Made by a program: the position numbers and the translations under genes. The notes under the pieces are model-generated. The model did not search any database, was not told the origin of the DNA, and saw only the letters and a list, made by a program, of their open reading frames with translations. Positions 1-64,000 of a stretch of DNA of 64,000 nt are shown here, piece by piece (within the stretch, counting starts at the first letter, position 1; every line of letters starts with the position of its first letter). Location of the stretch: NCBI GenBank assembly GCA_947259395.1, contig CAMYMN010000012.1, forward strand, positions 1 to 64,000, in the 5' to 3' direction. The DNA comes from an uncultured Gammaproteobacteria bacterium (GTDB lineage: Bacteria; Pseudomonadota; Gammaproteobacteria; Arenicellales; JAANXG01).

Positions 1-2114
1 TCGCCATCATTATCGAAGTCAGCGAGCACCGGGTCGGCGTTGGTCTCTTCGAATCGTATCCCTGAATTAAGGTCTTGATTCGTAAACGCATTACCGGGAC
101 GCAACCCGTTAATCAACAACTGACTGCGATCGGAATAGTGCAGATAACGGGGGTGGGCGAGATTTGTTAGGTAGATATCGAGGTCACTGTCGTTATCGAC
201 ATCGCCGACTGCGCTACCGATACTGTGTCCATAGGCTCCGTGCCGTGCCCCACCCCGCATCAATAACGCCGCTCCCGCCTCGCGAAAGCTGCCGGCCCCA
301 GTATTCACCCAAACCAGATTGGGATCCAGACGATAGTTGGTCACTACGATGTCTTGGGCACCGTCATCATTGAGGTCACTCCACACCACGCCGCGCCCAC
401 AAAGGGGCTCATCGAGTAAGACACCAGCATATTCACTCGCGTCCACAAAGGTGCCATCGCCTTGATTGCGCAGCAGTTGGTCGGAATCGCAAAATCCACG
501 CTCTATGCCCTTGCTCTCATAATTAGCGAGATACAAATCGAGCCAACCGTCGTTATCGAAATCACCCCATGCTGACGCCTCGGTCTGAATGGGCGCCACG
601 CGCGCGAAGCTAGGTGTCTGCGTACTAGCATTATGGAATGCACCGCCATTTTCATTGACGTACAACCTGTTGCCGTCGCGGTGAACCACGAACAAATCGA
701 TAAAGCCGTCATTATTGATGTCCGCCCAGGTTCCACCGTGACTGCCTTTGGGCACGTTTTCGCCGAGCAATGCAGTCACATCTTTAAATCCCTTGCCATC
801 TTCGTTGTGGAACACACGGGGACCGTCCACTAACAGATCGTCATAGCCGTCGTTGTCGTAGTCCCCCCAGGCAACCCGTTGCGACCGTATGCCTTGTAAC
901 CCTGATGTCGTGGCATCGGTGAATGTCACGACACCGCCTCGTGCTGCGAAAAAGCGGTGGGCCCGGCCACGATAAGCATAATGCTTGTGCAAGGATTGGC
1001 TGAGTTGGTCCAAGTCTTTTACGGAACGATTACCAGCAGCCAGAGATTGCATTAGGTAATCAACTGCCTGATCGACGTCTCCCTGATCAGAGGCCAGCTC
1101 ATATAGTTGGCGATACACACGCCAGGGTTGAGCGTGGTCATCCAACGCCTGTTTGAACAAGCGGTATGCCTCAATCTTGCGTCCTTGACGCTGACGCAAC
1201 ACCCCGAGCCAATAATATGATTCGGCCCCTTCCCAACCGTGAACTAATCGCCATGCATCGTCGTTTCGGTGTCGGGAATGTTCGCGAACATCATCTCGGG
1301 ACCAGTTGGACAGGTGCTGGCGCAGCCAATCTTCCGCCGTGTCCAGCGCCTCGTCCTGGTCGATCAGCCGCGCCGCCATTAATTGCCGCAGATGGCGATT
1401 GGTGGGTGAGCGCGCTAGTATGGATCGCGCCTCTTCTATGCTGATCCGTCGCGTCAACGTGCTCAAATAAACCCGGCTGATCAGCCTCGCGCCATTTTGA
1501 TCCGGAAAATGTCCCAGGTATAACTCTGCCAGTTCCCGTCTCGTGGTTGGATCTGTAGTTCTAATGATGAACTCTTGTAATTGCACCGCAATTGAGTCGC
1601 GTAACGCCGCCGATTCGGCTGTCGACACCAACCACTTCAAAAGTTCGATATTTTCCCGTTGCAGATTTAGGATTTGATATCCCTGATACGCCGTGTACAT
1701 CCCCTTCGGGGAATTTGCATGGCGGTGGGCGAAGGCATCAACCTCGGCCTCGACTTGCTGTCTGTTTTCCGTGTCTAAGGCAATCAACGCCGCCCACCGG
1801 CGATGACGCGAGGCATGGAAATCCGGATGCTGCGCCAGCACTGTCTCATATTGGGCAACCGCTTGTGACAGCATGCGCATTCGATACAAGCACTCGCCCA
1901 ACAGATGCCCCGCTTCCGGACGTGATGGATTGGCCTGCCACAACTCAGCGAGCCTCAAACGAGCCGTTTGCAACTGTCCTGCTTGCATCAGTTGACGCGA
2001 CATCGCCACGGACTGCTCGTAATCTTGCGGTATAACACGCGCCATAGGCGCACACCCAGACAAGAACAGGAGCGCAGTAACCGTGGCTCCGATATACCAA
2101 TGTGCCGTATACAT
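1..2114 (-). CDS. TPR + FG-GAP/VCBS (ASPIC/UnbV-like) repeat lipoprotein, 3' end truncated by the window edge
   Basis: Reverse-strand reading from ATG at 2114 gives MYTAHWYIGATVTALLFLSGCAPMARVIPQDYEQ... with a lipobox (LSGC). A TPR-like region follows, then repeated AWGDYDNDGYDDL / TWADINNDGFIDLF / AWGDFDNDGWLDLYLAN / ADFDNDGD motifs. The frame is open to position 1, which is probably why it is missing from the ORF track. Confidence 0.85.
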   Translation of the reverse strand, partial: MYTAHWYIGATVTALLFLSGCAPMARVIPQDYEQSVAMSRQLMQAGQLQTARLRLAELWQANPSRPEAGHLLGECLYRMRMLSQAVAQYETVLAQHPDFHASRHRRWAALIALDTENRQQVEAEVDAFAHRHANSPKGMYTAYQGYQILNLQRENIELLKWLVSTAESAALRDSIAVQLQEFIIRTTDPTTRRELAELYLGHFPDQNGARLISRVYLSTLTRRISIEEARSILARSPTNRHLRQLMAARLIDQDEALDTAEDWLRQHLSNWSRDDVREHSRHRNDDAWRLVHGWEGAESYYWLGVLRQRQGRKIEAYRLFKQALDDHAQPWRVYRQLYELASDQGDVDQAVDYLMQSLAAGNRSVKDLDQLSQSLHKHYAYRGRAHRFFAARGGVVTFTDATTSGLQGIRSQRVAWGDYDNDGYDDLLVDGPRVFHNEDGKGFKDVTALLGENVPKGSHGGTWADINNDGFIDLFVVHRDGNRLYVNENGGAFHNASTQTPSFARVAPIQTEASAWGDFDNDGWLDLYLANYESKGIERGFCDSDQLLRNQGDGTFVDASEYAGVLLDEPLCGRGVVWSDLNDDGAQDIVVTNYRLDPNLVWVNTGAGSFREAGAALLMRGGARHGAYGHSIGSAVGDVDNDSDLDIYLTNLAHPRYLHYSDRSQLLINGLRPGNAFTNQDLNSGIRFEETNADPVLADFDNDG

Positions 2115-2182
2115 GCGAAAATGTGAATCAGGTGACAGGTTAAACTTTATAGTAATATTTCCCACAAATATCGATGTGAAAG

Positions 2183-2665
2183 ATGAAAATCGTAGTCAAT
2201 ATTCTTATCATCCTGCTCATCTTAGGTGTTGGATTATCGAGTGGCGCCGTGCTACTGAACAAAGTCCCGATTCTAGATCCGCCGGGATGGAAAACGCGTC
2301 TTATCATCTATCTATCGAAAAACTCAGCAGCGATCGATCCACAGAGCCCGCTGCCGGAACTTCGCCCCGACCTGTATTCAGTTTCTGTCGAACAACTGTT
2401 CGACATCGTACGCGAAACAGCCATCGAACTGGACTGGCAGATAAAAAGTATTGACCATGCTCAGATGAGTATGGAAGTGATTGTTACGTCTTCATTGCTA
2501 AGTTTCAAAGATGACATGACAATGCGCGTGATGGCAAACGCCAGCGACAAAAGCAGTTTGTACGCAAGCTCCCAATCTCGTGTCGGGCGCGCGGATTTCG
2601 GCGCAAATCTTGGGCATATCTTGAAGTTAAAACGTACAGTCCAGCACAAAGTACCGCGCCTTTAG
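2183..2665 (+). CDS. DUF1499 family protein
   Basis: 160-aa ORF with an N-terminal TM segment and a SQSRVGRADFGANLGHI motif typical of DUF1499. Confidence 0.75.
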   Translation: MKIVVNILIILLILGVGLSSGAVLLNKVPILDPPGWKTRLIIYLSKNSAAIDPQSPLPELRPDLYSVSVEQLFDIVRETAIELDWQIKSIDHAQMSMEVIVTSSLLSFKDDMTMRVMANASDKSSLYASSQSRVGRADFGANLGHILKLKRTVQHKVPRL

Positions 2666-2685
2666 GCTTTGTAGTTCGCATCCAT

Positions 2686-4590
2686 TTGTCACTCCCTCTA
2701 CACGTGAAACCTACCGAGCAGTCCAGTCAATTCGATCTGCTCAAGCAGCGGCGCTTTCTGCCGTTTTTTATGACCCAGTTTTTAGGGGCTTTTAATGATA
2801 ACCTGTTCAAAAATGCGCTTATTATTCTGATCACGTTCCATCTTGCCTCAAGTCTAGAGATCCATGTTCTCGTAAACATCAGTGCGGGTCTTTTTATACT
2901 GCCGTTCTTTCTGTTTTCCGCCACCGCCGGTCAATTAGCGGATAAGTTTGACAAATCGGTACTCATGCGACACGTCAAGACGGTTGAAATCATTATTATG
3001 TTACTCGGCGCCCTTGGCATTTATTTCAAGAACATACCGTTGTTATTGAGTGTATTGTTTCTCATGGGCACTCAATCCACGTTTTTTGGCCCCGCCAAGT
3101 ACGGCATCCTGCCGCAACACCTCACTGAGCAGGAACTCGTCGGCGGAAACGGACTGGTGGAGACCGGTACATTCCTTGCGATACTGCTGGGTACGCTATT
3201 TGGAGGCGTGCTCGTCGGTCTCAGTGACGTCGGACGCCACCTGGCGGCCGTCTTTATCGTCAGCGTGGCAGTCATTGGCCGTTGGTGCAGCCACTTTATA
3301 CCTACCGCCCCACCGCCAGACCCGGAACTCAAGATCAATTTCAACATCGCCGCCGAGACCGTGCGCATCGTCAAATTCACGGTTCACAACCATACCGTGT
3401 TGCTCTCGATTCTTGGCATCTCGTGGTTCTGGTTTTTTGGCTCGGTGTTTCTGACCCAGTTTCCGAGTTACACGAAACTAACCTTGGGTGGTGACGGCAC
3501 TGTTGCGACCCTACTACTCACCTTCTTCTCCATTGGCATAGGCACAGGTTCTCTGCTATGCGAAAAACTCTCGGCGCGGCACATAGAACCCGGTTTGGTG
3601 CCATTGGGGGCCTTCGGTATGACCGTATTTGCTATTGACCTGGCCTTTGCTCACACCACGTTTACGGGTACACAATTGCTGAACGCACAAACGTTTCTGG
3701 TCAACGCGGCTAATTGGCGGGTATTAGTGGATCTTGGTTTGATCTCGTTGTTTAGTGGTTTTTATATCGTACCGCTGTATGCGATTGTGCAGAATCGAAG
3801 CGAACCTCGTCATCGCTCACGAATCATTGCCGGTAATAACATCATCAACGCGGTGTTCATGGTCATCGCCGCATTGATGTCCATCGGGCTTCTCAAGGCT
3901 GGACTGACCATACCGCAACTGTTCTTAGTAGTAGCGCTAATGAATGCGGCCGTCGCGGTATTCATTTTTGTCGAGGTCCCTGAATTCTTGATGCGAATGA
4001 TAATGTGGCTGTTGGTACATTCGATTTACCGTATTGAGTCCCGCGATTTACATCACATTCCGTTGACTGGGCCGGCGTTGCTGGTAAGTAACCATGTAAG
4101 CTTTGTGGACGCGCTGATTATTTCGGCAGCTAGTCCGCGTCCGATCCGATTTGTTATGGACCATCATATCTTTAATCTGCCGGTGTTGAATTTTGTGTTC
4201 CGCACCGCACGAGCGATACCCATCGCCTCGGCGCAACAAGATTCGTCGATGTTGGAGAACGCTTACGATACCATCGCCGATGCACTCGGCCGCGGCGAAC
4301 TCGTGTGCATCTTCCCCGAAGGTGAGATCACCAAGACCGGTGAGATCAACGATTTCAAAAAAGGCGTTGAACATATTGTGCGGCGCACACCGGTGACCGT
4401 TGTTCCGCTCGCCTTGCGCGGTGTCTGGGGTACTTTTTTCAGCCGTAAGGGGGGCCGCGCGATGTCCAGATGGCCAACACGATTGTGGTCAAAGATCATC
4501 ATCGCCAGCGGAGCGCCGTTGGCGCCGGAAACAGTGTCAGCGCCGCAGCTACAGGACCTGGTCACCGAGTTGCGCGGCCCCCGGTGCTGA
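2686..4590 (+). CDS. MFS transporter fused to a 1-acylglycerol-3-phosphate acyltransferase (PlsC) domain; LplT-Aas-like lysophospholipid transport/acylation
   Basis: 634-aa ORF (TTG start). N-terminal MFS (FLGAFNDNLFKNALIILITF); C-terminal acyltransferase with NHVSFVDALI and FPEGEITKTGEI motifs. Confidence 0.9.
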   Translation: MSLPLHVKPTEQSSQFDLLKQRRFLPFFMTQFLGAFNDNLFKNALIILITFHLASSLEIHVLVNISAGLFILPFFLFSATAGQLADKFDKSVLMRHVKTVEIIIMLLGALGIYFKNIPLLLSVLFLMGTQSTFFGPAKYGILPQHLTEQELVGGNGLVETGTFLAILLGTLFGGVLVGLSDVGRHLAAVFIVSVAVIGRWCSHFIPTAPPPDPELKINFNIAAETVRIVKFTVHNHTVLLSILGISWFWFFGSVFLTQFPSYTKLTLGGDGTVATLLLTFFSIGIGTGSLLCEKLSARHIEPGLVPLGAFGMTVFAIDLAFAHTTFTGTQLLNAQTFLVNAANWRVLVDLGLISLFSGFYIVPLYAIVQNRSEPRHRSRIIAGNNIINAVFMVIAALMSIGLLKAGLTIPQLFLVVALMNAAVAVFIFVEVPEFLMRMIMWLLVHSIYRIESRDLHHIPLTGPALLVSNHVSFVDALIISAASPRPIRFVMDHHIFNLPVLNFVFRTARAIPIASAQQDSSMLENAYDTIADALGRGELVCIFPEGEITKTGEINDFKKGVEHIVRRTPVTVVPLALRGVWGTFFSRKGGRAMSRWPTRLWSKIIIASGAPLAPETVSAPQLQDLVTELRGPRC

Positions 4591-4630
4591 GCCGCTTTTT
4601 GCACCGAGGTGATGGGTGATGGCACCGGGA

Positions 4631-5992
4631 TCAGGCAGGCATTTGCAGGGTGACGCACAATCCGGGGTCATTGCCGTCCAGGCTGAGCGCGATACCGTGC
4701 AATTTCGCCACTGCAGACACTAAACTTAGGCCAAGTCCACTGCCCGCTGACGTGCGGCTGTGGTCCAAGCGGTAAAATCTTTGAAAGACCTGGTCGCGCT
4801 CGGGTTCCGGCACACCGGGACCGGTGTCACAGATCATGACCCGCCGCAACCCATCGTCCACGCACACCTTGATATTTCCACCTGCTGGCGTGTATTTGAT
4901 CGCGTTGTCGAGCAGATTGGCGAACGCTTGAAATAACAAATCCCGGTCGCCATAAATGGTCATCGATGATTCGCATTCGAGATTGAATCCGAGCCCCTGC
5001 TCTTCGGCCACCGGACCGTACAGATCACCGACATCACGCAATAGGGGTTGCAATTCGATCGCGTCGAACCCCTCGCGTCTAGACTCCGATTCGATACGCG
5101 CGATTCGCAACAGTGCATTAAAGGTGGCAAGCAGTCCGTCGGCCTCGTTGACTGCGCTGTCGATCAGGTTCTGACGCGAGTCGCCTTGTACATCCGACAT
5201 ACGTAAGCTTTCCAATCCACGGCGCAAGCGAGCCAGAGGTGTCCTCAGATCATGGGCGATATTGTCAGAGACTCGACGTACACCGTCCATCAAAAGTTCT
5301 ATTTGGTCGAGCATGCGGTTGAGGTTGTCCGCCAGCGCATCGAAGTCATCATCAGATTGGCTGGTCGGAATCCTCTTGGTCAGATCGCCCGACATGATTT
5401 CCCGGCTGGTGCGATTGATCAGTTCGATCCGACGCATCATGCTGCGACTCATCATCACACCGCCCAGCAAGGCAAGGGCCAGGGTAATTGCCATCCCCCA
5501 AGTCAACGTACGTATGATCAGTTTCTGCGTATCCTCCAGTTCAAACATATCGCGACCAACGAGCAGGTAAAAATTTCTCTTTAGCACGAATGCCCGCGCC
5601 CGTGCCCGATGAATACGCTTGGTTTCAGATCCGCCCAGCTGAAAATTGAACCAACCCTGCTCGTCCTCTCGCACCTTCGGCCAGCGATCGATATTACCCA
5701 CCAGTGGATTGAGTTGACTGTCTGCGAGTAGATAAATTGAGGAATCGCCCGGTTGTTGAGCGGTCAACCGTTCGGCGATCTGTGCCGTCAAGCCACCAAG
5801 ACCGTCGGTTTCATAACGTTCGGCGAGGCCCTTTATCTCGGCCTCAATCGTTTCGTCCGCCTGCCGTGACATATAAGCTGCCGTTGACCAATAGATAAAA
5901 CCGAGCAGGGCCAGCACCGAGGCGCTGAACAACACCATGTAAATCAGTGCAAGGCGAAAGGTTGAGCTTCTAAAGAGCTTGTTAAGACGCAC
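4631..5992 (-). CDS. Sensor histidine kinase (HAMP, HisKA, HATPase)
   Basis: HDLRTPLARLRRGLE H-box, DNAIKYTP N-box, GSGLGLSLV G-box; two TM helices. Overlaps the upstream regulator by 11 nt. Confidence 0.93.
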   Translation of the reverse strand: MRLNKLFRSSTFRLALIYMVLFSASVLALLGFIYWSTAAYMSRQADETIEAEIKGLAERYETDGLGGLTAQIAERLTAQQPGDSSIYLLADSQLNPLVGNIDRWPKVREDEQGWFNFQLGGSETKRIHRARARAFVLKRNFYLLVGRDMFELEDTQKLIIRTLTWGMAITLALALLGGVMMSRSMMRRIELINRTSREIMSGDLTKRIPTSQSDDDFDALADNLNRMLDQIELLMDGVRRVSDNIAHDLRTPLARLRRGLESLRMSDVQGDSRQNLIDSAVNEADGLLATFNALLRIARIESESRREGFDAIELQPLLRDVGDLYGPVAEEQGLGFNLECESSMTIYGDRDLLFQAFANLLDNAIKYTPAGGNIKVCVDDGLRRVMICDTGPGVPEPERDQVFQRFYRLDHSRTSAGSGLGLSLVSAVAKLHGIALSLDGNDPGLCVTLQMPA

Positions 5993-6656
5993 GGAGCACG
6001 TAGCCGGCGCCGCGAACCGTATGCAGCAAGGGTTGCGGAAATTCTTTATCGATCTTGCTTCTCAACCGGCTGATATGTACATCGATGACGTTTGTCTGGG
6101 GATCAAAATGATATTCCCAAACCTTTTCCAACAGCATGGTGCGGGTTACTACTTGTCCACTGTGGCGCATCAAAAACTCGAGCAGACGAAATTCTCGCGG
6201 TTGCAGGTCAATAATCTTGTCACCGCGTTTTACCTGACGCGACAATAGATCCATTTCCAAATCCGCGACTTGTAGTTTCGTGGTCGGTGCTTCGACATCG
6301 GTGCGCCTTACCAATGCCTCCAGGCGCGCCAACAACTCTGAAAACGCGAACGGCTTTACCAGATAATCGTCACCACCGGCCTTGAGGCCCTGCACCCGGT
6401 CATCGACCTCCCCCAGCGCGCTGAGTATCAATGCCGGCGTATGGTTGTCTGCGAAACGTAACGATTTGATGATGGACAGGCCGTCTAATTCCGGCAGCAT
6501 CCTGTCGACAACGAGTACATCATAGGATTCAGTACTCGCCAGGTGTAACCCTGCCTTGCCATCCGCGGCGTGATCTGCCACATGCCCCTGCTCTTTGAGG
6601 CCTTTGACAACATATGAGGCGGTATCGTGGTCGTCTTCGATTACTAGCACCCGCAT
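5982..6656 (-). CDS. OmpR/PhoB-type response regulator
   Basis: MRVLVIEDDHDTASYVVKGL... receiver plus winged-helix (DVHISRLRSKI...VRGAGYVL). Start set at the internal ATG at 6656 inside ORF 5982..6773. Confidence 0.93.
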   Translation of the reverse strand: MRVLVIEDDHDTASYVVKGLKEQGHVADHAADGKAGLHLASTESYDVLVVDRMLPELDGLSIIKSLRFADNHTPALILSALGEVDDRVQGLKAGGDDYLVKPFAFSELLARLEALVRRTDVEAPTTKLQVADLEMDLLSRQVKRGDKIIDLQPREFRLLEFLMRHSGQVVTRTMLLEKVWEYHFDPQTNVIDVHISRLRSKIDKEFPQPLLHTVRGAGYVLRAS

Positions 6657-6722
6657 AGTTCTATGTTCAGTGGTTGCAGCGCGTTCGTCAATGCCGTGTG
6701 GTGATCTTCCGGATAAGGAATC

Positions 6723-6750
6723 CCCGGGGCCGTCGCCCGCCGGCCCCGGG
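6723..6750 (-). terminator. GC-rich hairpin between the htrA-like gene and the response regulator gene (terminator/attenuator-like)
   Basis: CCCGGGGCC (6723-6731) pairs with GGCCCCGGG (6742-6750), 10-nt loop. No obvious U-tract, so read-through or processing is possible. Confidence 0.4.
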
Positions 6751-6793
6751 TTTACTCGCAGTTGACCTTGCATTTATGCGAATCTCACGGCAT

Positions 6794-8320
6794 TTATGCG
6801 AATCTCACTGCCACGAATCGATCACTACCGCGCCGCTCGATCAATATCAACACTGATGACTGGTCCGCTTTTACGGCTCGCTCGACGGCATTCACCACAT
6901 CACTCGGCGCGTTTACGGTCTCACCACCGATCATCTTAATGACATCACCCGGAGAAAATCCCTTACGCGCGGCCGGGCTGCCAGGCGTCACTTCGGTCAC
7001 CAGCACCCCTTCGGTGTCGTTTGGAACGCGAAATTGACGCCGCGTCTCCGCAGTCAGCGGTGCCAACGTTAAACCGAGTTTTGGCCGATCGGCACCACCA
7101 AGTGCGTTCCCGGCATCCGCTACCGTCTCCTCCTCATCCGGGCTCGCGCCGACCGTCACCCGAAGCGTCCGCAAATCACCTGCGCGCCATATTTCTAACT
7201 CGACGTTTCGATCGGCAGCCACGCTCGCCACCAACTTAGGCAACTCCCGCATGCGCCCGATTGCTTGGCCATCGAACTTACGGATCACATCACCCGTCTG
7301 TACGCCCGCTTGGTGCGCGGGGCTGCCATCGACCACACTGGCTACCAGAGCGCCGTTTTGGTCGTCGAGACCCAGGGTGTCCGCGATGTCCTCGGTTACC
7401 GTCTGGATCTGAACACCCAGCCATCCGCGGTTCACGCGGCCGGTGGCGATGAGTTGCTCGATGACAGGTTTTGCCATGTTGGCCGGAATCGCGAATCCGA
7501 TGCCCACGTTACCGCCGTTTGGCGAAAAAATGGCGGTATTCACTCCCACCACAGTACCATCGACCGCAAACAATGGCCCGCCCGAGTTCCCTTGGTTAAT
7601 CGGCGCATCGATTTGCAGGAAATCGTCCAACGGGCCGGAACGAATGTCGCGACCGCGCGCGGAAATGATGCCGGTGGTGGCGGTGCCGCCCAAACCGAAC
7701 GGGTTACCGATAGCAACCACCCAATCGCCGACACGCGCACGTCCCGAGTCACCGAACACCACGTAGGGCAGCGGTTCGTCTGCAGTGATTTTCAGCAAAG
7801 CCAGATCGGTCTTCGCGTCATATCCCTTGAGCTCGGCCGGATAGCGCTTGCCGCCGTTGGTGACGACGGTGATCTCGGACGCACCCTTAATGACGTGATG
7901 ATTCGTCACCACATATCCATCGGGATCGATAACAAACCCGGATCCCACCGCGTGGATTCGCTCGTTGGGCTTCGAAAAGCGATCCGGTGTATCGAAGTGA
8001 CGATCGAAAAACTCCTGAAACGGAGAATTGGGTGGAAACCGGAAATGAGGACCACGTTCAGACTGCTGAGCAGGCGGCGCACCAGCGGTTGAAACATTCA
8101 CCACTGCGGGTTTCACTGCCTCCACCACGTCAGCAAAGCTAGCGGGCTTGTCAATTATGCTCGTGGCCGGTATCAAGGTGTGGGCGGGGGCGGACTTCGC
8201 CGCCGCCGGGGAAACGGGTTGAACAAGCAACGCGACGGTCAGGGCAGTGCCTACTGCACTGGCGATGAGCCATCGCCGATTTGAAAATTGTTTCAACATT
8301 TGATTCTGCATCTTTCGCAC
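6794..8320 (-). CDS. HtrA/DegP-family periplasmic serine protease (Do-like) with two PDZ domains
   Basis: Signal peptide; catalytic motifs VTNHHVIKGA, KTDLALLKI, QGNSGGPLFAVDG; two PDZ regions (GWLGVQIQTV..., PKLGLTLAPL...). Confidence 0.95.
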   Translation of the reverse strand: MRKMQNQMLKQFSNRRWLIASAVGTALTVALLVQPVSPAAAKSAPAHTLIPATSIIDKPASFADVVEAVKPAVVNVSTAGAPPAQQSERGPHFRFPPNSPFQEFFDRHFDTPDRFSKPNERIHAVGSGFVIDPDGYVVTNHHVIKGASEITVVTNGGKRYPAELKGYDAKTDLALLKITADEPLPYVVFGDSGRARVGDWVVAIGNPFGLGGTATTGIISARGRDIRSGPLDDFLQIDAPINQGNSGGPLFAVDGTVVGVNTAIFSPNGGNVGIGFAIPANMAKPVIEQLIATGRVNRGWLGVQIQTVTEDIADTLGLDDQNGALVASVVDGSPAHQAGVQTGDVIRKFDGQAIGRMRELPKLVASVAADRNVELEIWRAGDLRTLRVTVGASPDEEETVADAGNALGGADRPKLGLTLAPLTAETRRQFRVPNDTEGVLVTEVTPGSPAARKGFSPGDVIKMIGGETVNAPSDVVNAVERAVKADQSSVLILIERRGSDRFVAVRFA

Positions 8321-8569
8321 ACTCCATAGTCTACGGATTCAAGGAATGGGGCCAGGCATATCGCCTAAACTGGATGGCTGAAATTGTAGGGATCCGGAGC
8401 TTACGAATCAGTTTCGTAAAAATTAAATTTAAGTAACCTGTGGCCGTGGATTCCTTTGATCATTCTCCCTGCACGACCGCGGAAAGCGCACAAATCCTGT
8501 AAAATAGGCGCATCCAATCATGCTCAGCACTAATGAAAAGGTTGAGCGGCATGTAGATACCTAGACACT

Positions 8570-9370
8570 GTGCCCACCATTCGCATCAACGATATTGATC
8601 TTTATTACGATCGTAGTGGCGACGGCGAGCCATTGTTGTTTCTTCACGGCCTCGGCTCAAGTAGCCGCGATTGGGAGTTCCAAAAGACTTATTTCACGAG
8701 CCGCTACCAAGTTATCACTATTGATACCCGTGGTCACGGCCGGTCCGGAAAACCACCTGGTCCGTATACCATAGATCTATTTGCGCGCGACATCGTGGAA
8801 CTTCACAAGGAGCTGGAACTCGGGCCAGTGCATGTGGTGGGTTTGTCGATGGGTGGGATGATTGCTTTCCAGCTTGTCATAGATCAACCCTCCCTGGTTC
8901 ATTCCGTAACTATCGTCAACAGCGGGCCAGCGTTGATTCTTAACACGCTAAGACTAAAGCTGAGCTTTAAGAAACGAGAATGGATTGTCCGATTATTTGG
9001 CATGCGTAAGATGGGCAAAGTGCTGGCAAACTCGCTATTACCAGAACCACATCAACAGGAGTTACACAGATTATTCATCGATCGTTGGGCGGAGAACAAT
9101 CGAAAGGCCTACCTTACATCGCTGCGCGCACTGATTGGCTGGAGCGTTGCTGATCGTATCCACGATATTCGGTGCCCAACGCTGATCGTGAGTGCCGACC
9201 AGGACTACACGCCGGTGGTCTACAAACAGGCTTATGCAGCCAAAATTCCTGGTGCTGAAGTCGCTGTCATCAGACACTCGCGGCACATGTCCCCCATCGA
9301 TCAGCCTGACGCGTTCAATCGTACTCTAGACGAGTTTCTAGCCAGATATCCGGTAGCGCGTCAACCGTAG
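8570..9370 (+). CDS. Alpha/beta-fold hydrolase
   Basis: 266 aa (GTG start), HGLGSSSRDWEFQ, nucleophile elbow GLSMGGM, terminal catalytic His (RHSRHMSPIDQP). Confidence 0.9.
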   Translation: MPTIRINDIDLYYDRSGDGEPLLFLHGLGSSSRDWEFQKTYFTSRYQVITIDTRGHGRSGKPPGPYTIDLFARDIVELHKELELGPVHVVGLSMGGMIAFQLVIDQPSLVHSVTIVNSGPALILNTLRLKLSFKKREWIVRLFGMRKMGKVLANSLLPEPHQQELHRLFIDRWAENNRKAYLTSLRALIGWSVADRIHDIRCPTLIVSADQDYTPVVYKQAYAAKIPGAEVAVIRHSRHMSPIDQPDAFNRTLDEFLARYPVARQP

Positions 9371-10005
9371 CCGTTAATCATTCTAATTTTGCCGTCTTGG
9401 GTCTTGCGGTAGAATCGTCTCAATTCTTGAAACATCTCCGGGTGTTGGCGAACATAGCGCTGCTCTAGCCACCAACAGTACTTGGCGGCATATTGATTAG
9501 CGTGTCGGTATCGTTCCAGTTGCTCACTGTTCAAACTACTGTCGAAGCTAATCCTTTCAAACAACCATTGATGTAAACCATCCGGCATATGACAGTTCTG
9601 TTCACGCAATAAACTTGACAATCCAACATATTTATCTACTTCTGCTTGTAACTCGAGTTCCATCAGCGTCACGCTGCGCTTATAACCAGCATTCCACGTC
9701 AGATATAAGAAATGACTCACGCCCTCAACGGCGATGCAATACTCGGACAGGTTATCGTCACTGAGACTAGTAAGCGGATTCTCTCGTGCGAGAGGTTTCA
9801 GCACATCCTGATCGACGTAAAGAGAAAGGTGAAGGTCCGTATCACTCTCATGCACAAGTAATTTTTCGCCAACCGCTCGTGGGTTGAGACTGGTATCCAG
9901 AGCGTGGGCCACGACGGCATCAGTAATCAAAAAATCATCAACATTGTGATCGACAGCAATTTCGTAAATTGCTTGCAGTTGTTTTTGCAACACGTGCAAC
10001 TGCAT
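9361..10005 (-). CDS. Conserved-looking hypothetical protein (214 aa)
   Basis: Full-length ORF with soluble composition. Convergent with, and overlapping by 10 nt, the hydrolase. No family recognised. Confidence 0.6.
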   Translation of the reverse strand: MQLHVLQKQLQAIYEIAVDHNVDDFLITDAVVAHALDTSLNPRAVGEKLLVHESDTDLHLSLYVDQDVLKPLARENPLTSLSDDNLSEYCIAVEGVSHFLYLTWNAGYKRSVTLMELELQAEVDKYVGLSSLLREQNCHMPDGLHQWLFERISFDSSLNSEQLERYRHANQYAAKYCWWLEQRYVRQHPEMFQELRRFYRKTQDGKIRMINGYG

Positions 10006-10017
10006 GACAATAATCGG

Positions 10018-10668
10018 CTAGTGCCGTGACCAACCTTCTGGTTTGTCAAATATATGAATGCCGCATCGCCGCAGTAGCCGCGCAGCCCGCTTGCTGCCGG
10101 TGCGCGTCCAGATATCATACCAATGAATCACGTCGGCATCGTCAGTGATACGCGCGTTATCGCCGACCTCCTCAAGGGCTTCGACAAACCCGGAAAAATT
10201 CTCGGAAAGTTCCTCAAATACCGCGCCGCCGTTGTCCGGTGCGTTCGAGGACCGTATGGCCTCAGATAAGCAGCCGTAAGCGGTGCCTCCCATTGAGACA
10301 TAGTAGTCTACGTTTACGACCTTCCGTTTCAAGCTATCCGCAAACAACCCTGCGATAAACAGCGCGACGTCACCGAGCCGACGTAAAGCATGTTGGCGGT
10401 GTTTTGCAGTTTTTGCCTCGACGGCTTCTCCGAATATCAGCGCCAAAGGTTTCAGTGTGTAATCATCGCGCGTCCATTCGTATAGATGGTCGGTTCGCGT
10501 AAAGCCGGCGAGCATGTTAACGACGTATGCCACAGTGTCTTCACGTGCATGAAGACATTGATTAGCCATCGCAGACACCAGGGATTCGTGAAAGAATGTC
10601 TTTACGTCACTGGTTGCGATCAGTCGCACATTTTTCGGTGGTATCACCACAACCGCCGTTACCCCCAA
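10018..10668 (-). CDS. Hypothetical protein (216 aa)
   Basis: ORF 12 nt upstream of, and co-directional with, the 9361..10005 ORF. Protein-like composition; no family recognised. Confidence 0.6.
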   Translation of the reverse strand: MGVTAVVVIPPKNVRLIATSDVKTFFHESLVSAMANQCLHAREDTVAYVVNMLAGFTRTDHLYEWTRDDYTLKPLALIFGEAVEAKTAKHRQHALRRLGDVALFIAGLFADSLKRKVVNVDYYVSMGGTAYGCLSEAIRSSNAPDNGGAVFEELSENFSGFVEALEEVGDNARITDDADVIHWYDIWTRTGSKRAARLLRRCGIHIFDKPEGWSRH

Positions 10669-11301
10669 AATCTTTCGTACCGGTCAGTAGCAACTCAAAG
10701 GATACCAAACTTACACACTCCTCAACTTGAATTATAGTCGCTGGCCAGATAAGCGAAAGTTAGCACTCGCGTAGCTTTGCTGCTAACAACATCGTTAATG
10801 CGTTGCGGCCACTGATATCATGCGTTGCATCAAAACAATAGCTCCTGGATTCGGCGCAAAGAATCGCCGCTTCGATCTTTTTGACCGGTTAATAATCGCT
10901 TCATTTCGAGCAATTCCGCGCTCGTGCCTTTAACTCCACCCATCACTGGATCTCGCAGTATCAAGATAACCAGGGCGAGTCCAAACTCTTCGATGAGACG
11001 GTACGTCACCATAAATGTCTGCATCGCGGTCCGCCGATGCAGACAGACTGTAAAAGCTCGTTGTCAATCATCGCCTGAAGGGTAACGTTGAACCGAGCTG
11101 TGACTACTACCGAAAGAGCGGATCCAACCTCGGTACTGCGGTACACCAACCACCGACAATAGACTGCACTGTCCGCGACGGATGTCAATCGTGCGATCAG
11201 CCGCGGGCAGATGCCCTAAATTTTGCCGCGCAATCATGCTGTTTGTGGCATTATTACGCACCGTGAAAACGCCTCGCTTTTAAGCCCAACAAGAAGGAAA
11301 T

Positions 11302-14300
11302 ATGAGAGTAGCGCTGCGTCAACAGGTTGATAGATTGATGTCACAGCTCGTGGGCCAGGTGGGCGATCGTTCGCCGTGCCCGGGCGCTGATAGATTTCTA
11401 CAAAGATTTTATGCCGATGTCGCTCCCGAGGATTTGCTCGATCGCAATGCAGATAGTCTTGCCGATATTGCACTAGGACATCTCAATTTCGCTCGCTATC
11501 GCAAGCCTGGATTACCACTCGTCCGAGTAGTGCATCCACGAAATCCTGACGGAGACATTTCTCTCAATCAGTGTATCGTTCAAGTGGTAACGGACAACAT
11601 GCCCTTTCTGGTGGATTCGGTCCGCATAGCGATCAATCAAAGAGGTCTCAACATCGATCGCACTATCCATCCGGTAACGAGAGTCGTACGAGATCCATCG
11701 GGAAACCTGGTAGAGGTGTTGGAGCAAAACGACACGCACAAAGAAAACGCGTTATCCGAATCGTTTCTCTACCTTGAAGCATCCAGCGATTCATCGGTTG
11801 AACCTATCTCCGAGGTCGAAAACGCGGTACGGGCAACCTTGGCCGATGTGAACGCGGCGGTCGAGGATTGGCAACTCATGCGGCGCAAGATCGAGACCAT
11901 TAAAGATCTAATCAGCCAACAAGATCTGCCTCTTCCTCACGAGGACGTTGAAGAAACGCAATGCTTTTTGCAGTGGCTGGTGGATGATCACTTTACTTTT
12001 TTGGGCTACAGGGAGTATGAGCTCGTCGAAAAGGATGGCGAGGACATCCTGCATATACTCCCGGGTACTGGTCTTGGCATACTGCGGGAACGCGAGGACG
12101 AGACAGTGTCCAGTGCATTTTCAGGACTGCCTCCCGAGGTGCGCAAACGCGCACGTGAACCGCAGTTACTGATATTAACCAAAGGAAATTCCCGCTCGAC
12201 TGTTCATCTTCCGACCTATATCGACTACGTCGGAATAAAACGCTTCGACGAGAGCGGCCAAGTGACTGGCGAGTACCGATTATTAGGTCTGTACACGTCT
12301 GTCGCGTACCGTTGCGATCCCTACGAAATACCGGTTGTTCGACGTAAACTCGAAAAAGTTATTGCTCGTTCCGGATACGAAGACGGCAGTCACGCCGAAA
12401 AATCTTTACAAACCATACTCCAGACCTATCCACGAGACGAATTATTTCAAATCTCTGCGGAACTCTTGTTCGAGATTACGATGGGTATCGTGCGCTTGCA
12501 CGATCGCCAACGAGTTCGGCTATTTATGCGTCGTGACACCTACGCTCGGTTCGTATCCTGTTTGGTTTTTGTCGCCCGCGATCGTTACGACACGAAACTA
12601 CGGCATCGGTTTGAGAAAGTCCTGCTCGACGCATTCAGTGGCGATAATGTCGAGTGCAACGTTCTACTGAGCGAGTCGGTATTGGCGCGGCTGCACTTCG
12701 TGATTAGGGGAACTCCCGGGCGCTTGAGCGAGGTAGATGACACCGAGTTGGAACAAAAACTCGCTGATGGGGCGCGGGTGTGGAGTGAGCAACTCGCGAG
12801 CGCGTTGACCACGAAACACGCGAGCCGCTCGGCGATTGTTCTTGCGCGACGCTACCGGGACGCCTTTCCGGTAGGCTATCAGGACACTTCCGCGGCTGCT
12901 GAAGCGGCTGATGATATCGAGCACATGGAGGCGCTAGACCAAGGTGACGATTTAAGTATCCACACGTACCGGCTTGTTGATGACCCTCCAGAAACCTTAC
13001 GGCTCAAACTGTACCACCTGAATGACCCAATCCCGTTATCCGAGGTTATCCCGGTGTTGGAGAATCTCGCCCTGTTCGTGAGGACCGAGCGTCCACACCG
13101 CGTCACACGCAGTGACGGCAGCGTTGTGTGGATGCACGATTTCGGCACCGGCCATTCTGAGAAAAGACCGCTGTCTCTTCAGGGCACACGGAAACATTTC
13201 CAAGAAGCCTTCGTGAGGACTTGGGCCGGGGAAGCGGAAAATGATGGGTTCAACCAACTAATTTTGGGCGCCAAGTTGAGTTGGCGAGAGGCGGCGGTGT
13301 TGCGGGCCTACTGCCATTATTTACTGCAGTTGCGTGTTCCCTTCAGCCAAGCATATATGGAAAAAACGCTCGCCTCCAACACCGGGATCGCGATGCTGCT
13401 TATTGATTATTTTAACACCCGGTTCGATCCCGCTCTTCGTGATCGTTCCGTTCTCATGGAGAGCCATGCACAAGACATCATGGATCGGATTCATGATGTC
13501 TCCAGTCTGGACGAGGATCGTATACTGAGACTTTATCTATCGGCACTAAAGGCGACGCTTCGCACCAATTACTTCCAGATTAGCGGCAACAACGACCCAA
13601 AGCCCTATCTGACACTGAAGATTAACGCCGAACAAATCGACGCCGCCCCTGAACCGAGACCGCCATTCGAAATCTTCGTGTATTCGCCGCAGATGGAAGG
13701 TGTTCATCTGCGCGGTGGCAAGGTCGCGCGTGGCGGTATCCGCTGGTCAGACCGGCGCGAAGACTTTCGTACCGAAATCTTGGGCCTTATGAAGGCACAA
13801 ATAGTCAAGAATGCAGTGATCGTACCGGTGGGGGCCAAGGGAGGCTTCGTCCTCAGAAAAACAACATCCGATGGTGATCGGCTCAAAGAGGAGGTTCAAC
13901 AATCCTACCGAACGTTTATTCAGGGTTTATTGGATGTCACCGATAATCTCGTCGAGGGTAAACCAGTGACCCCTGCGAACACCGTGTGTTACGACGATGC
14001 GGATCCATATCTGGTAGTCGCTGCCGACAAAGGTACGGCCACGTTTTCCGACGTCGCAAATGATATTGCGGTAAGCAATCACTTTTGGCTGGGTGATGCA
14101 TTTGCATCCGGAGGCTCCGCCGGCTACGACCACAAAAAGATGGGCATCACCGCGCGCGGTGCCTGGGAATCCGTCAAGCGGCATTTTCGCGAGATGGGCA
14201 CAGACATCCAGACGACGCCGTTCACCGTAGTCGGCATCGGAGATATGGCCGGAGATGTATTCGGTAATGGGACGCTTTTGTCGCCCTGTATACGGCTTGT

Positions 14301-16104
14301 CGCGGCATTCAATCATCTGCATATCTTCGTTGACCCCGATCCGGATCCCCAGATCAGCTTCCAAGAACGAAAACGCTTATTTGAGCTCCCGCGTTCGAGC
14401 TGGCTCGATTACAACAACAAGCTGATCACGAAAGGCGGTGGAGTATTCTCCCGGACATCAAAGTCAATCCAATCAAGCCCTGAAATGAGGGAATTGCTGG
14501 GAACGAACGCGGAAAGTCTGACTCCCAACGACTTGATTCGATGTATTCTCAAGGCGCGCGTGGACCTGCTCTGGAACGGAGGTATTGGAACATTCGTCAA
14601 GTCCAGCGTCGAAAGTCATGCCGACGCCGGCGATCGAGTCAACGACTCAATCCGCGTGAATGCTGACGAGTTGCGAAGCAAGGTGGTGGGCGAGGGAGGA
14701 AATTTGGGTCTGACTCAGCTGGGTCGTGTCGAATTCGCAAAGCGCGGCGGCTACGTGATTACGGATTCCATTGACAACTCCGGAGGCGTAGACAGCTCTG
14801 ACCATGAGGTCAATATCAAGATACTACTCACCGGGCCGGTTTCCGCCGGGGAATTAAGCCTGGAGGAACGTAATCGTCTTCTCGCCCGCATGACCGAAGA
14901 AGTGGTCGATCTGGTGCTCACGCATAACTATCAGCAAACACAAGCAATAAGCATTGCCAGTCATCAGGCGACAGAACGATTAGGAGATCACGCACGATTA
15001 ATTCGCCGTCTGGAACGGGAAGGCAGATTAAAACGCCGCCTTGAGTTCTTACCCAATGACGACGAGATTACTGAGCGCGGCTCCGGAACGATGGGATTGA
15101 CCCGCCCGGAACTCGCAATCTTGTTTTCTTACGTGAAAATTACTTTATTTGCTGAATTATTGAATTCTGACGTTCCGGAAGATCCATACGTTGCCAAAGA
15201 CCTGCAGCGGTATTTTCCGACACCGCTGCGAAGTCGTTACCACGCGTATATGGACAGTCATCCGTTACGGCGCGAGATCATTGCCACCCACATTACCAAT
15301 AGTATGATCAATTCCGTGGACTTGACGATGATCTCACGTTATACGGAGCAGTATGGGTATACTGCCGCGGATATCACCCGAGCGTACGTAGCCGCTCGCG
15401 ATATCTTCGATATGATGTCATATCGCGAGGATGTGGACGCCCTCGATAATGAAGTTCCTTCCGCAACGCAGATTGACATGCTGATCAAGATGCGCCGACT
15501 GATAGAACGGGCTACATTTTGGCTACTGGAAAATCAGCCGCAATCGTTGGATATTACAGACTCTGTCAATACCTTTTCCGATGGCGTCAAACATATCGCG
15601 CATCATCTGCACGACTGGGTAACGCCTACGCATCGCGATGTCCTCGACCGTGCCGTGCAGGCTTATCTAGACGTTGGCGTACCTATAGAACTGGCGCAAA
15701 GGTGCAGCGGCTTGGGCGCTCTTTACTCAGCTCTAGATATTGTTGACGTGTCCTCGGGCTCGAGTTTTGATGTAGATGATGTTGTGCGTATTTATTTCGA
15801 ATTGGGGCACCGGCTGTCCATGTATTGGCTACGAGAGCAATTACTAAATCTTTCGCAGGGACATCACTGGCAGAGAATGGCCACCGATGGTTTGTATCTG
15901 GATCTGTATCGTTATCAACGGCTTCTCAGTAGCAAAGTCGTAGAAGGTAGTGCCAAATCCAAACACGTCGATTATTGGATGTCTCACTACAAACAAGAGA
16001 TCGATCGCATCGACAAGACAGTCTCGGAACTGAAAGAACAAGGCTCCCTGGATATTGCAATGCTCATGGTGGCTATCCGCGATATACAAGCTTTGGCCGA
16101 GTGA
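11302..16104 (+). CDS. gdhB: NAD-dependent (large, ~180 kDa class) glutamate dehydrogenase
   Basis: 1600-aa ORF with motifs characteristic of NAD-GDH: VARGGIRWSDRREDFRTEILGLMKAQIVKNAVIVPVGAKGGFVLR, FGNGTLLS, WNGGIGTFVKSS. Confidence 0.95.
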   Translation: MRVALRQQVDRLMSQLVGQVGDRSPCPGADRFLQRFYADVAPEDLLDRNADSLADIALGHLNFARYRKPGLPLVRVVHPRNPDGDISLNQCIVQVVTDNMPFLVDSVRIAINQRGLNIDRTIHPVTRVVRDPSGNLVEVLEQNDTHKENALSESFLYLEASSDSSVEPISEVENAVRATLADVNAAVEDWQLMRRKIETIKDLISQQDLPLPHEDVEETQCFLQWLVDDHFTFLGYREYELVEKDGEDILHILPGTGLGILREREDETVSSAFSGLPPEVRKRAREPQLLILTKGNSRSTVHLPTYIDYVGIKRFDESGQVTGEYRLLGLYTSVAYRCDPYEIPVVRRKLEKVIARSGYEDGSHAEKSLQTILQTYPRDELFQISAELLFEITMGIVRLHDRQRVRLFMRRDTYARFVSCLVFVARDRYDTKLRHRFEKVLLDAFSGDNVECNVLLSESVLARLHFVIRGTPGRLSEVDDTELEQKLADGARVWSEQLASALTTKHASRSAIVLARRYRDAFPVGYQDTSAAAEAADDIEHMEALDQGDDLSIHTYRLVDDPPETLRLKLYHLNDPIPLSEVIPVLENLALFVRTERPHRVTRSDGSVVWMHDFGTGHSEKRPLSLQGTRKHFQEAFVRTWAGEAENDGFNQLILGAKLSWREAAVLRAYCHYLLQLRVPFSQAYMEKTLASNTGIAMLLIDYFNTRFDPALRDRSVLMESHAQDIMDRIHDVSSLDEDRILRLYLSALKATLRTNYFQISGNNDPKPYLTLKINAEQIDAAPEPRPPFEIFVYSPQMEGVHLRGGKVARGGIRWSDRREDFRTEILGLMKAQIVKNAVIVPVGAKGGFVLRKTTSDGDRLKEEVQQSYRTFIQGLLDVTDNLVEGKPVTPANTVCYDDADPYLVVAADKGTATFSDVANDIAVSNHFWLGDAFASGGSAGYDHKKMGITARGAWESVKRHFREMGTDIQTTPFTVVGIGDMAGDVFGNGTLLSPCIRLVAAFNHLHIFVDPDPDPQISFQERKRLFELPRSSWLDYNNKLITKGGGVFSRTSKSIQSSPEMRELLGTNAESLTPNDLIRCILKARVDLLWNGGIGTFVKSSVESHADAGDRVNDSIRVNADELRSKVVGEGGNLGLTQLGRVEFAKRGGYVITDSIDNSGGVDSSDHEVNIKILLTGPVSAGELSLEERNRLLARMTEEVVDLVLTHNYQQTQAISIASHQATERLGDHARLIRRLEREGRLKRRLEFLPNDDEITERGSGTMGLTRPELAILFSYVKITLFAELLNSDVPEDPYVAKDLQRYFPTPLRSRYHAYMDSHPLRREIIATHITNSMINSVDLTMISRYTEQYGYTAADITRAYVAARDIFDMMSYREDVDALDNEVPSATQIDMLIKMRRLIERATFWLLENQPQSLDITDSVNTFSDGVKHIAHHLHDWVTPTHRDVLDRAVQAYLDVGVPIELAQRCSGLGALYSALDIVDVSSGSSFDVDDVVRIYFELGHRLSMYWLREQLLNLSQGHHWQRMATDGLYLDLYRYQRLLSSKVVEGSAKSKHVDYWMSHYKQEIDRIDKTVSELKEQGSLDIAMLMVAIRDIQALAE

Positions 16105-16105
16105 A

Positions 16106-16864
16106 ATGACCTCATACATAGGACCACTGCGGAAATTCACAAAATCAAAAAAGCTTGATGCGTTCGACTTATTGCCCGGGTCGTTGTTGGCAGATAAGTA
16201 CGAAGTAGTAGAACAACTGGGAAGGGGGTGGGAAGGAGAGGTCTATCTCGTCAAAGAAACCGCAGCAGACATTGAACGTACCGCTAAACTGTTTTTCCCC
16301 CAGCGCAACATTCGCGATAAAACGTCGAACTTCTACGCAAAAAAACTACATAAACTGAGGCACTGTCCCATCGTAATACAATATCACACACAAGATACGA
16401 TCGTTTATGATGGCATCCCCATACGATTTCTCGTATCGGAGTTCGTCGAAGGCGAACGACTCTCAAGTTTCGTCGCGCGCCAACGTGGAAAGCGGTTACA
16501 TCCCTTTCAGGCATTACATCTATTGCACTCACTGACCGCAGGCATCGAGTGTATTCATAATATGGGGGATTACCATGGGGATCTGCATAGCGACAATATC
16601 ATCGTGCAGCACTACGGCTTGGGTTTTGAGCTTAAGCTCGTTGACATGTTTCATTGGGGTCCACCAACAGGAGAAAATCGCCATCAAGACCTATTTGACC
16701 TGATCCAGGTATTTCACGAAGTGCTGGGTGGACGCAAACACTATGCCAAGCTCCCCGTAGAAATAAAATCCATTTGTTGCGGGCTTAAACGAACTTTGAT
16801 TCTCAAGAAATTCAAAACTGTCGCAAAACTGCGGATACACCTGGAAAACCTGCAGTGGCGGTAA
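16106..16864 (+). CDS. Protein kinase-like protein (non-canonical Hanks/RIO/APH-like catalytic loop)
   Basis: Start at ATG 16106 within ORF 16055..16864. LGRGWEGEVYLV Gly-loop, TAKLFF (Lys), HGDLHSDNIIV catalytic loop, KLVDMFHWG in the DFG position. Confidence 0.8.
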   Translation: MTSYIGPLRKFTKSKKLDAFDLLPGSLLADKYEVVEQLGRGWEGEVYLVKETAADIERTAKLFFPQRNIRDKTSNFYAKKLHKLRHCPIVIQYHTQDTIVYDGIPIRFLVSEFVEGERLSSFVARQRGKRLHPFQALHLLHSLTAGIECIHNMGDYHGDLHSDNIIVQHYGLGFELKLVDMFHWGPPTGENRHQDLFDLIQVFHEVLGGRKHYAKLPVEIKSICCGLKRTLILKKFKTVAKLRIHLENLQWR

Positions 16865-17718
16865 TCAACAATACCGCAAGCACGCCCCCGAATCTCGAAT
16901 CCCCAAAGATCTACTCGCAGCAAGATCTTGATCACATAGATCGATGTCTGTTCTCGGGTGGGGAAGCAGTCACCTTTACCCATTCAGCACCGGACAAGAC
17001 CAGCGGCAACGAGGACGCGGCGGCATTGGTCCCGTTAGACGAATACTCCGGGGTGTTGATCGTAGCGGATGGTGTGGGTGGTTCACCGGGTGGTGGCCAG
17101 GCATCGACGCTGGCGGTCCAAACTTTACTACATCGAATTACACACGTGGCCAAGGGACGGAGTCTGCGTGAGACAATTCTCGACGGTATCGAGGCGGCCA
17201 ATCATACTGTATTAAACCTCGGTACCGGTGCGGCCACCACCTTGGCAGTAATAGAAGTCCAAAGATTCGCGATACGACCTTATCATGTCGGAGATTCTCT
17301 CATCTTGCTCACCGGGCAGCGGGGAAAGCTTAAGTTCCAGAACGTACCGCACTCACCTACCGGCTATGCCGTGGAATCCGGATTAATGGATGAAACTGAT
17401 GCAATCCACCATGAAGAACGCAGTGTGGTGTCAAATGTTGTGGGCGATACCGACATGCGCATTGAAATCGGCCCCACCACAAGAATTTCGCCCCGGGATA
17501 CTTTGGTGGTCGCCAGTGACGGACTGGCTGATAATCTTTACATCGATGAGATCGTTCACACTATTCGAACCGGACCGTTACCCCGCGCCGGCGAGACGTT
17601 GATTCGCACCGGCCATCAGCGAATGTGTAATCCCGAAGATAAACCCAGTCATCCAGATGACCTGACTTTTATTTTGTTTCGGCCCACACCGGCGAATGTC
17701 AACTGGGCTGCAATTTAG
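16855..17718 (+). CDS. PP2C-family protein serine/threonine phosphatase
   Basis: GTG start overlapping the kinase by 10 nt. Motifs NEDAAALV, VADGVGGSPGG, VVASDGLADN, HPDDLTFILF. Confidence 0.85.
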   Translation: MAVINNTASTPPNLESPKIYSQQDLDHIDRCLFSGGEAVTFTHSAPDKTSGNEDAAALVPLDEYSGVLIVADGVGGSPGGGQASTLAVQTLLHRITHVAKGRSLRETILDGIEAANHTVLNLGTGAATTLAVIEVQRFAIRPYHVGDSLILLTGQRGKLKFQNVPHSPTGYAVESGLMDETDAIHHEERSVVSNVVGDTDMRIEIGPTTRISPRDTLVVASDGLADNLYIDEIVHTIRTGPLPRAGETLIRTGHQRMCNPEDKPSHPDDLTFILFRPTPANVNWAAI

Positions 17719-17780
17719 TTCAACACGCCCTTCGCCTGATCGTTGTCCGGTGCGTCCATGAACCTCCGGTCACCGCGCGT

Positions 17781-18689
17781 CTAGCTTATCGCCCGGGCGT
17801 AGTTGTCGAGCTGTTCTATGTATTCTTTCGTCGTCTTTGGCATCGGGACCCGCGCGCCGGCCAAATACGTGAGGATTTTCCTGCCCTCTTGCAACAGACG
17901 CTTGCCATGTTCAATGTGGTGGCGCTTGGATTCATAAATGTCCGCGGGGATTCGTGGTTCGAAGGAATCGACCGCCTCCAATGCGGCGACAAAACGCGGC
18001 CAAATATCAAATATCGCCCGATCGCTGCGTATCGTTTCCGCCTCTCTCTTTGCGGCCTCAGCCAGTTCCAAAAGTCGTGGACCGATACCTTTGAATGGCG
18101 TTTGACTCTCGAACATCTGCGTCATCCGATCAGTAATATGATCGATATTACGCATCGCCTGGGCGATCTTAAGGTATCGGCTTTCGTAAAATGCCGTCAT
18201 GGGCATGGAAAAGGCCTTGAACGGTTCGCCCCACAATTCGTCGATACCCTCTTCACCGCTGTAATGTTTAACAAGTTTGCCAAGTTCCAAGGCTTCTTTG
18301 AGGCATTCTCCACACATTTTCATTAGTTCATTTTCCTCGCTTATCAACACTCCTTTCGAGGCGAGGGTCACTACCGCGTTGAAGATATCGGTTCCGCGAT
18401 TGAAAAGTGCACCGGCCAACATCGCGCCTTTTACTCTTTTCCTGGCCGGATCCGTCTCGTCAAGATAGGCCTGTCTGGCCATCTCCAACTTTTCGCCCGG
18501 CGTATTTATACCGGGTTCAGTATGATGGAAAGTACGGCGGGTTAAGTTAACTATTAACTTCTTTTTTTCGGCAAGGGTGTCTTCAGGCGGTGCATAGTAA
18601 CGTATCCAGTAACCATCGTAATAGACACTGACTCTATCGGAAGTCTTCCGGATGGTCCCATTTTCAATCTTTTCAGCTGGTTCGCTCAT
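17781..18689 (-). CDS. Hypothetical protein (about 302 aa from MSEPAEKIENG...)
   Basis: Long ORF; internal ATG at 18689 is a more plausible start than 18824. No domain recognised. Confidence 0.65.
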   Translation of the reverse strand: MSEPAEKIENGTIRKTSDRVSVYYDGYWIRYYAPPEDTLAEKKKLIVNLTRRTFHHTEPGINTPGEKLEMARQAYLDETDPARKRVKGAMLAGALFNRGTDIFNAVVTLASKGVLISEENELMKMCGECLKEALELGKLVKHYSGEEGIDELWGEPFKAFSMPMTAFYESRYLKIAQAMRNIDHITDRMTQMFESQTPFKGIGPRLLELAEAAKREAETIRSDRAIFDIWPRFVAALEAVDSFEPRIPADIYESKRHHIEHGKRLLQEGRKILTYLAGARVPMPKTTKEYIEQLDNYARAIS

Positions 18690-18808
18690 GTCACTGCTAC
18701 GTCTACTTAAAGACACAAATGCCAAATGAGTTTGGACTATTTTTCGCGCGTATTGTAGTGCCTGATCAGGCTGGTTAACACCCCTTCCTCGGCTAAGGTA
18801 ATGATAAG

Positions 18809-18842
18809 GCGAATATTGCGCCAAGGCGGCGAAAAAAAGCTG
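18809..18842 (+). repeat. Dispersed repeat copy A (GCGAATATTGCGCCAAGGCGGCGAAAAAAAGC)
   Basis: Shares the core TATTG(C)(A/G)CCAA(G/T)GCGGCGAAAA with copies at 21834, 32138 and 41691; located in intergenic or 5'-flanking sequence. Confidence 0.5.
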
Positions 18843-18990
18843 ACATTTTGTTCAGCATAAGGAACATGATCAATGCCCAGTATGACAATTTGTGCTCGCA
18901 TACGCGCCAATTCCCGACCGCGGCTTGATCTCAAATGCTGCACCCATTATATGTAGGTTCCTGCCATGGTTAGCCAACCGCGGTTTTCAA

Positions 18991-19605
18991 TTAACGATTG
19001 TTTTCCTTCAGACCGTTCTCAAGCTCATAAATTCGCTGTCTAATTTGAGCGGGAACGGGCGCTTTCTGGTTTGTTTGGTAGTTGAACGTCACCACCACGC
19101 CATCACCTTCGGCGGCGACTTTGTCGTGCCCCTGGCTGACGGCAAGATATCGATGCGTAAAACGATCTTCTCCCAGGTCTGTCACTTTCGCGCCCACCAA
19201 CAAGGTGTCTGGATATGTCACTGGAAACCGAAAACGACATTGGGTGGAGGCAAGGATCGGACCGACACCGGTCTCGCGCAGGTGATCCATGGCATGGATC
19301 CGCTCAAAGTACTCGATCCTGACGCTTTCAAAGTACTGGAAATAGACGATATTGTTGACATGTTGGAATGCGTCCATGTCGCCCCATCGGACGGGGACAG
19401 TGATTACGACAGGATATCCATTAAGCGACTGCGACACGTCGGGCTCCAAAGATGTTGTTACGCACGAATAGAACTCGGGACATTCGCGTTCATTGGTCCT
19501 CGTCTCACCAGACGTGGCCATTGGCATGGTGTGCAAGTATATGATACCAAGCCGGCCGATGACGCGAGAAATCATGAAATCGCTACTGTCAGCGGCACCC
19601 CGCAC
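18991..19605 (-). CDS. Acyl-CoA thioesterase (4HBT / hotdog fold)
   Basis: VRWGDMDAFQHVNNIVYFQYFESVRIEYF motif of YbgC/FadM-type thioesterases. The true start is probably internal, near MATSGE or VTTSLEP. Confidence 0.85.
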   Translation of the reverse strand: MRGAADSSDFMISRVIGRLGIIYLHTMPMATSGETRTNERECPEFYSCVTTSLEPDVSQSLNGYPVVITVPVRWGDMDAFQHVNNIVYFQYFESVRIEYFERIHAMDHLRETGVGPILASTQCRFRFPVTYPDTLLVGAKVTDLGEDRFTHRYLAVSQGHDKVAAEGDGVVVTFNYQTNQKAPVPAQIRQRIYELENGLKENNR

Positions 19606-20009
19606 GGTGAGCCGTCATCGCGGCCCACGGGTGGGCAGTACGTATTCGACGCGCAACACAGCCGACTTTGTCGCAAAAAATCAAGACCACTTAACGATGT
19701 TTGGCGGCGGGCGGTGCAAGCAATTCGAAGACCCAGTCCATTGGACACCGTCCCACCACAGGGCACTGGTTGCAATCAGCGTCTCCAGGATCGATATGAA
19801 TATAGGGGCGGGGTCCATTGCCGCCAACGACCGGCCTTTTTTGATGCCGGGAAATGACCTAGGATTAACGCCAAAGCACCGGCTCGAATAGCAGCCGGTA
19901 CCGGCATGTCGCAAGTAGGCCACAACCGAACGGCACATGATAGGCCGCAAATTTGAGGCAGCTCTGAATCGACAGTAATGTGTGAGTTGTGAATGAACAT
20001 GGTGAAACG

Positions 20010-21461
20010 ATGGGTAGAGTGAAAAAGTATATTTCGTTGGCGCTTGTCGCATTGACAATCGTCATGTTGAGCACCGGCTGCGCCACCAATCCGGTGTCCG
20101 GCGAAAAGGACTTTGTGTTGATGAGCGAGGATCAGGAACTGGAAATGGGTCGCCAGTATCATCAAGAAGTGCTCGAACAGATGCCGGTCTACGAAGATCC
20201 CGAATTGCAGGCCTATGTAAACCGGATCGGACAGGAAATTGCCGAAAAAAGTCATCGGCAAGGCTTGATCTACCGATTCACCGTCCTCGACTCACCGACG
20301 GTAAATGCCTTCGCGCTTCCGGGTGGGTACATTTATATCACCCGCGGTATCCTTGCCTACATGAACTCCGAGGCGCACCTTGCCGGGGTATTGGGTCATG
20401 AGCTTGGCCACGTCACCGCACGTCATTCGGTGCGTCAGCACAGTACCGGTACGCTGGTACAGATCCTGGGGGCGGCAGCCACCGTAGCTACCGGTAGCCG
20501 CGCCGTGGGGGACCTATCCAACACGCTCGGCGGTGCGCTCGTCAGCGGCTATGGCCGTAAAATGGAACTGGAGGCCGATCGACTGGGCGCTGAATATCTG
20601 GCGAACACGGGTTATGAGCCGGACGAGATGATTGGCGTAATCGGTATCCTAAAATCTCAAGAGCAGTTCGAGATCCAGCGCGCCAAGGAGGAAAACCGCG
20701 AACCGCGCGCTTACCACGGCTTGTTTGCTACACACCCTGCGAACGATCGTCGATTACAGGAAGTAATTGGTGCGGCGAAGAGATTTCCAAGTTCGGGAAC
20801 CAGATCCGATCGGCGGGATGTATTTCTGCAGCATATGGATGGCTTGGTATTCGGGCCGGGCGAAAATCAGGGCGTGCTGCGTGGGAATCGGTTCTATCAC
20901 CGTAAATTAGACTTCGCCGTTGAGTTCCCTTCGAACTGGCGGGTTGAAAACCAACCGGATCGGTTGTTGGCAATTTCCCGGGACAATGACGCCATGATGC
21001 AAATAACTTTACAGGATTTGAATCGCCGGCAAACGCCGGAGCAGTTTCTACGCAACGAGTTCGATGGGCTGCGTCAAGGTCAAGCGCTCAGCACCGAGAC
21101 GTTCCCCGCATATTCCGGTGTCGCCCAACTAAATACACCGTTTGGACGAAAGCATTCACGGGTTGCTACCGTGTTTCACGACAATCGCGCCTTCATCATC
21201 GCGTCGGCGAGCCAACAAGGATTGGTTAACCGGCCGTTTTTCAATAGTGTCCGTAGCTTCAGACGACTGCATCCGAACGAATATCGTCTTGCACAGTCGC
21301 GGCAAATCCAGTTGGTCCGTGCTAGACCCGGTGATACGTTCGCGCAATTGGCGCGTAATTCTAATTTAACCAATTACGCCGAGGCGCAACTACGGCTGCT
21401 CAACGATATGTATCCCAGCGGTGAGCCCAGACCCGGACAGTTGATCAAGATCGTTCGTTAG
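20010..21461 (+). CDS. M48-family metallopeptidase lipoprotein (BepA/LoiP-like) with C-terminal LysM-like segment
   Basis: Lipobox MLSTGCATNPV; zinc motif HELGHVTARH; ELEADRLGAEYL; C-terminal RARPGDTFAQLARNS. Confidence 0.92.
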   Translation: MGRVKKYISLALVALTIVMLSTGCATNPVSGEKDFVLMSEDQELEMGRQYHQEVLEQMPVYEDPELQAYVNRIGQEIAEKSHRQGLIYRFTVLDSPTVNAFALPGGYIYITRGILAYMNSEAHLAGVLGHELGHVTARHSVRQHSTGTLVQILGAAATVATGSRAVGDLSNTLGGALVSGYGRKMELEADRLGAEYLANTGYEPDEMIGVIGILKSQEQFEIQRAKEENREPRAYHGLFATHPANDRRLQEVIGAAKRFPSSGTRSDRRDVFLQHMDGLVFGPGENQGVLRGNRFYHRKLDFAVEFPSNWRVENQPDRLLAISRDNDAMMQITLQDLNRRQTPEQFLRNEFDGLRQGQALSTETFPAYSGVAQLNTPFGRKHSRVATVFHDNRAFIIASASQQGLVNRPFFNSVRSFRRLHPNEYRLAQSRQIQLVRARPGDTFAQLARNSNLTNYAEAQLRLLNDMYPSGEPRPGQLIKIVR

Positions 21462-21825
21462 TGTTAACGCGCCGGCGCCAAAAGACCCACGCATAGATAA
21501 GAATATTGAACGCGAGTAGCAATGTGCCGAGGACGAGTTGCATCTCGTGAGTGAGGTGATCAGGGTAGATAATCGGTACAATATAGTGCTCAACGAAACC
21601 CCCGCCATACTCGGGAACGCCAGCACGTCGTAACAGCCAGTTTTCCAATGGCGTCAACGGGCAAATCCATGCGTTCCACTCCAATAAAACACCCCATATT
21701 AAAGCGGGCACATGTAGCCATGCTAAACGGTTCCAGAATACGACCAGCAAACCGCCAAACACAACGAATATCACGAATATCAGATGAGCAACGAATGCGA
21801 TGTCAGCGAGCGAGCGATAGATCAT
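21445..21825 (-). CDS. DUF2784 family membrane protein
   Basis: 126 aa; WGVLLEWNAWICPLTPLENWLLRRAG motif typical of DUF2784. Overlaps the M48 3' end tail-to-tail by 17 nt. Confidence 0.85.
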   Translation of the reverse strand: MIYRSLADIAFVAHLIFVIFVVFGGLLVVFWNRLAWLHVPALIWGVLLEWNAWICPLTPLENWLLRRAGVPEYGGGFVEHYIVPIIYPDHLTHEMQLVLGTLLLAFNILIYAWVFWRRRVNTNERS

Positions 21826-21833
21826 CGACGATG

Positions 21834-21866
21834 TAACCCGTATATTGCATCAAGGCGCTCCGCCGC
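21834..21866 (+). repeat. Dispersed repeat copy B (TAACCCGTATATTGCATCAAGGCG...)
   Basis: Same core as the copies at 18809, 32138 and 41691. A TACGGGCC inverted end lies ~120 bp downstream (~21974-21983). Confidence 0.5.
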
Positions 21867-22051
21867 TATTATCGGCCGGCACTTTGAAGGATCCAATATG
21901 GTCATTTCCAGGACGATACAGTCAGGGTCTCCGGGATTCCTGTGATGAATAGCGGCGGGGCTATCCCGTCGAATGTACGGGCCACGATACCATCGGTGGG
22001 TCAAGTTGGGCGTGGAAACGCGCCGAAATGTGAGGCATTATGAGCCTGCGG

Positions 22052-23722
22052 TCAAGCGGCGCCTTTATGCTGAATATCGGCGTTGAGTTCCGTATTTTGC
22101 CCGGTAAGTTTTTGAACGATGTCAAAATCGACCCAGTCAAGGTGATTAGTCGCGAGCCTGATCTTGGTCGGCTGAATAAGCAAGGATTCATCGGCGCTTT
22201 CCATCACGAAATGATGTCTGACTTTAGATACGTCCTTCGGTACTATCAGGCTGCATTTGATCTTTTTGTCTTCCGGTATTTTTATCAATACTGCGAGTTT
22301 TGGCGATTGATCCGTATTGTTGCTTGACCGTGTGAGCACATCCTGAATCGACACCGCTTCCGCGACGGGCCCAAATTTATATACACCAATTGTAATTTTG
22401 TTGGCTTGATCATGGCGCATCCACCGCACCACGCCTACGTCCCAGGCATCATCTTTTTTCGTCGGACGACGCACCGCAATTAACTTACCAATGAGATTGG
22501 CTACCGGTGCAGTGCTTTCTTTTGTTAATTGCACACCATTTGCGCTTTCGTCAACGCAGCTCCATTCACCCAGATCAGTCGGGCCCGAGTTTGCGCGAAG
22601 TTTCTGTTTTCTAAATACAACGTTTTGTATGTCGTTACCTGTACGTCCACTGCAACGGAGTTCCGATTGTCCATTCAAGAAGTAGGTCACACCATCAAAA
22701 CCATGGATCATTAGTCGTTTGTCGTTGATCGCTAAACGCATACTTTTACGTTTTAGCTGTCCTCCCCAAGATGTGATGAGACGATCTAATAATTGAAGGC
22801 GATCACGATCCTCAACCTTGGTGTTTTGACGGCCATGTTCCCTGAGCCGCAGGTCGAGACTTTGAAATTGATCGTACAACGCGATGACTAGTTGTGTCGT
22901 ATCAAGCACCAAATATTGCTCCGGATCTTCGATCTGATCTTTCGCCTGCATCGCATGAGCCGGCTTGTCATCATACAAATTGACGAGGAACTGGCACTTG
23001 CCCGACGGTACAAAAGGCGGAGCCACTAATACGGCATGTACGGCCAATTGATTACAGCGATCATGAATCTCATCGATCTCTCCGTGCGCGAACTTGTATG
23101 GATCGAGAGCCGCGGTCAGAAGGATCTGTTTATAAACATGGGTTATTGTGGTTTGCGGTTTGAATGCGTTGAACTGGTCCGTGACCGGAAACTTCAACAA
23201 ATTATCTTTCTGCGCTTTCTTAACTAGTTCATGTATCGCCAGCCATACACCCTTGGGAATCGGATGATAAATGCGATATGCGTCGCAACACACTTCACTA
23301 AAATACAGAATTGCGCGATGTATCGCCATCGCATGACTGGGCTTATCATATCGGTTTCCCGTTAACACAAATGACACCGCTGCCCACGCGTAACCCATAG
23401 CGAGCAAGTTGTGTATCTTCGAAAGCAATGATATTTCCGTGCGTGAAGATTCGGAGAGCGGAAGTTGTGAACCGGTCCGCCGATCGGTGAGGCGGTAGCT
23501 GATTGTTGACAACGCTTCGCGGAAAGCTTCTAACACCTCGAGACGCCGCCGTGCCGGCATGTCTACGGTGTTCATAGTCGACAACATCGACTTTATTTCC
23601 GCGGCCGCTCGTGGAGCATCCGACGCCGGCAGATTTTCTAACCAGGCCTTTGCATCGGAACGCGAGATCGGAACAATGTGCTCACCAGGTAGACGAGCGT
23701 GATCTTGTGTGTGATTAGACAA
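22052..23722 (-). CDS. Hypothetical 556-aa protein, possibly PilZ-like C-terminal region
   Basis: Long intact ORF. The WSCVDESANGVQL segment resembles the (D/N)xSxxG PilZ signature, but no clean RxxxR was located. Confidence 0.6.
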   Translation of the reverse strand: MSNHTQDHARLPGEHIVPISRSDAKAWLENLPASDAPRAAAEIKSMLSTMNTVDMPARRRLEVLEAFREALSTISYRLTDRRTGSQLPLSESSRTEISLLSKIHNLLAMGYAWAAVSFVLTGNRYDKPSHAMAIHRAILYFSEVCCDAYRIYHPIPKGVWLAIHELVKKAQKDNLLKFPVTDQFNAFKPQTTITHVYKQILLTAALDPYKFAHGEIDEIHDRCNQLAVHAVLVAPPFVPSGKCQFLVNLYDDKPAHAMQAKDQIEDPEQYLVLDTTQLVIALYDQFQSLDLRLREHGRQNTKVEDRDRLQLLDRLITSWGGQLKRKSMRLAINDKRLMIHGFDGVTYFLNGQSELRCSGRTGNDIQNVVFRKQKLRANSGPTDLGEWSCVDESANGVQLTKESTAPVANLIGKLIAVRRPTKKDDAWDVGVVRWMRHDQANKITIGVYKFGPVAEAVSIQDVLTRSSNNTDQSPKLAVLIKIPEDKKIKCSLIVPKDVSKVRHHFVMESADESLLIQPTKIRLATNHLDWVDFDIVQKLTGQNTELNADIQHKGAA

Positions 23723-23880
23723 CGGTTACACCCCCACAGTGCCGGTAGTTGTCGGGTCCTTTTTATGTTTTAAGTATAGACCGTTTGTGAGATATTCGTG
23801 GCGGCCGGATTGTGGCCCATCAAATTGTCAAATAGAACTAAATAGAAACAGTCGCTTATATAGTATACCGGGAGCAAACT

Positions 23881-24264
23881 ATGAACCTGGAAAAGGTTAT
23901 TTTCGCGTTTTTTATAACCCTCGCCCTGACCTTGAACTTCGGGTTCTTTATTGGCGAGATCGACAATCCGGCGCATCACCACGCTTACGAGCTTTTCGCC
24001 GCTATCGTGGTAAGTGTGATCGCGACGATTATGAAGTTCGGCGATCGCAGCCAGCTCGGTGCAGTGCTGCTGGCATCCAGCCTAGTGGCGGATCTTCAGT
24101 TGATTGCTGCAGCGTTGTTGTGGGGGGCCGCGGTAAACACCTTGGACGGCGGCCTCTCTTCAACAACAATGGCAAGCATCGTTTCACTATCGGGTGGCGC
24201 GCTGGTCGCGAACATCGTATCGGTGATCCTACTCATCACTGAAACAGTGACGTCACGACGCTAA
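23881..24264 (+). CDS. DUF6394-like small membrane protein
   Basis: 127 aa, about four hydrophobic helices, immediately upstream (9 nt) of the K+ channel gene. Confidence 0.7.
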   Translation: MNLEKVIFAFFITLALTLNFGFFIGEIDNPAHHHAYELFAAIVVSVIATIMKFGDRSQLGAVLLASSLVADLQLIAAALLWGAAVNTLDGGLSSTTMASIVSLSGGALVANIVSVILLITETVTSRR

Positions 24265-24273
24265 GACAAGGCA

Positions 24274-25986
24274 ATGGAGATACCGACTGTTTTCTTCCTG
24301 ATTCTTCGGCGACTCCGAAATCCGCTAATTATTCTAGTGTGCGTGTATGCCATCGCGGTATTCGGGCTGACCTTGATCCCAGGGGTTGACGATCAAGGAA
24401 GGCCGTGGCGAATGGACTTCTTTCATGCCTTTTATTTCGTGAGTTTCATGGGGTCAACTATTGGCTTCGGAGAGATACCCTATCCATTCACCGATGAGCA
24501 ACGATTTTGGGTATTGATATGCATCTATATCTCAGTGTTCGCATGGTTATATGCCATCGGTACCGCGTTGGCCATGGTACAGGATCCGGCGTTTCGTTAC
24601 GCGGTAACCCACAACTCCTTCGCCCGCAACGTGCGTCGCATTGTTGAACCGTTTTTTCTCGTTTGCGGTTACGGGGACACCGGGCATTTGTTGGTGCAAG
24701 GCCTGGTTGAGAGGGGTCTTCGCGCGGTGGTGTTAGACCGTGATCAAGACCGCATTAACAACCTAAAACTCGCCAATCTAGATATTTTTGTTCCTGGTTT
24801 GCTTGCTAACGTTGCGGATCCAGCTAATTTGCTCACCGCCGGCCTGCAGCATAGACGTTGTGTTGGTGTGGTGGCGCTGACCGACAATGATCATGTGAAT
24901 TTAAAGGTCGCGATTACCAGTAAACTGTTGAACCCGGACTTACGCGTCATTTGCCGATCTGAGATACACGATGTCGGCATCAATATGGAATCCTTCGGCA
25001 CCGATGAGATTGTAAACCCATTCGACCTGTTCGCAGATCGTCTCGCCATGGCGCTTCACTCTCCCGCCACGTACATTATTCATCATTGGTTGACCAGCGC
25101 CCCGGGATCGCAGCTGACGGAGCCCTTGTTTCCACCTCGCGGTCAATGGGTGTTATGCGGTTACGGAAGATTCGGTAAAGCCGTACAGCAATACCTCTCA
25201 TTCGAGGGCGTTGAGGCGACCATCATCGAGGCCGATCCGGCAAAGACAAACGCCCCCGCCGACGCGATTTTGGGGCGGGGTACCGAGGCAGTCACTTTGC
25301 GCCAGGCTGGAATCGAGCAGGCCGTGGGTATCGTGGCAGGTACCGACGACGACGCCAATAATCTATCCGTCATTATGACCGCGAAAGAATTGAACCCGGA
25401 GTTGTTTACCGTCGCTCGACAGAACAGACAAGAGAACCAAGCAATCTTCGGGGCGGCGGATCTGAATCTGGTCATGGAACGAAGCGACATCATCGCGCGC
25501 TTCGTGATCACCTTGATCACCAACCCGTTATTGGCGGAATTTTTAAGGGCAATAGACACCGAAGATGATGAGAACGCAGCAAATGTGTTGGCCAGTCGCA
25601 TCAGTGGGCTGGTCGGAGAAAACGTACCGCTTACTTGGACGGTGGAAACCACCAAAGCGGCCTCCCCGGCCCTGGCAATCCGTTTGTTCCAGGGCGCTAC
25701 CGTGAGCGTGAACCAAATCATGATCGATCCCTCGGATCGTGATCAGTCGCTGCCGTGCATACCGTTGTTGTTAAAACACGCGGGCAATAACCAGCTGCTG
25801 CCGGATGGGGAAACCCCATTGACGCACGGTGACCGCATCTTGTTCTGCGGCCACCGGACCGCAGCGCGGCGCATGGCCGCCACCGTGGTGAATTACAACA
25901 CGCTCGCCTACGTGACTGGCCAACCGCCGGTCGACGGGTTGCTGGGGTGGCTGCGGGCTAAATCGGCCGATACTGCGAAGACTTGA
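24274..25986 (+). CDS. Potassium channel family protein with two RCK/TrkA-N NAD-binding domains
   Basis: Pore-like STIGFGEIPYPF between TM segments; two Rossmann motifs (VCGYGDTGHLL and LCGYGRFGKAV). Confidence 0.88.
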   Translation: MEIPTVFFLILRRLRNPLIILVCVYAIAVFGLTLIPGVDDQGRPWRMDFFHAFYFVSFMGSTIGFGEIPYPFTDEQRFWVLICIYISVFAWLYAIGTALAMVQDPAFRYAVTHNSFARNVRRIVEPFFLVCGYGDTGHLLVQGLVERGLRAVVLDRDQDRINNLKLANLDIFVPGLLANVADPANLLTAGLQHRRCVGVVALTDNDHVNLKVAITSKLLNPDLRVICRSEIHDVGINMESFGTDEIVNPFDLFADRLAMALHSPATYIIHHWLTSAPGSQLTEPLFPPRGQWVLCGYGRFGKAVQQYLSFEGVEATIIEADPAKTNAPADAILGRGTEAVTLRQAGIEQAVGIVAGTDDDANNLSVIMTAKELNPELFTVARQNRQENQAIFGAADLNLVMERSDIIARFVITLITNPLLAEFLRAIDTEDDENAANVLASRISGLVGENVPLTWTVETTKAASPALAIRLFQGATVSVNQIMIDPSDRDQSLPCIPLLLKHAGNNQLLPDGETPLTHGDRILFCGHRTAARRMAATVVNYNTLAYVTGQPPVDGLLGWLRAKSADTAKT

Positions 25987-26143
25987 GCTAAGGTATTAAT
26001 TTTACTCAGTTATTTACCACCGCTGCAAAACGCTGCCGCGCTGCAAGCGAATCTTGACTTTACCAGGTGCCCACGCTATGCTGCGTTGCAGCAATTGTTG
26101 CAGTGCACAACTTATCAATTTTTGAAACAGTAGAGAAACGATC

Positions 26144-26512
26144 ATGCAAAACCAGGCCCTAAACTCGGTACAAAACGCCGTGGAAACTGCTTACCAAACA
26201 ACCAAGCAGGTGGTTGATATCAACGCCGCTGCGTGGGAAGGCCTCATCGAGAAACAGCTCGAGGTCATGAACCAAGCGGTTGATTTCGGCGTCAAGCAGT
26301 TCAAATTACTGGGAGAAGCCAAAGACGTGAAGACCACGCTGGCCGCCCAGACCGGACTGATCGAAACCGCCGCCGAGCAGGCAATGACCAACGTACGCGA
26401 TGTCGTGAAGATCGCTAACGAGGCACGCACCGCCTATGACAAGCTGGTGAAGAAAGGTGTTCAGGATACGGTGGCCGCGGTCAAACCCAAAGCAGCCAAA
26501 AAAGCGGCGTAA
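26144..26512 (+). CDS. Phasin family protein
   Basis: 122 aa; AAWEGLIEKQLEVMNQAVDFGVKQFKLL and a C-terminal AAVKPKAAKKAA tail typical of phasins. Confidence 0.85.
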   Translation: MQNQALNSVQNAVETAYQTTKQVVDINAAAWEGLIEKQLEVMNQAVDFGVKQFKLLGEAKDVKTTLAAQTGLIETAAEQAMTNVRDVVKIANEARTAYDKLVKKGVQDTVAAVKPKAAKKAA

Positions 26513-26547
26513 TAGATTCTACAGGCTCAACTCTCTCCTCCTAAGGT

Positions 26548-26583
26548 GCCCCCACAGCGCCTCCCTGCTGTGGGGGCTTTTTT
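26548..26583 (+). terminator. Rho-independent terminator downstream of the phasin gene
   Basis: 11-bp perfect stem GCCCCCACAGC (26548-26558) / GCTGTGGGGGC (26567-26577), 8-nt loop, followed by TTTTTT. Confidence 0.93.
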
Positions 26584-26867
26584 GGCTTGCCGGCGCCGTT
26601 CGTGTATGAACGGCAACGTTTTTCGCGTTTCGTCATCGCAAAGCCGGAGCGATCACGTCACGATTTCCAGTACATACGTCACGCTTGACCCCCCGTGTAG
26701 AATCGGCACCACTTGGTGAGACATGCGGGCTAGGTCATAACCGGAACAACCAATGCGTCGGCACAATACGCATCCAAATACTGTCATACAATGATCGATC
26801 TCGAGAACATATCGGTCTTCCAACATTAATTTCTAGTAAAATTGCAAGAAATTGTTGTCACCATCAT

Positions 26868-27569
26868 ATGAACAGCAAACTTACCGTCATTGTCGGCGCC
26901 GGGCCAGGTAACGGTCTGGCATTCGCACGTAGATTCCATGCTGAGGGACATCGTGTCGCAATGTTGGCGCGTCACGCAGAAAACCTCGAGCGACTGCGTC
27001 AGCAGCTACCTGAAGCGCACTATTTTTCTTGTGATGTCAGCGAACCAAAACAGATCCATGAGGTATTCACACAAGTACGCGAACAACTCGGCACCATAGA
27101 TACCCTGATATACAATGCGGGCGCGGGTGTGTTTGGTAATATTGAAGACATTACCGCGGAACAGTTCGAAGCCGCTTGGCGCGTAAACGCCCTAGGTTGC
27201 TTTTGCTGTGTCAAGGAAGTTCTTATTGATATGCGTGATGGCGCACACGGAAACATCATCGTCATTGGTGCGACGGCCTCCGTGCGGGGTGGCGCGGGTT
27301 TTGCGGCATTTAGCTCCGCCAAAGGGGCGCAAAGAAATCTTGTTCAATCCATAGCGCGTCATTTGAGCCCGTATGGTATCCACGTTGCATATGTAATTAT
27401 TGACGGTGTCATCGATATGCAACGTACTCGTAAATACTTTCCCGACAAACCAGATGAGTTCTTTTTACAACCTGATGACATCGCAATCACTGTGTTTCAT
27501 CTAACCAGGCAACCTCGATCTGCTTGGACATTCGAGTTGGACATGCGTCCGTTTAAGGAAAACTGGTAA
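26868..27569 (+). CDS. SDR-family oxidoreductase
   Basis: Start at the internal ATG 26868: MNSKLTVIVGAGPGNGLAFARRF, Rossmann motif, LIYNAGAGVFG. Confidence 0.88.
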   Translation: MNSKLTVIVGAGPGNGLAFARRFHAEGHRVAMLARHAENLERLRQQLPEAHYFSCDVSEPKQIHEVFTQVREQLGTIDTLIYNAGAGVFGNIEDITAEQFEAAWRVNALGCFCCVKEVLIDMRDGAHGNIIVIGATASVRGGAGFAAFSSAKGAQRNLVQSIARHLSPYGIHVAYVIIDGVIDMQRTRKYFPDKPDEFFLQPDDIAITVFHLTRQPRSAWTFELDMRPFKENW

Positions 27570-27574
27570 GCCCG

Positions 27575-28006
27575 GTGAGCAACAACAACACGACACAACA
27601 ACACGCAGCTGCCCTTCCCCGCGATCATGAACCTGTGATCCGTATCATTCCACTACCGAAGGATACCAATCCCGGTGGTGATATTTTCGGAGGTTGGATC
27701 ATGTCTCACGTTGATCTCGCTGGCGGTGTGATTGCGGCGCGACGCGCAAATGGGCGCGTAGCTACCATCGCGGTTAACTCGTTCACCTTTAAAAAACCGG
27801 TATTAGTGGGAGACTTGGTCAGCATTTATGGTCACGTCATCCGTGTGGGTAATACTTCGATCACCGTCGCGCTCCAGGTGTTCGCAGAGCGCCGCTGGCT
27901 AAGCGGTACACCTGGCGGATGTGTTAAGGTGACAGAGGCCGACTTGACCTATGTTGCGATTGATGAAAATCGGCGCCCACGCCACATCCCGCCCGACCCA
28001 GAGTGA
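27575..28006 (+). CDS. Acyl-CoA thioesterase (YciA-like hotdog)
   Basis: DTNPGGDIFGGWIMSHVDLAGGVIAARRANGRVATIAV motif, 143 aa, GTG start. Confidence 0.9.
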   Translation: MSNNNTTQQHAAALPRDHEPVIRIIPLPKDTNPGGDIFGGWIMSHVDLAGGVIAARRANGRVATIAVNSFTFKKPVLVGDLVSIYGHVIRVGNTSITVALQVFAERRWLSGTPGGCVKVTEADLTYVAIDENRRPRHIPPDPE

Positions 28007-28141
28007 ACCGACCATTACCCGGGTGGGGCAATCAATGAAGGGCGGTAACGATCTGCAGTGTACGCGATCCGGCCGCTGCTTAGCATAATACTGTTCCGTT
28101 GCGGTGAAACCCTAGTGCCGCCGCGATAAACAACCGCACTC

Positions 28142-31100
28142 ATGGCGATAACAGCTCACGATTTGGATTATCAAGCACTGCAGACCGTTGACGGTCTGCA
28201 GCGCCTCGATCGTCAGTTCCTTTTGATGGTCGAGGAACGCGATCCTGGTCTTTTTGATCAATTGCGCCGTTATCGTAATCCCGATACGAGCCTCAGCGCA
28301 TTAGAAATTAGCCGCCTGTTATTGGCTGTCGCGCCCATGCTTGAGGAATTTCTGGCGCGCCGGTTCGGCGTCGAAGCTGCGCTACAAACGGTCAATGAGG
28401 ATATTGACCAACACAACCTGGTTGCGCAGTTCAAGAAAGAGTTTGTGCAAAAACGCGCGCGAAGATTACACGGCGATGACACCGGATCGTTCTCTGTGTT
28501 GTCAGAGTGGTTGGACGATCAGATTGCACACATTCCAGAAGCAAGCCTTGATAAAGAACTTGCGGTGGCTAAGTTTGCAGATCAACTCCTGGAGAATCCG
28601 GAATCCAACGCTTCGTCACTGGCGCGTCTAACTGAGTGGTGTGCACACGCGCGACAACACGGTAGTGATGAATCAGTAACAAAGGACTGGATCAGCTTTC
28701 GATTACCGCAATCGGTCGATCCCGCCCGTCTGGTGCCCTTGTCCCGGTGCACCAACGGGTCCGTTGAGCGACTCGAGGCCAAAGTCGAATCGCTACGGCG
28801 TCGGGACGGTTTTTCTCTTACGGATTCACGCATGTCTATGCGTGAAGTGATGGACCAAGTTAATTATTGTGTTTACTGTCACAACCAAGATGGAGACTTC
28901 TGCTCCAAGGGATTTCCAAAGAAAAAGAAACAACCGGAACTCGGGCTCAAGGTTGACGCATTAGGCGTCACCCTGACCGGTTGTCCATTGGAGGAAAAGA
29001 TCTCAGAAATGCAGTTGTTGAAACGGGATGGCAAGAATCTGGCCGCGCTCGCAGTCGCCATGGTGGACAATCCGATGATTCCCGCCACCGGCCATCGAAT
29101 CTGTAACGATTGCATGAAGGCTTGCATCTACCAAAAGCAGGATCCGGTAGATATCCCACAAATTGAAACCCGAGTATTGACCGACGTATTGAATCTGCCG
29201 TGGGGTGTCGAGATCTATGATCTGTTGGTGCGCTGGAATCCGCTGCGCCGCCGGCAATTCCTGCCGCAGCCTGACAACGGCCGCAAAGTCCTGATCGTAG
29301 GTATGGGACCTGCGGGTTTCACCATGGCCCATCACCTTACCATGGAAGGCTGCACCGTGATTGGCATCGATGGGCTGAAAATCGAGCCGTTACCGCAACA
29401 CCTCATCGACGAACCGGTGCACAGTTATGCTGATTTATGCGAGTCGCTCGAGGAACGAATCATGGCTGGATTCGGGGGGGTCGCTGAATACGGCATCACC
29501 GTTCGTTGGGATAAGAATTTCCTGAAATTGATTTACCTCGCACTCGCGAGAAGGCCCTCGTTCCGTGTCGTCGGTGGCGTCCGTCTTGGCGGAACAATAA
29601 CCTTGGATGACGCCTGGTCACTGGGCTTCGATCATGTGTGCATCGCCACCGGCGCCGGTTTACCTCGGGTTGTCGGGATGGGCAACAGTCTTGCCCGCGG
29701 TATGCGTCAAGCCAACGACTTTCTCATGGCATTACAACTCACCGGGGCCGCGAAGTCGGACAGTCTAGCCAATCTCCAGGTGCGATTGCCCGCGGTGGTT
29801 ATCGGTGGAGGATTGACCGCCATCGACACCGCCACCGAGGTCCAGGCCTATTATGTGAAGCAAGTGGAAAAAACCTTGGATCGCTATGAACAACTCGCCG
29901 CCAGTCACGGCGAACAACCGATGCTCGATAAGCTCGGTGAGGAGGGACGACTCGTTCTAAACGAATTCTTGGAACACGGCCGGGCGGTGCGTGCCGAACG
30001 AGAACGGGCGGCGATTACTGGTGAGCACCCCGACTTCAATCCGTTAATTCGAGAATGGGGTGGAGTGACCATTATTTACCGCCGCAGCATCAATGAATCC
30101 CCGGCGTACCTGCGTAACCATGAGGAAATCACCAAAGCCATGGAGGAAGGCGTTTACTACGTCGAAGGTCTGGAACCTTTGCGTGCGGAACTCGATCGTT
30201 TCGGACATGTAGAAACATTGGTATGTCGACAGCGCGTAAAACGGGAGGGTCGGTGGATATCACTCGGCAAAGAAGTGAAGCTGCCGGCCCGCGCAATTAT
30301 GATCGCCGCTGGTACGTTTCCAAACATCATTTATGAAATTGAACATCCGGGCACTTTACGCATCGAAGATAACCACTTTCTAACTCACGTGGCTCATAAG
30401 CACGGCGTGCAGCCGGTGGGGGTCGCCGAACATTGTAAGGCACCGGAGTTTGGCCCGTTTACGTCTTATGATAGAGACCATCGCCGCGTGAGCTTCATCG
30501 GCGACGCCCATCCGGTATTCAATGGCAGCGTGGTAAAAGCGATCGCCTCCGCCCACCGAAGCTATCCAGATATCATTGCCGATTTGATGAGCATGCCCGA
30601 ACACCGACCGACGCATCCGAATTCATCATTGTTTATCAAGTCTGTTACCGATCAACTGACTACGTGCGTTGCCGAAATCGATCTCAAACATCCTGTCGTC
30701 ATTGAGCTTTGGGTGCGGGCGCCAATGGCGGCAAAGAATTTCCAGCCTGGGCAGTTTTTCCGCCTGCAGACCTATGAAACATCGAGCCCCAAACGCAACG
30801 GCACCCGCTTGCAGATCCCGCTACTGACAGTCAGCGGCGCCGGAGTACGGGGCGATTGTGTTCGCATGCTCTTATTGCGATTCGGAGCCAATGCCAAACT
30901 TGCCGAGCAGCTCAAGCCTGGTGATCCAATCGTGTTGATGGGACCCACCGGCGCACCAACCGAGATTGAGACTGACAAGACCTTTCTGGTGATTGCCGGC
31001 AGTTGGGGGGCGGCGGTGATGCTTGGTCTGGGCCCGGCGCTACGCGCCAAGGGTAATCGTGTCCTTTACTTCTCTGCTTACAACACGGCAGATCAAATAT

Positions 31101-31624
31101 ATTATCAGGATGAATTGGAGCAATGCGCGGACCAAATCGTATGGGCGACTGCGAAAGGAGCGCCAATTACCGCAAATCGTCCACAAGACATCAGCGTCCG
31201 GAGCGGCAACGTGATTGATCTGCTACGACAATATTACCGCGGCGAATTTTCGGCACCGGACCAACGAATTCTGTTAACTGATGTAAATGAGGTTTTGGTT
31301 ATTGGTTCGACGGGTTTGCTTAAAGGCCTTCAGTCAGCAATGCGATCCGACTTAAGCCACATATTCCGCGAAGACGTCAACATCTTGGGCACAGTGGGTA
31401 GCCCGATGCAATGCATGTTGAAGGGCGTGTGCGCGCAATGCCTGCAATGGCAGATCGACCCTGAAACGGGGGAACGCACCCGCACCGTGTTTTCGTGCGC
31501 GATGCAAGACCAACCTTTGATGTGGATTGATATCGACAATCTGGCGGCGCGACAGGCGCAAAACTACCTACAGGATTATCTCGGTGCGATGTGGGTGGAT
31601 CATGTACTCGGCAAGTCCAGTTGA
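28142..31624 (+). CDS. Large multi-domain FAD/NAD(P) oxidoreductase (GltD-like core with PyrK/FNR-like C-terminal domain)
   Basis: 1160 aa. CVYCHNQDGDFC and CNDCMKAC cysteine clusters; VLIVGMGPAGFTMAHHL Rossmann; PAVVIGGGLTAIDTATE; C-terminal FQPGQFFRLQTYE...GPTGAPTEI and CMLKGVCAQCLQ. Confidence 0.85.
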   Translation: MAITAHDLDYQALQTVDGLQRLDRQFLLMVEERDPGLFDQLRRYRNPDTSLSALEISRLLLAVAPMLEEFLARRFGVEAALQTVNEDIDQHNLVAQFKKEFVQKRARRLHGDDTGSFSVLSEWLDDQIAHIPEASLDKELAVAKFADQLLENPESNASSLARLTEWCAHARQHGSDESVTKDWISFRLPQSVDPARLVPLSRCTNGSVERLEAKVESLRRRDGFSLTDSRMSMREVMDQVNYCVYCHNQDGDFCSKGFPKKKKQPELGLKVDALGVTLTGCPLEEKISEMQLLKRDGKNLAALAVAMVDNPMIPATGHRICNDCMKACIYQKQDPVDIPQIETRVLTDVLNLPWGVEIYDLLVRWNPLRRRQFLPQPDNGRKVLIVGMGPAGFTMAHHLTMEGCTVIGIDGLKIEPLPQHLIDEPVHSYADLCESLEERIMAGFGGVAEYGITVRWDKNFLKLIYLALARRPSFRVVGGVRLGGTITLDDAWSLGFDHVCIATGAGLPRVVGMGNSLARGMRQANDFLMALQLTGAAKSDSLANLQVRLPAVVIGGGLTAIDTATEVQAYYVKQVEKTLDRYEQLAASHGEQPMLDKLGEEGRLVLNEFLEHGRAVRAERERAAITGEHPDFNPLIREWGGVTIIYRRSINESPAYLRNHEEITKAMEEGVYYVEGLEPLRAELDRFGHVETLVCRQRVKREGRWISLGKEVKLPARAIMIAAGTFPNIIYEIEHPGTLRIEDNHFLTHVAHKHGVQPVGVAEHCKAPEFGPFTSYDRDHRRVSFIGDAHPVFNGSVVKAIASAHRSYPDIIADLMSMPEHRPTHPNSSLFIKSVTDQLTTCVAEIDLKHPVVIELWVRAPMAAKNFQPGQFFRLQTYETSSPKRNGTRLQIPLLTVSGAGVRGDCVRMLLLRFGANAKLAEQLKPGDPIVLMGPTGAPTEIETDKTFLVIAGSWGAAVMLGLGPALRAKGNRVLYFSAYNTADQIYYQDELEQCADQIVWATAKGAPITANRPQDISVRSGNVIDLLRQYYRGEFSAPDQRILLTDVNEVLVIGSTGLLKGLQSAMRSDLSHIFREDVNILGTVGSPMQCMLKGVCAQCLQWQIDPETGERTRTVFSCAMQDQPLMWIDIDNLAARQAQNYLQDYLGAMWVDHVLGKSS

Positions 31625-32137
31625 CGCATCGCTTTTGCAACAAATCCAAGTTATGGCCATCAGCTTGCAGCGCCCGGCAACTGATGACCAGTCGATGAAA
31701 CACGCGTTCGGGTCCGAGCACAACATAACGTACCTCGGCTGTGACAGGGTTCACTAAACAGTATCAGAGTTGGTCTGTTTTTATCTATCGTGCACCGACG
31801 GTCCACGGCCGTGGATCGTCATTTGCCATGTTACTCGGTTGATCTTCAAAGCGATCGGAAGCGCTCATTAACGCCCTGCCGGTTAATCGGTCACTGTGGA
31901 CGGCCCGCAAGGTCGGTCGATCCAACCGCTAAGGTTCCCATTCTCCCGCACCCCTACGACAACGTAATCAATTTGGGTGCCGGGTTCAACGTAGCATCGC
32001 AACTAGACTCAAGGCTCAGCTAATTGTTCATGCTCCATCTCTGTCGTTCTCGACTAGGGTATCAGAAGAAACGTTAAAGGACTCCCATCACGACAATCAG
32101 ATATTCTCCCCGGTGCACGCCCGAGCACCATAGATCA

Positions 32138-32173
32138 GCCCGTATATTGCACCAATGCGGCGAAAACAAGAGC
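32138..32173 (+). repeat. Dispersed repeat copy C (GCCCGTATATTGCACCAATGCGGCGAAAACAAGAGCC)
   Basis: Shares the core with the copies at 18809, 21834 and 41691. An inverted end TATACGGGTTAGCC lies at about 32291-32304. Confidence 0.55.
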
Positions 32174-32414
32174 CAAGTCGGAGCGCCTGAACTTGCGCTT
32201 CACTCAGCGCAAACCTTGGCTATGCGTTTCGTTCCAGTTTGGCGTCCGGCCGCTACATCCCGTCGCCATCATCCGGGGATTCCCGCGCACTATACGGGTT
32301 AGCCGGTTTGATGGGGATAAACCGCACCGGAAATGAGCCCGTCAACTGATTCTATTGGAAACTTTCGCTGATTGTGTCTATGTATATGAGTGGGAGAAAC
32401 CGAACTCAAATCGC

Positions 32415-35400
32415 ATGACTACGAAAAAGATCGCCACCGCGGACATCGAGATCGGTATGTATGTATCACGACTGGATCGACCGTGGCGCGAGACCCCATT
32501 TCTGTCGCAGGGATTCTTTGTCAGGAATACCGACGAGATCAAGAAGCTCAAAGAAAGCTCTCGCTTTGCCTATGTGATGATTCCGGACGAGGAATACTCG
32601 CTGCAAAGCGCTCACGACCAGCCAATTTCGCTGGCCACGATCAACAATCTTTTTACCGCCTCCAACCTCAAATCACCCGCGTCGCAGACCTCTTTCAAAA
32701 ATGAGTTGCCGAGCGCTGAGAAGGCGCATGCAGCTATCGAGAACATGACGATGGAGGTTTGGAGCGATTTGAAGAATGGAAGAAAGCTGAAGATCAACGA
32801 CATCAGCGATCGTGTACGCATGATGGTCGACAGCATCGAGCGCAATCCAGATGCCTATACCTGGCTTTGCTGCGTCAAGGATCATCCCTCATTAGAGTTT
32901 CGACATGCCGTCAATGTTTCCGCATTGTTGACCATCTTTGGCAGACAGCTGGGGCTTGAGCACGAAGACCTACAGTTGCTTGCGATCGGTGGGCTCTGTC
33001 TTGACGTGGGGAATTTCAAGCTCCCCAAAGACTTATTAAAGAAGAAGACCCGTCTGACGGATGACGAATGGGAGGTGATGAAAACCCATGTCCGGCACAG
33101 TATGCAGCTCATCAAGCAATTCACAGATGCAGACACAAAGATGCAATGGATGGTCGCGACTCATCATGAGCGCTACGACGGCAGTGGTTATCTGGCCGGA
33201 GTATCGGGTGACCATATTCCCTTGTTCGGGCAGATGGCGGGAATCGTCGACACTTACGTTGCTTCCACCGAGCCCAAACCCTACGCCACCGCAATGACCT
33301 CGGATGACTCCATCGAGACGTTGTTCAGGCAACGCGGCCACCATTTCAAATCGTCGCTGGTTGATCATTTCATCCAGGCGATCGGACTCCATCCAACGGG
33401 GTCACTAGTGGAGATGAGTTCCGGGGAAATTGCCGTGGTCGTTGCTCAGAATATGCACAAAAAACTGCGCCCGCGTATCGCACTTGTTCTAGACGCCCTC
33501 AAAAAGCCTTATCGGGATTATCCGTTGATCAATCTTGCCACGCAGGCGCATTCAAGAGATGGCAAATCCCTGAGCATCGTCAAAGGTCTGCGGGCGGGGC
33601 AATATTCGATCTCGTTGGAGGATATTCTCGGTCCTCTGACGAGCCACGTAGACGAAGAAGATTTTAAGACTGATGTAGATTTTGCGGCGCAATTCGAACA
33701 ACAAGCAGTAGAAGTCGACGTTACCAGTAAAAAATCCCGTCAACCACGCACCGGGAAAACGGACCCAGCTCAATCCAATCAATCCACGACGATCGCAAAA
33801 CCCACGACTACCCCAAAACCCACGACGATCGCAAAACCCACAACTACCCCAAAACCCACGACGATCGCAAAACCCACGACTACCGCAACGTCAAGCAAGG
33901 TCGTGCGATTCATTCGTGCGGCCGCGGCAATTGCGACTGTTGTGATCGGCGGTGCTTTCATCGTGTACCAACAAAGCCAGCTCGAACAGTTGGCAAAGCA
34001 GCTGGAAGCGTCACGCCAACTAGCAGCGGAAAAAACTGAGGAAGTTCGGCTCATTGCGGATGCGGAGGCAAAGCGAAAGGCCATCATTGAAGTCAAAGAG
34101 GAGCAGGCTCAGCTACTGGCTGCAACAGAAGCAAGACGCAAGGCGGTGGAAGCTGAACTTAAGGCGGCCGTAAAGGCAAAGCGCCAAGCGGCACTGGAAG
34201 CCGAACTTCAGGCGGCGGCACAGGCAAAACGCCAAGCGGCACTGGAAGCCGAACTTCAGGCGGCGGCACAGGCAAAACGCCAAGCGGCATTGGAAGCCAA
34301 ACGTCAGGCGGCGGCACAGGCAAAGCGCCAAGCGGCACTGGAAACCGAACGTCAGGCCGCGGCACAGGCAAAGCGCCAAGTGGTATTGGAGGCCGAGCTT
34401 CAGGCGGCGGCACAGGCAAAACGCCAAGCAGCACTGGAAGCCGAGCTTCAGGCCGCGGTACGGGAAAAGCGCCAAGCGGCATTGGAAGCCGAAGATCAGG
34501 CGGCGGCACAGGCAACGCGCCAATCAGCGCTCGAAACAGAATATACCGGGACACGATACGCGAGGCTTCAAACGGAGTTGGAAGCTGAAAGTAAGATCGC
34601 TGCAGAAATAAAGCGTCAAGCGGAGCTCGAAACTGAAAGCGCGGACGCTACATACAAGACGCCGCAAACGGACCTGGAAGCTGAACATAAGGCGGCTGCA
34701 GAGGTAGAGCGTCACGTGGCGCCGGAAGCTGATTTGACGATAACTGCTGAGGCAAAACGTCAAGAGGAGCTGGAAGCTGAACGCAAGGCGACGACCGAGG
34801 CAAAGCGTCAACAGGAGCTGGGAGCAACGAAACCAGGCAAAGTATTCCGGGACAGGCTCGAGGATGGGAGCGAAGGGCCGGAAATGGTAGTCGTTCCTGC
34901 GGGCTCATTTCGTATGGGACGCCTCCAGGGACGAGGCGACAACGACGAAAAACCTGTGCGCACAGTCACGTTGGCCAAACCGTTTTCGATCGGTCGCTAC
35001 GAGGTCACATTCAATGAGTATGATCAATTTGCGCGCGCGTCGGGGCGCACGCTACCGGACGACAAGGGCTGGGGTCGGGGCCGAAACCCGGTGATCAATG
35101 TTTCTTGGAAAGATGCGATCGCTTATACACATTGGTTATCGGAGCAGACGGGCCAGAGTTACCGGCTGCCTACCGAAACGGAATGGGAATACGCGGCGCG
35201 TGCCGGCAGCGAGAACAAGTACGCTTGGGGAAACGACATCGAAAACAACCGGGCGAATTGTGATGGGTGTCGCAGCCGTTGGGACGGCAAGCAGACGGCA
35301 CCAGTGGGCTCGTTTCAACCAAACCGGTTTTCCCTATATGACACTGTGGGCAATGTCTGGGAGTGGGTGGAGGATTGTTGGCGCCCAAACTACAACGGTA

Positions 35401-35579
35401 TGCCCACCAATACTTCGGCACGGCTACATGTTGACGGTAGTAACTGCGGCCGTCGCATGCGCCGCGGCGGTTCCTGGAACGACGAGCCGATTTACGTCCG
35501 AGTGGCGAACCGGGGAAGGGGCACTCCCGAATACCGGAATGTCAACCTTGGTTTTCGTCTGGCGCGGGACGTCGAATAA
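32415..35579 (+). CDS. Degenerate HD-GYP (DUF3391-type N-terminus) - TM - repetitive coiled coil - SUMF1/formylglycine-generating-enzyme-like domain protein
   Basis: Start at the internal ATG 32415. N-terminus IEIGMYVSRLDRPWRETPF; HD-GYP-like RHAVNVS, LDVGN, HVRHS, HHERYDGSGYL; TM VVRFIRAAAAIATVVIGGAFIVY; AQAKRQAALEAELQA repeats; C-terminal MVVVPAGSFRMG...RLPTETEWEYAARAG...VGNVWEWVED...RRGGSWND...LGFRLARD. Confidence 0.92.
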   Translation: MTTKKIATADIEIGMYVSRLDRPWRETPFLSQGFFVRNTDEIKKLKESSRFAYVMIPDEEYSLQSAHDQPISLATINNLFTASNLKSPASQTSFKNELPSAEKAHAAIENMTMEVWSDLKNGRKLKINDISDRVRMMVDSIERNPDAYTWLCCVKDHPSLEFRHAVNVSALLTIFGRQLGLEHEDLQLLAIGGLCLDVGNFKLPKDLLKKKTRLTDDEWEVMKTHVRHSMQLIKQFTDADTKMQWMVATHHERYDGSGYLAGVSGDHIPLFGQMAGIVDTYVASTEPKPYATAMTSDDSIETLFRQRGHHFKSSLVDHFIQAIGLHPTGSLVEMSSGEIAVVVAQNMHKKLRPRIALVLDALKKPYRDYPLINLATQAHSRDGKSLSIVKGLRAGQYSISLEDILGPLTSHVDEEDFKTDVDFAAQFEQQAVEVDVTSKKSRQPRTGKTDPAQSNQSTTIAKPTTTPKPTTIAKPTTTPKPTTIAKPTTTATSSKVVRFIRAAAAIATVVIGGAFIVYQQSQLEQLAKQLEASRQLAAEKTEEVRLIADAEAKRKAIIEVKEEQAQLLAATEARRKAVEAELKAAVKAKRQAALEAELQAAAQAKRQAALEAELQAAAQAKRQAALEAKRQAAAQAKRQAALETERQAAAQAKRQVVLEAELQAAAQAKRQAALEAELQAAVREKRQAALEAEDQAAAQATRQSALETEYTGTRYARLQTELEAESKIAAEIKRQAELETESADATYKTPQTDLEAEHKAAAEVERHVAPEADLTITAEAKRQEELEAERKATTEAKRQQELGATKPGKVFRDRLEDGSEGPEMVVVPAGSFRMGRLQGRGDNDEKPVRTVTLAKPFSIGRYEVTFNEYDQFARASGRTLPDDKGWGRGRNPVINVSWKDAIAYTHWLSEQTGQSYRLPTETEWEYAARAGSENKYAWGNDIENNRANCDGCRSRWDGKQTAPVGSFQPNRFSLYDTVGNVWEWVEDCWRPNYNGMPTNTSARLHVDGSNCGRRMRRGGSWNDEPIYVRVANRGRGTPEYRNVNLGFRLARDVE
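33783..33893 (+). repeat. In-frame 36-bp tandem repeat encoding (TTIAKPTTTPKP)n
   Basis: CCACGACGATCGCAAAACCCACGACTACCCCAAAA repeated about 3 times within the HD-GYP/SUMF1 ORF. Confidence 0.85.
34149..34532 (+). repeat. In-frame 48-bp tandem repeats (8 units) encoding a 16-aa Ala/Gln/Lys-rich coiled coil
   Basis: Units EAELQAAAQAKRQAAL, EAKRQAAAQAKRQAAL, ETERQAAAQAKRQVVL and so on; more diverged 16-aa units continue to about 34820. Confidence 0.88.
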
Positions 35580-35702
35580 ACAAAGCGGTTGGCGACAACC
35601 TGAGGATCCATAGCGTTACCGTTTGTCACCGACCCATCTGTTAGACTCCTCTGTTACTGACTATGCCGATCAACTATTGAATACACGGCCGATAACATTG
35701 GC

Positions 35703-36059
35703 GTGGTATTTCATGCAGTCGAGACAGTGACTGAAAATGACGTAATCCGAAGTGGAAAATCGATTTTTGAACAAGAGAATTTCAAAAATCTTCGCTACTG
35801 GATCATAGATATAGATAGAGAGAAGTGCACCAACTATGCGGTAAACTTGTCGGCGATGCACGAAATTGCCGAGCTTGACAGAGAGGCAGCGAGAATTAAT
35901 CCGGAATTAATCGTAGCAATAATCTCAATGACGGATATAGAGCATATCAGGTCTATTGTGTATAAAGTGGATATGCTCGATGGTGGGTTCGAGACCGAAC
36001 TGTTTAGCGACAGGAACAGCGCCGATCACTGGATACAAAGAAAATTGAGTGAAATTTAG
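35703..36059 (+). CDS. Hypothetical protein (118 aa), STAS/SpoIIAA-like fold possible
   Basis: Intact ORF, lower GC than its neighbours, no clear signature motif. Confidence 0.5.
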   Translation: MVFHAVETVTENDVIRSGKSIFEQENFKNLRYWIIDIDREKCTNYAVNLSAMHEIAELDREAARINPELIVAIISMTDIEHIRSIVYKVDMLDGGFETELFSDRNSADHWIQRKLSEI

Positions 36060-36103
36060 CACAACCGTATGTATGAAACACCGGTACGAGTCTGTGCAAA
36101 CCC

Positions 36104-36871
36104 TCAAGAGGATTGTTTCTGATTGCCGGGCGCGTTTTCCTGATGTTGGTATTGCTCCAGGGCCTCGCGAACCGTGGATAATATTTTTTGCAACGCCGGT
36201 AACAGATTTTCTTGCCCTTGCCTTGCCAGTTCCTGGCCTAGTACGGACAAGTCATCCCTCAACGCCTGATACTGCTGGTCCAATTGCGCGGCGGTTTCCT
36301 TTGATTTCTTGTCCAGCGAACCAAGCAAAGATTCCAACTCGCGCCGCGCCTGGTCCGAGGATCGGCCTACCGCTTGCTCCAATCCTGCAAGGTCTTCTTG
36401 CAGTTCCTTTTTCTGTTGCTCCCACTCGGGACTCGAAAAGTACTCCTGCAAAGAATTGAGTGCGTCGCCGACCTGTTTATTGGTTTGATCCAGGGTCTCT
36501 CCGGCACGCCAGGCAAGAAGCTCCAGGCCTGAATCGATGGCCAGCAATTCGTGGCCCGAATCAAGCGGGCTGGAGCCCGTAGTCGAATTGTAGATTTCCA
36601 CAACATGGGCCGAGTCCTGTGCTACCACCATCGCCGCAGCATTGCTGCGCAAGCTTATCGATTTGTCTGGGTCCAGCGCCAGCACTGCATTTGTCTGTTG
36701 GTCGATATGCTCTAATTTGGCAACCTTTCCGATCTGCTCACCACCCAGCATCACTGCATCACCCTTTTCTAGCCCAGGCGCGGCGCCGAAAGACACCACC
36801 ACATCCAAACTACGCGAGCACCCGGCAAGTCCGATCGCGGCCATGCCAAAAATCACCATCCATTTTTTCAT
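36104..36871 (-). CDS. MlaD/MCE-like lipoprotein with C-terminal coiled coil
   Basis: Start at the internal ATG: MKKWMVIFGMAAIGLAGCSRSLDVVVSFGAAPGLEKGDAVMLGGEQIGKV; long Gln/Glu-rich C-terminal helix. Confidence 0.7.
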   Translation of the reverse strand: MKKWMVIFGMAAIGLAGCSRSLDVVVSFGAAPGLEKGDAVMLGGEQIGKVAKLEHIDQQTNAVLALDPDKSISLRSNAAAMVVAQDSAHVVEIYNSTTGSSPLDSGHELLAIDSGLELLAWRAGETLDQTNKQVGDALNSLQEYFSSPEWEQQKKELQEDLAGLEQAVGRSSDQARRELESLLGSLDKKSKETAAQLDQQYQALRDDLSVLGQELARQGQENLLPALQKILSTVREALEQYQHQENAPGNQKQSS

Positions 36872-36935
36872 CGCAGCGTTCTCCCAGCTGATGGATAACA
36901 ACAAGATTGTACAAATACCTTTCGATGCAATGATA

Positions 36936-37823
36936 TTACGATAACTTAAGCTGATTCCGCGACTCGAGAACCTGCAGCAATGCGGTAGTATCTAATTCGC
37001 CGAATCCCGAATCCACAGTCATATCAATGCCCTCGGCTGCCAATTTAGTACCGTGCAGGTCGAGATGGCAGTCACGCATGGTCTCCAGCGCGATACGCAT
37101 GTCTTTCTTGTGCAACTTGGCCTTGAAACCCGGTGCAAAATTACGCTCCAGCATACGTTGGCCATGGAAATCCAACACCCGGCTGGCGGCAAATCCACCA
37201 AGCAGGGCTTCCCGCACGCGGCCGGGATCGACCCCGGCCGCCTTGGCCAGTAACAACGCTTCTGCCGTCGCGTACATATGTTGCGCCACCAACAGTTGGT
37301 TACAGGCCTTCGCCACCTGGCCGGCGCCATGGTCCCCGACCAGAACGATATTCTCACCCATGGCCGCTAACAACGGTTGCACGCGGTGAAATACCGCTGC
37401 GTCACCGCCAACCATTATCGATAAGGTGCCTTCCCGTGCGCCAATGTCGCCGCCAGACACCGGCGCATCCAACATGTCCATACCTTTCTCCGCCAGCCGT
37501 GTTGCCAGGTCGCGCGTCGATGCGGCAGAACTAGTCGTCATATCGACCAGCACCTTACCTGGAGCCGCCGCCTCTATTACGCCTTGATCACCAAGTACAA
37601 TCTGTTCCACATCCGGCGTGTCACCGACTATGGTGATGACAACGTCTGCGTGTTCGGTTACTTGTCGCGGCGAGCCGCAAAGAGTGGCACCAGCCTGGAT
37701 CAATGGCATTGCCTTTTCTTCTGTTCGCGCGAAAACCCACACCGGGTAGCCGGCTCGCATTAGGTTCAATGCCATCGGCAGGCCCATAATGCCGGTACCG
37801 ATGAATCCTACTTTGTCAGTCAT
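36936..37823 (-). CDS. NAD(P)-dependent beta-hydroxyacid dehydrogenase (2-hydroxy-3-oxopropionate / tartronate semialdehyde reductase type)
   Basis: VGFIGTGIMGLPMALNLMRAGY; DAPVSGGDIGAREGTLSIMVGG; GAGQVAKACNQLLVAQ. Divergent from glycerate kinase. Confidence 0.9.
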   Translation of the reverse strand: MTDKVGFIGTGIMGLPMALNLMRAGYPVWVFARTEEKAMPLIQAGATLCGSPRQVTEHADVVITIVGDTPDVEQIVLGDQGVIEAAAPGKVLVDMTTSSAASTRDLATRLAEKGMDMLDAPVSGGDIGAREGTLSIMVGGDAAVFHRVQPLLAAMGENIVLVGDHGAGQVAKACNQLLVAQHMYATAEALLLAKAAGVDPGRVREALLGGFAASRVLDFHGQRMLERNFAPGFKAKLHKKDMRIALETMRDCHLDLHGTKLAAEGIDMTVDSGFGELDTTALLQVLESRNQLKLS

Positions 37824-37875
37824 GTGTTAACCTCATTATCCTTTGCCGTTCGCGGCTACAATTTTACGACTACCA

Positions 37876-39138
37876 ATGCAATCGTTAGATAATCCCAAGA
37901 ACTTGTTGTTGCAACTTTACAACACTGCGGTCGATTCAGTACATCCAACACGCTGCGTGCCACCGTTTCTACCGTCACCGCCTGTCGGGCGCACCATTGT
38001 CATCGGCGCCGGCAAAGGCGCAGCGGCGATGGCCCATGCAGTCGAACAACACTGGAACGCGGTTTGCGAGGGCGTGGTGGTGACCCGCTACGGGCACAGC
38101 GTTGCGTGTCAATCCATCAGCGTAATCGAGGCCGGCCATCCGGTTCCCGACGACGTGGGACAAACCGCCGCGCGCGAAATCATAGAACTGGTTACCGGGC
38201 TGCATGAAGACGACCTGGTGCTGTGTCTCATCTCTGGTGGCGGCTCCGCATTGTTGTCGCTACCCGCCGCCGGCATCACTTTAGCGGATAAACAGCATAT
38301 CAACCAACAGCTACTCAAGTCCGGCGCCAACATCAGTGAGATGAATACGGTACGCAAGCATCTATCCGCCATTAAGGGTGGGCAGCTCGCACTACGATGC
38401 GCACCGGCGCGAGTCGCGACGCTGATCATCTCAGACGTGCCCGGTGATGATCCAGCCACGGTTGCCTCTGGTCCGACGGTACCCGATCACACCACGCAGC
38501 AAGATGCGCTTGCAATTCTGGACCGCTATAACATTGAAACCGGTGATCATATCGTCTCCCATCTGTCAGACCCAAGAAACGAAACGCCCAAACCCGGCGA
38601 CCCGCGATTCGAGCGCGTATCGAATACCGTGATTGCAACCGCGCACCAGGCGTTGCAAGCCGCAGCATCGTTTTGCGATCAGCACGGCATTCAACCTTTG
38701 GTGCTCGGTGATGATATCGAAGGCGAAGCTAGAGAAGTCGCCATAGAACATGCGGCACGTGTAACACGTGTGTTGCAGGACTCCGGTATCCGTCCACGCA
38801 TGATCCTGTCCGGCGGCGAAACCACCGTGACTGTGCGTGGCGGCGGCCGTGGCGGGCGTAACGTGGAATACCTGCTCGGCCTGGCGATCGCCCTGGGCGA
38901 TGAACACAATATCTACGCGCTTGCTTGTGACACCGATGGCATAGATGGCACCGAAGACAATGCCGGTGCAATAATTACTCCGGATACCTTGGATCGTGCC
39001 CGGGCGATGCGCATCGATCCCGCGGCCTCCCTACAGAACAACGATGCTTATGGCTTTTTCGCGGCATTGGATGACCTGGTGGTGACCGGCCCAACACTCA
39101 CCAACGTCAACGATTTTCGCGCGATCTTTTTGCCTTGA
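37876..39138 (+). CDS. Glycerate 2-kinase (GckA/TtuD family, MOFRL domain)
   Basis: Start at the internal ATG: MQSLDNPKNLLLQLYNTAVDSVHP; VIGAGKGAAAMAHAVE; SGGGSALLSLP; LSGGETTVTVRGGGRGGRN; DTDGIDGTEDNAGA. Confidence 0.93.
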   Translation: MQSLDNPKNLLLQLYNTAVDSVHPTRCVPPFLPSPPVGRTIVIGAGKGAAAMAHAVEQHWNAVCEGVVVTRYGHSVACQSISVIEAGHPVPDDVGQTAAREIIELVTGLHEDDLVLCLISGGGSALLSLPAAGITLADKQHINQQLLKSGANISEMNTVRKHLSAIKGGQLALRCAPARVATLIISDVPGDDPATVASGPTVPDHTTQQDALAILDRYNIETGDHIVSHLSDPRNETPKPGDPRFERVSNTVIATAHQALQAAASFCDQHGIQPLVLGDDIEGEAREVAIEHAARVTRVLQDSGIRPRMILSGGETTVTVRGGGRGGRNVEYLLGLAIALGDEHNIYALACDTDGIDGTEDNAGAIITPDTLDRARAMRIDPAASLQNNDAYGFFAALDDLVVTGPTLTNVNDFRAIFLP

Positions 39139-39159
39139 TGACAGGACTAACGAAGCGGG

Positions 39160-40740
39160 CTAGAAGTGGTAAGAAAGTCCTAGTTGAGCGTAATCGTCGC
39201 GACGCAAGGAGAACAAGGGATCATCTTCGGTGAGTTCTTGAAATGTTCGCACCTCGAGCTCGAACATCCAATGATCGCCCAAACGGCGGCTGGCTTCCAC
39301 GTTACAAAGTCGTGCCGACGAATCCATGTCAAAGACGCAACCAAGTAACGCCTCCGTGCTTTGCACGTCGTTCCATGTCAGCCTAATTCCGGCAAAGATA
39401 TCGTCCTCGAACGGCGCCTCGATATCTCTGGGACGATCATCATAGAGATATTCCATCACCAGCCCCAAATCGGTTGGGGATTCGAACAACCCGAACCAGG
39501 TGTATTCGAATCCGGCGGTGCTGGCGACAAATGACGGCCCCTGCCCTGAGCGGCGAATCGCCTCCAACTTCCACAACCACGAGCCTTTCGTGGCTTGTAC
39601 GTCCAAACCGGTTTGATCGATCTGCTCATAGACCGGAAACATGACCATTTCACCATCGTCGCGAATTCCAGGGATGAACCTCGGATCGCGGCTGGTGCCG
39701 GTGAAATGGGACAGCCCGAGGTCCCAATCTCCTGGGGAATGCGACCAACGGACCGCGAAATCAGTGTGCTCCTGCTCGCGCGACGACTCATAGATAGCAC
39801 CGTCCGCGTCGACTCGAGGTATCATCCGCAAGCGGCCCTCGGGTCCGGAAAATGTACGTTCGCGAAAGTATGGCAACACGAACAAATCCAGCGTACCCCA
39901 GTCGCGAATCAACGCGAAGTTGAGCATCGGCTGACCAAGCTTATCTTCGGTGTCGATGTTCTCAACCAAGTCGGTTTGGTTGACGATGTCAACAAGGTGC
40001 TGGAACTCGGTAACACCCCAGAACACCTTGCCTACCCCGATGCGCAGTTCCCAACCATTCCGCGCGGTCAACCACATAAGTTCACGGATGTCGAATTGAG
40101 TGCGTTCGTCGTCATGCTGATCCACCCGGACAAACGGTACAAAGGTGAATGAGTCGCGCCCATTGTTCCACGCATAGTACAGTTCCGGTTGTGCCGCTAA
40201 TGAGAAGTTGTCACCGTGCTGACGCGGATCAACTGGTGAATGAAAAAATGCTCGATACTCCAGATCCACATACCCGGACCAGTCAAACCGGGCGGCCTCA
40301 GCGCGGGAAGTGTCAGGCTCTGGCGGGGCTCGCGGCGGCGTCCGAACAACAGACGGTGTAGTCACCGATTCCGGCTCGGTGTTGGCGGTATAGGGCCGCA
40401 CCAGCAACGCGACCGGGTAATTGCGGACAAAACCAGAGTAACCCCGTTCGGCTAGCTCCAACTGCGCTTTACGAGCTTGTTCGCGTTGGGAGAATGGACC
40501 CACCAACACCGTAGTGAGCGTGCGCACCGGCCGACCGATAGCCCAAAGCCTGGTGTTGAAGAAGCCCGCCTCCCCGAGGCGCGTTATGGCGCGTTCAGCA
40601 TTGCCGCGGTTCGCGAACGCGCCTATTTGAACCGCGAAATCAGCCTGGGAAGCGTCATTGTGCACGCCCAACACGAGCCCTACTATCAAGGCTACCCAAC
40701 TACGCATGGGGGCATTGCCGCACCCAGGATCAATGCTCAT
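39160..40740 (-). CDS. SPOR-domain protein with C-terminal outer-membrane beta-barrel-like region
   Basis: FAVQIGAFANRGNAERAITRLGEAGF... SPOR-like N-terminus; beta-rich porin-like remainder ending in an aromatic residue (YAQLGLSYHF). Confidence 0.75.
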   Translation of the reverse strand: MSIDPGCGNAPMRSWVALIVGLVLGVHNDASQADFAVQIGAFANRGNAERAITRLGEAGFFNTRLWAIGRPVRTLTTVLVGPFSQREQARKAQLELAERGYSGFVRNYPVALLVRPYTANTEPESVTTPSVVRTPPRAPPEPDTSRAEAARFDWSGYVDLEYRAFFHSPVDPRQHGDNFSLAAQPELYYAWNNGRDSFTFVPFVRVDQHDDERTQFDIRELMWLTARNGWELRIGVGKVFWGVTEFQHLVDIVNQTDLVENIDTEDKLGQPMLNFALIRDWGTLDLFVLPYFRERTFSGPEGRLRMIPRVDADGAIYESSREQEHTDFAVRWSHSPGDWDLGLSHFTGTSRDPRFIPGIRDDGEMVMFPVYEQIDQTGLDVQATKGSWLWKLEAIRRSGQGPSFVASTAGFEYTWFGLFESPTDLGLVMEYLYDDRPRDIEAPFEDDIFAGIRLTWNDVQSTEALLGCVFDMDSSARLCNVEASRRLGDHWMFELEVRTFQELTEDDPLFSLRRDDYAQLGLSYHF

Positions 40741-40809
40741 GTTACGCTTTAAGTCATCGTTCTTAATTTTTGAATTGACTATTATATATGCATTCGCAGC
40801 AGAATCATC

Positions 40810-41592
40810 TCAGCGCGCCCGTTTGAGGCTATTGCGGTCGAAGTCCCGTTTTGACAGGCCGGTTTTGAAACGGTAATTGCTCCACAGCAAGGCGGTGCTT
40901 TTACCATTTTGGTGGTTGACCATATTCATGCGATCCGCACGCCAGAACTTGTCCAGATACTGCCGGTAATCCTTGATAGTGAGCGTTTTTAGATGTGACC
41001 CCTTGCGATCAAAGTACTCAACTTTTAAAACTCGGTAATGCTGCTTGTCGATCCACACGATCTGCTTGGTGTAGCCCGAGTGCTTGTATTGCGGAGTACG
41101 CTCGACGACAAATGCCTCCTGACTATCGATGGTCTCATCACGCAGATATTTGTAGCGGTACTTCTCAATTTCCTGCGAACTAATGTCCTCATATGCAAAT
41201 TCACTGCCCATGAACGGCCCAGACTTGTTGGCTGATGAAATTCGTTTCACCCTTTTCAGGGCCGGCAGGTACAACCATTGATCGTCCGCTTTAACCGCAT
41301 GGGTATAACTCAAGAACGCGGTCCCCTTAACATCCGCGGGTTGATCAAAGATAGTCAATGATTTGTCGCCGTCGCCTTGTACCTCCAGGGAACGCACTCG
41401 AATCGCGCGTTCGCTCTGTTCACCCTGCCGGTTGCGCAGGATCATCTTCATGTCGGCCGTGCTGTCGTTCCAGCCCAAATCACGCTTGTCCGCCTCCGTC
41501 GCAATTGCCAATCCTTTCTCTTCCGCGGTCTGCGCCAGTGAACCCATTGGAAGCAGTCCGAGTAACGGCAAAAGTAATAACAACTTCTTCAT
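40810..41592 (-). CDS. Outer membrane lipoprotein-sorting protein (LolA-like family associated with MMPL/RND exporters)
   Basis: Signal peptide MKKLLLLLPLLGLLPMGSLAQ; DMKMILRNRQGEQSERAIR; WLYLPALKRVKRISSANKSGPFMGSEFAYEDI. Confidence 0.88.
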   Translation of the reverse strand: MKKLLLLLPLLGLLPMGSLAQTAEEKGLAIATEADKRDLGWNDSTADMKMILRNRQGEQSERAIRVRSLEVQGDGDKSLTIFDQPADVKGTAFLSYTHAVKADDQWLYLPALKRVKRISSANKSGPFMGSEFAYEDISSQEIEKYRYKYLRDETIDSQEAFVVERTPQYKHSGYTKQIVWIDKQHYRVLKVEYFDRKGSHLKTLTIKDYRQYLDKFWRADRMNMVNHQNGKSTALLWSNYRFKTGLSKRDFDRNSLKRAR

Positions 41593-41690
41593 GTTTTGCT
41601 CCTTAGAGTGGCAAAAAATCGGCGCAATGAACAAACCGGCGGTCTACGGCACGCTGATGATCAAGGCGTTGGAGTATTACATGTTCGGGT

Positions 41691-41730
41691 CTAACCCGCA
41701 TATTTGACCAAAGCGGCAAAGATCACGACC
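41691..41730 (+). repeat. Dispersed repeat copy D (CTAACCCGCATATTTGACCAAAGCGGCAAAGATCACG)
   Basis: Diverged copy of the TAACCCGTATATTGCACCAAGGCGGCGAAAA core. Confidence 0.4.
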
Positions 41731-42070
41731 TGATGTTATTTGGGAATTGAGGAATTCGATTCATGCCCGGTGAGACGCTTGGTGCCCGAGTAGGAACCTA
41801 TTCCGGCTCTGACTTGGTTGCGAACACCCGGTGTTGCGCGGCTTTAACCCATGACTGCGGCGATGCATTACGTTTCATCGCGGCGCTTGTCCCCGCTCCG
41901 CAGGAGAATTCAAGCACTGCGATTTCTGGCAGCACGGGTCTTGTCGCCATCACTTGGGATCCATGACACCGTGCGCCGGCCCAGCGCTACGTGGATCAGG
42001 TCACTAAGGCCCTATCCGTGGCGATCTTATTAATATTAAATACTAAATTTAAAATATAATATTTATTAAC

Positions 42071-42664
42071 TCATTTACCGTGCAGCCCCTCCAACAACAG
42101 CCGGCAAACGTCACGGGCCTTGGTCTCGAATAGGTCCAGCGGGAACAAATCCATGAACTCGGTGTAGTCAAACAGCACGGTTGCCGCGAGCACCGCGTCC
42201 GCCGTGCGTGCCGGATTGGTGACCGTAAATTCTCCAGCGGCATTCCCTTGCTGAATCAGCGCTACCAACAACGCCCGCCGCGCTTTTGTGTGGTGACCGA
42301 CGATGTCGCGACGCCGTTTGCTGACGTCTTCTATGAGCTCACAAATACGCGGTGTTGCAAACCATTGAGAATGCGTGTGACGCAGTGATGCGAGCACAAA
42401 CGCCTCAATGCGCTCAGCGGCGGTCATATCCCGGCGATTGATGATGCCGCGCAGCACGGTCTCCTTGCGCGCCAAATACTGGGACGCCAATGCCGCGCCG
42501 ATGTCGTGTTTGTTCTCGAAGTAACGATACAGATTGCCAGGCGACATCGCGCAATCCGTAGCGATCTCGGCCATGGTGGTCTTGCCATAACCGAAATCGC
42601 GGAAACGCTCACCCGCCGCCGCTAGAATACGCTCTCGATGCTGACTGCCGGTTCGTCGAAGACG
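42071..42664 (-). CDS. TetR/AcrR family transcriptional regulator
   Basis: RERILAAAGERFRDFGYGKTTMAEIATDCAMSPGNLYRYFENKHDI helix-turn-helix. Start approximated at the MRLRRTG methionine. Confidence 0.92.
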   Translation of the reverse strand, partial: RLRRTGSQHRERILAAAGERFRDFGYGKTTMAEIATDCAMSPGNLYRYFENKHDIGAALASQYLARKETVLRGIINRRDMTAAERIEAFVLASLRHTHSQWFATPRICELIEDVSKRRRDIVGHHTKARRALLVALIQQGNAAGEFTVTNPARTADAVLAATVLFDYTEFMDLFPLDLFETKARDVCRLLLEGLHGK

Positions 42665-42721
42665 CATAAGATCATCAGGTTCGTGCAATATATAGTGAAT
42701 ATTATACATATTATTTAATAT

Positions 42722-43381
42722 TTAATCGAATTGCAACGCACCGGCGAGGTCGGGGCGATCAATGTAAGGATTGCGGGTTCCCTGTATTCGTTCGATAACG
42801 TCGTTGCGATACTGTTCATGCTTGCTCGGCGCATCTTGCCGATGCCAGCGCTGCAAGGTTCGACCGAGCCGGGCAAATATCTTCATGCCATATTCTGTTT
42901 GCATGTAGAACATGGCCCGGGCGATTTCGCCACGCGATGCCGGTCGCGGTTCGACCACGCGTCGCCGTTCATCGACTTCGAAATCACAGCGCCCATAATC
43001 ACGCCGTTCACCTCCCACATCACCGAAGCGGAAACTGGCGCGGACATCGTTGATATCTTTTCGCGCCGGATACAGGTTGTGTAGATCCGCCTCCAAGTGA
43101 TTGAACCGCGAATTATTCTCGCGACACTGCTTGCGCCGGCCACAGTTCAAGGTTCGCGTCGCCCATGACATCGGAAACACGTGCTCGATGTTCACACCAC
43201 GGCGATGACGAGTGCTGAATGTCTGACCACAATACAAGGTTTCACCACCCTTGTTGTAAAGCACCGACCAGAAGAGGCGCCGCGCTTCCTTATAGTCCTT
43301 GATCTGTGTCTGATCGGCCGCCGACAGCAAAGGCACACACCACACAGACGATATCAGTACCGCGATGATTCGATTTTTCAT
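42722..43381 (-). CDS. Endonuclease I family secreted nuclease (EndA/NucM-like)
   Basis: Signal peptide; NIEHVFPMSW (His-Cys/beta-beta-alpha motif), FNHLEADLHNLYPA, RGEIARAMFYM. Confidence 0.92.
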   Translation of the reverse strand: MKNRIIAVLISSVWCVPLLSAADQTQIKDYKEARRLFWSVLYNKGGETLYCGQTFSTRHRRGVNIEHVFPMSWATRTLNCGRRKQCRENNSRFNHLEADLHNLYPARKDINDVRASFRFGDVGGERRDYGRCDFEVDERRRVVEPRPASRGEIARAMFYMQTEYGMKIFARLGRTLQRWHRQDAPSKHEQYRNDVIERIQGTRNPYIDRPDLAGALQFD

Positions 43382-43610
43382 TTACTGTTACTCACTTTTA
43401 GTTTGTTGCGATTTTAACCGGTTATCCGCATCAGCATCTCGTTATTCATTGCGTATGGACAGCATATGCAAGGGAAACAAACCCCCTAATCCGGCGAATC
43501 CCCCCACAGCACTGTTGCCGGATTCTATCCAAACGTCACTCACGGTGATGTAAAATCTCATCTAAGTTAATGCACCGAACACCTGATCAATATCTCGATC
43601 GGAGGCACTG

Positions 43611-43835
43611 ATGAGTGGGACCACCCCAGGCCCGGATACGTTCATAAAGCGCCCTGATGACCCGGGCTACATAGTCGCATGGAGAAACAAATACGACTTC
43701 GAGGCCGGCAAATTCAGCGACGAGGTAATGACGTACGGCGAAGCAAAACAGCGCGCGGGCGAGTTAAACTCCAAAAATGACGACAAGGTCTTCTGGGCGG
43801 AAAATCTGCAAGCAAATCCAAAGTACAGAGACTAA
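43611..43835 (+). CDS. Small hypothetical protein (74 aa)
   Basis: ATG preceded by GGAGG spaced 6 nt; protein-like composition. Confidence 0.5.
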   Translation: MSGTTPGPDTFIKRPDDPGYIVAWRNKYDFEAGKFSDEVMTYGEAKQRAGELNSKNDDKVFWAENLQANPKYRD

Positions 43836-43850
43836 CAACGCGATAGCCTG

Positions 43851-44222
43851 CTAGCGACGTTCAAAACGCTCACGCAGTTTGTCAGCGTAAGATTGCTCAA
43901 TCCTCAAATTCGTCTCGCGTCCGCGGGACAGGCCAAGCCGGATTCTTAACAGGTGCAAGCGCTTCATCGCCCGGCAACGTTCGCTGCCGTCTTCAAGTGT
44001 TTGAAGTAAGCTACAGATATCGGATATTTCCCGCCGTAGGGCCAACTCGGCAGGTACAAAGCCGGCGTTTTTTAACAGCCGGTACGCGACCCGCAGTTCG
44101 TCCGGCACCAGTGCATCATCGACCAGATCTAACCGTCTACCCTCTCCCGGTAATCCGTTAAGCTCTCCTTGGTCAATCGCCTGTTTTATTTTTGCCTCGG
44201 CAAGTTTGTCAATTAACTGCAT
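43851..44222 (-). CDS. DUF1992 / DnaJC28-homologue conserved domain protein
   Basis: LIDKLAEAKIKQAIDQGELNGLPGEGRRL signature; start at internal ATG 44222. Confidence 0.88.
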   Translation of the reverse strand: MQLIDKLAEAKIKQAIDQGELNGLPGEGRRLDLVDDALVPDELRVAYRLLKNAGFVPAELALRREISDICSLLQTLEDGSERCRAMKRLHLLRIRLGLSRGRETNLRIEQSYADKLRERFERR

Positions 44223-44306
44223 GATAAATGGGTTCTTTGCTAGAAATACCGATAGAATAACAGACAACTAAAATCTTGAAACCCAAATCGCGGCGCCCCA
44301 TATCCG

Positions 44307-44621
44307 ATGCAGATCGAGCACTGGGACTACCACCAACAAGGAGAATTATCTGAATCTAGCCTGCGTGCATTACTCGAGGGGCGTGGTTACCGAGTTCAAA
44401 AGTACGTGTATCCACCGGGTACGTATTTCCCCGATCACGTACACGATGTTGACAAGATCGATGCGGTGCTTGCAGGACGGTTTGAGATCAACTTATCGGG
44501 AGAATCCGTGGTGCTGGAAGCCGGGGACATGGTAGCGGTGCCTAAAGGGACAGTACACAGCGCAACAGTTGTTGAAAACGAATCGGTTATCAGCCTGGAT
44601 GCAGTGAGGGAGAAGACCTGA
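44307..44621 (+). CDS. Cupin domain protein
   Basis: PPGTYFPDHVHDVDKIDAVLAGRFEI...LEAGDMVAVPKGTVHSA. Confidence 0.88.
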   Translation: MQIEHWDYHQQGELSESSLRALLEGRGYRVQKYVYPPGTYFPDHVHDVDKIDAVLAGRFEINLSGESVVLEAGDMVAVPKGTVHSATVVENESVISLDAVREKT

Positions 44622-44965
44622 TGCGCGTAGATAAATATGATTTTGGGCGGATCGAGATTGCAGGGGCCACGTATACCTCCGACGTTATCATTTCTGATCG
44701 ACAGGTACGGGACAACTGGTGGCGCGATCAAGGACATCAATTGCAGATCAAAGACCTCGGTCCAGTCATGGAATTAAGACCGGATATCCTCGTGGTTGGC
44801 ACTGGCTTCTATGGCCGGATGACGGTACCCGCAGAAACCCGTGATTACCTGGCGGACATGGGTATCAGAGTGGTCGATGCTCCCACTCGGGAGGCTATTG
44901 ATGAATTCAACCGCTTACAGCGAGATTGTGCCAACATCGTTGCGGCGTTACACCTAACCTGTTAG
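44621..44965 (+). CDS. Mth938-like domain protein
   Basis: DILVVGTGFYGRMTVPAETRDYLADMGIRVVDAPTREAIDEFNRL. ATG overlaps the cupin stop (TGATG). Confidence 0.85.
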   Translation: MRVDKYDFGRIEIAGATYTSDVIISDRQVRDNWWRDQGHQLQIKDLGPVMELRPDILVVGTGFYGRMTVPAETRDYLADMGIRVVDAPTREAIDEFNRLQRDCANIVAALHLTC

Positions 44966-44975
44966 GTTCATCATC

Positions 44976-45311
44976 ATGGGCAAGAAAAAGAGTATTTATC
45001 GGATCATTTTTCACAACCAGGGAAACGTCTATGAGCTCTATGCTCACGACGTAAATCAAGGCGGGATGTTCGCATTTGTAGAAGTGGCAGACATCATCTT
45101 CGGCGAACGTTCCAAACTCGTCGTCGATCCCTCCGAGGAACAATTGAAGTCACAATTCGCGGGGGTCAAACGCACCTATATTCCGTTACATAGTGTGGTA
45201 CGAATCGACGAGGTAGACAAAGAAGGAAAAAACAAAATTTTGTCCACTGGCGAGGACAAGGGAAACGTCACCCCATTCCCGATTCCGGTCACTCCGCCCA
45301 AGAGTGACTAA
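44976..45311 (+). CDS. DUF1820 family protein
   Basis: YRIIFHNQGNVYELYAHDVNQGGMFAFVEVADIIFGERSKLVVDPSEE. Confidence 0.85.
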   Translation: MGKKKSIYRIIFHNQGNVYELYAHDVNQGGMFAFVEVADIIFGERSKLVVDPSEEQLKSQFAGVKRTYIPLHSVVRIDEVDKEGKNKILSTGEDKGNVTPFPIPVTPPKSD

Positions 45312-45331
45312 AATGTAAAAACTTTGATTTG

Positions 45332-45374
45332 GTCTGTCAGTCTTGCAATGATGTCATCATCTTGCCTGACAGAC
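45332..45374. repeat. Nested perfect palindrome (terminator-like or operator-like)
   Basis: Outer arms GTCTGTCAG (45332-45340) / CTGACAGAC (45366-45374); inner arms ATGATG (45348-45353) / CATCAT (45355-45360), 1-nt centre. Confidence 0.6.
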
Positions 45375-45684
45375 ACTATAATACGCGCTTTACACTCGAG
45401 TGCAGGCGTTCATAGAGACATCACTTACTTCCGGGTTCGACCCTAACCGGCCTTTCGCATATGTGGCGCTAAGCCGACATTCACCCCGCGTTACGGTTTA
45501 TCAAGCCCAGATAATGGGCTCCCTATTTGATAGAATAACAATCGTAGACGGATTATTACGACTATCGGATTAGATGAAGAAAATCTATAAGACCTACGCT
45601 AGTTTCAGTATTGATAAATAGGGCGATAACGTTCGATCCATCACCTGTTAGGGCAGTAAACAGCCAAACCAAACTAAGGAAGTA

Positions 45685-46464
45685 ATGAAAAAAAGACATC
45701 GAATACAATTTCCAAAAACCGAATTAACCAATATCAATCAAGACGAAGCCTATTTCTATCTTCAAGGATCAGGCGGTAAGAGGAAAATAAGGTTCCACGA
45801 CTACGATGAAATTTATCAGGTAGAAGGTCTGTATGAGCAAATCTTTTATGATCGCCTGAAATGCGCATCTCCGAGTAAAGTGGCCTCGATACTCGAATCA
45901 GCGATAAAACAGTATCAAGATAATTTTACTGAGCTTCGAATATTAGATTTAGGTGCAGGCAATGGCATGATGGGGGAGGAGCTAAAAAAACACGGGGTTT
46001 CGCGCTTAATAGGCGTAGACATAATTCCCGAAGCTTATGATGCCACACTCCGAGATAGGCCAGGGTTATATGATGCATATTACGTTGAAGACTTCACGAA
46101 GCTAGATGATGACAAAAAGGAGGAAATAATCTCCTGGCAATGTGATTGCCTGGTAACGGTCGCCGCACTTGGTTTCGGTGACATCCCGGCAAAGGCATTT
46201 ATAGAGGCGTTCAATATAATCAAAAGCGAGGCGTGGGTGGCGTTTAATATCAAGGACACCTTCTTTGATATTAGCGATGAATCAGGGTTCTCAAAAATGA
46301 TTCGGGAATTAATATTCTCGAAATACCTTGATGTTTATTATATTGAACGTTATCGACACCGGTTATCAATTGAGGGTAAGCCGCTTTACTATTTTGCCGT
46401 TACAGGCTGGAAAACTTCAGATGTGCCAGATGATTTCTTAGAGTCAAAAGGTATCATCGGCTAA
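45685..46464 (+). CDS. Class I SAM-dependent methyltransferase
   Basis: LRILDLGAGNGMMGEELKKHGVSRLIGVDIIPEAYDATL motif I. Distinctly AT-rich. Confidence 0.85.
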   Translation: MKKRHRIQFPKTELTNINQDEAYFYLQGSGGKRKIRFHDYDEIYQVEGLYEQIFYDRLKCASPSKVASILESAIKQYQDNFTELRILDLGAGNGMMGEELKKHGVSRLIGVDIIPEAYDATLRDRPGLYDAYYVEDFTKLDDDKKEEIISWQCDCLVTVAALGFGDIPAKAFIEAFNIIKSEAWVAFNIKDTFFDISDESGFSKMIRELIFSKYLDVYYIERYRHRLSIEGKPLYYFAVTGWKTSDVPDDFLESKGIIG

Positions 46465-46685
46465 CAATCCCATTCAGCAGACTGCAAGAAGCGCCGCTCC
46501 ACATTCGTTCCGCTTTGCTTTTTACTAAACATGATGTGAAGCGTTCATCAAGGCGCTGCATGCATTGGTCAGACGGTATGGAGAGCCACGCTTTCCCGCG
46601 CATTCTTAAGACGCAGTAGATGTTACGGCTTCATCCAGACCTCGTCCACACCAGGGACGCTCCCATTAAAAAACTGAGGTTTATG

Positions 46686-47720
46686 TCATGCGCTGACTGC
46701 CTCAGTCGTCCAACGGAAATCGGTACCGTCGATCCACATACGATGCAGGATAACGGCCAGTTTGCGTGCCACGGCCACCACTGCACGGCGCCGACCTTTT
46801 TTCTTGATCAGACCCATGCCCCAAGCTTTAGGGGATGACCAAGCGGTGGTTCGGGTCGACATTGCATGGGCGGCGACATACAGTGTCGTGCGAACATCGG
46901 CATCGCCGACTTTGGCGATGCGACCCATATTGTCCATTTCACCGGATTGAAAGCGCCGTGGGGTGAGACCGAAGTGGGCCTCCACGGTTCTGGAGCGTTT
47001 AAATCGAGCGGGATCATCCACCGTCGCCTTGAACGTCAATGCGGTAATGATTCCAACGCCTGGTGCCGTCATGAGGCGGCGACACACCGCATCAGCCTGG
47101 GCCATCTTTCGCGCCCGACGTTCCATCTCCAGGAAGGTTCGGTATAGAACCAACCGCGCTTCGAGTAGCGGCAATAGCGCATGACACAGAGCTGGATCCT
47201 GTTCGATAGTCCCACGTACTAACTCATCAAACGGCCCGTGGCCGCGATTGCTGGGTAACTTGACCCCAAATACTTTGAGCAGACCTCGGATCTTATTCTC
47301 AAGATCCAAACACTTGTTCAGAATCGCTTTGCGACTCGATAATAACGCCCGGATGTGATGGCTCTCCAGGCTCTTAACGTGGACACGACTGTACCAGCCA
47401 GTGCGCAGAATCTGAGAGATACCCCGCGCATCTTTCTTGTCCGTCTTATTGCGCATCGCCGATAGCGCTGCTTTGACCTGACGTGCCTCCATACACACCA
47501 CCTCATATCCCGCCGCCTGTAAACCGTAGGTCAAATACTGAGTGAGCACCCCGGCTTCAAATCCCACTTGACTGATCTCACCCTCAAACCCATCCAAACA
47601 GGTGAGAATGTCCTCCACTTCTGAAACGACCTTAGCTTCGAATTTGACATCACCGGCATCGTTAACAATACAAACGTTTACCGTGCGTAAAGATACATCG
47701 AGTGCTGCATAGTAAGTCAT
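46686..47720 (-). mobile_element. IS110-family transposase (element ends not determined)
   Basis: 344 aa. N-terminal DEDD-type YYAALDVSLRTVNVCIV, DKKDARGISQILRTGW; C-terminal Transposase_20 MTAPGVGIITALTFKATVDDPARFKRSRTVEAHFGLTPRRFQSGE. Confidence 0.93.
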
Positions 47721-47770
47721 GGCTTTCTCCCATTGTTTTGCTCGCGTCTTACAATTCTATTTGGGAGACA

Positions 47771-47927
47771 GGCCTCTAAAGGCCCGCCCGATTACTAATG
47801 CTTTCTCGACTTCGATTGACTCCTGTTGGCCGCTCTGAGACGGCCAGTCTTCACCTACGAATGTCAGGTTATTACCTTTTTCAAACGCAAACTATTGCTC
47901 CGCTTGTACGATCTGGTCTGAACCAGA
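47771..47927 (-). ncRNA. Candidate IS110 bridge RNA region (structured non-coding leader upstream of the transposase)
   Basis: Three hairpins in the ~255-nt non-coding leader: GGCCT/AGGCC (47771-47784), TGGCCG-TCT/AGA-CGGCCA (47827-47846), TCTGGT/ACCAGA (47912-47927). Confidence 0.4.
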
Positions 47928-47975
47928 GAGACAATCTGTTAGTTCACGTACCGATTTCTACACCCAAAACGGGCC

Positions 47976-48944
47976 TCACCCGCGCCGATCAAACCGCCAT
48001 AACCCAGCATCGATCGCTAGCTTGCACGCGTTCGTCAATTCCTTGGACGTAGGACGGCGGTTGATGGCGTCGTATTTCGGGTTTTGTCCAACTTCGTACG
48101 CAGGGCGGTACTGATCCATGATGTTGACATAGGTGTCCTTAGATAACTCGGTGGCCAACCATTGAAAAATTGCTTTGGCTTCGTCGAGTTGATCGGGCAT
48201 CACCAGATAGCGGACCAGCAATCCACGCCGTGCCAGGCCATCGCGCCCGAATCGCAACGGGCCGACCTGCCGATGCATCTCACAGATTGCCGCGCGGGCA
48301 CGTTCTGGATAATCCTTGGCCTTGGCGTACGCGCGCGCGCTCTCCCGGCGCCAGAATTTGAAATCCGGCATGTAGATATCCACCAGGCCGTCCAATAAAT
48401 GCAGTGACGCGATGGCGTCATAGGCACTGGTGTTATAGACGATGGGCAGGCGTAGTCCTCTCGGCACTGCCTCGGCAATGGCTTCCGCCACCTGCGGGGC
48501 AACATGCTCTGGGGTCACGAAATTGATGTTGTGACATCCGCGATTTTGCAACTCGAGCATGTAGTCGGCAAGCTGATCGGCGCGGCATACTTGACCTCGA
48601 TTGCGTTGAGAAATATCCCAGTTCTGGCAGAACACGCAGCGCAGATTGCACAAGCCGAAAAAGATCGTGCCCGAACCGTTCCACCCACGCAGACAGTCTT
48701 CCTCACCGAAATGCGGGAATACACTGGAAACGACGGCATGACGGCCGGTATGACAGACACGCATCTCATTCCGCAAGCGGTTTACGTGGCAGTTTCGGGG
48801 ACAAGCACAGCAATCTTCCAACTCGGCCAACGCTGACTCTACCCGCGATCGTAGTTCTTCTCTATCCATGTGCGAGTAGGCTGGTTTGAATTTTTCAATT
48901 ACAAACCGCGGATCCGGAGTGGGCGGCGCTCGCAGTGCAAACAT
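47976..48944 (-). CDS. Radical SAM protein, PflA-like activating-enzyme family
   Basis: CNLRCVFCQNWDISQ (CxxxCxxC), plus upstream CCACPRNCHVNR cysteine cluster. Confidence 0.88.
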   Translation of the reverse strand: MFALRAPPTPDPRFVIEKFKPAYSHMDREELRSRVESALAELEDCCACPRNCHVNRLRNEMRVCHTGRHAVVSSVFPHFGEEDCLRGWNGSGTIFFGLCNLRCVFCQNWDISQRNRGQVCRADQLADYMLELQNRGCHNINFVTPEHVAPQVAEAIAEAVPRGLRLPIVYNTSAYDAIASLHLLDGLVDIYMPDFKFWRRESARAYAKAKDYPERARAAICEMHRQVGPLRFGRDGLARRGLLVRYLVMPDQLDEAKAIFQWLATELSKDTYVNIMDQYRPAYEVGQNPKYDAINRRPTSKELTNACKLAIDAGLWRFDRRG

Positions 48945-49079
48945 AGCAACTATCTATTCAGCACGGTCTACAAGTATTAATGCACCGCGTCTAAAGTGCA
49001 ATCGAAATCGAAACACACGTAGCCAATTTTACGTCGTTCACGTTAGGCTCCATCTATATTGTCGTCGAGCGTATGGTGT

Positions 49080-49646
49080 TCAGGGACGATGGCGGCTTTC
49101 GCCTAGTGTGATCCCGCTGGCAATGAGATGAGCCACGCGAATCGGCTCGGGCAACAAGCCATGAACGGAGAAACGCGCTAGTATGTTTTCGACATCGCGC
49201 AGCCCGATACCAATCCGTTGCACATACACACTCGCTACCGATTCCATCGGTCCCAACCGCTCGATAAGCTGCCATTTTCGTCTTCCCCCAGGCACCTTGT
49301 CCAGCAACGCCCGTCTTATAGCGGTGTAGTTCGGCCGTTTGCGCGCCACCGCGATGACCGGCACTGCCAATTCAGAGTGAACACGGTTCAGATCAACCAC
49401 GTTGAATCCGGCTACTGCCACACCCTGCAACAACACTGCATGTAAGTGGCGAACGAAGCGTGACCGTTGAATTAAACCAACAATCGTGTCTGTGGCGTTG
49501 CGTCCGTCGCGCCTTACCTTACCCGAAAGCACCCCCTCTAAACGCAGATTGGCAAACACGGCGCCCACCAACAGCACATCGCCGCGATGTTGACGATCAA
49601 ATGCGCCATCGTCAAAGCCGATGACGTGAGACCAACGTTTTCCCAT
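49080..49646 (-). CDS. DUF99 family (endonuclease dU-like) protein
   Basis: MGKRWSHVIGFDDGAFDRQHRGDVLLVGAVFAN...LRLEGVLSGKVRRDGRNATDTI; VLLQGVAVAGFNVVDL. Start at internal ATG 49646. Confidence 0.8.
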   Translation of the reverse strand: MGKRWSHVIGFDDGAFDRQHRGDVLLVGAVFANLRLEGVLSGKVRRDGRNATDTIVGLIQRSRFVRHLHAVLLQGVAVAGFNVVDLNRVHSELAVPVIAVARKRPNYTAIRRALLDKVPGGRRKWQLIERLGPMESVASVYVQRIGIGLRDVENILARFSVHGLLPEPIRVAHLIASGITLGESRHRP

Positions 49647-49662
49647 CGATAACGCCGCCGGG

Positions 49663-50133
49663 CTACCGCTGATAAGTTCCGATGAGCTCGGCTTGGTCGA
49701 CGATGTGGTCAGCCATCGCCTGTTCAAGCTCCCGCTTGGTGGGGTTGTTCAGATCCGCCAGTCGCACGTCGAGTGCGTATAATTTATGAAAGTAGCGATG
49801 GCTACCGACCGGTGGGCAGGGACCGCCATAGCCGGTTCGTTGCCAGTCGTTGAGGCCTTCACCGGTGCCCGCGGGTAGACCGGCGCTGCCTACACCCTCT
49901 GGCAAATCCGTATCGTCCGGCGGCAGGTTGTAGAGCACCCAATGCACCCAAGTCATTTTCGGTGCCGCGGGATCCGGGGCATCGGGGTCATCCACAATCA
50001 ACACCAGGCTCTTAGCCGTCTCCGGAACACCGCTCCAACTCAGCGGTGGCGAGACATCGTCTCCATCACAGGTATGTCGAGCCGGGATCTCCCCATTGGG
50101 TGCGAAGGCGCCCGAGGTAATAATTAGTGTCAT
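49663..50133 (-). CDS. YbhB/YbcL family Raf kinase inhibitor-like (PEBP) protein
   Basis: IPARHTCDGDDVSPPLSWSGVPETAKSLVLIVDDPDAPDP...WVHWVLYNLPP; start at internal ATG 50133. Confidence 0.93.
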   Translation of the reverse strand: MTLIITSGAFAPNGEIPARHTCDGDDVSPPLSWSGVPETAKSLVLIVDDPDAPDPAAPKMTWVHWVLYNLPPDDTDLPEGVGSAGLPAGTGEGLNDWQRTGYGGPCPPVGSHRYFHKLYALDVRLADLNNPTKRELEQAMADHIVDQAELIGTYQR

Positions 50134-50423
50134 GGCATATATCTCCACTGGGCCGCTAGGGTCCAGATTACCGATTTCCACCGCAAGTTCAATCGATGCA
50201 CCGCGGTACCAAGGCCCATCCCCAGGTTAAGTTACAGCCCACAATTTAATGTGTATTTTGCCACGGCAGCAGCGGGCCGGTCATGACCCTGATTGGTAAG
50301 GTCGTCGCCGTCAATTCAGCAATACTTGCGGATTTCGACGGGTCCAATCTAGGCGTCCCGCTAGGTTTTGGTCACGACATGATCGGCCAAGTCAATCAGT
50401 GAATGATAAGCCAGACGTGAGTT

Positions 50424-51824
50424 TTACGCAGCTGCGTCCAACACAGACTTAATCCGCTGGTAATCCCTGGCTATCAACTTTGACATCGCAATGGTACCCG
50501 CATTCACGAAACCTTCGTGATTGACGACCACCTGATCCGGATCGTATCGATAATTCACCATACAACCAAAGGACTGCCGAAGACCTCGTTCTGACACATC
50601 GGCAAACGTATTGATTCTTTCTATGGCAGCGCCGTTTGCAAGATGAAATTCCGCCACCGAATCATGCAGGCTTCCGTCGTCACGACGCGCCCTGGTCAAA
50701 TAAGCCAAGACAGTCAATCGAAGCGCCTGCCGCAGTTCTTCGTGATTTCGATTGCGCTCATCGTTCGAGGCCGCCAATAACGCCTCGATTACATCATCCA
50801 AACCAGTGAGATTGCGCAACTCATCGGTGAAACCCCCAAGGACATTGCGTACCAAATCGGTATCAAAACCAGTTCGCAAGCGTTCGGTCGTTATGTATTG
50901 CAAAGCACTGGAGAACCTGGGAATCGGAGAAAGCGTGGTGAATGTATCAAGGGATGGAAATTCTTGCTGCAATTCGGCTAACACTTGCTTAATCAAGAAA
51001 TTGCCAAACGATATACCACGTAATCCACGTTGAGTATTATTTATCGAATAAAAAATCGCAGTGTCTGCTTGTTGAGGCTCTGCAATAGGTAAATTCTGGT
51101 CAATTAATGGTGGGATAGTTGTTGCGATCCCCTTCGTTAGCGCCACCTGCACGAAAATGAGTGGCTCATCCGGCAACGCTGGATGGAAAAAGGCAAAACA
51201 ACGTCGATCCTCCGCTAACCGTCGTCGCAGATCGTCCCAACCCTTGATTTCATGCACTGATTCATACGCTATTAATTTCTCCAATATATGCGCGGGACTG
51301 GTCCATTCGATGCGTTCGAGCCTGAGAAACCCACGATTGAACCACGAGCCGAACAGATGCTTCAGATCCGCATCTACAAGTCTTAGGTGGGGCCGCGTTC
51401 GTACCAGCCGAAGTAAATCAGAACGCATATTGACTAACGCTCTTGTTCCATACGGCGCCATATTCAATTGCCGAAACAGCTCTTGTCTGGGAGGCTCCAC
51501 CGCTTCAATTAACTTGAGCAAATCATCATCATCCTCGGTTTCAAAATATCTCTCTGCAGTACCGCTAATTTCACTTAGTTTCGGTCCGAAGCCTGAATAC
51601 AGTAGCTCGAAAAACTGTATACGCTCTGCATCGTCCGCGTCTGAATACCGTTGTAAAATATCCCTCGCTATGGCGATTGATGATGCCTCGCCATGGCCAT
51701 CGAGCAGTTTCTGACACCATCCCTCCATTGAATCGCCATCGCTTTTCCCTGCTTGCATGTGCAGCAGTTCACGACCGCGGTCGGCGACGGTCTCCATCAG
51801 ACGGTCCAGCCACTGCGTTCTCAT
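50424..51824 (-). CDS. Malonyl-CoA decarboxylase
   Basis: MCD motifs: CFAFFHPALPDEPLIFVQVAL, FYSINNTQRGLRGISFGNFLIKQV, FTTLSPIPRF, GCMVNYRYDP. ATG overlaps the upstream stop (TAATG). Confidence 0.93.
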   Translation of the reverse strand: MRTQWLDRLMETVADRGRELLHMQAGKSDGDSMEGWCQKLLDGHGEASSIAIARDILQRYSDADDAERIQFFELLYSGFGPKLSEISGTAERYFETEDDDDLLKLIEAVEPPRQELFRQLNMAPYGTRALVNMRSDLLRLVRTRPHLRLVDADLKHLFGSWFNRGFLRLERIEWTSPAHILEKLIAYESVHEIKGWDDLRRRLAEDRRCFAFFHPALPDEPLIFVQVALTKGIATTIPPLIDQNLPIAEPQQADTAIFYSINNTQRGLRGISFGNFLIKQVLAELQQEFPSLDTFTTLSPIPRFSSALQYITTERLRTGFDTDLVRNVLGGFTDELRNLTGLDDVIEALLAASNDERNRNHEELRQALRLTVLAYLTRARRDDGSLHDSVAEFHLANGAAIERINTFADVSERGLRQSFGCMVNYRYDPDQVVVNHEGFVNAGTIAMSKLIARDYQRIKSVLDAAA

Positions 51825-53034
51825 TATTGTATTGTCCCCATCAGGTAGTCCGGTAACCACGTGGCGAGTTGAGGAAACACGCACAAAAGTACAATACCGA
51901 TGACCATGCACAGCATAAATGGCAGCGCCCCCCATAAAACAACCGGTAACTTTACATCAGGAACAATACCATTGATGACGTACAAGTTTAGGCCTACAGG
52001 CGGAGTAATCAGGCCGATCTCCATATTGACCGTGAGTATGACGCCGAACCATATCGGGTCAAATCCGGCCTGCGTAATGATCGGCAGGAGCGTCGGCGTG
52101 GTCATCAAGATCACCGCCACCGGTGGCAAGAAGAACCCGGCGACAAGCAGAAAGATATTGATGAACAACAACAGCATCCACCGGTTCACGTCAAGAGTAG
52201 CAATCCACTCGGCGATCCCTTGGGTGATGTACAGGGTCGACATCATATAACTGAATAATGCATAATTGCAAAAAAAGCGCCGACACCCGCCGCCTCGGAT
52301 GGCGTCGCAACACCACCGTACAAGGCCCACAACACGAGCACGATGATAATCAGAAACGGGATGACCTTCGGCAGGATGACCAGTTTCTCCTTCAGTGAGA
52401 AACTCTTGTTCTCCTCGGTAAATCGATAGCCCTTGGCATAGGCGTATAACCACGCCCAGGCCATAAATAACAACGTCAGCATCATGCCAGGCAGCAAACC
52501 GGCGATGAACAAGCGGCCGATCGACGTCTCGGTCGAGATGCCATAGACAATCATGGTGATACTGGGGGGGATCAGAATCCCGAGCGTGCCGCCGGCGGCA
52601 ATGGCCCCGGTCGCAAGCCCTGCGGGGTACCCGCGCTTGCGCAGCTCGGGAATCCCCATTTTTCCGATGGCGGCACAGGTCGCCGGTGACGAGCCGGTCA
52701 ATGCCGCGAACACACCACACGCGCCGATATTGGATATCAGCAATCCTCCCGGGACCCGATACAGCCAACGGTCCAGTGCCTCATAGAGGTCTGCACCGGC
52801 CCGGGATGCGGCCACCGCGGCACCCATCAGCAAAAACATGGGAATCGACAACAGCGCGAATTCATCCAGACCGCCAAATAGGGTCTCGGCTATCACGTTG
52901 AAACTGCTGGGGCCGTCGACAATCAGCAGAAAAACGATCGCCACCGATCCCAGCGCGAAGGCCACGGGCATGCCGGTGATCAAGAATAGTATTAACGTCC
53001 CCGCCGCCAGTACGCCCCAACCCAGTTCGGACAT
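51824..53034 (-). pseudogene. dctM: TRAP transporter large permease (DctM-type), interrupted by a -1 frameshift at an A7/T7 run
   Basis: Frame 1 (53034 to 52243) encodes MSELGWGVLAAGT...TPSEAAGVGAFFA then runs out. Frame 2 (to 51824) continues ...YALFSYMMSTLYITQG...GLITPPVGLNLYVINGI...YLMGTIQ. Junction at 52270-52276. Confidence 0.85.
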
Positions 53035-53561
53035 CAGCGCTCCTCCTCGATCCCAAATGGCGTATGGCGCCCGGACAACAAGTTAATGATATCCACCAGG
53101 TATTGCAGCGACAGGATGCCGAAACCAACGGGCATCGCCAGGTAGGGTATCCATAACCGCACTTCCCAAACGGTGTCCGACAACCAGTCACTGTCCCAGG
53201 ACTCGAGCCACAGTTCATATCCCAACCAAGCGATCAGCCCGCAAAAAACAAAGGCGACAGAATACGCCAGCAGTGCCAGATAAAATCGGGGCCGGGAAGC
53301 AAGATACATCGGCAATAGCTCGACATTGACGTGACCCCGAGTCAACAGCACGTAGGGGCTGCCGACGAACGTGGCCGCAATCAACAGGTAGGTCACGAAC
53401 TCGGTTTGCCAGTAAGAGGATTCCTGCAACACGTAGCGCACCCAGACCATGTGGCACACGACGGCTACGGAAACCAGGATCATAAACGCTGCAATGACCC
53501 CGCAAACCTTGGACAGAAACTCCACACCCTTTGCAAATCGTTTCATCGTCCTAATCTGCAC
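53034..53561 (-). CDS. dctQ: TRAP transporter small permease (DctQ-type)
   Basis: 175 aa, four TM segments, TFVGSPYVLLTRGHVNVELLP motif. Confidence 0.9.
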   Translation of the reverse strand: MQIRTMKRFAKGVEFLSKVCGVIAAFMILVSVAVVCHMVWVRYVLQESSYWQTEFVTYLLIAATFVGSPYVLLTRGHVNVELLPMYLASRPRFYLALLAYSVAFVFCGLIAWLGYELWLESWDSDWLSDTVWEVRLWIPYLAMPVGFGILSLQYLVDIINLLSGRHTPFGIEEER

Positions 53562-53573
53562 GCATGCCAGAAG

Positions 53574-53603
53574 CGGACTGCCGATACAACGATCGGCAGT
53601 CCG
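53574..53603 (-). promoter_or_regulatory. Strong stem-loop between dctP and dctQ (differential expression/attenuator)
   Basis: 12-bp perfect stem CGGACTGCCGAT (53574-53585) / ATCGGCAGTCCG (53592-53603), 6-nt loop, no U-tract. Confidence 0.75.
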
Positions 53604-53626
53604 TTCACATCCCGTTAACGCACGTT

Positions 53627-54634
53627 TTAGTCGACCGACAAAGCCAGGTCGAGCAGTTCGCGGCCGCCCTTAACCTTATCTGCAAACGCCTTGTACGAGC
53701 TAGTGTTGGCAATATCACGCCACATCTTGGCTTGGTCGCCGGTCATAGTAACCACCTTGACACCCGCCTTTTCAAAAACTTCAATCAGACGATCGTCGGT
53801 CTTCTTTGCTTCCACAAACGCATACTCCTCTGCCTTCTTAGCCGCCTTCATAAGCGTGTCCTGTTGTTTGGGATTCAGCTTGTTGAAGCTCTTGATCGAC
53901 ATCAATATCGGTTCGTACATCACCCACAAGGCATGGTCGCCCGGGGCGGTGAGACATTTGACCTGTTCGTACAGACGATAGGAAACGAAGCTTGCCGAGC
54001 TGGTGTTGGCGGCGTTCAACACGCCGGTCTGCAAGGCGGTATAGATCTCCGAACTGGGCATCGAGGCAATGGACGCGCCAGCCGCCGCCAGCATCTGTTC
54101 AAATGCCTTGCCAGCGGCGCGAAATTGCTGACCCTTCACATCCTTCGGCTCCAAGATACAAGCCTCTTTCGACGCAAATCCACCGGCAAGCCAAGTATCC
54201 GCCAACACCATCACGCCAGCATCATTCATGATCTTCTTGATGCGTTGCATGAACTCCGAATTGTTCAGGCGTTTGGCGTGATCATGGTTTTTCACCAGTC
54301 CCGGCATCAAAGTCAGATTGAATTGAGGATGTTTGCCGCCCGCATAGGCTAATGGAAACGCGCTGATATCCAGGTTACCCCGGGTCATCGCGGTCCATTG
54401 TTCCTTTGGTTTGAACAGGGACTTACCGGGAAACACCTTGATATCCACCCCAACGTTGGCGCTGCTCATTTCCCTGGCGATGATCTGCACCATTTCGTCG
54501 CGAATATCGCCCTTGCCACCGGGCCACTGATGGGACGCCCGCATTTGTACATCCGCCGCCACCACGGCCGCGGGCACCGCCAGGTATAACGCACCCAATG
54601 CCGCCGCCAGGGTCGAAACAATCAACTTTCTCAT
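53627..54634 (-). CDS. dctP: TRAP transporter substrate-binding protein (DctP-type)
   Basis: Signal peptide; ASHQWPGGKGDIRDEMVQIIAREM; FRAAGKAFEQMLAAAGASIASMPSSEIYTALQTGVLNAANTS. Confidence 0.93.
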   Translation of the reverse strand: MRKLIVSTLAAALGALYLAVPAAVVAADVQMRASHQWPGGKGDIRDEMVQIIAREMSSANVGVDIKVFPGKSLFKPKEQWTAMTRGNLDISAFPLAYAGGKHPQFNLTLMPGLVKNHDHAKRLNNSEFMQRIKKIMNDAGVMVLADTWLAGGFASKEACILEPKDVKGQQFRAAGKAFEQMLAAAGASIASMPSSEIYTALQTGVLNAANTSSASFVSYRLYEQVKCLTAPGDHALWVMYEPILMSIKSFNKLNPKQQDTLMKAAKKAEEYAFVEAKKTDDRLIEVFEKAGVKVVTMTGDQAKMWRDIANTSSYKAFADKVKGGRELLDLALSVD

Positions 54635-55050
54635 CTCTCATCCTCCAGTTGGTTATGTGTTAGATACTGCGAACCGGTCATTTTAGTGCAGATAGGGCCA
54701 TTTACCGAAATCTATTGAGCGCGATAAGCGGGGTTTTTGTCATTTTTCGCAATTTATAATACGGTGGTGACAGGAGCGTGCGTCGGCGCTCCACACAAGC
54801 CTGGTCGACATGGGCTTTGTGTCCCGAGGGAGCTCGACGATTGATACGAGGCTAGTACGGATCTGCGGTGCGTCAGCTCCGTCGCGGAGTTCTCTCTATA
54901 GCAGCGATCTCGTCGGCCGAATTCAGTCCATGACACCGTTGTCCGTAATCGCTATTATCGCAACTGCGGCGTCCGTCGCAAAAATCATTGCTTTTTGCTT
55001 GGCGCGGTATCCAAATCTAACGACTGATTACGACCTGGAGAACGGCTGTT

Positions 55051-56037
55051 ATGTCCGCTGATGATCATCGCGTAATGTATGTCTTCCCCGGCCAGGGTTC
55101 TCAGTACAAAGGCATGGGAAGCGACCTCTATCGTGATTACTCGTCGGCCAGACATATATACGATCAAGCGAGCGAAGTACTGGGCTACGACATGGTCAGC
55201 GTTTCTTTTGCGGACCCTGACAAACAGCTTGATCTCACACGATATACGCAACCGGCGCTACTCACCCATCAGATTGCGTGTCTCGAGGTCTACCGGGAAG
55301 TGGCAGAGAATAATCCCGTTCCTGTCGCGGCGGCAGGTCACAGCCTCGGGGAATATACGGCACTGGTCGTTGCCGAGGCCCTTAGCTTTGAAAATGCCCT
55401 GTATCTGGTACAAAAGCGCGGCGAACTGATGGGCGAATATGGAGAGGGCGGCATGCTTGCTATGGCACTCGACCTCGACTCCGCACGCCGCTTGGCTGAC
55501 AAGCATTACTGTGGAATCGGCAGTCACAATCTGCCCGAACAAACCGTGGTCGGTGGAACGGGCGAGGATATGGATGCGCTGGCTAAGGAGGCTGCGAAAC
55601 TGTATCCCCGCCGGCGTTCGGTGCCATTGAAAACCGAAGGCGCATTTCATACCTATTTCATGGTCACCGCCGCGCGGCGCTTCAGGCCGATATTGGAAAC
55701 CACCGACATCGCACCGCCGAAGATGCGGGTATTGTCCAACTACACGGGTGACTACCACGATGCCGACGCGGCGAGCATCAAATCACGATTGTTCTTTCAG
55801 CTGTTCAACACCGTAAATTGGGTTGGCTGCTTGCAGACAGCGATCAACGATGGCATCAATGCCTTTGTCGAGTTCGGAGGCGGCATCGGCCGTTCCGATA
55901 CGCCTGATGGGATGCGCCCGAACCTGGAAAGCATTTTAAAAAAGACATGTCGCATCTCCAACCACGAGGCGTTGTACCTACCGGCGATAAACTGCAAGAC
56001 CATAAACCAGGCCGCACGTTTTTTTGTTGACGCTTGA
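55051..56037 (+). CDS. FabD-like ACP S-malonyltransferase / trans-AT-type acyltransferase
   Basis: VFPGQGSQYKGMG; GHSLGEYTALVVA (Ser nucleophile); TEGAFHTYFM (His). Confidence 0.9.
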   Translation: MSADDHRVMYVFPGQGSQYKGMGSDLYRDYSSARHIYDQASEVLGYDMVSVSFADPDKQLDLTRYTQPALLTHQIACLEVYREVAENNPVPVAAAGHSLGEYTALVVAEALSFENALYLVQKRGELMGEYGEGGMLAMALDLDSARRLADKHYCGIGSHNLPEQTVVGGTGEDMDALAKEAAKLYPRRRSVPLKTEGAFHTYFMVTAARRFRPILETTDIAPPKMRVLSNYTGDYHDADAASIKSRLFFQLFNTVNWVGCLQTAINDGINAFVEFGGGIGRSDTPDGMRPNLESILKKTCRISNHEALYLPAINCKTINQAARFFVDA

Positions 56038-56098
56038 ATCGTCGGTCCGGGCATTACAAGATGATTGCCGGCGACGCCTCTTTAAGACATCAGTCTTA

Positions 56099-56503
56099 TC
56101 AAACCTGCTCCAACTCAATCAACGTGCCGCAAAAATCCTTGGGATGTAAAAACAACACCGGTTTGTTGTGTGCACCAATCTTGGGGTTACCATCACCTAA
56201 CACACGCGCCCCCGCCGCGACCAGATTGTCGCGAGCCATGATGATATCCGCCACCTCGTAACAGACATGATGCATCCCCCCGTCGGGGTTCCGGCTCAAG
56301 AACTTTGCGATCGGCGAATCATCGCCCAGCGGTTGTAGCAACTCAATTTTCGTGTTTGAAAGTTCCACGAACACAGTGGTTACGCCGTGTTCGGGCATAT
56401 TCACCGGTGCGGATACTTTCGCCCCCAGCGTATCGCGATAAATCGCACTACCGGCCGCCAAGTCCGGTACAACAATGGCAACGTGGTTCAATTTGCCGAT
56501 CAT
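56099..56503 (-). CDS. mce: Methylmalonyl-CoA epimerase
   Basis: MIGKLNHVAIVVPDLAAGSAIYRDTLGAKVS; ELLQPLGDDSPIAKFLSRNPDGGMHHVCYEV. Confidence 0.93.
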   Translation of the reverse strand: MIGKLNHVAIVVPDLAAGSAIYRDTLGAKVSAPVNMPEHGVTTVFVELSNTKIELLQPLGDDSPIAKFLSRNPDGGMHHVCYEVADIIMARDNLVAAGARVLGDGNPKIGAHNKPVLFLHPKDFCGTLIELEQV

Positions 56504-56553
56504 CTGGGTCCCCCCGTATTCAAGTTATGGATGGGCATCGAGCAGCTATTGCG

Positions 56554-57558
56554 TCACTCCTTCGCCTTGGCGCTCAGAAATATATCGATCAATTGCTCCG
56601 CTGCCAAAGTGGGTGGAAGACGACCGTGGGTAACAGCATCTTCCAAGTCTCGAACGCGCGATCTAACCGCCGAATGTTCCTCGAGCTGGGCTCTCAGGCT
56701 TGCGGCGGTCTCGGCCCACATCCAGGCACGTGACTGTGCGGCACGCCGAGCTGCGATTTCATCGCCCGCGGACAAGGCGTCGCGATAACGTAACACGTTC
56801 TGCCATACCTCGGCGATGCCGTCGCCCTCAAGGGCGGAACAGGGCACAACCGGCACCCGCCAACTCGGGGACCGCGGGATAAGAAATTGTAGCGCATTGG
56901 AGTAATCGGCGACTGAACGCTTCGCTGCAGCTGCCAACTCACCGTCCGCCTTGTTCACCAGGATTATGTCGGCTAATTCCAGATTACCGCGTTTGATTCC
57001 CTGCAGTTCATCGCCGCCACCAGGCAACAACATTAAGATAAAGGCGTCAGTCATGTCCGCCACTGCAGTCTCGGACTGACCGACACCGACCGTTTCGACG
57101 ATAATCACATCGAAACCGGCCGCCTCGCAGATCAAGATCGACTCGCGGGTGCGCCGGGCGACTCCGCCGAGGGTCTGGCCGGCTGGAGAAGGCCGAATGA
57201 AGGCGCGGCGGCGGCAGGCAAGTCGCTGCATGCGCGTCTTGTCTCCCAATATCGAACCACCGCTCACGGTCGAAGACGGGTCTACCGCCAGTACCGCCAC
57301 CTTGTGTCCCTGGTCGATCACGTGATTGCCGATCGCCTCGATGAAGGTGGATTTGCCCACCCCGGGTACGCCGGATATACCGAGACGGATCGAATCTCCG
57401 GTATACGGCATGAGCCGTTCCAGTAGTTTCGCTGCTGCCGAGCGGTGATCCACTCGAGTGGATTCGATCACGGTTATCGCGCGCGCGAGCGCCCGCCGAT
57501 CACTGCTGCGAACGGCATTGGCAAGTACGTCGGGGTCCACGGATTTGGTGTTATGCAA
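56554..57558 (-). CDS. meaB: Methylmalonyl-CoA mutase-associated GTPase MeaB
   Basis: GISGVPGVGKSTFIEAIG P-loop; VLAVDPSSTVSGGSILGDKTRM; IVETVGVGQSE. Start uncertain (TTG/GTG near 57540-57558, overlapping the pccA end). Confidence 0.93.
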   Translation of the reverse strand: MHNTKSVDPDVLANAVRSSDRRALARAITVIESTRVDHRSAAAKLLERLMPYTGDSIRLGISGVPGVGKSTFIEAIGNHVIDQGHKVAVLAVDPSSTVSGGSILGDKTRMQRLACRRRAFIRPSPAGQTLGGVARRTRESILICEAAGFDVIIVETVGVGQSETAVADMTDAFILMLLPGGGDELQGIKRGNLELADIILVNKADGELAAAAKRSVADYSNALQFLIPRSPSWRVPVVPCSALEGDGIAEVWQNVLRYRDALSAGDEIAARRAAQSRAWMWAETAASLRAQLEEHSAVRSRVRDLEDAVTHGRLPPTLAAEQLIDIFLSAKAKE

Positions 57559-59536
57559 ACTCGACGATGGGCTGATCGACCGACAGCGTGTCACCTGGCC
57601 ATGCATGGACAGTGAGCACCGTGCCGTCGCGCTCCGCACGCAAGGTATTTTCCATCTTCATCGCCTCAACCACAGCGATTTCTTCACCTGCCTTGACTTC
57701 CTGTTCCGGCTTCACCGCGAGGGAAGTAAGGAGCCCGGGCATGGGAGACAGCAGAAATTTCGACATATCCGGTGGCTTTTTAATCGGCATGTGCTGATAC
57801 AACTGGGCCACGCGTGGAGTCAGGACCATGACCGTAGCTGCCGAACCACCGTGAAACAACACATAACTCATATCACGACGTTCCACCTGCACACACAGTT
57901 CAGCGCCGTTGAATGTGCCTTCGAACAGGGGTCGTCCAAACTGCCAGTCACTGCGTACCGCGAAGACCTCACCGCTATATTCAACATCATGACCGCCATC
58001 GGTCGCGGTTACGCAAACCGGATGGTACTGTCCGTCTATGACCACCACCCAGTTGTCCCGTACTTTACGCTCGTGCCCCGGCATCTGACCGCTGATCGTA
58101 GCGGCACGATCACGATAGCGGCGATTGATGGACGCAGCCACGGCAATAATCATCGCCGGATCTTCGTGGGGGGCGTCAGCAGCGTGGAAACCATCCGGAT
58201 ATTCTTCGGCAATCAAGTTGGTGCTCAGTCGACCGTCAATAAATCGTGGATGAACGATTAGCGACGCCAAAAAACTGATGTTGTGTGACACACCGCGGAT
58301 ATAATATCGGTCTAATGCTTCACGCATGCGTTGGATCGCTTGATCACGTGTCGCACCGTATGTAACCAATTTGGCGATCATGGGGTCGTAATAAATCGAT
58401 ACTTCTCCACCCTCGAACACGCCGGTATCGACACGTACATGATCTGTCTCCTCAGGCGGTAGGTACCGAAAAAGACGTCCGGTAGAGGGCAGGAAGTTAC
58501 GAAATGGATCCTCGGCGTACACCCGGCACTCGATCGCCGATCCTGTCAAATCAATGTCACCCTGGGCGACAGGTAATTGCTCGCCATCAGCCACGCGGAT
58601 CATTAATTCAACCAGATCAAGTCCGGTGACAAACTCCGTGATCGGGTGTTCGACTTGTAACCGGGTGTTCATCTCAAGGAAATAGAAATTCTTGTCAGCG
58701 TCAACAATGAACTCAACCGTGCCCGCTGATTTGTAGTGCACGGCTTTCGCCAGGGCCACCGCCTGCTCGCCCATTGCACTTCTCATCACCTCGTCGACAA
58801 ATGGTGACGGTGCCTCCTCGATCACTTTCTGATGGCGACGCTGGATTGAGCACTCGCGTTCGCCCAAGTACACAATGTTTCCGTGTTCGTCGGCAATGAC
58901 CTGAATCTCTATGTGGCGCGGTTCCTGGATGAATTTCTCTAGCAAGATACGATCATCGCCAAAACTGGATAACGCCTCGCTCGCGGCTCGTTGGAATCCA
59001 TCGCGACATTCATCATCGTTCCAGGCGACACGCATCCCTTTACCGCCACCGCCGGCGCTCGCCTTGAGCATTACCGGGTAACCAATCTTCTTGGCGACCT
59101 CCACCGCATGATCGGGATTGTCAATGACACCGGCGAACCCCGGTATCGTATTGACGCCGGCCTCGTCGGCGAGTTTTTTGGAGGTAATCTTGTCCCCCAT
59201 GGCCTCGATTGCGTCCGGCCCGGGACCGATAAATACGATCCCTTGTTCTTGTAGAGCCCGGGCAAACCCAGCGTTCTCGGAGAGGAAACCGTAACCTGGA
59301 TGCACCGCTTGCGCGCCGGTGTCGCGGCAAACCTGGATGATACGTTCGGCAACCAGATAACTCTCGGTACTCGCAGATGGACCGATGTGGACCGCCTCAT
59401 CTGCCATCTGAACGTGTAAGGCGCCGCGATCGGCATCGGAATATACGGCCACAGTATCGATACCCATCTTCCGCGCAGTTTTGAAAACCCGGCAGGCTAT
59501 TTCACCACGGTTTGCAACCAAGATTTTCTTAATCAT
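57551..59536 (-). CDS. pccA: Propionyl-/acetyl-CoA carboxylase biotin carboxylase + BCCP subunit (alpha)
   Basis: MIKKILVANRGEIACRVFKTARKMG; GGGGKGMRVAWN; C-terminal VVEAMKMEN biotinylation site. Confidence 0.93.
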   Translation of the reverse strand: MIKKILVANRGEIACRVFKTARKMGIDTVAVYSDADRGALHVQMADEAVHIGPSASTESYLVAERIIQVCRDTGAQAVHPGYGFLSENAGFARALQEQGIVFIGPGPDAIEAMGDKITSKKLADEAGVNTIPGFAGVIDNPDHAVEVAKKIGYPVMLKASAGGGGKGMRVAWNDDECRDGFQRAASEALSSFGDDRILLEKFIQEPRHIEIQVIADEHGNIVYLGERECSIQRRHQKVIEEAPSPFVDEVMRSAMGEQAVALAKAVHYKSAGTVEFIVDADKNFYFLEMNTRLQVEHPITEFVTGLDLVELMIRVADGEQLPVAQGDIDLTGSAIECRVYAEDPFRNFLPSTGRLFRYLPPEETDHVRVDTGVFEGGEVSIYYDPMIAKLVTYGATRDQAIQRMREALDRYYIRGVSHNISFLASLIVHPRFIDGRLSTNLIAEEYPDGFHAADAPHEDPAMIIAVAASINRRYRDRAATISGQMPGHERKVRDNWVVVIDGQYHPVCVTATDGGHDVEYSGEVFAVRSDWQFGRPLFEGTFNGAELCVQVERRDMSYVLFHGGSAATVMVLTPRVAQLYQHMPIKKPPDMSKFLLSPMPGLLTSLAVKPEQEVKAGEEIAVVEAMKMENTLRAERDGTVLTVHAWPGDTLSVDQPIVEFA

Positions 59537-59577
59537 CGTGACCTTATAACTATTATTAATGGTTAGTGTTGGAAACC

Positions 59578-61110
59578 TCAGAGCGGCAGATTCTCGTGTT
59601 TGCGCCACGGATTTTCCAGTTTCTTGTCGCGCAACATGGCGAGGGAGCGGCAGATGCGCTGGCGCGTCGCATGGGGCGCAATGACGTCATCGATATAACC
59701 CCGGTGTCCGGCGATAAACGGATTTGCAAATTTCTGCCGATATTCTTCGGTGTGTGCCGCGATCTTTTCCTCATCATCGATGTCTTTACGGAAGATAATT
59801 TCAACCGCCCCTTTCGGTCCCATGACCGCTATCTCGGCACTGGCCCAAGCGAAGTTGACGTCGCCGCGCAGGTGCTTGGAACTCATCACGTCGTAGGCAC
59901 CCCCATAAGCCTTTCGCGTTATTATCGTCACCTTGGGGACCGTGGTCTCTGCATAAGCAAATAAAAGCTTGGCCCCATGTTTGATAATGCCGCCATACTC
60001 CTGGGCAGTACCCGGAAGAAAGCCCGGAACATCTACGAATGTGATAATCGGAATATTGAAAGCGTCACAAAAGCGGACGAACCTCGCCGCCTTGATGGAG
60101 GACTTGATATCCAGGCAACCGGCCAGCACTAATGGTTGGTTCGCAACGAGACCGACAGGATTACCGTCCATACGTCCGAACCCAACGACGATGTTCTGCG
60201 CGTGCTCGGGCTGGATCTCAAAAAAATCAGTGTCATCCACTACTTTGTATATCAATTCCTTCATGTCATAAGGCACATTGGGGTTCTCGGGCACCAATGT
60301 GTCCAGTGACACTTCAATTCGATCAGCATGATCCGGAGTCGGCCTGAAGGGCGGCTTTTCCCGGTTATTCGCGGGTAAATAGTTGATGAAACGACGCACC
60401 ATTAACAACCCCTTCACGTCATTGTCGAACGCCCGGTCACAAACTCCGGATACCGTTGAATGGGTGACCGCACCGCCAAGCTGCTCGGCGGTGACCGTCT
60501 CGTGAGTCACCGTCTTCACAACATCAGGACCGGTTACGAACATGTACGATGTGTCCTTGACCATAAAGATAAAATCGGTCATTGCCGGTGAATAAACCGC
60601 ACCCCCTGCGCAGGGCCCCATTATCACGGAAATCTGCGGTATCACGCCCGATGCCATTACGTTGCGTTGAAATACTTCTGCGTAACCACCGAGTGAGGCG
60701 ACACCTTCCTGAATGCGCGCACCACCGGAGTCGTTGAGTCCGATCACCGGCACACCTACCTTCATCGCATGGTCCATGATCTTGCAGATCTTTTCGGCAT
60801 GGGCCTCGGACAACGAACCGCCGAACACGGTGAAGTCCTGACTAAATACAAACACCACACGGCCATTGATCGTACCGTAGCCTGTTACCACACCATCCCC
60901 GGGAATCTTGTTGTCGGCCATACCGAAATCGACGCAACGATGCTCCACGAACATGTCCCACTCCTCGAAACTCCCTTCGTCAAGCAGCAACTCAATCCGT
61001 TCTCGCGCTGTCAGCTTTCCCTTTTTATGTTGCGCGTCGATCCGCTTTTGGCCCCCGCCAAGCAGGGCGGCGGTTCGCTTTTCTTTTAGTTGTCCGATGA
61101 TGTCCTGCAT
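59578..61110 (-). CDS. pccB: Propionyl-CoA carboxylase carboxyltransferase subunit (beta)
   Basis: Carboxyltransferase motifs: [72 protein letters not shown]. Confidence 0.95.
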
Positions 61111-61199
61111 GAGCCCCTCCCCATATTGATTATGATCATTTGGCGGGTCCGCTCATCAGCAGACCCCGTATGGCTTTGGTGACTGTTCCTAGATCTGGG

Positions 61200-63353
61200 C
61201 TAGGCAGCAGCCCGATGTCCCCGAATGAGACGCAGCACCTCCTTAGCGGCTTCAGGGATCTTCGTGCCCGGCCCGTAAATGGCGGCAACGCCCTGGTTTT
61301 TGAGATATTCGTAGTCCTGAGGCGGAATCACACCGCCACACACAACAAAGATCTCATTCGCACCATTGGCCTTGAGGTCGTCGATTAGCTGCGGCACGAG
61401 TGTTTTGTGTCCTGCAGCTTGAGTAGAAACCCCAACCACATGGACGTCATTTTCAATCGCCTGGCGGGCTGCCTCGTCCGGAGTCTGAAACAGAGGACCG
61501 ATGTCAACATCAAAACCAATATCGGCGAAGGCGGTAGCAATCACCTTGGCACCGCGGTCGTGGCCGTCCTGGCCCATTTTTACTACCAGGATTCTCGGCC
61601 GGCGGCCTTCTTCCTCCGCGAACGCCTCTACCTCGCGCTTGATGTTGATGAAATCCTCATCACCGACGTAAGCAGATCCATACACGCCACTAATTGAACG
61701 AATCTCAGGACGGTGCCGACTGTATACCTTTTCCAGGGTTTCAGAAACCTCGCCGACGCTGGCACGGGCCCGCGCGGCGCCTATAGCCAACGCCAAAAGA
61801 TTACCGGAATTGGTCTCTGCGGCCACTCTGAGCGCCTCCAAGGCGGCCTGACAGTCAGACTCGTCACGTTCCCGCCGAACGGCATGCAAGCGTTGTATCT
61901 GTGCTTCACGCACTGCGGTGTTGTCTATGTCGCGAATATCTACCGGCGGCTCATCCTGTAACCGATACTTGTTGACGCCAACGATGACTTCTTCGCCTCG
62001 ATCGATGCGCGCTTGGCGCAGTGCCGCCGCCTGCTCGATACGCAGCTTCGGCATCCCCGACTCTACCGCTTTGGTCATACCGCCCAATGCCTCCACTTCA
62101 TCAATGAGTTCCCCGGCATTCTTGACCAACGACGCAGTCAAGCTTTCTAGGTAGTAAGAGCCAGCCAACGGATCGACGACCCTGGTGATACCCGTCTCCT
62201 CCTGCAACACCAATTGTGTGTTGCGGGCGATGTGGGCCGAGAATTCGGTGGGCAATGCCAACGCCTCATCGAAAGAGTTTGTGTGCAAAGATTGTGTTCC
62301 GCCCAACGCCGCGGCTAACGCCTCAATCGTGGTGCGAATGATGTTGTTATAGGGATCTTGACTGGTAAGACTGACGCCCGATGTCTGACAATGGGTGCGC
62401 AACATCAGCGAGCGATCATCTTTGGGCTGAAACAAGTGTTGCATCAGGGATGCCCATAACAATCGCGCTGCACGCAGTTTCGCAATCTCCATAAATAGAT
62501 TCATACCGATGCCAAAGAAAAAAGACAGCCGCGGGGCAAAGGCATCGACCTCCAGGCCTGTCGCGATCGCGGAGCGCACGTATTCGATTCCGTCGGCGAG
62601 CGTGAACGCCAATTCTTGCACACAGGTGGCTCCGGCTTCTTGCATGTGGTAACCAGAGATCGAAACCGAATTGAACTTTGGCATGTAACCCGCGGTGTAG
62701 CCAATGATGTCAGAGACGATCCGCATCGACGGTTCAGGCGGATAGATATACGTGTTCCGCACCATGAACTCTTTGAGAATGTCGTTTTGCAAAGTGCCGG
62801 CTAGTTTATCCGGGCTGACGCCTTGTTCCTCGGCGGCGATTATGTACATCGCCATGATCGGTAGCACCGCGCCATTCATGGTCATCGACACCGACATTCG
62901 ATCCAGTGGAATACCGGAGAACAAGATCTTCATATCCTCGACCGTATCAATGGCAACGCCGGCCTTGCCGACGTCGCCGAGCACCCGTGGATGATCAGAG
63001 TCATAACCACGATGAGTGGCGAGATCAAAGGCGACAGAAAGACCGGTTTGACCGGCTGCAAGGTTTTTGCGATAAAACTCATTGGATTTTTCGGCGGTGG
63101 AAAAGCCGGCATATTGCCGCACCGTCCACGGTCGGCCTGGGTACATGGTCGCCCGTGGCCCGCGAGTGTACGGTGGAAAACCGGGCAGCCCGTCGACATG
63201 TTCCAATCCCTCGAGGTCCTGAGCGGTATACAGCGGCTTGACCTCGATACCTTCGGGCGTTTCCCACACCAGATCGTCCACCGAGTTACCCTTGAGTTCT
63301 TTGGCCGCCAAATCGGTCCAATTCGCCATTGTGTACTTCGGGTGTTTGGCCAT
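61200..63353 (-). CDS. Methylmalonyl-CoA mutase (single-chain ScpA/MCM type)
   Basis: 717 aa. [42 protein letters not shown]12-binding [38 protein letters not shown]. Confidence 0.96.
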
Positions 63354-63682
63354 GTTCTATCTGACCCCAACAGGCATGTTGCGTTAGTAAACCGTCTTAT
63401 CCGTTAAATTCGCCTATCACATAGGTACATCGCTATTCCGCGCCGCATTCACCAATCCAGTGATTGCGTCGATACGTGGGCCGGACAGCAACCCTACTGA
63501 TACCGGGTGATTATAACCGCAAACGAGGCACAGAGCGCCGGACTGAAGGTTGCGATCAAATAGATAACAGATAATTTGGTTCTGGGCCAATGACTACGGT
63601 ATCGAATTTTCCGGACCCGGAGATGCTTAATCTTTCTATAATGCATACGCAACCAGCCCCCGCCGCAACCACATCGGAGGAT

Positions 63683-64000
63683 ATGACCATGCCAAAGGTG
63701 TTGACTGAATTTCGGGACGCGATTGGTGTTATCACACTCAATCATCCGCAAAAACACAACGCACTCAGTGCCGCGCTCATCGACGATCTCGCAGATGCCC
63801 TGGCGGACCTCAAGAGGCAGCAGGCGCGGGCCGCGATCCTGCGCGCACCACCGGGCGCGAAGGTGTGGTCTGCCGGTCACGACGTTCGTGAGCTGCCTCG
63901 CACGAGGCGCGATCCGCTTGCTTACAGCGATCCATTGCGCAGGGCGGTGCGCGAGGTGGAGAGTTTCCCGGCACCGATTATCGCCATGATCGAGGGTGGA
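63683..64000 (+). CDS. Enoyl-CoA hydratase/isomerase family protein, methylmalonyl-CoA decarboxylase (ScpB/YgfG)-like, truncated by window end
   Basis: RBS GGAGG at 63676-63680, then MTMPKVLTEFRDAIGVITLNHPQKHNALSAALIDDLADAL...VWSAGHDVRELP. Open to the window edge. Confidence 0.8.
   Translation, partial: MTMPKVLTEFRDAIGVITLNHPQKHNALSAALIDDLADALADLKRQQARAAILRAPPGAKVWSAGHDVRELPRTRRDPLAYSDPLRRAVREVESFPAPIIAMIEGG

Follow-up and report, generated by a model that had tools for sequence, protein, structure and literature searches.

A predicted single-pass membrane protein joining a degenerate HD-GYP module to an FGE-like domain, conserved in one uncultured gammaproteobacterial genus

The gene lies at positions 32415-35579 of the plus strand of the window, the whole 64,000-nucleotide stretch of DNA analysed, and encodes 1054 amino acid residues followed by a stop codon, with no internal stops. 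The first-pass annotation, made from the same letters, had rightly described the reading frame as intact, although its length of 1055 residues included the stop codon. The start codon call is supported by orthologues with the identical initial Met. According to the ORF, Pfam and the orthologues, the whole gene encodes a single-pass HD-GYP/FGE fusion. It starts with a DUF3391 domain (aa 4-129, 32424..32801; PF11871, E 6.6e-18) and a degenerate HD-GYP domain (aa 154-312, 32874..33350; HD_5, E 4.4e-26, with matches to its modelled fold), and ends with an FGE-sulfatase/PvdO-like domain that lacks the copper cysteines (aa 821-1051, 34875..35567; PF03781, E 6.5e-58, and PvdO 5hha); all three matches exceed the Pfam cut-offs. 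Between both ends, and on the same strand, are found a Pro/Thr linker with an 18/36-bp tandem repeat (TTIAKPTTTPKP; 33784..33888, TRF), a single predicted transmembrane (TM) helix at about aa 499-520 (33909..33974), and a helical Ala/Glu/Arg/Lys/Gln stalk at about aa 521-800 (33975..34814), whose length differs among orthologues and in which TRF detected 7.9 copies of a 48-bp (16-aa) tandem repeat (34147-34523). The TM helix corresponds to the only hydropathy peak of the protein, with the best 19-mer starting at residue 499 (mean 2.16). Within the HD-GYP domain, LCLDVGN spans residues 194-200 and HHERYDGSGYLAG residues 250-262, and histidines are found at 164, 225, 250 and 251; LD replaces HD at L196 D197 (33000..33005) and GYL replaces GYP at aa 258-260 (33186..33194). 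Pfam, hydropathy and the tandem-repeat search thus bear out the first-pass layout of a DUF3391/HD-GYP module, one TM helix, 16-aa repeats and a SUMF1 domain, and the LD, GYL and remaining His motifs are present as it stated. Directly past the stop codon begins a dispersed repeat, palindromic and about 50 bp long (GGTTGGCGACAACC...GTCACCGACC; 35585-35640), that has four relatives elsewhere in the genome (C55, C71, C5 and C66). No Rfam match was found within the window.

Pairwise alignment of the HD-GYP domain with PmGH places LD at H221-D222 and GYL at G284-Y285-P286. PmGH residues H189, D222, H250, H276, H277, D305 and Y285 are retained in the fusion, and the changed positions are H221 (L196), K225 (N200), P286 (L260), D308 (V282), R314 (K288) and K317 (A291), which leaves the metal-binding/catalytic trio H221, D222 and K225 incomplete (L196, D197 and N200). 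L196 and N200 are identical in the five fusions known and in four congeneric paralogues, and in these same proteins position 282, corresponding to D308, is V, L or Q and never Asp. GYL is present in all of them and, among the relatives inspected, is restricted to the fusions and paralogues of the genus. D197, H225, H250, H251, D279 and Y259 are invariant in the fusions. In PmGH, Ala at H221, K225 or D308 abolishes or strongly cuts activity, while P286A, R314A and K317A do not, and P286A kept activity (PMC4159591); the case for inactivity of the fusion is therefore based on the changes at H221, K225 and D308 and not on GYL. In V. cholerae, proteins whose HD is not intact show no activity, but strict rules have a known exception in VCA0681, which is active though D308 is missing (PMC4212101). 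The comparison supports a catalytically degenerate HD-GYP module, predicted to be non-catalytic. A non-catalytic domain had been proposed in the first pass from both altered motifs; L196, N200 and V282 at PmGH-essential sites sustain that proposal, but GYL is weak evidence for it.

Loss of the HD histidine is not a distinctive mark of the fusion protein but a trait of the subfamily, since nearly all DUF3391-HD-GYP relatives inspected have Q, F, M or L at this position: mostly Q in the stand-alone relatives of the order, and F, M or L in those of the class. L053 is a relative with HD intact, and the motif of L054 is not cleanly readable. In the HD-GYP tree, the three intact-HD HD-GYP proteins of the window's genome (L001, L003 and L005) are placed outside the clade of fusions and stand-alone proteins. 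AlphaFold2 modelling of aa 1-420 (13 sequences, pLDDT 77, pTM 0.76, with the GYL loop below pLDDT 50) gives a structure that matches the folds of PmGH, Bd1817, DvhD and PA4781, with 4mcw at E 1e-8. By the Pfam match and this model, the HD-GYP fold is present. In G000:C21:20707-24566, two QD-type DUF3391-HD-GYP genes were observed on either side of a GGDEF frame (22062-22496).

The model of the C-terminal domain (27 sequences, pLDDT 91.8) has PvdO (5hha) as its best structural match, with TM-score 0.88 and 40% identity, and 5hha is also the top sequence match (E 1.9e-47). The TM-score against 2q17 is 0.77, with the FGE fold present. The domain scores 199.4 bits against NCBIfam NF051459, the family of the dihydropyoverdine dehydrogenase PvdO, below its cut-off of 500. 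In the motif GGSWNDEPIYV, D1023 and V1028 are located at the positions of human FGE C336 and C341, the two copper-binding cysteines, and the four orthologues have D and V as well. Formylglycine-generating chemistry is therefore not expected, and a functional formylglycine-generating enzyme was ruled out by the absence of both cysteines. The window's genome shows one sulfatase match only. A diversity-generating retroelement target was also considered, as the C-terminus of the domain resembles TvpA-type variable regions, and was rejected because the DNA that encodes the C-terminus has no further copy (template repeat) in the 87%-complete genome and because the C-terminal region is conserved, not hypervariable, with FGE dN/dS of 0.14-0.27 between species. 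Ten reverse transcriptase matches are found in G000, most of them on contigs of a few kb (C128, C132, C165 and others).

No hydrophobic stretch precedes the HD-GYP domain and one TM helix follows it, so that the FGE domain is expected outside the cytoplasm. Most TM-bearing relatives retain the pair C988 and C1011, which is complete in 71 of 99 FGE rows; it is missing from seven kinase-FGE proteins, all of a single clade, that have no strong hydrophobic stretch and are apparently soluble. This distribution lends modest support to a disulfide, and hence to the periplasm. A periplasmic FGE domain and a cytoplasmic HD-GYP domain are thus the likely, predicted topology. The first-pass view that they lie on opposite sides of the membrane agrees with the single TM helix between them and with the cysteine pattern, but the flanking charge is almost balanced (three against two K/R in 15 residues). 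Among orthologues, the stalk measures between about 110 and 300 residues, with its boundary set by a rough pattern, and this variation disfavours a register-dependent relay through the stalk.

Relatives were sought in 60 related genomes. The genus is represented there by five other genomes, of which G001, G002, G004 and G005 carry the full architecture; the fifth, G003, which is 74% complete, shows no copy. The fusion gene therefore occurs in five or more species of a single uncultured genus of Gammaproteobacteria, and its recurrence in four other genomes indicates that it is real and excludes chance. Orthologues show 68-78% identity to the window protein in the N-terminal module and 72-82% in the FGE domain. 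By pairwise NG86 estimates, both end domains, HD-GYP and FGE, have a dN/dS of about 0.1-0.3, against 0.3-0.9 for the linker/TM region, with synonymous sites near saturation in the pairs with G001. An assembly chimera or a decaying gene was ruled out by the five genomes with the same fusion and by purifying selection on both end domains.

Outside the genus, 110 genomes of the order show no DUF3391-HD-GYP match at E <= 1e-63 in a long frame in other genera. At class level, the N-terminal module has a relative at E <= 1e-50 in 94 of 369 genomes; among the matches listed, no frame exceeds 601 aa except the window's own. Among the best 80 FGE-pattern loci from 85,462 species genomes, searched with two short patterns, both domains are in one frame only in two records of the same genus. 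The fusion was found in no other genus searched; a broader absence is not proved. No plasmid relatives of the fusion were found. In L163 (Kosmotogaceae, 6001-10669), an FGE-domain match adjoins two separate frames with HD-GYP matches. Full-text literature on HD-GYP and formylglycine, largely outside subscription journals, and a review of c-di-GMP sensory domains do not mention the fusion, in agreement with the first-pass statement that this architecture was not known as characterised.

The two halves of the protein show different relationships. The HD-GYP tree groups the fusions and, as their sister, a stand-alone clade with support of 100/99, and G009 comes next; the stand-alone locus is syntenic in four genomes, with 86-90% identity. 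None of the window's neighbouring genes recurs beside the fusion in other genomes, and only G002 and G004 have some genes in common, a few kb upstream of it. In the FGE tree, a quick tree, the fusion clade is found among TIR-TM-FGE proteins of the genus (L069), of the family (L036) and others, with SH-aLRT 87, at which value the fork stays open. Identity to the window's FGE domain is 61-62% for L069 and 56% for L036; the congener's TIR-TM-FGE protein G002:C196:2946-4397 (L069) shows 62%. The TM-juxtamembrane stretch of the fusion is similar to the one in L036 (E 1e-5 in a comparison with five sequences), and in further FGE relatives the partner is a kinase, caspase or nSTAND1 domain or several TIR domains. 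The features of effector-TM-FGE receptors, namely a signalling front, a TM helix and then a PvdO-like FGE domain, are all found in the fusion, with the topology predicted. The back half belongs to this known modular class, missed in the first pass, in which the TM helix is not constant and the fronts are TIR, kinase, caspase or STAND. As judged by the family trees, the fusion is probably a membrane receptor made by domain swap, HD-GYP for TIR: a duplicate of the genus's stand-alone degenerate HD-GYP would have replaced the TIR-type front of a TIR-TM-stalk-FGE receptor.

These data are consistent with a single-pass inner-membrane receptor composed of a degenerate DUF3391-HD-GYP, a TM helix, a length-variable stalk and an FGE-like domain of C-type-lectin fold. 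The fusion partners of its relatives suggest that the FGE domain is the sensing end. In the proposed mechanism, the least certain part of this reading, this domain would bind an extracytoplasmic ligand and alter receptor clustering, and the dead HD-GYP, instead of working as an enzyme, would serve the c-di-GMP network as a non-catalytic switch or docking surface; its partner there might be a nucleotide or a protein, for example one with a GGDEF domain. The window's genome has 37 GGDEF matches, and comparison of orthologue neighbourhoods shows no partner gene conserved beside the fusion. We consider the chances about even that the protein is a receptor with a ligand-binding FGE end and a non-catalytic switch or docking module at the HD-GYP end. 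More tentatively, it could be the first HD-GYP-based modular FGE receptor, in which periplasmic ligand capture is wired to c-di-GMP signalling through a dead HD-GYP whose lineage is kept across Gammaproteobacteria as a non-catalytic switch.

Signalling may instead run inside-out, as in DvhD/LapD, with the dead HD-GYP binding c-di-GMP and the FGE output capturing or releasing a periplasmic partner. In DvhD, an inactive HD-GYP that holds no metal and reads SQ in place of HD binds c-di-GMP and passes the signal to a domain in the periplasm (PMC13090378). The DvhD structures rank with the closest solved ones, by fold and by sequence, to the HD-GYP of the fusion, and the GGDEF matches of the genome also count toward such a receptor. 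The binding pocket, however, does not favour the c-di-GMP sensing put forward in the first pass: three of the eight canonical DvhD contacts are identical in the fusion (Y621, L577 and Y652, as Y259, L214 and Y290) and a fourth is conservative (R650 to K), as read from a pairwise phmmer alignment in which single positions may shift, and K582, Y523, M646 and E668 are changed to W, L, S and R. The PmGH guanine contacts R314 and K317 are also replaced, by K and A. Furthermore, the DvhD dimer stalk precedes the HD-GYP, whereas the TM helix of the fusion comes after it, and the 87%-complete genome shows no match to a LapG/DvhG-type protease (PF06035). The few contacts kept and the lack of a LapG-type protease match do not favour a mechanism copied from DvhD, and we regard an inside-out receptor as rather unlikely.

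An outside-in conflict (defence) sensor appears improbable; in this reading, an invader or damage to the envelope would be sensed by the FGE domain, and the HD-GYP would be a regulatory front replacing TIR. Close FGE relatives are joined to TIR, caspase, kinase and nSTAND1, and FGE domains have been proposed as antigen sensors in conflict systems (PMC10907252) and listed among their effectors (PMC7159879), but PADLOC gives no match for the fusion protein, no conflict-system genes were recognised beside it, a dead HD-GYP is no known effector, and neither a retroelement template copy nor a variable C-terminal region is found. That the N-terminal module still acts enzymatically on c-di-GMP or another nucleotide through a reduced metal site is very improbable, since the retained D197, H225, H250, H251, D279 and Y259 and the VCA0681 precedent are opposed by replacement of both the His and the Lys of HDxGK, each essential or nearly so in PmGH, by the inactive V. 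cholerae proteins and by an Arg at the H189 position in the G001 orthologue.

Under the receptor reading, the fusion would join modular FGE-like sensors with TIR, kinase, caspase or STAND fronts to c-di-GMP signalling, usually separate fields. It also points to a widespread, little-studied gammaproteobacterial set of DUF3391-HD-GYP proteins whose namesake His is missing and whose fold is under selection; domain annotation alone would label them phosphodiesterases, which is probably wrong for most of those inspected. The natural variation of stalk length from species to species offers a direct way to ask if a rigid relay is required in such receptors.

Among known proteins, V. cholerae VC2497 shows the same DUF3391 and HD-GYP pair as the front of the fusion. 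The stand-alone DUF3391-HD-GYP proteins of Gammaproteobacteria are mostly about 400-500 aa long and have no FGE domain, and the class relatives inspected keep GYP where the fusion has GYL; the stand-alone paralogue G000:C33 is 57-60% identical to the fusion front, with the same LD..GYL motifs. Bd1817 (3tm8), an inactive HD-GYP, matches the fusion model over about 335 columns, but keeps the HD pair as metal ligands, lacks the GYP Tyr and has no FGE domain (PMC4159591). At the other end, PvdO (5hha) and the formylglycine-generating enzyme have the fold of the FGE domain, with the copper cysteines of the latter missing in the fusion. The TIR-TM-(stalk)-FGE proteins L069 (same genus), L036 (same family) and L093 (Chromatiaceae) show the same TM helix and PvdO-like FGE domain, with 56-61% identity in the latter and both Cys pairs kept, but their cytoplasmic front is TIR_2 (assigned by eye in L093) instead of DUF3391-HD-GYP. 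The first pass gave no precedent for an inactive transmembrane HD-GYP; by analogy, DvhD of Desulfovibrio vulgaris (2026; PMC13090378; PDB 9rbz, 9rc0) is one for a dead HD-GYP acting as a transmembrane switch. Both are membrane proteins with a dead HD-GYP without the HD pair and a periplasmic domain, predicted in the case of the fusion. In DvhD, the periplasmic domain is a dCache, the PAS and HD-GYP domains are cytoplasmic, and the gene shares an operon with that of its protease, whereas the fusion has an N-terminal HD-GYP with DUF3391, an FGE-like part on a long stalk and most c-di-GMP contacts different.
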